The notes below the pieces were generated by a model that ran no database searches, was not told where the DNA came from, and saw only the letters and a list, made by a program, of their open reading frames with translations. From positions 1 to 38,060 of the IMG/VR virus record IMGVR_UViG_3300006810_000134: 38,060 nucleotides of DNA; one strand, given 5' to 3'. Of the stretch, positions 1-38,060 are shown in pieces. Position 1 is the stretch's first letter. Each line of letters begins with the position of its first letter. The stretch comes from a virus. Both the position numbers and the translations under genes were made by a program.

Positions 1-3000
1 ATATTTGAACCTGCAGTTAATAAGGTATTTACTTGGTCATCAATATACTCAGCCAAGTTTGATGTAACTGCTTGATTAGAAGCATTACCTATAAATATAT
101 CTCCATCATCTAAGTTAGGTACTGCATTACTTCTACCTGCACCTTGAACAAATATTGCACCATCTGATGCGTGACTTCTTGTTACCTTTGCGATTTTTTG
201 AAGTAAAGAACTTTCTCCTGTAGGAGGAGTGTTAACTAAAGTTCCAGAAGTTGATACATAAAGAGAATCTCCAACTGAGAACGAGGAAGTGTCTAAACCT
301 ACAAATTTACCAAAAGTTAATATTGATACTGCTGAATTATTAGTAGCTGAAGCAGTTGTTATACCAATTGCTGGCATTGTTCCAGAACCATCTGCATCTG
401 CTTGTGCTACTGTAAATTCTGTTCCAGAACCAGATTGTCCAGATATATACACTGGTACACCTGCACCAATTGTAGAACCTGTTTCATTCTTACTAGATAG
501 TATTATTGCACCATCAATATCTCCTGTTACATCACCAGTAACATTACCAGTGACATTACCAGTGACATCTCCAGTCAAGGCTCCTTCAAAAGTGCCTGCT
601 ACAAATGTCTCACTACCAACAGTCCATTTATCATCTGTCTCGTTCCAAATTAAAGTTTTATTTGTAGAAGTACCACGCTCTATTTCTATACCACCATTTT
701 GTGATGGTGTTCCTGTTTCGTTACTGTTGAGAAGTATTACATTATCAGCAAGATTTATAGTTTCAGTATTAACTGTTGTTGTTGTACCAGAAACTGTCAG
801 GTCTCCAGATACAGTAAGGTCATTAAATGTAACATCGCTTGTTGTAGCAACAGCCTGACCAATGCTTATTTGACCAGAAGATAAAGTTACTCCTGTACCT
901 GCTGAGAAATGAGCTCTAGTTTCTGAAGCACTTGGTCCTGTATAGGTAATTACACCTGTTCCTGAATCGTATGATAAAGAACCATCACCACCACTATCTG
1001 TAACAGATATAGCACTTCTAGCCCTTGCATTTGTAAAGTAAAGGTTAGAACTACCTTCTGATAAATCATCTGTATCACTGTTTACTAAAGATACACCTTG
1101 AACAGAAACAACTGCATCTCCACCCATACCTGAGTGAGCTGAACAATAATAATAAAGTGTATCTGCTGTTGCTGCGTCTACAACTATTTGTGTGTAAGCA
1201 CCTGATTGACCAGGAGTACCATTGTAAGTAACTCCTGTAGTGTATTCAGAGCCACTAGCGTGTGTTCCATTTGCTGTAGTAGAAAATTTAAATGGATGTC
1301 CATTATTAGAACTATCACTTGTATCAAATCTATATGTCACACCAGGTACTAATTGTATGCTTGCAGTAGTTTCTCCGTCTAAATGATATTTATTACCACT
1401 AACATCAGCTACTGTTACTTCAAATTCTATAATTGCAGTGTTGTCTTCAAAATTTATTGTTTTGTTAGTTAAAGTATCTGTAGAAGTTTCTGTAACAACT
1501 GTGCTATCTATAGATATTGCACCTGAAGAAAAGTCAATACCTGTTCCACCACTTAAGTAACTTTCTACTCTTGCATCTGTGTAATATAAGTTTGTAGAAC
1601 CTTCATTTACATCATCAGTATCTTTTGTAGCTAAATCAGTATCAAACCTAGCTGATGTGTAATAAAGGTTTGTGCTTCCTTCAGTTAAATCATCAGTATC
1701 TTTTGTAGCTAGTCTTGTATCAAATCTTGTATCTGTGTAATAGAGATTTGTACTTTCAGTAATGTCTGCTGTATCAAGAGATAATGTTCCACCTAAGCTA
1801 ACTGAATTACCAGCAATAGTCATAGAACTATTTGTTAATGATGAATTAGGTATCGATGCAAGTGCTATGACACCTGTTGTATTATCGTAAGTTACACCTG
1901 TATTTGTAGTTGCTGATATACCAGTTAAGGTAATAAAGTTTGTGTTTGTATTATCATAATTAGCTAAATCATCATCTACTGTATAGCTAATAGAATTAGA
2001 ACCATCATCATAAGATACAGTAATTCTTGTTTGAGTTCCAGCAGTAAATGCATCATTAATTGCATCTTGTGCGTATTCATCAATATCAGATTTAACTTCT
2101 GAAATATCAAAACTAAAATCAAAATTACCAGATGTATTAGCAATTGTTACACCTGTACCACCAGTAAAAGTAACTGTTCCACCAAGAGCAGTGCTTGTTG
2201 ATGTTGTACCATCTGTAAAAGATATTGAACTGTTTGCTAATTGTGCATTAGGTATTGATGAGGTTCCAAATTCTCCAGTTGAACTGTTGTAAGATAGACC
2301 AGAGCCTGAAGCAACTGAAAGTGAATTTCTAGCTCTTGTATCTGTGTAATAAAGATTTGTCGTACCTTCAGATAAGTCATCTGTGTCAGCAGCGGCTAAT
2401 TTAGTATCAAAATCTGTATTTGCTCTTGTAGAGGTATAATAAAGATTAGTTGAGCCTTCAGCTATGTCGTCAGTATTGTGATTACTTACATCAGATACAG
2501 TGCCTGTTACATTTCCTGTTAAATTACCAATAAATGTTGATGCAACGAAGTCGTATGAACCTACTGTCCATCTATCATTACTTTCATCCCAAAGAAGAGT
2601 AACATTTGTATCGTCACCTCTCTCAATTTCAATACCACCATCTTCTGTAGCAGAACCAGTAGCATTGGAATTAAGAGTTATTGTATTGTCAGCTAAGTTG
2701 ATTGTTTCTGTATTAACAGTAGTAGTAGTTCCTGATACAGTTAAGTCACCAGAAACAATTAAGTCATTAAAGGTTACATCACTTGATGTAGATACTTCCT
2801 GTCCTATGCTTATTTCACCAGATGATACTGTAACTCCAGTTCCACCACTGAGGTAGCTATCAATTTTTGTGTCAACTCTTGCATTTGTAAAATATAAATT
2901 TGTAGAACCTTCGGATAGGTTGTCTGTGTTCTTTGTAGCTAGACGAGTATCAAAATCTGTATTCGCTCTAGTAGTTGTGTAGTAAAGATTTGTGCTACCT

Positions 3001-3911
3001 TCTGTTAGGTCATCAGTATCCTTAGTTCCAAATTGTGTATCAAACCTAGCATTTGTGTAATAAAGATTCGTTGAACCCTCGCCAATGTCATCAGTATCTA
3101 AAGTTAAACTACCACCTAAAGAAAGTGAATTAGTATTAATAGTTACACTGTCATTAGTAAGCATTGCATTCGTTATGCCACTAGCTTTTACTTGTAATGT
3201 GTCTGAACTTATTTCAATTGAGCTGTCATCTACATTTACAGATATTGTAGGTGTTTGTTGTTCTCCTGATGATATATCAATAGCTAAACCAGAACCAGCA
3301 GTAATACTTTCGACATAATCACCTTCTGTATCTGTTCCTAAATTTAAAGGTTCATTTACCCAAGCACTACCATCATATCTAATTATGTCACCAGTAGACA
3401 ATGATGATATTGTTACATCAGTTAATTCTGATAACTCATTAGCTGTTTCTACTTGTGCTGTAACATAGTCAATAACAGAAGCTGTTGTTGGTAAAGATGT
3501 ATCATTATCATTGGAAGTAAATGTTTCAGTAGATGTAACTATTGTTGATACATTGACACTGTCTAAAGCAAGAATTGATAAGTTAACACCATTAAATGTA
3601 GGATTATCACTAGAACCTAAACCAAGAGAAGCTCTTGCTGTTGCACCACTTTCTACAGTCCACGCTGAACCATTAGAAACAATAAAAGCACCATCTGTAT
3701 GAGATAGTCCTGCTATTGTTGCTAAATCGGAATCATATCCTTGAACATCAACACCTATTGCAATTCCTAGTGCAGTTCTTGCTCCAGAAGCACTTACAGC
3801 ACCAGTACCACCATCATCTATTCCTATAAATTCAGCAGCTTGAAATTCAGCAAAGCCAATGGCGTTATTACTACCATCATAATTAACTCTTACTGGTGTT
3901 TTTTCTGCCAT
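1..3911 (-). CDS. Giant tail fibre / virion structural protein, C-terminus beyond left edge
   Basis: The frame is open on the minus strand from an ATG at 3909-3911 to the left edge with no stop, so at least 1303 residues are present and the gene is partial. The start overlaps the upstream stop as TAATG. The sequence is rich in Thr, Ser, Asp, Gly and Asn and low in Cys, as expected of a beta-structured fibre. Three modules are visible: short repeats around the core EGSTNLYYT (about nine copies), two copies of a ~100-residue module containing SGDLTVSGTTTTVNTETINL, and one cupredoxin-like segment near residues 818-935. Similar modules are frequent in virion structural proteins of marine phages. 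The likely role is a distal tail or receptor-binding fibre. No enzyme domain was recognised apart from the possible copper site. The long plus-strand ORFs here (289-858, 2500-2856 and others) are antisense shadows of the repeats. Confidence 0.85.
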   Translation of the reverse strand, partial: MAEKTPVRVNYDGSNNAIGFAEFQAAEFIGIDDGGTGAVSASGARTALGIAIGVDVQGYDSDLATIAGLSHTDGAFIVSNGSAWTVESGATARASLGLGSSDNPTFNGVNLSILALDSVNVSTIVTSTETFTSNDNDTSLPTTASVIDYVTAQVETANELSELTDVTISSLSTGDIIRYDGSAWVNEPLNLGTDTEGDYVESITAGSGLAIDISSGEQQTPTISVNVDDSSIEISSDTLQVKASGITNAMLTNDSVTINTNSLSLGGSLTLDTDDIGEGSTNLYYTNARFDTQFGTKDTDDLTEGSTNLYYTTTRANTDFDTRLATKNTDNLSEGSTNLYFTNARVDTKIDSYLSGGTGVTVSSGEISIGQEVSTSSDVTFNDLIVSGDLTVSGTTTTVNTETINLADNTITLNSNATGSATEDGGIEIERGDDTNVTLLWDESNDRWTVGSYDFVASTFIGNLTGNVTGTVSDVSNHNTDDIAEGSTNLYYTSTRANTDFDTKLAAADTDDLSEGTTNLYYTDTRARNSLSVASGSGLSYNSSTGEFGTSSIPNAQLANSSISFTDGTTSTSTALGGTVTFTGGTGVTIANTSGNFDFSFDISEVKSDIDEYAQDAINDAFTAGTQTRITVSYDDGSNSISYTVDDDLANYDNTNTNFITLTGISATTNTGVTYDNTTGVIALASIPNSSLTNSSMTIAGNSVSLGGTLSLDTADITESTNLYYTDTRFDTRLATKDTDDLTEGSTNLYYTSARFDTDLATKDTDDVNEGSTNLYYTDARVESYLSGGTGIDFSSGAISIDSTVVTETSTDTLTNKTINFEDNTAIIEFEVTVADVSGNKYHLDGETTASIQLVPGVTYRFDTSDSSNNGHPFKFSTTANGTHASGSEYTTGVTYNGTPGQSGAYTQIVVDAATADTLYYYCSAHSGMGGDAVVSVQGVSLVNSDTDDLSEGSSNLYFTNARARSAISVTDSGGDGSLSYDSGTGVITYTGPSASETRAHFSAGTGVTLSSGQISIGQAVATTSDVTFNDLTVSGDLTVSGTTTTVNTETINLADNVILLNSNETGTPSQNGGIEIERGTSTNKTLIWNETDDKWTVGSETFVAGTFEGALTGDVTGNVTGNVTGDVTGDIDGAIILSSKNETGSTIGAGVPVYISGQSGSGTEFTVAQADADGSGTMPAIGITTASATNNSAVSILTFGKFVGLDTSSFSVGDSLYVSTSGTLVNTPPTGESSLLQKIAKVTRSHASDGAIFVQGAGRSNAVPNLDDGDIFIGNASNQAVTSNLAEYIDDQVNTLLTAGSN
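585..888 (-). repeat. Fibre module, copy 2 (C-terminal copy)
   Basis: About 100 residues starting at SSGQISIGQ and running through SGDLTVSGTTTTVNTETINL to a WTVGS/F-x-G end. This pairs with the copy at 2528-2830. The proteins match over most of their length, with an identical core of more than 15 residues, while the DNA has diverged. Confidence 0.85.
1098..1460 (-). other. Cupredoxin-like domain inside the fibre
   Basis: A segment of about 120 residues stands out from the surrounding fibre repeats. It contains a GHPFKF motif (His872, codon 1296-1298) and, about 50 residues later, YYYCSAHSGMGG with Cys923 (1143-1145), His926 (1134-1136) and Met929 (1125-1127). An upstream His followed by C-x2-H-x2-M is the ligand order and spacing of type-1 copper proteins such as amicyanin, and is close to plastocyanin (C-x2-H-x4-M). 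Cys is otherwise very rare in this protein. Copper binding is inferred from the motif only. The fold could also be used structurally without metal. Confidence 0.55.
2528..2830 (-). repeat. Fibre module, copy 1 (N-terminal copy)
   Basis: This is the first copy of the ~100-residue module shared with 585-888, with the same order of motifs (ISIGQ, SGDLTVSG, NTETINLADN, GGIEIERG, DRWTVGS). It is followed by a GNLTGNVTG-like stretch, the counterpart of GALTGDVTGNVTG after the other copy. Short alternating G-x-V-T-G units of this kind are usual in fibre shafts. Confidence 0.85.
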
Positions 3912-5107
3912 TATTCAGCTACTTCCATATCGATAATATCATCAGTACCACTACTATCAACAAAGGTAAGTTGTAAGGTTGAGTTATCAGTTTTTGCTGG
4001 CATTAATACATCTTGTGTGGTTCCAGAAGTTGTTAATACAGGAATACTTCTAGTGCTAACACCTACAACACCACCACTACCAGAAACTGGGTCTGATGTT
4101 GCTACATTAAAAAACTTATTCCTTAAAGGCACACCAGAATTTTCTCCTAATTTGGTAACTACAGGCACCTTACCTACCATTGATAAAGTTTTAGGTACTT
4201 TACTGTTTACTTTAACAGTTTTTGTTGAAGTATCGGTTATTATACTTATCTGGTCTCTGTCTGTTTTATATCTATTGTCCATTGTTGTTTCATCATCAGA
4301 ATCAACTGTTAATGTATCACTTTCAGCACTTGCTTGAATAGTATTTTGATTAGTACTTGCTATTTGTGAAAAAGCACTTTGATTTAAATCTCCACTTGTA
4401 CTAGCAGCAATAGTTATTTGGTCTGTTGTTGAATCAGAGGTTATAGTAACATTTGAACCTGCAATAAGCTCTACTGTATCTGTTGCGCTATCTGCAACAA
4501 TATTGTTACCACCAGCAGTAATAGTTTTAAATGCATTAGATGCACCACCACCAGTTGAAGATATTGTTATAGTGTCAGTACTACCATTTGTATCAAGTGT
4601 TATACCTGTACCAGCAACAAATGTAAGGGTATCTCCTGTTTGGTCTGCTTGTATAGTATCATCACCAGATACAATAATATTTCCAAATGCTTGTTGTTGA
4701 GTAGGTAAATCAGTCCAAGATACATTTCCATATCCGTCTGTTTTTAGAACTTGATTTGCTGAACCAGTATCCCCATTCAGTTTTAATTTTGCTGATTTTA
4801 AGTCAAAATATCCATCAGTTGTAATCTCTGCACGAATAGTAGAATCTGTTGCAAATATTAATTTTTTAGATGCAACAGTACCAATAACAAAAGGACCATC
4901 TGATATAACTGTTTGACCATCTAAGTATAAATTATAACCAATTTCATCACCATTGCTATCAGTAGTAGTGTCATCAATATGAACTATTGCATTTGATAAT
5001 TGATACCCATGAGGGTCACCATTGCTGTCTAAAGAAAATATATGGTCGTTGTAGTCTGTAGAACCAGCTATTCGCTGGGAAGCATCAAAAGTTGTATCAA
5101 TCGCCAT
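3911..5107 (-). CDS. Tail fibre / minor structural protein
   Basis: A 398-residue protein starts at ATG 5105-5107 inside the 3' end of the upstream small gene (11-bp overlap) and its stop overlaps the next start as TAATG. The N-terminal third has a fibre-type motif, NGDTGSANQVLKTDGYGNVSWTD, which in many phage fibres marks the shaft. The middle carries three degenerate ~48-residue repeats, each with a DTIQA/NIVA element followed by GTGITLDT/GSNVTITS and TDTITIS/TDQITIA (about 4230-4690). The protein is rich in Thr, Ser, Asp and Gly. It probably belongs to the same fibre or tail-tip complex as its neighbours. No enzymatic domain was recognised. Confidence 0.8.
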   Translation of the reverse strand: MAIDTTFDASQRIAGSTDYNDHIFSLDSNGDPHGYQLSNAIVHIDDTTTDSNGDEIGYNLYLDGQTVISDGPFVIGTVASKKLIFATDSTIRAEITTDGYFDLKSAKLKLNGDTGSANQVLKTDGYGNVSWTDLPTQQQAFGNIIVSGDDTIQADQTGDTLTFVAGTGITLDTNGSTDTITISSTGGGASNAFKTITAGGNNIVADSATDTVELIAGSNVTITSDSTTDQITIAASTSGDLNQSAFSQIASTNQNTIQASAESDTLTVDSDDETTMDNRYKTDRDQISIITDTSTKTVKVNSKVPKTLSMVGKVPVVTKLGENSGVPLRNKFFNVATSDPVSGSGGVVGVSTRSIPVLTTSGTTQDVLMPAKTDNSTLQLTFVDSSGTDDIIDMEVAE

Positions 5108-5366
5108 TTAGCACATCATCCTGTATAACAGGTAGTTCACTACCTAATGTGCCTCCATATTGCTTATATAAGTAACGCAATCTTTCTATTTCTGCCTTTA
5201 AAGCTGTAACTGTTTCATACCAATTATCATATTCTGAGTGACCTTTTTCTAATTTATCTACGCAAAGCTCAAAATGTAATTGTTCTGCTTCTGCCATTCT
5301 TGCTAACAAGTATGTTTTTTTAGCTTCGTGGTCCATGAATTGATAGTTTATATCATAATCAGCCAT
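5097..5366 (-). CDS. Small helical protein between fibre genes
   Basis: An 89-residue protein of unknown function, predicted to be largely alpha-helical from its Glu-, Leu- and Lys-rich heptad-like stretch (residues about 12-70). It starts one base inside the stop of the S74 fibre gene and ends with TGA inside the start of the next fibre gene, so it is embedded in the fibre operon. Small helical proteins in this setting can be fibre-assembly chaperones or connectors, but that is inference. The close packing and overlaps with both neighbours support a real gene. Confidence 0.7.
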   Translation of the reverse strand: MADYDINYQFMDHEAKKTYLLARMAEAEQLHFELCVDKLEKGHSEYDNWYETVTALKAEIERLRYLYKQYGGTLGSELPVIQDDVLNGD

Positions 5367-7153
5367 TATCCCTCCAATGCTTCTACTCTAGCAGTTAAAT
5401 CTGAAATCTGTGTGCTTAGTTCTTGTACTGCTTTTACTAATGGTGCTAATAATTGTGAGTAATTCATATTGTAAGAATCAGCTTCGTTATCATAATCTAT
5501 AAGCTCTATATCAATATCTGGTTCTGGTGGTGTTTCAATTAGTTCTTGTGCAATAAAACCCCATAGTTTTTTATCGCCTGTTGTTTTAATTGATATTGTT
5601 TCACATGCACAATAAGTCTTGTCAATTATTACGCCTTCTTCGTTTGTTACATCTTCCCAACAATTTCCACAATTGTCATTTCCTTCTTGTACAATACAAC
5701 CACATATAGTACATTCGTTTTTATATTTAGGTATCCATTCAAATTGAACAGGTCTTAAAGTATTTAAGTAATCTAATCCATAAGGAATATCTTCTATATT
5801 TTCTTTCAATCTTTCATCAGAAGCAGTAGATACACCATTTGAAGCGTATAATCTATTAAACCTATTATCTGAAAAACCTATAAAACCATTACCATCATTA
5901 TCTGTAGGATGAAAAATATTTGAGCCAACATTTATAGTTCCACCAAATGTAGGGGTGCCATTAAAAGTTGTTGTAGTGTTCCAAGTATAATTTTGCCCAC
6001 TTTGTGATATACCATTGTAAAATCTTCCTGTAGTTCCACTACCAAGAGTAATACTACCTCTTAATCCACCTGGGAAAAGTGCTTGTACTGCAGTAGAAGA
6101 ACTAACATGTGTACCACCACCATGAGAAAATGTTATTTCATAAGGGTTTGTATTGACAGATAAAGATATTCCAGAACCAGCTTTAAATTCAACACCATAA
6201 CCAGATAAAACATTTAAATTATTACCATTTCCTTTTAATATCCATTTTTCATAATCATCTAAATTACTATGACTGTGACTACCAATATTCGATATATCTG
6301 ATTCTGTGTGACTATGAGAACTACTTGCAAAACTTGTATGGTCACTATCTGCGTGAGCACCACCAGCAGCAGACCATTCCAGACCATTGGTGGTTCTAGT
6401 TAATACTTCACCAGAAGAACCAAATCCATCGTATACTTTTAAGCTATTTACCTCTATATGTCCATCTACTTCTACATCACCATAAAAATAAACATCATTG
6501 TTTTGTGCGTTAATTCTGTATATATCTACATTTTGGTTTGATATAGTCAATTCATAAATAAATCCTAATGGGTCTGAATTATAACTTCTTCCATCGCTAA
6601 TATTACTATCAGCAATATATGCAGCATTAAATTCTATATCTTGAGTACCAGCACCATCAAATGTTAAGTTAGGGTTTGCTGATGCACCAGATAATACAAA
6701 TTTATCACCAGCACTTACAATTATTTTATTTCCAGAAGAATTAGAATTTAGATATAAGTTGTTGTTAGATTCGTATATTTGAGCAGAACCAATTTGTATA
6801 CTTTGTGTTCCATCACTAGGAACATCGCCCTCACTAGCACCAGATGCTTTAATTCTTATATCAATACTATTAAATTCTGCATCTCCATCTGCACTTATTC
6901 TCCAACCTGAAGTTCCAGATACAAAATTTCCTGCGATAGTTCCATCATTGTTTAGATATATATATTGACCACTAGAATTTTCTGAACGCATATATGTGCT
7001 TCCTAATTCCCAACCTGCAATCTCTCCAGATACAGCTGTTAAGGCACCATCTTTAGTTACAGAAAATACAGGTGTATAACTTAAGCTATCAAAATCAGTA
7101 GTACCACTAACACCAAAATAAAAATTACCATCACTATCTATATGTATTGCCAT
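5366..7153 (-). CDS. Tail fibre with C-terminal S74 intramolecular chaperone
   Basis: A 595-residue fibre. The N-terminal half has beta-rich modules that resemble the C-terminus of the upstream hub protein (SGTSGWRI...AEFN and PVFSVTKDGALTA). The C-terminus matches the peptidase S74 / intramolecular chaperone family: SDERLKENIE at about residue 445 (Ser445 and Lys450 would be the cleavage dyad), RPVQFEW at 467-473, GFIAQEL at 532-538, and a final coiled coil. In this family the domain helps trimerise the fibre and then cuts itself off. An unusual Cys-rich loop is inserted between the RPVQFEW strand and GFIAQEL (Cys481, 484, 486, 495, 498, 515, 517; DNA 5603-5713). That loop looks like a zinc ribbon. 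Its first residues follow the strand directly, so it is an insertion rather than a fusion at the end. Confidence 0.9.
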   Translation of the reverse strand: MAIHIDSDGNFYFGVSGTTDFDSLSYTPVFSVTKDGALTAVSGEIAGWELGSTYMRSENSSGQYIYLNNDGTIAGNFVSGTSGWRISADGDAEFNSIDIRIKASGASEGDVPSDGTQSIQIGSAQIYESNNNLYLNSNSSGNKIIVSAGDKFVLSGASANPNLTFDGAGTQDIEFNAAYIADSNISDGRSYNSDPLGFIYELTISNQNVDIYRINAQNNDVYFYGDVEVDGHIEVNSLKVYDGFGSSGEVLTRTTNGLEWSAAGGAHADSDHTSFASSSHSHTESDISNIGSHSHSNLDDYEKWILKGNGNNLNVLSGYGVEFKAGSGISLSVNTNPYEITFSHGGGTHVSSSTAVQALFPGGLRGSITLGSGTTGRFYNGISQSGQNYTWNTTTTFNGTPTFGGTINVGSNIFHPTDNDGNGFIGFSDNRFNRLYASNGVSTASDERLKENIEDIPYGLDYLNTLRPVQFEWIPKYKNECTICGCIVQEGNDNCGNCWEDVTNEEGVIIDKTYCACETISIKTTGDKKLWGFIAQELIETPPEPDIDIELIDYDNEADSYNMNYSQLLAPLVKAVQELSTQISDLTARVEALEG

Positions 7154-7156
7154 AAA

Positions 7157-10100
7157 TTATCCTATATGTACCGAGCCTGCGTTTATGTTAAGTGTACCAG
7201 CAATTGTTGCACCACTAGCTGTTAACACACCAGAATTTGAAACAGTGAATGGTGCATCTCCATAATTTGCATGACCAAGCCACATATTTCCATTGCTATC
7301 TACATTAAATACTGCGTTACCAGAACCAATACTAATTGTACCTGCTGATAAGTCACCTCTAAATGTTCCATCATTAAACTCTACTGAACCATCTGCATTT
7401 AATTTAAAACCTGCACTACCTTGTGTGTAATTAGCTTGAATGTAAGCATTACCACCATCTATTTCCATAGAGTTTGAATTACCATCATCTGCTGATAGTT
7501 TATCGCTAGCAATTGTCCAACCACCAATATTTCCAGTTGTAGCTGTTACATTACCTCTAAATACTGCATCATTAAATTCTGCATAACCATTGGGATAACC
7601 AGTATCTTGTTTTCTAATTGTCCAACCAGATGTTCCAGCAGAATAATTATCTGATTCAATAAGATTTCCTATTTTTGCATTAGTAATAGCAGCATTAGCT
7701 ATCTTTGCAGTATCAACTGCTAGATTTCTTATTTTTGAAGTTGTAATAGCAGCATCATCAATGTTGGCTGTTAATACTAAAGAAGCACTTGCTTGTTGCT
7801 CTGGAGAAGCATCAGATTCATTACCAGCCAAATCGACAGCAGTAAATCTAAAGAACATTGTATCTGCACTGTCTAAACTTTCTCCTTTAAGTGTAGTAAC
7901 AGCAGGTATTCCTAATCTAAGCATTGAAGCATCTGCTGGTACTTTACCTATTAAAGAACTTTCTCCAACAGTAAACCCAGAAGTAGTAGAACCATAAACA
8001 TTTAAATGTGACAAATCTGATGGCAATGAAAAGTCTGTAATTGCACCAAGTGGATTACCTTGTGCATCAGTAGCAGCACCTAATCTATGGATAACCTGTA
8101 CTGCACCAACAATAGTTGCTAAGGTAGTTGCTTCATCAGGGGTAGGTGGCGTACCAGTATCTACAGCAGTTGTTATAGTTTCAAATACAAAACCACTAGC
8201 AGAACCAGTAGTAATTGCTTGTACGCCAACTTTATAGTCTGTAGCTTGTAATAAATCTTGAACAGTGAATGTAGTATTTCCCCAGTTAATAAAGTAATGC
8301 TCTGTACCACCTAGAGCAGGATTTACTGGTTGAACTGTAATTTCGTATTGTAGACCATTGGTTATTAATGTTCCATCACTATTTCTAGGAACTAACCACT
8401 CAACAAATATTATTGACCTTTGTGTACCTAAAGCATCAGTTTCAAAACCAGTAGTTAACCTAATACCTTCATTATCTGGGTCATCAGGGTCTAATACTTT
8501 ATTTGGTTTGTATAACTTATCACCTGTAGCAGCACCAGATATTTGTGAAGAAAATCTTAAGTCATCTCCAATCTGTTTTCCAATCTCACCAACTTCTAAC
8601 TGTGTATTACCACTTTCCCAAACAACATAATCATTTAAGTCATAGTATTTAACTGCATATGGACTTCTTGAAACAACTTTCCTTAAGTAAACACCAAAGG
8701 TATCTTCTATAGGGTATGTAATTCCTACAATTCTAATTTTTTCTGGATTGATATACTTACCTTGCCAAATTTGTTCGTATGGTTCTGTTCTACCATCTGC
8801 AATTGCTTTAGTTAAATCATCAACAAAACCAATTTCAGGGTCATATACGAATATATTATCTCCTACTTCAAAATCACCTTTTATGTCGTAATATTCAAGT
8901 GACAAAGAAAGAGATTTTTTAATTCTTGTAAATTCATCTAAAAATGCAGATGCTCTTTTAGGTGCTAAGTTTTTAGAAACTTCACTTTCGCTTACATAAG
9001 CAATTCTTTGTAAAGGGTCACCAAATAAATCGTAGTAAGGAACATCAGTCAAAAATCTTTCTATTAAGTCTATGTTTTCTCCATCTGAGCCAACATTTTC
9101 TATATATTCAACACCTGCAACCCAATCTTCTGCTTCAAATTGTGTTGTTAATGCATCAGGATTTAAACCTACAATAGCTGGGTCTTCACCACTACTGTCT
9201 CTTACAATTATTGCTGTAGGAATATTATCTCCATGTCCTATAAATATATTTTCTGGTAATCCTGCATCTAATAAACCATTTGTATTAATTTTATATTCTG
9301 TTTCCATTTGAGACATTACTTTTTTAATTGCTGAATAAGCACTTTCTAAATTATGATTACCAGTGTAGTTGTTGACAGTTTCATCAATATCAGGTGCAGA
9401 TGTTGATGGTGTGAAGTTAGCTGTATAGAGTGCTTCACCTTTTGTAAATTTTAAACCATCTATATAGCCTTTAAAATAATCTGCTTGTTGACTTCTTCCT
9501 ATTGATAAATTCATTGAGGCTCTCTGGTCACCACCAGTTTTAGCATCTCTAGTTGTTCTTTTTATATTTTTATCAGAGTTCCACTCACTTACTTTTGTAC
9601 CATTTTCCCATGTAGTAAATTTATTACCTTTTCTTGTAATTGCCCTATGAACCCATTGACCATTAGCTCTATCACCTAACTTAACACCCTCAGCTATATC
9701 CCATATAGTACTATCAATACCTGTAATTCCATCAATTGTGCTTTCTGCATAATTACTTGTCATCCAAACTTGTAACTCACCAGAACCATTATCAAGTCCT
9801 AATATATAAGGTGGAACAGCACCATCTCCTTGTGCAGCAATTGCAGGTCCATTAGTTGTTGCAGGTCTTACATTTAAATATGTTTGATTACCTTTATACC
9901 ATCTGTTATGTATCTGCCATACTAATGAATAGTATTTTTGATAAAAGGGGTCTTCTTCCCAGTAGTTTGCATTACCAGGGTCTGTATCGTATATAGATGC
10001 ATCTCCTGTGTAATAGAGTGGTATTTGGTCTTCCAATCCTGCTGCTAGTAAAGCTAATATTGTATTACTAACAGAACCAGTAGGAAGTGTCGATGTTATT

Positions 10101-11167
10101 ACATCTACCCATTGAGGTGCATTTGGTCTAGCCATGAAAAAGTCTTGTGGTATTGGTGGACCTTGATACCATTGAGAATTTGTTCTTGGGTCTAATGGTG
10201 TTGCTGTAGGGTTTACATTGCTATTTGCACCAAGCAAGTCATCAATGTCAGCTTGTCTTGCTTTTACCATTGCTTCATCCCAGATAAGTTTTGATTCCCA
10301 TGTAACTTTTACACCATTAACAACTATTGGGTCATAAGCAACTTTAAGATTGTTTGGGTCTGTTCCAGATGGATAATCTGCTGGTGATGGTTTCGCACCT
10401 AAAAACATTAGTGCATAACCAGCGTCATCATATGCACTTAAATCACTTGAGCTTGTAACTGCTGTACCATCTACTTGTTTATATTGATAAACAAAAAAAC
10501 TATTTGAAAAGGCTTCTTTACCTATTTGGAAACATACCAATACCATCATGTCAAAATGTTGTTGAGCTAAAGTATTGTCGTATGGGAATGAGTCTTCATA
10601 ACCATCAAATATATCAATAACTTTATTTTTATAACCTACTAAATCTTCACCTAATAATGTACTAGCAAGAGACTCAGAAAATCTCATGTTGCTATTAGTA
10701 GAATCATCACCAGTATAAGAAACCCTTATTCCTCTTGTGACTACATTTCCACCACTATCTAAATAATTACCACCACTATCTGATGTAGCGTATGTATCAC
10801 CTACTTGTATAGGGAAACTGTAATCAACTGTATTAATTGTGAATGTGTCATTTACATACAGTCCATAAAAATCATAATAGAGGGAGTCTGAACCACGATG
10901 CATAGCACCCTCATTGTTGTAGGTGTGACCATATCCTACTACTAGGTTTCCTCTTACACCATCATGGAAATCTGGGTCAAAAGGTACACGACCACCTACA
11001 CTCTCTGCGAATATTGTTGAACCACTAGGAACAGGGTCGTTGTCTACATAAACACCTTTGACTGGATAACCAGTGTCATAAACAAAAGGAACAAAACCAA
11101 TTCTATCTTTAACAGCCTGAAGCCCATCTGTACTAATGTTTGCATTTGCTAAATCAAATTGTGGCAT
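7157..11167 (-). CDS. Tail hub/tip protein with lysozyme-like N-terminus and half LamG
   Basis: A 1336-residue multidomain protein starting in a TAATG overlap, with AGGGAGG just upstream as ribosome binding site. Residues about 15-260 look like GH24 (T4-type) lysozyme, with VVGYGHT near residue 76 and HFDMMVLVCFQIGKEAFSNS near residue 205. The residue aligned with the catalytic Glu is Ile23, so activity is doubtful. Residues about 430-600 form the second half of a LamG/concanavalin domain (GQWVHRAITRKG, then IGRSQQADYFKGYIDGLKF). Residues about 640-880 read like the central part of an actinophage minor tail/hub protein (INTNGLLDAGLPENIF). FN3-like segments follow to about 1130, then a J-type terminus with repeated AITTSKI/AITNAKI and GTSGWTI modules. 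The N-terminal half of the LamG lies at the end of the upstream gene. A tail-tip role is likely. Confidence 0.82.
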   Translation of the reverse strand: MPQFDLANANISTDGLQAVKDRIGFVPFVYDTGYPVKGVYVDNDPVPSGSTIFAESVGGRVPFDPDFHDGVRGNLVVGYGHTYNNEGAMHRGSDSLYYDFYGLYVNDTFTINTVDYSFPIQVGDTYATSDSGGNYLDSGGNVVTRGIRVSYTGDDSTNSNMRFSESLASTLLGEDLVGYKNKVIDIFDGYEDSFPYDNTLAQQHFDMMVLVCFQIGKEAFSNSFFVYQYKQVDGTAVTSSSDLSAYDDAGYALMFLGAKPSPADYPSGTDPNNLKVAYDPIVVNGVKVTWESKLIWDEAMVKARQADIDDLLGANSNVNPTATPLDPRTNSQWYQGPPIPQDFFMARPNAPQWVDVITSTLPTGSVSNTILALLAAGLEDQIPLYYTGDASIYDTDPGNANYWEEDPFYQKYYSLVWQIHNRWYKGNQTYLNVRPATTNGPAIAAQGDGAVPPYILGLDNGSGELQVWMTSNYAESTIDGITGIDSTIWDIAEGVKLGDRANGQWVHRAITRKGNKFTTWENGTKVSEWNSDKNIKRTTRDAKTGGDQRASMNLSIGRSQQADYFKGYIDGLKFTKGEALYTANFTPSTSAPDIDETVNNYTGNHNLESAYSAIKKVMSQMETEYKINTNGLLDAGLPENIFIGHGDNIPTAIIVRDSSGEDPAIVGLNPDALTTQFEAEDWVAGVEYIENVGSDGENIDLIERFLTDVPYYDLFGDPLQRIAYVSESEVSKNLAPKRASAFLDEFTRIKKSLSLSLEYYDIKGDFEVGDNIFVYDPEIGFVDDLTKAIADGRTEPYEQIWQGKYINPEKIRIVGITYPIEDTFGVYLRKVVSRSPYAVKYYDLNDYVVWESGNTQLEVGEIGKQIGDDLRFSSQISGAATGDKLYKPNKVLDPDDPDNEGIRLTTGFETDALGTQRSIIFVEWLVPRNSDGTLITNGLQYEITVQPVNPALGGTEHYFINWGNTTFTVQDLLQATDYKVGVQAITTGSASGFVFETITTAVDTGTPPTPDEATTLATIVGAVQVIHRLGAATDAQGNPLGAITDFSLPSDLSHLNVYGSTTSGFTVGESSLIGKVPADASMLRLGIPAVTTLKGESLDSADTMFFRFTAVDLAGNESDASPEQQASASLVLTANIDDAAITTSKIRNLAVDTAKIANAAITNAKIGNLIESDNYSAGTSGWTIRKQDTGYPNGYAEFNDAVFRGNVTATTGNIGGWTIASDKLSADDGNSNSMEIDGGNAYIQANYTQGSAGFKLNADGSVEFNDGTFRGDLSAGTISIGSGNAVFNVDSNGNMWLGHANYGDAPFTVSNSGVLTASGATIAGTLNINAGSVHIG

Positions 11168-11859
11168 TACGCCTCCCTATATTCCCACCATTCAATAGTA
11201 AAGTCTTCACTTTCTAATTGAAAATGATAGGAATAGTCGACTTCTAAATAAGACCTCTGACCATCAAGATATAAACTTGTTGCACCAAACTTTTTTTCTG
11301 TGTCGCTTAACTTAGCAGTTCCATAAAATTCAACATCATGTTTTCTCTTTGTTGCATCTGTTGTTTCTGTATCATTATTTGAACCATCAAAATTTAAAAG
11401 TAAATCAGTACTTTCTTTACTAGGATTAGTAATAGTTCCTGCTCGTATAGCTCTCTTACCACCTGTTTGACCATCTCTAAGCAAACCATATGGCTTACCA
11501 TCTTCATAATTATCTAAAACATATTCTAAAGATTTATTAGTGTACTTTCTCATATCAGATACACCACCTTGGTCAGATATTGGCAATCCTCTAGTGTCGC
11601 CATCTCCTAAATAAATTCCTAGACCAGAACCATTTATTTCAATAGAATCATCACCTAAACCAAGTCCAGTAATAACACCTACATAGTCTGCACTATTAAG
11701 CATTGCACTATCGTTTAATTCAGACTCTGCAACTCTTTGTGGAATAATAACAATTTGGTCCCATGCATCAATAGTATTTAATATTGAATTAGGTGTTTTG
11801 TTATAATCTAATTGTAGATTGAAACTACCTTGAGCCATTAATTTTTCTGTTACTGACAT
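11167..11859 (-). CDS. Tail hub/minor tail protein N-terminal part, ending in half a LamG domain
   Basis: A 230-residue protein. Residues 1-150 resemble the start of actinophage minor tail proteins of the Gp37-like type (short beta-rich domain with DAWDQIVIIP, then SLEYVLDNYEDG). From about residue 150 (DNA 11170-11412) the sequence is the N-terminal half of a LamG domain: LLLNFDGS, KFGATSLYLDG, then SEDFTIEWWEY. A typical LamG then continues for about 100 more residues, but here the ORF ends five residues later at TAA. The missing half is found around residue 430-600 of the next gene. The gene pair therefore looks like one ancestral hub gene that was interrupted. The end also carries the AGGGAGG ribosome binding site of the next gene. 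Confidence 0.78.
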   Translation of the reverse strand: MSVTEKLMAQGSFNLQLDYNKTPNSILNTIDAWDQIVIIPQRVAESELNDSAMLNSADYVGVITGLGLGDDSIEINGSGLGIYLGDGDTRGLPISDQGGVSDMRKYTNKSLEYVLDNYEDGKPYGLLRDGQTGGKRAIRAGTITNPSKESTDLLLNFDGSNNDTETTDATKRKHDVEFYGTAKLSDTEKKFGATSLYLDGQRSYLEVDYSYHFQLESEDFTIEWWEYREA

Positions 11860-13208
11860 TATGCTTTAATCAATTTCTGATATTCATATACATTATCAAA
11901 GTATTGGTCTCTAATATCTACAGCGTCATATGCATCATTGATAGAACTATCTTCTTGAGCTAATTCATATCCAATAAAGGCTTTTATTTGAGAGCCACTT
12001 TTATACATCATTTCTCTAGCTACATCAAAATTTAAAGAACTAGATGAACTTTCAGGACTACCTAAAATCCATTTGTTACCATCTTCTGGTGAACTAGAAC
12101 CATCAATAATATATCCAGTTCCAGTAGATGCATTAGTTCCAGAAGCAGTCGCTAGAGAAAGATTAAATCTACTTGCAGTATGTTGATTTGCAACAATTGA
12201 AACATGGTGTGCACCTCTTCTTAATGTAAAATCCACTACTAATCTCCCATCTTTTGAATCAGCATTTAAATAGCTAGTCATTCTTACTGTAGCACACTCA
12301 GGGTGGTTCTTAATTATTTGCATTGTTCTCCAACCTTGGTAATCATTTCCTAATTGGTCACTTCCATTAGGTGCACCTCTACTAAAAGCCCAAGTCTTGC
12401 CTGATTGATAATCGCTTACATCAAATATGTAAGTATCAAATAATGCTTGTGTAGTAGAATTATCAAATTCTATTTTTATTAGTCCATTTTCTAAAACTAA
12501 TTCAGTAGGTTTATTTTTAGAAAATAGACCACATCTTACTTCAAGTGAGGTGTCATCAAATGTTCTTGTACCATTGCTTGCTCTACTAAATCCATCATAG
12601 TAAGAACCAGTAGAAATTCTACAAGACCCTTTGTAGTAATCTTCAGGCTCTACATGATATGTAGCATTAAAATCTCTAAGGTTACTATCTGTTTTTAATC
12701 TTAATGTAGTAGTAGCTCCAGTAACTGTGCTTGTTAAATCTTTAGCTAATCTAGTACCATCAATTGGCTGTCCAGCGTGATAATAGTTGTAATGATTAGA
12801 TGGTGGTGAATGAAATTGATTAGTAGTACTAGAAACACTATGGTCATTATCTAATATTGCACCTGTAAATCTTGATTCAAATTGTATTTCACCACTTCTT
12901 CCTAAATATTCAAATTGTATGTTATATTTCAATCCACCAAGAGTATATCTCTGTGTGTTGATAGAACTGCTTTGTACTCTTACATATCCATTATAAGAAC
13001 TATCTCCATCATATCTGAAAGGAACGACTAAACCATATGCTGCTAAAGATACTAATTCATCTCTTAAATATTTTATGTGGTCCATTGTTACAGCATCACC
13101 ACCAATACTTCCTTGAATGGATAAATCTCTACCACCATCAGTAGAATTAAATGTAATACCTGCTGGTGATGTAATAGTAAGTTGTCCAATATGTACTTGG
13201 TTAGCCAT
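11859..13208 (-). CDS. Minor/distal tail protein
   Basis: A 449-residue protein immediately downstream of the tape measure, where tailed phages usually carry the distal tail protein. Both junctions are TAATG overlaps. The N-terminus (QVHIGQLTITSP) and the stretch LVVPFRYDGDSSYNGYVRVQSSSI look like minor tail proteins of actinophages. The rest is beta-rich with no transmembrane segments, and no enzymatic motif was seen. A Dit-like or tail-tip adaptor role rests mainly on position. Confidence 0.65.
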   Translation of the reverse strand: MANQVHIGQLTITSPAGITFNSTDGGRDLSIQGSIGGDAVTMDHIKYLRDELVSLAAYGLVVPFRYDGDSSYNGYVRVQSSSINTQRYTLGGLKYNIQFEYLGRSGEIQFESRFTGAILDNDHSVSSTTNQFHSPPSNHYNYYHAGQPIDGTRLAKDLTSTVTGATTTLRLKTDSNLRDFNATYHVEPEDYYKGSCRISTGSYYDGFSRASNGTRTFDDTSLEVRCGLFSKNKPTELVLENGLIKIEFDNSTTQALFDTYIFDVSDYQSGKTWAFSRGAPNGSDQLGNDYQGWRTMQIIKNHPECATVRMTSYLNADSKDGRLVVDFTLRRGAHHVSIVANQHTASRFNLSLATASGTNASTGTGYIIDGSSSPEDGNKWILGSPESSSSSLNFDVAREMMYKSGSQIKAFIGYELAQEDSSINDAYDAVDIRDQYFDNVYEYQKLIKA

Positions 13209-16200
13209 TAATTTCTCCTCAATCCTGCACCAGTTGAACCCTCTTTTTGTAAATTAACAAGAGCTTTTTGTATTTGCTGTGCTGCTTTTCTTGCTTGTAT
13301 TGGGTCGCTAGGAACACCTGTTACTTGAACATTCAAGTTTTCTACAACCATACTACTACCTGCATCAGAACCTTGTGGTGTTACTCTTAAACCACCACCA
13401 GGAAGTGCTTGAACAAATTCAGGTCCATATTCACCAATTAATGCTCTTTGGAAGGGCTTTACATTACCACCATATTTGAAACCTTTTACTACAGCAGTAT
13501 TTGTCATACCAATCATTTTAAGATAACTATCTATGCTACCTGCTAATCTTTGGAAATAATTATCTACATTTCTTTTATCAACTGCATTCATATTTGTACC
13601 AACTTTTGAAACCATTTGAGAATAAAATGACTGTGCTTGTCCTGAGTTACTAAATCCAGATTGATTTAACAATTCTTGAATAGTAGTTGGTAAATTAGGA
13701 TTTTGAGTCATATTACTATATGCTTTTACTACATCACGAACTATTGACAAATCAGTAGCTTTATAAGTTTTCGTGTTTGCTCCATAAGATTGTTTAGCTA
13801 GGTTAGGATTGTATCCTGCTTGCCTTACTCCAGATATTTCATCTCTTGAAAAATCTTCTTCGTATTCTTTAAGTTTTTGTGAAGTGTCAAATATTAAGAA
13901 ACCTCTGTTTGCTAATTCAGGTATTAAATATTCTAAACCTTGGTTTTTTAGTGCTTCTTCTGAAGTACCATACTGACCACTTTCAAATAATGTAATAGGA
14001 ACACCTAGCAATCCTTCCATTGCTCTAACAAATTCGTATCTTCTACCACCTGTTTTATCTAAAACACCTTCATCACTAGCAGTTATTAATTTATTGGCTG
14101 CGTTAACAGCTAGGTTAAGCTCTGTGTCATCTTTAAATTGCCCATAAGCTTCGTCCCTTTCAGCACCAACCATACCTGTTTGTGCTCTAGTTTTTAATAG
14201 ACCACCAGTTTGTGTGCCTGCTAGACCACTTGCTCGAAGAAACTCATCAAAGTTATTAAATTTAGCTTGTGCTAAAGTTTGTCCTTTTGTTAATGTTGAT
14301 GGCTTGTATTCAAGCATATTTTCAGCATCAGCTCTAGCTAATTCATGTAAATATTCTCTTACTTTATCTATAGCTGTATCCATACTTGTTACTGTTTGAG
14401 TAGCCAAGTTTTTTGTTTTCTGTACAACGCCATCAATATGAGAACCTACACCACCATAACCCTCAATTAACTTGTCAAATAATTCAGGTGATGAAGCTAC
14501 AAATTCAGAAAATTTATCTCTTGCTTTTTCATATGTATGCTCTGCTGTGTATACGCCCTCAAGTGCTGCTTCTAAGTTATCATAAGCAGTTTCCAGTTCA
14601 TAACTTTGATTAGCTTGTTCATCCATTAACTGTATATGAGTTTGTTGAGCACTTATCAATTCTTGAGATGTTTCTTTTGCTTTGTCTTCAGTATTCTGTA
14701 ATTCTTTATTAGCTTCAGCTAATTCCAATACTGCAATTCTTTGCTCATCTTCTGATAGATTATCACCTTTCATTTCATCTAATGCTTCTTGAGCAGCATC
14801 AACTTCAAGTGCTGAAACAATTCCAGCTTGTGCTGCTAATTTTAATTTATCTAAATCTTCTTCAGCTTGAGCTATAGCTAGTCTTTCTCTAGCACTTCTG
14901 TTACCTTGTGCTTTATCAAGCATATCTTGTAGTGCAACTTTTTGTTTAAGTATTGACAATTCTTCAGAGCCAGTAATATTTCCTTTTCTACCTTCTATGC
15001 TTAATCTTTGTAACTCTTTTTGATTTGCTAAAAATCTATCGCTAAAACTTGCTTGTTCTCTTCTTGTAGCCATAAGAGCTTGTTCAGATTTTTGAACAGC
15101 ATAGTTTGCTTGTACTAAATCTCTTTGTGCTTGTGTAAAACCAAATAATGCATCCATAGCTGTTTTTATTTCATCTGCTGCTTGATTAAAGGTAGCATAA
15201 AAATATTTATCAAATTCTTCTACATATGCTTCAACTTCTATAATTGCTCTATTTAAAGTATTTTGTAATGCTTTCTTTATTACTTCAGGCTTTGCAAGAG
15301 CTGAAACAATACCTTCTATCATTGGTTCACCTACTAGTTTCATAGTGACCTTTGATGGTGACCTAATACCCATAGCATCAACACCAGCTTGAACAGTATC
15401 ATTAAGTAGCATTACAAGTGAATTAGGTAATGCTATTTGACCTCTGTTATGTAAACCTAATAAAATACCATCAGCCATTGCTGAACCAATTTCAAGTCCA
15501 TTTTTCTTCAATTTTTCTAACTCATCAGCTTTAACACCTATTTCACTAGCACCTTCTGGAAACAGATTTATAAGTCCTGACTCTGCAACTTGTGCCATAG
15601 TTCTATCATTTAAAAAGTTTTTAACTATTTGTGCAACCTTAGGTCCTTCTTTTGAAAGTTGTTCAGCAAGTACTGGTGCAAATGTGGCCAGTCTTTTAAT
15701 CATGTTTTCAAAATTTCTTTGTAACGCACCCTTTACCATTAACTCTTCAGTAATTCTTTTTATGCTCTTTTTAACCTGTACTGGCATATCTTGAAATACA
15801 TTTGAGAGAGTTTGTCTTACTTTGTTAAAGTTTTCAGTAAGTGTTTGGTTAAATTTATCTAATTCTAGTTCTGCTAAATCTAATTCTTCTCTAATTTTTT
15901 GAGCATTAGCTTGTTCTTCAGCAATAAGTTGGTTTCTAGCTGCTTGTAACTGTGCTCGTGCTTTAGCAAAGTTTTTAGCTGGGTCAACTATTGTTCCTAT
16001 GAACCCTTCATTTTGAAGTTGTTTCATTTCAGCAAGCATTGCTTGAGTTTGTATTTCAGCTATTAAACTCTTACCATCAGACATCTCTTGAAATGCTTGT
16101 TCAATAATTACATTTCCAGATGCAAACATTGTTACTAAATCTTTTTTAAATTGTTCAGTTCCATCTTTTTGTAACCCACCAATTAAGTTATCAAGGAATA

Positions 16201-18580
16201 TTTGTCCAGCTTGTAAATCTGCTGCAGATAATGCACCATCTGTTTCTTTTAAAAATCTTGCTACGCTCTCAGTAGTAATGTTTGCTAACTCATCTCTAAA
16301 ACCTAAAGCAGTAACTTTATCTATTTTTATGAAATCTGCACCTAATGATACTTCTAATTGACTAGCAGCATTTTGTATGTTACTTTCTAAAGCCTTTGTA
16401 TATGTATCAAAACCTTTTGAATCAAAGTAACCCTCTTTATCTGCATCTCTTGACAATATAGTGTCTCCACCAAATAGTTTTTGATTAGATAATTCAAATT
16501 CTCTGACAAAATCTACTAAGTTTTTTTGAGATACAGAAAAGAAGTTTCTACTACCATCACTAGGTACATCATATATAAGATTATAAGTGTCATCTATTCC
16601 CTCAAGTAAAACTCCAAAAATATCTCTGCTTGTTTTTTCAAAAGCATTTACATCCATAAAGGACTCCAAAATATCTCTTGGTGTTATTCTTCCTTGAGTT
16701 GCAATGTTTGATAATTGTGAACCAATTCCTTGGAACAAGTCATCAAAAAATAGTTCTCGTGTACCTCTGTTGTCAATTGTTGTACCTGCTAATTCACCTA
16801 TTGCAGATAAGAATTTTTGAGGGTCAGCATTTTTAAATAATACTTTGCTATCAAACAATGATTCTTGTACTATTTCACCTAATTTTTTGTTGTATTCAAT
16901 TTCTTGTTTGATTAAGTTTTTATTAGATTCTTCAAGCCTATCTTCAATTGCTGTAACAACATCTTCAAATTCTTTACCTTTGTTCTTGTATTCATCTAAT
17001 AAATCTTCTAATACTTTTACACTTTCTTGCTGACCAACTAGGCTTTGCCTGTCTCCAAATAAATCATCTAAAGCACCTCTAACACCTTGTATTGCTGCTT
17101 CTGATTTATTTGCATTTTCAGAAAACTTAAAGAAAAGTGTCATAGCTGCACTAAAAGCAGCCATTATTCCTAAGTTAGCAATTAATCCCATAAGAGCAGC
17201 AGTAACACCCCTAACTACCATTGTTAGTTTTGTCATCATTCTTATCATTTGTGGTGTTAGCTTGTTGTTTGTTACAAACTTAGTATTAATTAAGTCCATA
17301 TTTTTTCCAAAAAGACCTAAGAACTTAACACCTTTAGCTACACCTCTAGTTAATTTACCAAATACAGCACCAGTTTTTGTTCCAGTGTTTTCCATAGTCT
17401 TAGCAAAACCTTTTAGTTTGTTACCAGCACCAAATAGACCAGTACCAACTTTGTCTATTTCTTTTTTTATCTCTGTAATTCCCTCGCCAACTTTAGGGTC
17501 AACTCTAAAACCAGTAGCCATAAGTCTTTTAAATTTTTGCATTTTAGTAAGGTCATTATCATTAATAATGTTTTTAAAAGCACCTTTTGCTTTAACACCA
17601 GACTTTTCAAATATTTCAGCAATTTCTTGAACTTCACCCAACTCATTAATAATTGGTCCAATTTGACCAGTGTCAATCATGGTTAAAATAGATTGTGCTT
17701 GTACATCTGTTAATTTACCATCTTTAACTTGTTGCTTTATTAAACCATTAATTACTTTAAGTTTTTTAGCCTGCATTTCTCGTAGGTCGTTATTAGCTTT
17801 TATACTGTTACCTGCTTGCTGCTCTGCTGTAGTTATTTCATGTAATTCAAATAGTTCACTTTCTAATTTTTTAACACCCTCGCCACGAAGTTTAGCTTTT
17901 TCTTTTAACCTTTTGTTTTCTTCACGATTGAAAGTTTCTATTGCTTCTCTTTCATATTCCTCAGCAGTCATTGTGCCATCGACTAATTTTTTAAGATTTT
18001 TTTGAGCGTCTTCTCTTTCTTTAGTAAGTTTTACTACTTCTTCAGAATTTTTATTTTGTTTAGCTTTAGCAGTGTCAATTGCAGTTTCTTTTTCTAAAAT
18101 TTTATCGTTAATTTGGTTTATTTGTTTATCTAATGAAAGCTGTTTAGTTTTTTTACTATTAGTAGCATCAGTAATTTTATTTTTTTCATTTTCAATTTGT
18201 TTAGTAGCTTCAGAAATTTCTTTTTCATTGTCGAGAATAGTACTTTCTACTCTTTTTTTATCCTTATCCTTGATAAGACCTTCATCTAATTGTTCCTTTG
18301 CAGAATCAACAAGTAATTGATTATTTTCAATAATTTGTTCTTGTTTTTGTATTTCAAGCTTTGCATCTTTTATAATTTGAGCAGTTTTATCTCTGGATGC
18401 ATTTTTGCTGTCAATAAGTCCTTGTTTTTGCTGTTTTAAATCTTCTATGAGTTTTCTATCTGCTTGAGTATCAGGTCTTGCTTCAAATTCATCATTAAAT
18501 GCATTTTTTGCTCTTGTAGCACCATTGATTGCAGCATCTAGTTCTCCAATAGTGTTTTCTAATTCTTGAATTTTTTTCAT
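13208..18580 (-). CDS. Tape measure protein, C-terminal part (downstream of in-frame TGA)
   Basis: A 1790-residue frame from the first ATG after the TGA. The same frame is actually open from 18850, adding 90 upstream codons without any ATG, GTG or TTG. Visible parts are a long Lys/Glu coiled coil (residues 1-250), a hydrophobic stretch near 440-485 (MVVRGVTAALMGLIANLG and following), further coiled coils, the motif GIRSPSKV that is characteristic of tape measure proteins, and a C-terminus with YGPEFVQALPGGGLRV that is also common in tape measures. In tailed phages this protein sets tail length and enters the cell with the DNA. No convincing ribosome binding site precedes the ATG at 18578-18580, which argues that this part is not translated independently. 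Confidence 0.85.
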   Translation of the reverse strand: MKKIQELENTIGELDAAINGATRAKNAFNDEFEARPDTQADRKLIEDLKQQKQGLIDSKNASRDKTAQIIKDAKLEIQKQEQIIENNQLLVDSAKEQLDEGLIKDKDKKRVESTILDNEKEISEATKQIENEKNKITDATNSKKTKQLSLDKQINQINDKILEKETAIDTAKAKQNKNSEEVVKLTKEREDAQKNLKKLVDGTMTAEEYEREAIETFNREENKRLKEKAKLRGEGVKKLESELFELHEITTAEQQAGNSIKANNDLREMQAKKLKVINGLIKQQVKDGKLTDVQAQSILTMIDTGQIGPIINELGEVQEIAEIFEKSGVKAKGAFKNIINDNDLTKMQKFKRLMATGFRVDPKVGEGITEIKKEIDKVGTGLFGAGNKLKGFAKTMENTGTKTGAVFGKLTRGVAKGVKFLGLFGKNMDLINTKFVTNNKLTPQMIRMMTKLTMVVRGVTAALMGLIANLGIMAAFSAAMTLFFKFSENANKSEAAIQGVRGALDDLFGDRQSLVGQQESVKVLEDLLDEYKNKGKEFEDVVTAIEDRLEESNKNLIKQEIEYNKKLGEIVQESLFDSKVLFKNADPQKFLSAIGELAGTTIDNRGTRELFFDDLFQGIGSQLSNIATQGRITPRDILESFMDVNAFEKTSRDIFGVLLEGIDDTYNLIYDVPSDGSRNFFSVSQKNLVDFVREFELSNQKLFGGDTILSRDADKEGYFDSKGFDTYTKALESNIQNAASQLEVSLGADFIKIDKVTALGFRDELANITTESVARFLKETDGALSAADLQAGQIFLDNLIGGLQKDGTEQFKKDLVTMFASGNVIIEQAFQEMSDGKSLIAEIQTQAMLAEMKQLQNEGFIGTIVDPAKNFAKARAQLQAARNQLIAEEQANAQKIREELDLAELELDKFNQTLTENFNKVRQTLSNVFQDMPVQVKKSIKRITEELMVKGALQRNFENMIKRLATFAPVLAEQLSKEGPKVAQIVKNFLNDRTMAQVAESGLINLFPEGASEIGVKADELEKLKKNGLEIGSAMADGILLGLHNRGQIALPNSLVMLLNDTVQAGVDAMGIRSPSKVTMKLVGEPMIEGIVSALAKPEVIKKALQNTLNRAIIEVEAYVEEFDKYFYATFNQAADEIKTAMDALFGFTQAQRDLVQANYAVQKSEQALMATRREQASFSDRFLANQKELQRLSIEGRKGNITGSEELSILKQKVALQDMLDKAQGNRSARERLAIAQAEEDLDKLKLAAQAGIVSALEVDAAQEALDEMKGDNLSEDEQRIAVLELAEANKELQNTEDKAKETSQELISAQQTHIQLMDEQANQSYELETAYDNLEAALEGVYTAEHTYEKARDKFSEFVASSPELFDKLIEGYGGVGSHIDGVVQKTKNLATQTVTSMDTAIDKVREYLHELARADAENMLEYKPSTLTKGQTLAQAKFNNFDEFLRASGLAGTQTGGLLKTRAQTGMVGAERDEAYGQFKDDTELNLAVNAANKLITASDEGVLDKTGGRRYEFVRAMEGLLGVPITLFESGQYGTSEEALKNQGLEYLIPELANRGFLIFDTSQKLKEYEEDFSRDEISGVRQAGYNPNLAKQSYGANTKTYKATDLSIVRDVVKAYSNMTQNPNLPTTIQELLNQSGFSNSGQAQSFYSQMVSKVGTNMNAVDKRNVDNYFQRLAGSIDSYLKMIGMTNTAVVKGFKYGGNVKPFQRALIGEYGPEFVQALPGGGLRVTPQGSDAGSSMVVENLNVQVTGVPSDPIQARKAAQQIQKALVNLQKEGSTGAGLRRN

Positions 18581-18850
18581 TTGACCAATAAGGACACCCT
18601 TATCATCTTCAGCAAAAAAGTCTGCTTTTGCATTTTCTTTTATTTCATTGAGTCTGCTGTTGTACCTAATTCTTTGTTCATCAGCCTTAGCTCTTCTATC
18701 GTTATTTAAAGCTAACTTATCATCAATGTTTAGTTGTAATTCTTTTAAGTCATTAATCTTTTTTTCATTTTCAACAATAGTGTCAAAAGCACCCTCATCT
18801 ACTGTTCTAGTAGGGTCAGTACCTGCACGCTCAATATCTTCATTTAACCT

Positions 18851-18853
18851 TCA
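18851..18853 (-). other. Single in-frame TGA within the tape measure gene
   Basis: The tape measure halves (18851-21853 and 13208-18580) share one reading frame. Codon-by-codon reading from 18850 to 18581 shows no other stop. The context on the minus strand is GTA AAT TGA AGG TTA, and coiled-coil character continues on both sides (SEITELERVN before, RLNEDIERAG after). The cause could be a sequencing or population variant, a real truncation, or readthrough. TGA is used as an ordinary stop by other genes here (5097, 28510, 36688), so wholesale code change is unlikely. Confidence 0.85.
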
Positions 18854-21853
18854 ATTTACTCTTTCAAGTTCAGTAATTTCACTAGCAGTTTCTGAAAGTC
18901 TATCTTTTAGCCTACCTGTATTTTCATCAATTGAAGATATAAAGTTATCTAAATTATCTACTGCTTTTTCTAAATTAAAATCCTTAAGTACATTAGTATT
19001 AATGTCTTCAAATGTTTTTGATATCTTTTCTCCACCAGTGATATCTCCACCCATTACTGATTCTTCAAATGTTTTTAAAAGTTTTACATAATTTTCTGTA
19101 CTACTTAAGTTTTCAAGTGTTTTTTGAAGATTAAGATACTTCTCTCTTTGTTCTTTAACTAGAGGGTCTTGTGCTTGTAATTGTTGAGTAACCTCTTGAA
19201 GTCTATTTAATTGTTCAGGTGTTGCTAAACCTTCTTTCGATAAATTAGTTAACTTTACAAATTCTTGATTTAATTTATAAAATGACTCGGACATTTCTTC
19301 AAATATTTTCTTTTGAACTTGTACTTCTTTAAACAATTGTTGGTCTTGACTACCCACATCAAATCCAGTAGCAGCGGCTAATACCTCGCTTTCAATGGCA
19401 TCTTGCCTACCTCTTTTTTTAATAGCAGCTTCCCTTTTCTTTAGTCCTGTATCATCGCCCTCAATAAGTTTTTGTCTTAGCTTTAGTAGTCCTAATTCAC
19501 TATTTAGGTCTTTAATTCTTTTGTTATGTTCAGTATTGGTCTCTTTAAGATTTTTTAAGACTTTTTCATCAGTAGGTAGTTTTTTACTTTCAATTTCTAC
19601 TCTTTCTTTAGCAGAGTCGATTTGGCTGCTTAATTCTTTACTTTGTTCTTTCTTTAAAGAAAGTTCTTCTTTGTCAGCATCGGTAGCTTTACCCTTAGCT
19701 TGTTTATCTTCCAATACTGCAATTTCTTTTTGAATATCAAACTTTTTTTGAGTAACATCTTCAAGATGTTTTTCGGCATCAGCCATAGCTTTGTCAACTC
19801 TTTTTCTTTCAAGCTCTGTCATCTGATTATATTTGTCAGTATTTTCTTGAGCTTCAATTAGTAAATCGTTGTTCTTTTTAAGGGCATCCTTTTCTTCAGC
19901 TATGAGTTGATTTGTATTATCTATTTCTATATTAAGTTTTTCTCTTTCTTGAATAGTCTCTGATGTAATTCGAGCATCATTATCAGCAATCTGAGCACCC
20001 TCTTGCAAAATCTCATTTCTTAAACTTGTAAGCTCATTTAGTTTTTGATTTTCTACTATTTGGTCAGATATACTTGATTTAACTTGGTCTTGAAAATTTA
20101 TATGTTTTTTTTGAAAATCATCAAGATTGTCCATATCATACATAGAAGTATCTTTAAATACATCTACACCTTCTTGAGATGCTCTTCTAATTATTGCATC
20201 TGTTTCTTTAGTGTCCATTCCTTGAGATTGCATAACAGATAGTAATGTGTCTCTGTTTGTTCCTAAAAATGCTTTTGAGCTACCATCAAGATTATTTTCA
20301 CCTAAAAATTTCATATTGCCATCAGATGCAGATGCTAAAAGTCTTTCATATTCTTTAGTCATAGCAGGTTTTTGATAAGCAGGTAAATGTTCCATTTCAA
20401 ATTTATATTGATTTTCTAATGTTTTTAGAAAATCTGCTCTGAGCATTTCAATTTGTGCACCTGCATTTGCTGTTGCTGCACCTTTTCCACCTTTAAAGAA
20501 GTCGGCAAAAAAAGCACCTTGACCTTGCTTACCAGCACCTGGCATTAATGATAAATTAGCTTGTACATTCTTGAATGCTTGAACTAAAACATTTAATCCT
20601 ACTGTAAATATTCCAATTTGTTTAATTAGTTTTTTTAAATCGTCTGCTGTTTTTGCTTTTGCAATACTTGTAAAACCACCAATTAATCTATTAAGTGCTG
20701 GTAGAGTTTCTGAACCTAAAGCTATTCCAATATCAGTTATATTATTTCTTAATATTCCAATTTGAGAAGTAGTAGTTTCATATCTTTTTTCAGCTTCACT
20801 ATTTAAAGCATTGTTAATAACAAATTCTTCATTAGCAGACTTTAAAGCTCTTTCAACATCATCAGATGCAAAAGCTAAAGCTCTTAAAGCCCTAACTGTT
20901 CTTTGTTGAGAAAGACCTAATTGTTCTAACATGACAATGGTGTCTCCACCAGAGTCTGATATATCTCTTAGACCATTTAAAAATGCAAGAAATGCTTTTG
21001 CTGGGTCAACTAATGCTAACTGCTCAAAACCTGTAACAGTTAATCCAGATATTTTTGCAAAGGTAGCTAGCTCTTTACCACCACCAGTTACTGCTTTACC
21101 CATAACATCAAGAGCTCTTTGTACAGCAGTTGCACCTGATTGTGATTGTACACCTACAGCTTTAAGTGCAGTAGCCAATGCCATAGCATCAACCGCAGCA
21201 TTAGTAACTGGACTTTCCAATGCTTCCATAGCTGTAGCTATACCTAGTGCTGTATTTACTATTTCACTTTCAGTAGCAGCAAATTCGTTACCTAATCTTA
21301 CTAATGTAGATGCTAAGTTATCAATATCTTTTTCAGCAGTACCAGTTATATTGGCTAATCTTGAAATAGCAAACGCTGCGTCTTCTGCACCCATATTGGT
21401 TGCAACAGTTAATTTAGAAATTGTGTCTACGAACTTACCAATTTGACTAGCTTGTATACCTAACTGACCACCAATTTCACCAATCTTATTTAGTTCGTTA
21501 GCAGCAATAGGGGTTGTCTTAGCAATATCTCTAATTTCTTCAGATAGGTTTTTAAATTTCTTTTCAGCAGATACTGCAGCACCCTCTGTAAAGTTAAGAG
21601 TTTTCTTAATTCCAGCAAAGGAATCTTCAAATTGCATAGCTGCACTTGTTGCAAATTTATAAGCTGAAAAAGCAGCTGCACCTGTTGCGGCAAAAGAGGG
21701 AACAATCCCTGCCATAGACTTACCAACTAATGCTGATTTTCTTTGTAAAGCGTTTAGGTTTTTTTCGATATCCCTTACAGCACGACCTAAACTCTGACCA
21801 TTAGCTTGGAAATCTAAACTTACTACAACTTTTGCGTCTTTAGCTGTTACCAT
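18851..21853 (-). CDS. Tape measure protein, N-terminal part
   Basis: 1000 residues from ATG 21851-21853, which overlaps the chaperone frame's stop as TAATG and has AGGAAG just upstream. Residues about 1-330 match the phage minor tail / TP901-type tape measure core: VVSLDFQANGQ, then SAAMQFEDSFAGIKKTLNF, IGEIGGQLGIQASQIGKFV, and the alanine-rich helical region with LGLSQQRTVRALRAL. Residues about 600-1000 are long coiled coils. The frame stops at TGA 18851-18853 and continues without another stop to 13208. The joined frame is about 2880 residues, whereas 1000 residues alone would be a short tape measure lacking the hydrophobic and C-terminal parts. Confidence 0.9.
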   Translation of the reverse strand: MVTAKDAKVVVSLDFQANGQSLGRAVRDIEKNLNALQRKSALVGKSMAGIVPSFAATGAAAFSAYKFATSAAMQFEDSFAGIKKTLNFTEGAAVSAEKKFKNLSEEIRDIAKTTPIAANELNKIGEIGGQLGIQASQIGKFVDTISKLTVATNMGAEDAAFAISRLANITGTAEKDIDNLASTLVRLGNEFAATESEIVNTALGIATAMEALESPVTNAAVDAMALATALKAVGVQSQSGATAVQRALDVMGKAVTGGGKELATFAKISGLTVTGFEQLALVDPAKAFLAFLNGLRDISDSGGDTIVMLEQLGLSQQRTVRALRALAFASDDVERALKSANEEFVINNALNSEAEKRYETTTSQIGILRNNITDIGIALGSETLPALNRLIGGFTSIAKAKTADDLKKLIKQIGIFTVGLNVLVQAFKNVQANLSLMPGAGKQGQGAFFADFFKGGKGAATANAGAQIEMLRADFLKTLENQYKFEMEHLPAYQKPAMTKEYERLLASASDGNMKFLGENNLDGSSKAFLGTNRDTLLSVMQSQGMDTKETDAIIRRASQEGVDVFKDTSMYDMDNLDDFQKKHINFQDQVKSSISDQIVENQKLNELTSLRNEILQEGAQIADNDARITSETIQEREKLNIEIDNTNQLIAEEKDALKKNNDLLIEAQENTDKYNQMTELERKRVDKAMADAEKHLEDVTQKKFDIQKEIAVLEDKQAKGKATDADKEELSLKKEQSKELSSQIDSAKERVEIESKKLPTDEKVLKNLKETNTEHNKRIKDLNSELGLLKLRQKLIEGDDTGLKKREAAIKKRGRQDAIESEVLAAATGFDVGSQDQQLFKEVQVQKKIFEEMSESFYKLNQEFVKLTNLSKEGLATPEQLNRLQEVTQQLQAQDPLVKEQREKYLNLQKTLENLSSTENYVKLLKTFEESVMGGDITGGEKISKTFEDINTNVLKDFNLEKAVDNLDNFISSIDENTGRLKDRLSETASEITELERVN

Positions 21854-22188
21854 TACTTCCTAGTTCCTTGATTTTTGGATTCTTTGACAAATTGTTCAAT
21901 TGAAATCTGTTGTCTTGGTCTATTGCGACCTCTCCTTTTATCAAGTTCTTTTTTCCACCAACCCTTTTGTGGATTATTAGAACTTTCAGCACCCTCATAA
22001 GTTTCATTATCCATATACGCAGCATAATGTGGTGCATAAAAGCTAGATTGGTCTAAAGGTAAGTTAGTTACTAAAATCATAAACTTTCTATATGTAATAT
22101 CTAAAGGGTCACTAATGTTATAGTGTCGTTGAAAGTCTGATTCTACAGCAGCCCAGCGTAGCCATATTTCACTGAGCCTGAATGCTAT
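21853..22188 (-). CDS. Tail assembly chaperone T-like extension, made by -1 frameshift
   Basis: This frame lies -1 relative to the upstream G-like gene and is open from 22206 to its TAA at 21853-21855. The first ATG in it is only at 22080 (75 residues, no clear ribosome binding site), while conserved-looking coding sequence starts far upstream: after the slip the fusion reads IAFRLSEIWLRWAAVESDF, then NISDPLDITYRKF. This is the expected G/GT arrangement of long-tailed phages, in which the longer product binds the tape measure and the major tail protein. The fusion would have about 232 residues (121 plus 111). The C-terminus is basic (KKELDKRRGRNRPRQQ). Location between the G gene and the tape measure is canonical. 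Confidence 0.85.
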   Translation of the reverse strand: MAFRLSEIWLRWAAVESDFQRHYNISDPLDITYRKFMILVTNLPLDQSSFYAPHYAAYMDNETYEGAESSNNPQKGWWKKELDKRRGRNRPRQQISIEQFVKESKNQGTRK

Positions 22189-22550
22189 TTTGGGGAGCCA
22201 TCCTCTTCAGTCTCTGCTGCTTCGACTTCTTCTTCAGCATCTTGGACTAAGTTGTATTGTTCTAATAAATAGGTTAATAAACCTTCTAGTTGCTCCCAAG
22301 TAGCACCATTGTCAAGCATCTGGTCTAGTTTATCTTGACCTACTATTGATGCTAACCACTCTGGAATAGCTTGAGTAGGCATACTGCCTGTCTCATCCAT
22401 CCAACGCATTTGTGCAAGAACTGTTCTTGCTGGTAAAGCGTGAGGTAAAGTGTAAACTTCCCCTGCTATCTTTACCACTATTGCTTTTTCTTCAGCTTCT
22501 TCCAAAGCTAAATCAAAGTCTCTTACTTCTTTTGTTTTTTTGTCAGCCAC
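22185..22550 (-). CDS. Tail assembly chaperone G-like protein
   Basis: A 121-residue protein between the major tail protein and tape measure genes. It starts at GTG 22548-22550 with AGGAGG upstream. The body is mostly helical (TYLLEQYNLVQD near the end) and the C-terminus is very acidic (DAEEEVEAAETEED), as is common in lambda gpG-type chaperones. It ends at TAG just after the slippery heptamer, giving a short product and a longer frameshifted one. It is expected to act in the cytoplasm during tail assembly and to be absent from mature virions. Confidence 0.87.
   Translation of the reverse strand: MADKKTKEVRDFDLALEEAEEKAIVVKIAGEVYTLPHALPARTVLAQMRWMDETGSMPTQAIPEWLASIVGQDKLDQMLDNGATWEQLEGLLTYLLEQYNLVQDAEEEVEAAETEEDGSPK
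22188..22194 (-). promoter_or_regulatory. -1 ribosomal slippery site CCCAAAA
   Basis: On the minus strand the zero frame reads TCC CCA AAA TAG, so C CCA AAA fits the X XXY YYZ slippery pattern exactly and sits directly before the G stop codon. A -1 slip joins the G frame to the T frame, which is open through this point. Retention of the stop immediately after the slip is common at such sites. Confidence 0.85.
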
Positions 22551-22590
22551 ACTGACCTCCTATCACTATCATTATTATTTTTTAACCTTA

Positions 22591-23238
22591 TTAGTTAATG
22601 TCGAATACATCGCTATCGTTTGTATTATCAATAATTCTAAACAATTCAAGGAATTGATTTGTTGATTGTACAGACTTTGGCTTAAGTACTTTAAACTCAA
22701 CTGCAATTACGACCTTTTGAGGTGCTTTTTGATGAGCCATTGAGAAAGCTCCAACATTGATAGCACGAGGAATTTCCACATGTCTATCAGCACCAGCAGG
22801 ACCATCAACGATTAACAATAATGATTTCTCATCATAGTCATCTGTTGAAGGTGGTTTTAAGCTGTCGTAACCTGACGCATAGTCAGTATCATCTTCTGTA
22901 AAAGTACCACCAGCAAGAGCAACTTGTAAGTTACCCATAGATGCCTGTGCTAATTCACCAGTTAATCTGACTTCTTGTGCAGTTTTAAATGTTGCAATTG
23001 GGTCAATTTCTTCAGCGACCATAATGTCTTCAAATGTTTTATCCATTTCAAGAGTCCAGCCGTCTTCAGAATATCCAACATCTACCCAATCAGAAGCTGG
23101 GTCAGCCCATGCTCCTGTGTTATCGCCTGGGAAAGCTATATAATCCCCAGTTGCGTTACCATCATTGGATATTGCTGCAACATAAAGTACACCAGTACCA
23201 ACAATAACTTCGGATATTGTACCATTTGTGCTTGGCAT
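22591..23238 (-). CDS. Major tail protein
   Basis: A 215-residue protein with ATG 23236-23238 and AGGAG eight bases upstream. Its position between the tail terminator and the chaperone/tape measure genes is that of the major tail tube protein. The sequence is beta-rich and includes VDVGYSEDGWTLEMDKTFEDI, which resembles the N-terminal part of HK97/lambda-like tail tube subunits (a WTDLGYTEEG-type motif). The C-terminal part (VVIAVEFKVLKP) is also typical. It should assemble as stacked hexamers around the tape measure. Confidence 0.87.
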   Translation of the reverse strand: MPSTNGTISEVIVGTGVLYVAAISNDGNATGDYIAFPGDNTGAWADPASDWVDVGYSEDGWTLEMDKTFEDIMVAEEIDPIATFKTAQEVRLTGELAQASMGNLQVALAGGTFTEDDTDYASGYDSLKPPSTDDYDEKSLLLIVDGPAGADRHVEIPRAINVGAFSMAHQKAPQKVVIAVEFKVLKPKSVQSTNQFLELFRIIDNTNDSDVFDIN

Positions 23239-23252
23239 AATTTATCTCCTAA

Positions 23253-23579
23253 TTATTCTTCTTCTACTTCAGTATCTTGCAAGACACTGCCATTATCGGC
23301 AAAGTCTTCAATGTCTTCATCCACATAGCCCTCTGAAGCTTCATTGTCTTCTTCTTCAGTGACTTCCTCAGTTTCTGAAATAAGTAAAGGATATGCTCTA
23401 CCATCTAAGGTCCAACTTTTTTCCTTTAACCTATCCCAGTCTTTGGACTCAATTTCCACCCATTCTCCTGTCTGGAAAACTTGTCCAGACACGACATCTC
23501 TAGCTGAGTTTGCTTTGTTAAATAAAGGGTTTAATTTTACTTTAACTTTTTTATTCTCTTGTTCGTTTTTACCAAACAT
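23253..23579 (-). CDS. Small acidic-tailed protein of unknown function
   Basis: The reading frame could start at 23597, but ATG 23577-23579 has AGGAG seven bases upstream and removes the overlap with the upstream gene, so a 108-residue product beginning MFGKNEQENKK is preferred. Residues 10-75 contain a compact segment with TGEWVEIESKDWDRL and WTLDGRAYPLL. The last 35 residues are mostly Glu and Asp. It sits between the tail terminator and major tail protein. No family was recognised. A tail accessory role is inferred only from position. Confidence 0.7.
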   Translation of the reverse strand: MFGKNEQENKKVKVKLNPLFNKANSARDVVSGQVFQTGEWVEIESKDWDRLKEKSWTLDGRAYPLLISETEEVTEEEDNEASEGYVDEDIEDFADNGSVLQDTEVEEE

Positions 23580-23586
23580 AATTCTC

Positions 23587-24066
23587 CTAGCTTGCATCTC
23601 TATATGTCATAGATAGTGCGATACTATATCTTCCTAAGCCAGTGGCAGTCTCTTCTATTCGTGTTGGCATTTGTATAATGTCAAAACTATAGATTTTGGC
23701 TTTTAGACCATCACTACTTTGTATATACCCATTACTATAATTGAAAGCTGACTGGATTATGGTATTTGCAAGGTTCATTGCTTCACCATAATCTGGTACA
23801 GCAGTGTCATCATTACCACCCCAACGACCTGCGTAACATTCCATAGGTATGAGAGCATTTTGTATATGAGCTTCACTTCTTGGATTTAATAACGCACCAC
23901 CACTTCTAAATAGTACTAAAAATGGCATACCAGCATCTCTTGGTAATCTAGTAGCTACTCTTGTTCCCACTATATCTGTAATTGGTGTTTGGTCTAAAGC
24001 CCACGCTCTTGCAATAATTTCTGCGTCAGGTGGTACTTTTTGATTTTGGTCTCTTGTATTAGGCAT
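23587..24066 (-). CDS. Tail terminator / tail completion protein
   Basis: A 159-residue protein directly upstream of the tail tube genes. It has the usual size and character of tail terminators: an N-terminal helix (PPDAEIIARAWALD), VGTRVATRLPRDAGMPFLVLFRSGG, and CYAGRWGGND, followed by a helix of the type GEAMNLANTIIQSAF. Such proteins form a ring that caps the tail tube and joins it to the head. The assignment rests on these patterns plus gene order. Confidence 0.78.
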   Translation of the reverse strand: MPNTRDQNQKVPPDAEIIARAWALDQTPITDIVGTRVATRLPRDAGMPFLVLFRSGGALLNPRSEAHIQNALIPMECYAGRWGGNDDTAVPDYGEAMNLANTIIQSAFNYSNGYIQSSDGLKAKIYSFDIIQMPTRIEETATGLGRYSIALSMTYRDAS

Positions 24067-24107
24067 ATTGTAAGTTTATCTAAAGTATCTTAATTTCGTG
24101 TTATTGT

Positions 24108-27100
24108 TTAAAACACCATATTTTTATTTTGTAGATATTGAGTTATAGCTCTAGCTTCAGCTGTACCACCTATACGATTAACTTCTGGAATAATTGTATT
24201 TTCAATTAGACTAGCAATACCAGAGCCTATAAATTCTTGACCTGCTGGCAAACTGTAATCTTGAAAACTACCTTTTATTGCACCTAAAAGTATTGCAACA
24301 TGAGTAGATTGTCCTATTCCTGATTTCCAACCCCATAAATACATACCTAATGCTACTGGACCGTTTACAGGGTCTTCTTGTATTTCACCTGCAATTAATC
24401 CCAGTGCATCTCTTAATTCTCTATTTTCATTAGACGATATGCTGACTTTTGGTCTTTTTAATTCAGGTGTCAATCCTAAAAACTCATCACCAACAGCTAC
24501 CACACCTAAACCACCACCAAATGTTGGCATCCCCTTAGTTCTTTTAGGTCTAATGTTTCTAATAATATTTAAAGCAGATTTTGTCGCCTTTCTCAAGGTT
24601 TCCGATTGTTCAAGTCTTTTCATGCTTTCTTCAAATGTAGGGTCACCAAAAACACCAGTATTTTGAGTTGTTGAACCATATGCACCTTGTGATGTGTCTA
24701 GTTCTCCTTCTACATTTATACCTCTAGCCAATTCTTTCTGAATTGGAACATATTTAGTTTCCAAATCAGCAATATCAGTTCTAGCTAGTTCTTCAAAAGA
24801 TGCTAGAAATTCTTGTGTTTCTCCTGTGGCTGGGTCGACTTTAGTTAAAATTACATTAGATAAATCATCTGCATCATAAACTTCAAAATTTACACCAGCA
24901 CTATCAGCAAATATTTTGTATTCGTTTATTATATTGTCTTTAGCTTGTTCATACTCTATTGATGTTTTTGCAGTCTCAATAGAACCATTGTATTGCTCAT
25001 CAGCAATTTTTTGTAATGTAGTGTCTATTTCTCTATTTATACTGTCACTAAAATCTTCGGAAAATTTTCTGAAAGATATTTTTTTACCATCTACTAAAGC
25101 ACCCCTACCTCTACGAGCAGCAGATGTTTGAGAAAATAAATTTCTCAATCTATCTAATTCTTGATTTTCCATTTCTTCCCAAACTTCTTCGTAAGGAAAA
25201 TCTTTAAGTTGATTTGTTACTGTTAAAAATTCTTCTATTTCTGCAGCTTCTTCAAGTTCTCTAAGTTTATTTCTAAAAAGAGTTTCCATTTCAATTCCAC
25301 CACCACTTTGATTATTGTTAACTGCAAAATCTTTTGCATCTTGTTCTCTTTTTGCTCTGTTTTTCTTAAGTCTGTCATCAGATTGCAATTGTGCATTTTC
25401 TATATAATTTTGTCTTGCTTTATTAACATTCATTTCTATATTTGTAATAACATCATCTACCGAAGTTACACCAGCTCTTCTTGACACATCTGCTGGAAAC
25501 CTTGTATACCATTGTGTTTCATCTAACCCACCCATATCAACACCAACAGCACCTAACACTTCATTTAGGTTTGCTCTAAATTGTCTTTGCCAAATCTGGT
25601 CAGCGACAATAGATGCCTTTATTTCACTACCTTCTCTCATTGCTTTATTAACCCTATCAAAGTAATTTTGAAAACCAGCACCACCAACACTTTCTACATC
25701 TTCATAAATTAATTTTGGTTGACCATCATCACCCATGACAATAGATGTTCTTCTATTCATAGGACTAGTTATTTTAAGTACGCTTTCTCTTACTAATTCT
25801 CTATTTCTAAGTTGTGGTGTATCATATCTGGTTCCTTGAGGGTCAAACAAAACTGTTTCGTAGGAATCTTTCATTGAAACTCTTCCAGTAGTGCCTATTT
25901 TTCTTCTTACATCAATCTCTGCATCTAGCAATTCTCTGGTTCTTCTATCAAGCATTAAGTTAAATGCTTTTTGTTTTTCTTTAGGTAACATATCTCTATT
26001 ATGAATTTCACCTGAAAAAGTTCGTGAACCAATTGTGTGTTTTGTAACTTTTGGTTTTGTCATACCAAAATTAATACCTAATTGTTTAGCAGCTTTATAT
26101 GCAGCATTGTGCATAAATAATGTTCTTGGATATGTATGTTTAAATTGGTTTTTATCTTTAGTTGCACTCTTTCCACCTCTAGTTTTCTGTACACCACCAA
26201 ATTCTATTTCTTGTGCATCACCAATAAAATCAGCAAATCTACTTTGAGGTGATTTACCACCAAAACCTACAGAAACTCTCATAAAAGCATCTTTTAATTT
26301 AAATTGCTCTGGTTCAATGTGTATTGCTCTTTGTATTTGGTCACGACTAGGAATATAGTTGGGGTCTTTAGGATTATTACTACTTTTATACAATTTATAA
26401 CCGACACCTTCGTAAATAGGATTTAGCTTTCCATTTTTAAACATGTCTTTAGGTGGGATGCCAAGATTACCAGTTTCTACATGTAACATTTCTCTATAAG
26501 TCATTCCAAATCCTTTTGTACCTAATACTTTATCTATTAAAGAACCAGCAGTAGAACTGTTGTAGTATTGCTCTTGTGATATTTTTCTAGCCATTTCAAT
26601 AAATGCTCTTGAACTTTTGTCACCTTGATGAGCACTTGCTGCAATTACTTGTCTCATTTTAGTCAAAGGTTTTTGAGGGCTTTGTTGTCTTAATCTACTT
26701 AAACTATTTAAAGCGTGTGTCAAATCAAAAAAAGCATTGAAATTTTTGGTGTAGCTATGTCCAGAGTTTAGTAATTGTTCAAAGTCATCTGCATCTAGTC
26801 CTTCATTGTAAGGACCTAATTGTTGTATCATATTCATTATTTTTCTATCTTGTGACTTTGTCATGTCTAAACCATGAATATTTTCATCACTAGGTTTTAC
26901 AGGATTGTATTCATTAACAGATTGTGTTTTCATTTCATTAACTCTATTAACAAGATTTTTTTGATAATCAATTTCACCAGTTTTTAAACTTTTAATGTAT
27001 GTAGGACCATTGGTTGAATGCCTATCGTAAGCTAAATCCATTTCTGCTATTTTAGTTCTATAACCAGTAAGCAAATTATTTGGATTTTGACCAGTAGTTA

Positions 27101-27827
27101 AATATTTTTGATAATGCCTAGCTTCAGAAACTGTAGTAGTTTGTCCAAATATGTTTGCAAATACATCTGAGTCTTTTAAAAATGTTTGGTCAGATTTAAA
27201 AGCACCATCCATATTTTTGTCTAAACCTTTTTTACTATTCTTACCCATAATTTTTTGTGCTTCGGTATATGGGTCAGGTGCATTACTAATTGAGTTTGCT
27301 GCTGTAAGTAATGACCATTTTCTAGCTATACCTTTACCTGCACTAAGTTGATGCTTTATTCTTTTTTCCATGTTTACAACATTTTGTATTTCTATGTCTG
27401 TCTTAACGAAAAAATTACTAGACATAGCAGATAATATTTTTTTAGATTGTCTACCAGCCTGAACACGCATAGCTCTTCCTATTGGACCACCACCTTGAGG
27501 AACAATTTTGCTTTGTATTTTTGATAACGCTCTACCACCAAGTGTCCAAGCATAACGAGCACCAACTGACCTTACAAAGTTACCAGCACTAAATAATGCT
27601 TGAACATCGTTGATAGTTTGAAGAACCCCATATGATAAATTAACTAAACTATTTGTTGCTTGAGTTGAGGCACCCATTGATTTTGCCCATAAGAAAGTTC
27701 TGTTTGCTCTATATAAACGAGCTTCACCTCTTTTGCTAAGTATTACATCTTTACGAGTTTCATTAACAAATTTTTTCCTTTCAATTACTCTTCTTTCTCC
27801 TACATCATTGAGAACACGAGTAGCCAT
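24108..27827 (-). CDS. Very large protein of unknown function in the neck gene cluster
   Basis: 1239 residues starting in a TAATG overlap with the head-closure gene. In related phages this slot usually holds a 100-150-residue HK97 gp10-like neck protein, so the size is exceptional. The N-terminus is basic and helical (GERRVIERKKFVNETRKDVIL) and could be a remnant of a gp10-like part. The remainder is hydrophilic and mostly helical, with stretches such as SGHSYTKNFNAFFDLTHAL, many Lys/Arg-rich segments, and a Gly-rich, mildly hydrophobic C-terminus (GMPTFGGGLGVVAVG; NGPVALGMYLWGWKSGIGQS). No catalytic motif was recognised. An internal virion or ejected protein is one possibility. Codon use and overlap with its neighbours look like the rest of the operon. 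Confidence 0.75.
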   Translation of the reverse strand: MATRVLNDVGERRVIERKKFVNETRKDVILSKRGEARLYRANRTFLWAKSMGASTQATNSLVNLSYGVLQTINDVQALFSAGNFVRSVGARYAWTLGGRALSKIQSKIVPQGGGPIGRAMRVQAGRQSKKILSAMSSNFFVKTDIEIQNVVNMEKRIKHQLSAGKGIARKWSLLTAANSISNAPDPYTEAQKIMGKNSKKGLDKNMDGAFKSDQTFLKDSDVFANIFGQTTTVSEARHYQKYLTTGQNPNNLLTGYRTKIAEMDLAYDRHSTNGPTYIKSLKTGEIDYQKNLVNRVNEMKTQSVNEYNPVKPSDENIHGLDMTKSQDRKIMNMIQQLGPYNEGLDADDFEQLLNSGHSYTKNFNAFFDLTHALNSLSRLRQQSPQKPLTKMRQVIAASAHQGDKSSRAFIEMARKISQEQYYNSSTAGSLIDKVLGTKGFGMTYREMLHVETGNLGIPPKDMFKNGKLNPIYEGVGYKLYKSSNNPKDPNYIPSRDQIQRAIHIEPEQFKLKDAFMRVSVGFGGKSPQSRFADFIGDAQEIEFGGVQKTRGGKSATKDKNQFKHTYPRTLFMHNAAYKAAKQLGINFGMTKPKVTKHTIGSRTFSGEIHNRDMLPKEKQKAFNLMLDRRTRELLDAEIDVRRKIGTTGRVSMKDSYETVLFDPQGTRYDTPQLRNRELVRESVLKITSPMNRRTSIVMGDDGQPKLIYEDVESVGGAGFQNYFDRVNKAMREGSEIKASIVADQIWQRQFRANLNEVLGAVGVDMGGLDETQWYTRFPADVSRRAGVTSVDDVITNIEMNVNKARQNYIENAQLQSDDRLKKNRAKREQDAKDFAVNNNQSGGGIEMETLFRNKLRELEEAAEIEEFLTVTNQLKDFPYEEVWEEMENQELDRLRNLFSQTSAARRGRGALVDGKKISFRKFSEDFSDSINREIDTTLQKIADEQYNGSIETAKTSIEYEQAKDNIINEYKIFADSAGVNFEVYDADDLSNVILTKVDPATGETQEFLASFEELARTDIADLETKYVPIQKELARGINVEGELDTSQGAYGSTTQNTGVFGDPTFEESMKRLEQSETLRKATKSALNIIRNIRPKRTKGMPTFGGGLGVVAVGDEFLGLTPELKRPKVSISSNENRELRDALGLIAGEIQEDPVNGPVALGMYLWGWKSGIGQSTHVAILLGAIKGSFQDYSLPAGQEFIGSGIASLIENTIIPEVNRIGGTAEARAITQYLQNKNMVF

Positions 27828-28174
27828 TATTCTCTATAGAGTAAATTTGCAGTTTTTAGTAATACTCTTCCTAATCTATTTGCACTTATTTGAACACTAT
27901 CAATTTCAAAATATTTATCAGTGGATGGTTCGTAAAGTCTGTCAGATGCTTTTATATCTACATTACCTTCAAAATATGCTGTAAAACTTTGAAGTATTGT
28001 ATTTCTACCACTTCTATTTTCTACTTCTGAATTAAAAACTAATCTACAAATTACATTTTCATATGCATTAGACCAAGATGTAGATTGTAAACCTCTTGAA
28101 TCAACTGTAGAGCTTGATACTCTTTGAATGTGTACTTTGTTAATTAATAATCTTGTTGGGTACTTACCTGCCAT
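27827..28174 (-). CDS. Head closure / head-tail joining-like protein
   Basis: The open frame extends up to 28267, but the first 31 codons overlap the upstream gene and do not look family-like. ATG 28172-28174 gives a 115-residue protein beginning MAGKYPTRLLINKVHIQRV, as expected of head-tail joining proteins that start with a short strand followed by DSRG. The C-terminal part has KASDRLYEPSTDKYFEIDSVQ, which matches the usual final strand pair of the family. No good ribosome binding site is seen, and an inverted repeat covers this start, so translation may be coupled to the upstream gene. Confidence 0.65.
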   Translation of the reverse strand: MAGKYPTRLLINKVHIQRVSSSTVDSRGLQSTSWSNAYENVICRLVFNSEVENRSGRNTILQSFTAYFEGNVDIKASDRLYEPSTDKYFEIDSVQISANRLGRVLLKTANLLYRE

Positions 28175-28194
28175 ACCATAAATATAGTATGGCA
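28169..28194. repeat. Perfect 8-bp inverted repeat at a start codon
   Basis: TGCCATAC and GTATGGCA flank a 10-base loop. On the minus strand the ATG of the head-closure gene lies in the 3' arm of this hairpin. No U-run follows, so it is not an ordinary terminator. It could restrain translation unless ribosomes arrive from the upstream gene. Confidence 0.5.
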
Positions 28195-28211
28195 AAGTAA
28201 AATATCTGTCT

Positions 28212-28460
28212 TTATTCTTCTTCCTGAGATATTGACCACTCTCTAAAGTGAAAACTATCCATAGCATTAGTTTGATTTTGTTTAGTATATTCTCTCTGTT
28301 CCTTTGAAGCCCACTTCCAAAATGGCTCTAAAGGATTTGAATATCCATAAGTAGACAATATTATATGACCTTTACCTACAACCTCTTGTGTCTGGTAAGG
28401 GTGGTTTTCTAAACCTCTTGTGGTTTTTACTATTTCGTATCTAAATAATCTTTGGTTCAT
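28212..28460 (-). CDS. Small protein of unknown function
   Basis: An 82-residue protein with an AAAGGAAGG ribosome binding site just before ATG 28458-28460. It is Tyr-, Trp- and Glu-rich with GKGHIILSTYG and EPFWKWASKEQREY, and ends SQEEE. It lies downstream of a good promoter and between the HTH/zinc gene and the head-closure gene. No family was recognised. The clear start signal supports expression. Confidence 0.6.
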   Translation of the reverse strand: MNQRLFRYEIVKTTRGLENHPYQTQEVVGKGHIILSTYGYSNPLEPFWKWASKEQREYTKQNQTNAMDSFHFREWSISQEEE

Positions 28461-28485
28461 AACCTTCCTTTTCTGTTGTTATTTA

Positions 28486-28513
28486 ATTCTAGCAGAACTA
28501 TGCTATATGTCAA
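28486..28513 (-). promoter_or_regulatory. Sigma70-like promoter with extended -10
   Basis: On the minus strand TTGACA (28508-28513) is followed after 16 bases by TAGAAT (28486-28491), preceded by TGC as an extended -10. The -35 overlaps the TGA stop of the HTH/zinc gene. Transcription would start near 28479, about 20 bases before the next ATG, and would drive the 82-aa gene and the neck and tail genes beyond. This is the best promoter match found in the window. Confidence 0.65.
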
Positions 28514-29148
28514 ATTCCTAAATTTTCGTTAACTCTTCTAGTCTTTCGTCTTTCTTTCGATTTACAAGTTTTACAAAACAATGACAGACCATCTCTAAAC
28601 TTTGAATTACTATCAAAAGAACTCGGTGAAAGACTTTGTTTACATAACATACAAGTTTTTTTATCTATCTTGACAGAGTTTTCTTTAATTTCTGAATGGC
28701 AGTCTTTACAATACCTGTTGTATCCATCTTTATATTTAGCTGATTTTTCATATTCATTAATAAATTTATTAACAGAACATTTATAACACACTTTTTCTGT
28801 AGGATTATATGAAGAATTTAAAAAATTATTTCTAGCTTGTTCGGCCTGTTTTGCTAGTTCTATATCTTTTATACACCAAGTTCTAAATTTATCATATCCA
28901 ACTGGTAACCCATCATAAGTTTTTCTAGTTGTTATAGTTCCTATGCCAGATTGTATTCTTTGAATTACTTTTTCTGCTATTTCATAATCTATTTCATTAC
29001 CAATAGATAATCCAGCTTCTACTTTAAGTTGCCTAACTCTTTCTATTGAAACACCCCATTCTTTAGACCATTCCTTAAGTAATTTATTAGGGCTTTCTAA
29101 AAATAGAGTTTTTGCCTCCTCCACACTAGGTGCTCTCTTATTAGGCAT
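28510..29148 (-). CDS. HTH plus tandem zinc-finger protein (putative DNA-binding moron)
   Basis: A 212-residue protein inserted between two conserved neck genes. Residues about 20-47 look like a helix-turn-helix (KEWSKEWGVSIERVRQLKVE). Residues 55-107 look like a second one with LPVGYDKFRTW and a helix ending AEQARN, reminiscent of phage small-terminase or Xre-like DNA-binding segments. Two zinc modules follow with identical spacing C-x2-C-x22-C-x2-C: Cys121/124/147/150 and Cys166/169/192/195, each containing an S-K/A-Y/F-x-D-G-Y/L-x-x-Y/F-C-K-x-C pattern. A basic tail follows (KERRKTRR). Function is unknown, and regulation of late genes or packaging is possible. No ribosome binding site is visible, so translation is probably coupled to the adaptor gene, whose stop is six bases upstream. 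Confidence 0.8.
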   Translation of the reverse strand: MPNKRAPSVEEAKTLFLESPNKLLKEWSKEWGVSIERVRQLKVEAGLSIGNEIDYEIAEKVIQRIQSGIGTITTRKTYDGLPVGYDKFRTWCIKDIELAKQAEQARNNFLNSSYNPTEKVCYKCSVNKFINEYEKSAKYKDGYNRYCKDCHSEIKENSVKIDKKTCMLCKQSLSPSSFDSNSKFRDGLSLFCKTCKSKERRKTRRVNENLGI

Positions 29149-29151
29149 GAT

Positions 29152-29814
29152 TTACACGAAAAAAGATTTCCTATATGGAGATAGTAATGTTCTATCAGAA
29201 CCACTTAATGGTGCTACAGATAATGCATCTAATCCTATAGAATAGCTTGCTGAATAATCACCAATTCTTTCATTGGTAGATAAGTTAAAATTACCTGCTG
29301 TTCCATCAGTTGTATTTTGGTCAGTTATAGCACTAGGTTCTTGTTGTGACGAAACTACTAATACTGACTCTAATAATCTTGCGGCAGCTCTTGCAGAAAC
29401 CATTTTAAATACTGTAGGTAAATCAGTAGATAATCCACCACCATGAGCTGTGTATCCAGCATTATAAGTTACTACAATGTTTCTTTCTCTAGCGTAAGAC
29501 CACCTAATACCTATTCTGCGAAGTCTTCCATTAGGATAGAATACATAATCAGCACTAGAGCCCTCTGTCAATGTAAAATCATCTTCTACTACCGAGGTAA
29601 TAGACCTGACAGGAACATGTGTTAAAAAGATTTCTTTAGTTTGGTCACCTGTAAATGTTTCAGTGTGTTCTTTATATTCAACATCATATCCAACAAATTG
29701 AACAATAGCTTCATCTACAAAAGGTATTAAATTATTTGTTAAATGTGTCTCTAAATCAGTATCAAAATCAATACGAGTATAAGCCTCCACATCGGCTGCG
29801 GTTGAGAAAGCCAT
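29152..29814 (-). CDS. Head-tail connector / adaptor protein
   Basis: A 220-residue protein. The N-terminus FSTAADVEAYTRIDF begins with the helical segment typical of HK97 gp6 / SPP1 gp15-like adaptors. It then has VDEAIVQFVGYDVEYKEHTETFTG and VPVRSITSV, the usual strand order of this family, and a helix FKMVSARAAARLLE. It forms the ring below the portal. The position two genes after the capsid gene agrees. The C-terminal third (SAITDQNTTDG and following) is Ser/Thr-rich and less conserved in look. Confidence 0.85.
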   Translation of the reverse strand: MAFSTAADVEAYTRIDFDTDLETHLTNNLIPFVDEAIVQFVGYDVEYKEHTETFTGDQTKEIFLTHVPVRSITSVVEDDFTLTEGSSADYVFYPNGRLRRIGIRWSYARERNIVVTYNAGYTAHGGGLSTDLPTVFKMVSARAAARLLESVLVVSSQQEPSAITDQNTTDGTAGNFNLSTNERIGDYSASYSIGLDALSVAPLSGSDRTLLSPYRKSFFV

Positions 29815-29824
29815 TTAGACCTCC

Positions 29825-30091
29825 TTACTTATCTTCGGTATCGAAATCTTTAAATGATTTATCTTCTACTTTTGATTTTTTAACTGCTTTGGTTGCTGGT
29901 TTTTTAGCTGCTTTTTTCTTAGCAGGCTTAACTTTTTTACCCCAACCTTGCTCTTTGAGCCAGTCAGTTGGATATTCTTTACCAGCTTTAGCAATTAGGT
30001 CAGCTTGTGAAGTTGGCACATCTACTGGGTCACCTTCCCATAGCTTTCCATCAGGTAGCTTATAAATATTTTTTTCTGGAATTGTATACAT
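29825..30091 (-). CDS. Small protein with Lys/Ala-rich basic tail
   Basis: An 88-residue protein just after the capsid terminator, with AGGAT upstream of ATG 30089-30091. Residues 1-50 form a short domain (IYKLPDGKLWEGDPVDV, LIAKAGKEYPTDWL). Residues 52-74 are almost entirely Lys, Ala, Pro and Val, like histone H1 tails, and the last 12 are acidic. A nucleic-acid or capsid-interior contact is possible. No family was identified. Confidence 0.7.
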   Translation of the reverse strand: MYTIPEKNIYKLPDGKLWEGDPVDVPTSQADLIAKAGKEYPTDWLKEQGWGKKVKPAKKKAAKKPATKAVKKSKVEDKSFKDFDTEDK

Positions 30092-30132
30092 AATTAAATC
30101 CTAACTTATTAATCAAAAAATAATGGTATTAG

Positions 30133-30153
30133 AAAAGCCCTCCGAAGAGGGCT
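30133..30153 (-). terminator. Intrinsic terminator downstream of the capsid gene
   Basis: On the minus strand AGCCCTC-TTCG-GAGGGCT forms a perfect 7-bp, GC-rich stem with a stable TTCG tetraloop, followed directly by TTTTC. It lies 26-46 bases beyond the major capsid stop and should reduce transcription into the neck and tail genes. Confidence 0.85.
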
Positions 30154-30178
30154 CTTCTCACTATCGTCTAAATCAAAC

Positions 30179-31423
30179 CTAGAAGTTTGTTATAGAACAG
30201 AAAGCTGTTGGTCTGTAAACGACAAATCCCATTCTCATTGTCAATCTGATTGCCAATTGATTCTTCGCAAAGAAGTCACTATGGCTGTCAGATACAGCAA
30301 GGTCAATACCTTGTCGCATGACAATTTGAGCAGCATCGCCACCACCGAATTTACCTACTAATGCAGTACCTTCAGCGATTGCTGTGCTTGGAACGACTTT
30401 AAGACCCCATAGTCTAGCGGCTACATCGCCACCGAAGCCACCTGCGGCTACAATTAATGGGTTCTTAGAAGCAAGACCTGCGGATGCATCTCCTGCTTGG
30501 TCGGTTACAGCAGTAACAATTTGATACCAGTCACTTGGGTGCATAACAACTGAATCAGGTTCAACGAAAGCGTCTTTTCTGATTTCTGTTATTGCTTGAT
30601 AAATTTGTCCAAGTCTGTTTAATTCTCCAGAATATGAAGAATAGTCAAATGTGTTAATACCAGATTTTTGTAATACACCAGTCAAGTTTGGAGCAGTACC
30701 ATTACCATTTAGTAATTGGTTGTCCATTCTCAATCTCATCATTGTGGTGAGACGAGAGTTGACATATCCTTGAATACCTGAGACATCAGCTAACAACTCA
30801 TCTGTCACTGGTAAGAAAGTAGCAATCTTGCGAATGCTTTCTGTTCTTTCAGTGAAAGCCAATGCACCTTCATTTGCAGAGGAGATGTCTCCTGATTCTG
30901 CAATTTCACCTGCATTGTTTGTGAAAGTTGTCTCTTCAAGATATACATATGCGTTTTGGTTTGTTGTGATTTGGTCAAACAATCCAATAACAGCATTAGG
31001 GTCTCTTAAAGCTGTCTCTAATATTCCAGGTGCTCTAAGGCTCTCTGGTGGATAACCTGTGGTATTAAGTGTTGTTTTAAATTCTGCTTGAGAGTCAACG
31101 CCTTTGACACCATTGCTTAAGTATGATTTATAAGCATCAGTGTTTGTGAATTGCTCACCAATTGTTTTAATACCTGCTTGTGGTTCAGCAACTGGCAATT
31201 CGTTAACAGCATCGCCATCAACTTCCATTGCTTTTTCATTAGCAGCTTTTGATTCTTCAATCTTAAGCTCATCTAATGATGTTGCTAATTCCTCATTAAG
31301 ACCTTTAATTTTATTTTTTTGGTCTGATGAGTACTTACCATCTTCAGCAGGAGCATCAAAAACAGATTTGAGTTCTTCACGAGACTTAGCAATATTTTCT
31401 CTAAGCTCTTCTACTTTACTCAC
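30179..31423 (-). CDS. Major capsid protein, HK97 fold
   Basis: 414 residues from GTG 31421-31423 with AGGAGA upstream. Residues 1-105 are a charged coiled-coil N-arm (delta domain, EELRENIAKSREELKSVF), normally removed by the prohead protease. The core has the HK97-type order: PGILETALRDPNAVIGLFDQI, then EESGDI-like A/E elements, FLPVTDELLADVSGIQGYVN, an RLRMDNQLLNGNG stretch with TGVLQKSG, VMHPSDWYQIVTA, and a C-terminal FFAKNQLAIRLTMRMGFVVYRP. This is the shell subunit. The gene follows protease and portal and is followed by a strong terminator, as is usual for a highly expressed gene. Confidence 0.95.
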   Translation of the reverse strand: MSKVEELRENIAKSREELKSVFDAPAEDGKYSSDQKNKIKGLNEELATSLDELKIEESKAANEKAMEVDGDAVNELPVAEPQAGIKTIGEQFTNTDAYKSYLSNGVKGVDSQAEFKTTLNTTGYPPESLRAPGILETALRDPNAVIGLFDQITTNQNAYVYLEETTFTNNAGEIAESGDISSANEGALAFTERTESIRKIATFLPVTDELLADVSGIQGYVNSRLTTMMRLRMDNQLLNGNGTAPNLTGVLQKSGINTFDYSSYSGELNRLGQIYQAITEIRKDAFVEPDSVVMHPSDWYQIVTAVTDQAGDASAGLASKNPLIVAAGGFGGDVAARLWGLKVVPSTAIAEGTALVGKFGGGDAAQIVMRQGIDLAVSDSHSDFFAKNQLAIRLTMRMGFVVYRPTAFCSITNF

Positions 31424-31448
31424 TGTAAATTATCTCCTATTAGATTAC

Positions 31449-32630
31449 TTATACTTCGTTGTCGGTAGCTTCTACATCAATAGCTTCAGCTATTAATCTT
31501 TGGCTCTCTATCCACACATCATCTTCCAAGTCATCACTGTCAACTGATTCGGTGTTATCTACTGGAACTTCTTCAGTAACTATTTCTTCTACTTCATCAG
31601 AATCTTCAGGGTTCTCTGTATCTTCTTCTGGTTCGACAGCTACTTCTTCAGTATCGACTGTATCTGTTGGTTCTTCAACAACATCTACAGGCTCTTCAGC
31701 TTGTTCTTCCTCTAAGTCAACATTTAATGCTTCTTCGGTTCCAACCTCAGAGATAAATGAATCTATTTCAGTCCATGCATCTATAAGGTCTTCCTGAACT
31801 GCCCTTAAAGCCTCAGTTGCCTTGGTTCCTATTTTTCTCCCATCCTTGGCACGCAACATCGCAATGGCGTTAGCTCGTGTCATTAAGTTATTCAATGCGG
31901 CAAGCACATCTTTAACTTCTTCTGAGAAAGATTTTTTTTCTTCCTCTGAAACTTCATCAATGTCAGCAGATTTTTTCATTTCTTTTGCACATTTACCTGT
32001 TTTGTCATAATCACAGGAACCATATCCCTTGCTACAACAATCACAGTGTTCTGCATTTGCATCATGAGCAACAACTTCTACTGCTGGTTTTTCTTCTGGC
32101 TCTTTTTCTATAAAAGAATCTGAACTTAAAGTATCTTTTGTAAGTTCTTCTAATAATTCCTTATTAGATTTAATAGCCATTGTGTATGTATCTTGGTTTG
32201 CACCTACAAGTACAGGTGATACCTCATATACTGATAAATCTTTTAAGTATCTAGCATCAACTTCTTTATCATTACTTTTAAACTTTCCTCTTTCGCTATC
32301 GTTAACTCTGTAACCAAATGACCATTGTTGTAAGTCACCCATAGCTTTTACTAAGTTATATGCTTCTTTGCCAGACTCAGTATCCATAAAAAATGAACCT
32401 TCAAATGTAGCTTTATCGCCATCTTGTTTGATTTCACCTTTACCTATTGGCATATCCCATTTATGAGCCCATACCATTGGAACTGAACCTGATTTAAATC
32501 CTGATTTGATAGCTTCTGGAACGACAACATCGCCATCGCTATCTAATGTATTGAAGACTGAGAATACAGCAGAAACTTTTCCTTCTTCTTCTGCTTTAAA
32601 TTCTAAGTCAATATTTTTAATTTCACTCAC
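31449..32630 (-). CDS. Prohead protease with Cys cluster and long acidic tail
   Basis: 393 residues from GTG 32628-32630, AGGAG eight bases upstream. Residues 1-155 match HK97 gp4-like prohead proteases. His56 (VWAHKWDMPIG), Ser104 (WSFGYRV) and Glu136 (VYEVSPVLVGAN) would be the catalytic set. The family is about 200 residues long, so the rest is an extension. It comprises a Cys-rich segment at 197-215 (C-D-C-C, then Cys207 and Cys215, flanked by His190 and His196), a helical part with LNNLMTRANAIAML and basic DGRKIGTK, and about 95 residues that are mostly Glu, Asp and Val. The extension may serve as a scaffold, which would account for the absence of a separate scaffold gene, but that is inference. 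Confidence 0.9.
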   Translation of the reverse strand: MSEIKNIDLEFKAEEEGKVSAVFSVFNTLDSDGDVVVPEAIKSGFKSGSVPMVWAHKWDMPIGKGEIKQDGDKATFEGSFFMDTESGKEAYNLVKAMGDLQQWSFGYRVNDSERGKFKSNDKEVDARYLKDLSVYEVSPVLVGANQDTYTMAIKSNKELLEELTKDTLSSDSFIEKEPEEKPAVEVVAHDANAEHCDCCSKGYGSCDYDKTGKCAKEMKKSADIDEVSEEEKKSFSEEVKDVLAALNNLMTRANAIAMLRAKDGRKIGTKATEALRAVQEDLIDAWTEIDSFISEVGTEEALNVDLEEEQAEEPVDVVEEPTDTVDTEEVAVEPEEDTENPEDSDEVEEIVTEEVPVDNTESVDSDDLEDDVWIESQRLIAEAIDVEATDNEV

Positions 32631-32722
32631 GAGTGCATCTCCTATATAAACTGTTAACAGATTTATTTAGGTGCATATAGTATAAACATTAACAAATGTC
32701 TTTAAAATGCGTGGTATTTATC

Positions 32723-35257
32723 TTAAGGTGTGTTTGGGTTCTCTACTTCATTATTTACTTCAGCCATCTGTTTTTTAGATGAGAGTGGATGACTTGAAGG
32801 CAATAAATCAGTATCGTATGGCTTTCTCTTAAACTTCTCATTTTTCAAAGCATACAAGAACCCATTAACTCGTGCTAATCCCCATTGTTCTTCAGAATTA
32901 ACACTTGGTCTTACTGAACTAGGGTTAGTTCTATAAGCACCTACACCCCTATTAAAAACTGATACTAACATTCTCTTTGTTGCTTTATATTTTGGATTAC
33001 TAGAATTATGGTCTTCGACTTTTTTATCTAGTGCTTTAGAGATTGCAGTAGTAACAGCTTTAGAACTTACTTCATCAGCAATTTTCATTGCTAATTCTCT
33101 AGCTTCTTTTCTTCTAGCATTAACAACTTTTTTCTGGTCGTTAATTACTTTCTTCATAGCAGGAACACCCATGTTCAAAACACCACCCCACTTAATTGCG
33201 GCAACAACACCAGCTAATCTGTTATTGTTTTGATGTCTTCCCATAAAGCGTTCTCTTCTACGAACCCAGCTAAGTACTGATTCACTTCTATCACCAGATT
33301 TATATTTAGACCATCTAGCAAATGCATCATTACCTGTAAATGAGGTTGGTGGGTTTCCACCATTACCACCTCTTCTCCATATTTCTGGGTAATCTTCTTT
33401 CAAACTTTTAGCGTATCCAAAAGGAAATTGTTTGTATTTAGAATTAGAAAGAGAAACTTGTTGGTCATCACCAGGGCTTGGAAAATTTGTCCTATCTTTC
33501 ATTGGTTTTTCCTTTTTAATATTTTCTGGCTCTGTCTCGAATATTTGCTCCATAAGTACTTCAGCTTCCTCTACGCTAACTTTTAACTCTTCTACAATAC
33601 CATCTATGTATGATTTTTTTGTTCTTTCAAAACTCTCGTGAGAACTACAAGGCATGTAGTAAGTCATATCTTCTATTTTGTGTGTATGAAAACCTGAACA
33701 ACCAATTTGTTCTGCTCTTCTTTCAGCAGCTTCCTGTGTTGTAAACATCCACATATTTCTTGATGGTGTAAATGTAACAGCTTGTCTTGTGGTTTCAGGA
33801 ACTGCATCTACAGTATCCATTTTTGCATCAAATAATTCTCTTAATAATTTAGCTTCGTAGCTAGCTTCACTACTAGCAGCTTCAACTAATTGTCCAGCTT
33901 GTGGGTCGTTGTTTCTAGTATTTTCTTGTTCTTCTGTAGGTTGTGGTGCTTCACCATCTACAGGAACTTGTAACATATTCATTGGTCTTAAATAAACATT
34001 ATGCTTTTCATCAACTTCTAAGCCAACTACTTTTCTAGCTTCGCCTATAGTTATCCAACCACCAGCTACACCCATGTTAACTCTTTTATATAAGTCATCC
34101 ATGTCTGTTTGTAAAGCTCTTACATTTTGAATGTCGTAATCACAAGTTTGACCAGTATCTCCAAAATCAGGAATAAGTAATTGATGTGTTAATTCATTAG
34201 CAACTGTTTTCCATAATGGAACTAATCTCTGCTCAGTAAAGAACTCTCTTAGTTCAGCAGTATTGTTATATGTCGCTGCGTCCAAACCAGCTCCGAGTCC
34301 AGCGAGAATTGCTGGGACACCTAAAACAGCAGAAACTCTTTCTTCTGGAAGTTTTCTTAATTCAGTTAACTTCATTTGGTCAGGAGAAAAAGAAACAACT
34401 TCAACATTCATTGAGCCAGATAACACCATTGGTGCACCTCTGTTTTTACCACCAAACTTTTGTTTGTAAAGTTCAGCAATAGCTTCTGCTTCTTCTCTAG
34501 TAGGTCCACCCATTGCATCATTTCTTGGAGAGAGAACTACGCCTGGAACAGCTAAGTTTGTTAATAATGCAGTGGTGTATTGACCTGCTGCTTCATCACC
34601 TAATAATTCACGCAGAATAGATTTAAGTGGTGCATGACCTCTTCTGTGGTCATTTGGGTCAATACCTTGTCTAATATGAATAATATCTTTAGGGTCAATT
34701 TTTACAGGCTCACCAGATGTTGCATTTTTTTGTGACGCATAATATTCGTAATGTGTAATTAATTTAGAAGTATTACCTCTTACATCTACAAGTCCTGGCA
34801 TTAAAGGAACAAGTGCAACTACTTTACCATTTGCATTTCTGTTTTTAAAAATAAAAGCATCACCATGAGCATTTAAAGATAAAACAATGTAGTGTGACAA
34901 AAGACTTGATGACATAAATTCATTAGGTCTTCTATATAGTTCAGTAACTGGGTGTTTATAATCTACTTCTCTGTCACCAAATACTTGGTCTCTTTTTACA
35001 ATTTGTAATGCTGGTTCAGCGAAAGAGGTAGCAAGTACATTTAAACATGCGACCACAGCGGAGTTTGCTGTACCATCACCAATTTCTTTTAATTCTGCTG
35101 TTTCCCAAAAGCCTGCTGTTGTGTTATATCCATAAACTGAACTATCTCTACTTGATGCAAGGCTTTGATTGTAACTAGCCATTTTCCTAAGCGATGCTTC
35201 GCTTGGTCTATTTAAGTATTCCGTTGCTCTTTGTAAAAAACTTTTATTCTCTGCCAT
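32723..35257 (-). CDS. Portal protein with extended C-terminus
   Basis: 844 residues starting in TAATG. Residues about 1-430 are an HK97-type portal: NSAVVACLNVLATSFAEPAL near the start, HPVTELYRRPN, KDIIHIRQGIDPN, SAVLGVPAILAGLG, and TYNNTAELREFF with the stem/crown helix after it. Portals of this type usually end near 400-500 residues. The extra 400 contain a short segment with AEQIGCSGFHTHKI and YYMPCSSHESF, a module with YPEIWRRGGNGGN, FARWSKY, RERFMGRHQNNNRLAGVVAAIKWGG, and a final module with FNRGVGAYRTNPSSVRPSV and WGLARVNGFLYAL. Similar segments occur as separate ORFs or portal tails in other environmental phages. Their function is unknown, and a role in minor capsid or packaging is inferred. 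Confidence 0.9.
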   Translation of the reverse strand: MAENKSFLQRATEYLNRPSEASLRKMASYNQSLASSRDSSVYGYNTTAGFWETAELKEIGDGTANSAVVACLNVLATSFAEPALQIVKRDQVFGDREVDYKHPVTELYRRPNEFMSSSLLSHYIVLSLNAHGDAFIFKNRNANGKVVALVPLMPGLVDVRGNTSKLITHYEYYASQKNATSGEPVKIDPKDIIHIRQGIDPNDHRRGHAPLKSILRELLGDEAAGQYTTALLTNLAVPGVVLSPRNDAMGGPTREEAEAIAELYKQKFGGKNRGAPMVLSGSMNVEVVSFSPDQMKLTELRKLPEERVSAVLGVPAILAGLGAGLDAATYNNTAELREFFTEQRLVPLWKTVANELTHQLLIPDFGDTGQTCDYDIQNVRALQTDMDDLYKRVNMGVAGGWITIGEARKVVGLEVDEKHNVYLRPMNMLQVPVDGEAPQPTEEQENTRNNDPQAGQLVEAASSEASYEAKLLRELFDAKMDTVDAVPETTRQAVTFTPSRNMWMFTTQEAAERRAEQIGCSGFHTHKIEDMTYYMPCSSHESFERTKKSYIDGIVEELKVSVEEAEVLMEQIFETEPENIKKEKPMKDRTNFPSPGDDQQVSLSNSKYKQFPFGYAKSLKEDYPEIWRRGGNGGNPPTSFTGNDAFARWSKYKSGDRSESVLSWVRRRERFMGRHQNNNRLAGVVAAIKWGGVLNMGVPAMKKVINDQKKVVNARRKEARELAMKIADEVSSKAVTTAISKALDKKVEDHNSSNPKYKATKRMLVSVFNRGVGAYRTNPSSVRPSVNSEEQWGLARVNGFLYALKNEKFKRKPYDTDLLPSSHPLSSKKQMAEVNNEVENPNTP

Positions 35258-36471
35258 TAATATGCCTGCCAGCTTCTCCTCTGAACTAATGCCTGTACAC
35301 CCAATACTAAAGCATCAACGATGTCATCGTTTCTACCTACAGGAAAGGTCATAAGTTCTCTCTCTAAATCTTCTAACCACGATGCATTAGAACGAAATAA
35401 CACATCGCCTGCCTCCATCCTAGCCGATAAAGGCATAGCCTGTGTTATTTTATCTTTGCTAGCATCCATTTCTCTAACTCTCATACCTCTACGCTGTGCT
35501 TCTTGTATAAAAGTTTTTGTAAATCCTTGTTTTTCCATACAAACATATGACCATTTATATTTTTGATACATACCTTGTATCATTGGAATAATATCTGGTC
35601 CTTCAATTTTTAGTCTTTGCATGTCTTCAACATACAGTTTCATATCTGGTGACATTGCATAAGAGATAACAACTGTATAGTCAGATTGTGTATTTGTGGT
35701 AACAGCTAAATCGGCACCACCAAAGTGAACCATTTCTCCTGGTTCCCATTGAGAACCACCACCCTTGTAAAGTCTGTCTTCTACTTTAAAGTATTGCATC
35801 CATTCAGGTTTCAACATACCTTGACCAGCATCTACAAATTCTGCTAAATATTCCTGTGCGAAAACAATAGAACCTACTTCTGATTTAGCTGAATCAATTT
35901 CTTCTGGGTCAATTCTAGGATTATCATAAGTAGAATATTGAAATCTTTCCCAATTAGGTGCTGTCTTTGCAGTTTCCCATAAATCATAAAACCAATTGTT
36001 CATACCCATAGGTGTGCTAATAAATAAAGCAGAACCTTTTCTTTCAGTTAATGTAGGTCTTAATACTTCTTGCCAAACATCTGGTTTAATAAAGGCAGCT
36101 TCATCCATAACTAAAAAATCCAAACCCTCACCTCTTAATCTTTGAGGATTGTCAGCAGATTTACAAGATATAGCACCACCATTTGGAAAAATTACTTCCA
36201 TATTAGCTAAAGATATTTTTGGTCTTATTTCTTCAGGAAAAGAGTAAGCAGCGTTTTCTAGTGCCCTCCAACCAACTCTAGCAATTGCAAATGTAGGTGC
36301 TACCCACCATGCTCTACCACCATTCAGAGCAACTTCCATACACATATGAATACCAAGTCTTGTTTTACCAAAACGCCTACCAGCACACAATATTTTCCAA
36401 CGAGCATCTGATTTAGATACCTCTCTTTGGTTTTGGTGTAATCCTGGTAATTCAGGTATGTAGACAGGCAT
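35257..36471 (-). CDS. Terminase large subunit
   Basis: 404 residues starting in TAATG with AGGTG upstream. ATPase: Walker A-type loop GRRFGKT at 31-37, Walker B LVMDEAA at 120-126, coupling motif STP near 150. Nuclease: GGADLA with Asp near 253, and DDIVDALVLG near the C-terminus. It packages DNA through the portal, usually by cutting at concatemer junctions. The presence of an HNH gene two genes upstream is typical of cos-type systems. Length and motifs are intact. Confidence 0.95.
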   Translation of the reverse strand: MPVYIPELPGLHQNQREVSKSDARWKILCAGRRFGKTRLGIHMCMEVALNGGRAWWVAPTFAIARVGWRALENAAYSFPEEIRPKISLANMEVIFPNGGAISCKSADNPQRLRGEGLDFLVMDEAAFIKPDVWQEVLRPTLTERKGSALFISTPMGMNNWFYDLWETAKTAPNWERFQYSTYDNPRIDPEEIDSAKSEVGSIVFAQEYLAEFVDAGQGMLKPEWMQYFKVEDRLYKGGGSQWEPGEMVHFGGADLAVTTNTQSDYTVVISYAMSPDMKLYVEDMQRLKIEGPDIIPMIQGMYQKYKWSYVCMEKQGFTKTFIQEAQRRGMRVREMDASKDKITQAMPLSARMEAGDVLFRSNASWLEDLERELMTFPVGRNDDIVDALVLGVQALVQRRSWQAY

Positions 36472-36686
36472 TAAACACCTAGTTCAGATTTTTTCTTTTT
36501 TATTTTATTAATATTATTTTCAATTGTAGTAATAGCTTGTTGCCATTGTAAGTGTTCTGTTTGTTGTTGAAGTTTTGAAGGCTCAATCATCTTCATACCA
36601 AAGTGTTGTGCTTCTAATTTTTTTAACTCATTTTCAACAATAGTCTTTTTATCTTCATCAGTTAAAAAGTCATACTTTATACTCAT
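36471..36686 (-). CDS. Small helical protein next to terminase
   Basis: 71 residues, with AGGTGG four bases before ATG 36684-36686. It is mostly helical and charged, ending in a Lys-rich stretch (NNINKIKKKKSE). It occupies the position where a small terminase subunit would be expected but is much shorter and lacks a visible HTH. A small-terminase or coiled-coil accessory function is possible, and no family was recognised. Confidence 0.65.
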   Translation of the reverse strand: MSIKYDFLTDEDKKTIVENELKKLEAQHFGMKMIEPSKLQQQTEHLQWQQAITTIENNINKIKKKKSELGV

Positions 36687-36687
36687 C

Positions 36688-36927
36688 TCACCACCTAAAT
36701 TTTTTCTTCTTTGCCTTGTTAAATTTACTAATAGAACTTGCTGATAAATCTGCTGGGTCTTTTGTCCACTCTACATCTACAGGTGTTTCAAAAGATATAT
36801 TTGCAGATATTTGTCTTTTACAAATAAAGTTATCTTTTGGACATAGTATTTCAGGGTCTTCAGTAATTTTATGATTAATTTCATAAACAGTTTCACACCT
36901 TAAACATTTATAATCATATCTCGGCAT
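36688..36927 (-). CDS. FmdB-like zinc-ribbon protein
   Basis: 79 residues beginning MPRYDYKCLRCETVYE, the hallmark start of FmdB-type putative regulatory zinc ribbons (Cys8, Cys11). The second metal pair is Cys29 and Cys36 (CPKDNFIC), which is wider than the usual CPxC. A basic C-terminus follows (KFNKAKKKKFRW). It overlaps the end of the HNH gene by 14 bp. FmdB-like proteins are frequent near phage terminases. Their function is not known. Confidence 0.75.
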   Translation of the reverse strand: MPRYDYKCLRCETVYEINHKITEDPEILCPKDNFICKRQISANISFETPVDVEWTKDPADLSASSISKFNKAKKKKFRW

Positions 36928-37291
36928 CTCTTTTCAAATAACCTCTTAATAATGCTTGATACTCTTTGTGAGCACCAGCTTGTTGTCTTCCATCAAATAT
37001 ATCATGATGTCTCTTACATAATATCGCAACATTCCATAATTCATTGGATATGTTTCTATTTTTTCCACCCATACCTATAGCTTTGATATGAGCCATTTCT
37101 AACCATGTTCTATCTGTACACTCGTGCCACTCACATTGATAACCAGCTCTCTTTAATGCTTTTTCACGAAGTTCAGATTTGTTTATTTTTCCAGTACCTT
37201 CTCTTTTCTTCTGACCCATGCCAGAAATACCTGACTCACGACTTCTTCTCTTTTTATATTCTTGCCAAGTTTCTTTTTCAGCATCCCACAT
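36914..37291 (-). CDS. HNH endonuclease
   Basis: 125 residues. Residues 40-101 carry an intact HNH motif: CEWHEC (Cys53, Cys58), EMAHIKAI with His68, then NELWNVAILCKRHHDIFDG (Cys92, His95 as metal ligands). HNH proteins beside large terminases take part in cos cleavage in several long-tailed phages, so this is more likely a packaging nuclease than a homing enzyme. The N-terminal 35 residues are basic. No ribosome binding site is clear at ATG 37289-37291. Confidence 0.9.
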   Translation of the reverse strand: MWDAEKETWQEYKKRRSRESGISGMGQKKREGTGKINKSELREKALKRAGYQCEWHECTDRTWLEMAHIKAIGMGGKNRNISNELWNVAILCKRHHDIFDGRQQAGAHKEYQALLRGYLKRDAEI

Positions 37292-37317
37292 AATATTTAT
37301 ATTAACAGGTTCTCGTT

Positions 37318-37380
37318 ATGAATACAGCTCTCCTAAGAGAGCCGATGATGGGAGGAGGTCGGTGTGGAATCCGACTAACA
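37318..37380. other. GC-rich structured spacer; candidate cos/packaging or RNA element
   Basis: In an otherwise AT-rich window this stretch is clearly GC-rich. It has a perfect stem GCTCTC (37327-37332) / GAGAGC (37337-37342) with loop CTAA, then a purine tract GGGAGGAGG, then GTCGG (37358-37362) / CCGAC (37371-37375) with an eight-base loop. An alternative pairing of GGTTCTC (just upstream) with GAGAGCC is also possible. It sits just upstream of the HNH/terminase operon, where a cos site would fit. It has some likeness to a tRNA T-arm but no full cloverleaf can be drawn. Confidence 0.4.
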
Positions 37381-37457
37381 TTACCTTATCAAAAAATGTA
37401 AAAAGGTGTGGTATTTAAAACACTCACGCCATTTAACACTATGTTAACAAATAAAAC

Positions 37458-37485
37458 TTGAATGTTTGAGAGCTTGTGATAATAT
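37458..37485 (+). promoter_or_regulatory. Possible promoter for the plus-strand small gene
   Basis: TTGAAT (37458-37463) and TAATAT (37480-37485) are separated by 16 bases on the plus strand. The expected start point is almost at ATG 37496, so the transcript would be nearly leaderless, which is common in Actinobacteria. The match is weak in an AT-rich region. Confidence 0.3.
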
Positions 37486-37495
37486 TCACAAGATT

Positions 37496-37654
37496 ATGAT
37501 AGATATACAAGATTACTTAACCCACATGGCTGTTGGGTTAACAGACAGAAAAACAATTGAAGAAGCTAAATGGGGAAAACTCAAGAAAAAAGCTAAAGCT
37601 GTTTATGACAGACACTTTGTTAATTATACATTAACAGAAGAAGACTTACCTTAA
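37496..37654 (+). CDS. Short plus-strand ORF of unknown function
   Basis: The only plausible plus-strand gene in the window: 52 codons from ATG 37496 (the frame could be extended to a TTG at 37466). The product is Lys/Asp-rich and helical, with DRKTIEEAKWGKLKKKAKAVYDRHF. Its TAA overlaps the WhiB stop on the other strand in the palindrome TTAA (37651-37654), so the two genes are tightly convergent. It resembles small phage DNA-metabolism or regulatory ORFs only in a general way. It could still be spurious. Confidence 0.5.
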   Translation: MIDIQDYLTHMAVGLTDRKTIEEAKWGKLKKKAKAVYDRHFVNYTLTEEDLP

Positions 37655-37968
37655 AAATCCTCATCATCATCTGGTGGTAATGGTGCCATACGCCTTTCTT
37701 TGCGTATAGCTCTGCGTTCCCTTTCGGACTTACCACCCCAGATACCAAATCGCTCTCCTCGTTCTAGGGCTTGTTCTAGGCATGGCTCTTTTACTGGACA
37801 CTTGTTACAAATCTCTTTTGCTTTTTTAGTAGAGCTACCTCGTTCTGGAAACCACCAATCTGGGTCATTCTCTGGATATTTTACTTGATTACACAATCCA
37901 TCTGAGTACCACTCTGGTACATTAAGAACTTCTCCTAACAAACTAACAGAATAATCATCATTAGACAT
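37651..37968 (-). CDS. WhiB-family iron-sulfur regulator
   Basis: 105 residues with the four conserved cluster-binding cysteines Cys26, Cys54, Cys57 and Cys63 (C-x2-C-x5-C for the last three), a DPDWWFPERG stretch between, the turn GIWGG at 75-79, and a basic segment SERERRAIRKERR for DNA binding, then an acidic tail. WhiB-like proteins bind a 4Fe-4S cluster and interact with the primary sigma factor. Phage versions can redirect host transcription or block superinfection. A GGGAGAG ribosome binding site lies upstream of ATG 37966-37968. The family is a strong marker for an actinobacterial host. Confidence 0.95.
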   Translation of the reverse strand: MSNDDYSVSLLGEVLNVPEWYSDGLCNQVKYPENDPDWWFPERGSSTKKAKEICNKCPVKEPCLEQALERGERFGIWGGKSERERRAIRKERRMAPLPPDDDEDF

Positions 37969-37973
37969 ACATC

Positions 37974-38023
37974 TCTCCCATTACTATATAGGGGAAAACT
38001 TTTAGAGCAGCATTTCTCCCATT
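37974..38023. repeat. Pair of TCTCCCATT boxes upstream of whiB
   Basis: TCTCCCATT occurs at 37974-37982 and again at 38015-38023, 41 bp apart, followed by TAC or CAC. On the minus strand these read AATGGGAGA. The nearer copy is also the ribosome binding site of the WhiB gene. The further one could be an operator or the start signal of an upstream leader. Confidence 0.4.
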
Positions 38024-38060
38024 CACATACATAACTCTACATAAATTTATTAAGTCTTAA

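Follow-up and report, generated by a model that had tools for sequence, protein, structure and literature searches.

Two adjacent open reading frames (ORFs) in a 38-kb virus contig very probably encode one tail-tip hub that is made as two chains after nested insertions. The contig is IMG/VR virus record IMGVR_UViG_3300006810_000134; its whole stretch of 38,060 nucleotides was analyzed and is referred to here as the window. Both ORFs lie on the minus strand, the first at 11167-11859 (230 aa) and the second at 7157-11167 (1336 aa), and the stop of the first overlaps the start of the second by one base in the sequence TAATG. The 230-aa product ends in ...SEDFTIEWWEYREA followed by the stop, right after the first half of a sugar-binding-type LamG domain; this endpoint and the overlap, both described in an initial annotation of the window, are seen directly in the sequence. 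The ORFs belong to a tail gene block of an uncultured tailed phage, composed of a minor tail protein, a tape-measure-sized ORF, the hub, and a fiber with an S74 chaperone, and the terminase, portal, protease, and capsid genes lie upstream of this block. The minus-strand order is a 1790-aa ORF, a 449-aa ORF, the two hub ORFs, and the S74-bearing fiber ORF, which places the hub after the tape measure. The portal protein (window 32726-35257) carries C-terminal extensions that match DUF3721 and, below the cut-off, DUF5824. The features of the hub locus are as follows.

11431..11859, minus strand: front of the tail hub (hubN, residues 1-143 of the 230-aa ORF), from identity to relatives and the predicted hub fold
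11176..11430, minus strand: first LamG (ConA-like) half, residues 144-228, running to ...DFTIEWWEYR, from alignment, PHROG, and a relative's model
11172..11178, minus strand: Shine-Dalgarno-like AGGGAGG ahead of the second start, within the final codons of the 230-aa ORF, from the sequence
11165..11169, minus strand: TAATG stop/start overlap, from the sequence
10388..11167, minus strand: predicted GH24 (T4-type lysozyme) fold module, ≈residues 1-260 of the 1336-aa ORF, from Pfam PF00959, Foldseek, and a residue table
9866..10387, minus strand: linker of the insert, residues ≈261-434, leading back to LamG; found in split phages only, with low model confidence
9368..9865, minus strand: second LamG half, residues 435-600, starting PATTNG, from Laminin_G_3, alignment, and a relative's model
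8561..9367, minus strand: rear of the tail hub (hubC, residues 601-869), contiguous with hubN in hub-only contigs
7160..8560, minus strand: fibronectin-III and tail-tip fiber part of the same polypeptide, from Pfam fn3 and Phage_Tail_Tip

The fiber downstream of the hub is also split, in that the end of the 1336-aa ORF and the start of a 595-aa ORF share the same kind of motif (window 7120-7200). This repeat motif forms the end of the 1336-aa ORF, and the matching parts are joined within one 1797-aa ORF of the relative L021 (6001-11394). The second ORF of the split phages L057/L194 and L059/L196 is much longer (1582-1797 aa) and continues into fiber sequence.

Neither the 230-aa ORF nor the hub part of the 1336-aa ORF has a Pfam match up to E 1, and the hub of the single-ORF relatives has none up to E 0.1. 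The hub fold was read from a model of a hub-only relative, L065 (residues 1-406, pLDDT 80.9), which matches the tail hub of Haloferax tailed virus 1 (HFTV1; 9h4p) at Z 19.9, Mu gp44 (1wru) at 18.6, the phage 80alpha hub (6v8i) at 17.4, and T4 gp27 at 12.9. The hub parts of the window are 42-56% identical to the hub-only clade of L065, and hubN is 47-94% identical to the split relatives and 35-56% identical to hub-only or hub-LamG single-ORF relatives. The window hub is thus predicted, by way of the modeled relative, to have a gp27/gp44-type fold. The HFTV1, Mu, and 80alpha hubs share the fold of L065 (Z 17-20), and L065 itself lacks both the LamG and the lysozyme, whereas the window has both and is split. 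The initial annotation had read these parts as two halves of one Gp37-like tail protein. They are indeed one hub, contiguous in relatives, but the Gp37-like name finds no Pfam or PHROG match, and the predicted fold is of the gp27/gp44 type.

To place the split arrangement among its relatives, IMG/VR viral contigs were scanned with the hub parts, and three architectures were found. The simplest is the hub alone, with hubN (1-141), a linker of 6-10 residues, and hubC in one ORF (48 contigs and 3 distant ones). Another 22 contigs encode the hub with an intact LamG in a single ORF, the LamG spanning ≈residues 147-362 (N part up to 227, C part from 229). The split form is found in 26 contigs in addition to the window, and all 27 phages, each of which carries the lysozyme module, have the identical break: the first ORF ends in EWWEYR plus 2-5 residues and a stop, and the ATG of the second overlaps by one base or follows no more than 8 bases on. 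The borders of both insertions can be read from these architectures. The empty hub site GTITEP-SGT-YTGKH corresponds to the filled site GTITNP...NNYTGNH, and in the L065 model, the insertion point falls in the loop between strands 137-141 and 148-152; within the LamG, the intact sequence EWWEYRTSSSGNPT is interrupted in split phages as EWWEYREA and a stop on one side and RPATTNGPA on the other. The nested insertion proposed in the initial annotation is therefore directly borne out by the existence of hub-only, hub-plus-intact-LamG, and split phages whose borders match. Close relatives are all split, and uninterrupted genes occur in more distant ones. Sequencing error, misassembly, or chance as the source of the break is ruled out by the 26 further contigs.

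A scan with the profile of the lysozyme module returned split contigs only, yielding no donor or free-standing relative, and the linker segment of the insert is likewise restricted to split phages. Among the relatives scanned, none was found to carry the lysozyme in an unsplit gene. Because both this intermediate and a donor are missing from the scans, the details of the last insertion step are those that we infer. Recent foreign DNA was also considered as an origin of the segment and rejected, as its GC and third-position GC resemble those of the flanks. A search for a host gave no relative of the hub in bacterial and archaeal genome contigs or in the phage isolate collection, the terminase matches phages and archaeal viruses at only ≈24-28%, and no defense-system match was found.

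A tree built on the hub sequences without the inserts places the split phages in one clade (100/100) and the intact-LamG phages in another (100/100), with the split clade sister to a hub-only clade (99/93). Given this sister relationship, the LamG was either gained before both clades and then lost or gained twice. The LamGs of the split and intact clades form one group to the exclusion of eight other phage LamGs (100/99, with few outgroups and long branches), a result that favors one gain or a transfer between clades. The lysozyme-plus-split step needs only one origin. Values of dN/dS are 0.04-0.21 in hubN, both LamG halves, the lysozyme module, and hubC (four pairwise comparisons, one cell saturated), indicating that all modules, including the degenerate lysozyme, are under purifying selection.

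Several lines of evidence identify the sequences on either side of the break as parts of one LamG domain. Residues 146-228 of the 230-aa ORF match LamG-bearing phage families (PHROG 24074, E 5e-17), the profiles of which run on past the end of the match, and the first half aligns to residues 149-227 of the intact LamG in single-ORF relatives. The 1336-aa ORF scores only 19.8 bits against Laminin_G_3 in Pfam, below the cut-off, because just half of the domain is present; the intact LamG of the relative L133 scores 63 bits. When placed end to end, the halves align over the break with the intact LamG of unrelated phages (≈27-31% identity, E 1e-14 to 1e-24), including that of Synechococcus phage S-SKS1 (30%), and with the intact LamG of hub relatives as well. 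For a structural view, we used an AlphaFold2 model of the split relative L041, in which only a single TGA separates the in-frame ORFs; this TGA was read as Trp to give one chain. This model, built from 53 aligned sequences, has a mean pLDDT of 69.8 and a pTM of 0.41; its LamG segments are mostly at pLDDT 75-94 with two weak loops. Within it, ConA-like domains are matched at Z 17-19 by ≈195-200 residues, the first and last of which are 148 and 828; for AbnA domain 4, the match takes in 196 of its 206 residues. As the second half holds at most ≈170 residues, both halves are needed for one complete sandwich. The model thus predicts that the two halves form a complete LamG/ConA-like sandwich in the read-through single chain of L041, in line with the earlier suggestion that the parts complete one LamG. 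Many of the solved structures among the ConA-like matches are binding domains of clostridial toxins; a toxin relation of the LamG was rejected, as these matches reflect the common fold.

The start of the 1336-aa ORF scores 22.1 bits against Phage_lysozyme (PF00959), borderline to the cut-off of 22.3, and the relatives L021 and L032 score above it. Foldseek matches the module in the L041 model to the SpmX muramidase (6h9d) and a phage endolysin with TM 0.73-0.79 by target length, and we assign the module a GH24 fold on this modeled basis. A GH24-like module of ≈430 residues had been proposed at first; the lysozyme fold holds, but it covers only ≈residues 1-260 and is followed by a linker of ≈170 residues before the LamG resumes at 435. 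We located the catalytic positions by alignment to P22 and SpmX-type lysozymes and across the module in the 27 phages. The Glu, Asp, and Thr are kept in 14 of the phages and replaced by Ile, Thr, and Val in the window. The window's subclade, 12 phages in total, carries Ile or Val, Thr or Ser, and Val at these positions, and the one further phage has Val, Asp, and Arg. In the latter (L202; contig IMGVR_UViG_3300017767_000081, module 5001-6551), the Glu and Thr have changed and the Asp is kept, apparently a second, independent loss; this module (L042) also has an EF-hand-like motif close to its end. The triad-intact phages lie outside and beside the window's subclade on the hub tree, and the catalytic set was therefore probably lost twice. 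The term lysozyme unit used in the initial annotation is apt for the fold but not for the activity in the window's subclade, where all three catalytic residues are replaced and the module, judged by these residues, is probably no longer an enzyme. Since dN/dS of the module is still 0.07-0.14 within this subclade, a noncatalytic role is probable.

The junction between the ORFs bears on how the product is made. Across the 27 phages, the stop-to-ATG gap is -1, 1, 4, 6, or 8 nt, all three frame relations occur, and the frame relation differs between close relatives. Programmed frameshifting or stop read-through could join the ORFs, with mainly one long chain made, and four of the phages (the contigs of L041, L025, L016, and L017) do have both ORFs in the same frame, separated by one or two stops. 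The variation in frame means, however, that neither process can be the shared mechanism, and the ATG of the conserved MPQF start is always present after the junction. No RNA family was found at gathering score in Rfam, and an astrovirus frameshift-element match, sub-threshold and ≈1.2 kb from the junction, was treated as chance. We regard this explanation as very improbable. Less probable still, to the point of being nearly negligible, is an explanation of the 1.3-kb segment as a self-splicing intron or intein, with the LamG and hub produced as an uninterrupted chain. The segment does sit exactly within a conserved domain, as such elements do, but no Rfam intron family was found at gathering score (two sub-threshold matches were treated as chance), and no intein, splicing, or endonuclease domain was found in Pfam. 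Moreover, in all contigs that extend far enough, the lysozyme frame continues without a stop into the second LamG half, and the segment is under purifying selection, with the catalytic residues kept in 14 phages.

In our preferred reading, the two chains would be initiated separately. An AGGGAGG-type site is found in the window and in L002/L012, L004, and L007. The initial proposal that the lysozyme unit came with its own ribosome binding site fits these near relatives but not the more distant split relatives, which have no good site. Because only some of the split phages have a good Shine-Dalgarno site at the second start, equal dosage of both chains is not assured.

We propose that the ancestor was a single-chain gp27/gp44-type hub followed by a fiber and that a LamG domain entered a hairpin loop of this hub, after GTIT[EN] and before YTGKH. 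Next, in the lineage leading to the window, a GH24 lysozyme unit would have entered the LamG after ...EWWEYR, bringing a start codon, leaving a stop before it, and being joined in frame to the second half of the LamG. The ribosome would end the first ORF and restart at once on the second, giving 230-aa and 1336-aa chains in roughly similar amounts; for overlapping phage genes, it is established that termination and restart within -1 to +8 nt yield similar product amounts. As each chain is without the rest of two folds, the two should pair, through the common LamG sandwich and the common hub fold, and would in this form enter the tail tip. The lysozyme-fold domain would leave the hub through the LamG and be carried outside the hub ring. 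In triad-intact phages, it may act as a tail lysozyme that probably cuts peptidoglycan during entry, and in the window's subclade, it is probably structural or wall-binding.

It is also conceivable that both chains are virion proteins that act apart, the 230-aa protein being hub-associated with half a LamG and the second chain folding alone. The genes are, after all, separate in each of the 27 phages. Each chain, however, contains only portions of two domains that relatives have in one piece, the break crosses the LamG core, the L041 model completes one sandwich, and both halves are conserved. We therefore consider separate action unlikely and favor two chains that pair. Only tentatively do we suggest that the virion protein is obligately built from two complementing chains, with the split kept across a diverse clade because it is itself useful, for example by giving the lysozyme-fold domain a free N-terminus or by letting the LamG open at the break during DNA ejection.

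We found no description of this split-hub arrangement in the open-access literature that was searched. The closest precedent is the genes-in-pieces of T-even-type phages, as one gene of the relatives here corresponds to two conserved ORFs owing to an insert. Examples are the Aeh1 nrdA split by mobE, the T4 topoisomerase gene 60 with mobA, and 43A/43B of Aeromonas phage 25; Aeh1 NrdA retains full function despite the split, 43A and 43B co-purify, and in phages with mobE after nrdA, the stop and start overlap as UAAUGA (PMC2988022). As in the window, a conserved gene is present as two ORFs because of an insertion, and in those known cases the products reassemble. The insert in those cases is a selfish homing endonuclease (or other insert) present as its own gene in an enzyme, whereas in the window, a lysozyme-fold domain is fused to the downstream half, in a structural tail protein and within an already inserted domain. 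In T4, a trimeric gp27 hub is linked to the lysozyme at the tail tip, and gp5 ends up as more than one chain (PMC3004832). A gp27-type hub is thus linked to a lysozyme domain in both systems, and more than one chain results. The T4 lysozyme, however, is part of a separate OB-fold/needle protein cut by proteolysis after translation, whereas the lysozyme-fold domain of the window lies within the LamG of the hub, and it is the gene itself that is cut.

Present-day relatives preserve the steps by which a structural gene gains a domain within a domain and then becomes two genes. Selfish homing endonucleases are usually held responsible for split phage genes; the wedge here is a functional domain, the catalytic residues of which were later lost in one branch with the split retained. 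The case allows a direct test of whether a broken β-sandwich is built from two chains within a tail, and it also allows one to ask why a dead tail lysozyme is kept. For annotation pipelines, it serves as a warning that the 230-aa ORF would appear as a small hypothetical protein. The SpmX muramidase domain, among the top Foldseek matches, has a GH24 fold like that of the module and is a phage-type lysozyme turned to another role. SpmX is a bacterial cell-polarity protein, whereas the window module belongs to a phage tail, and all three of its catalytic positions have changed. LamG is also associated with wall-degrading functions in Erythrobacter phage vB_EliS-L02 (L207), where one tail protein holds several LamG domains and is followed by a further LamG gene and a gene for an amidase.
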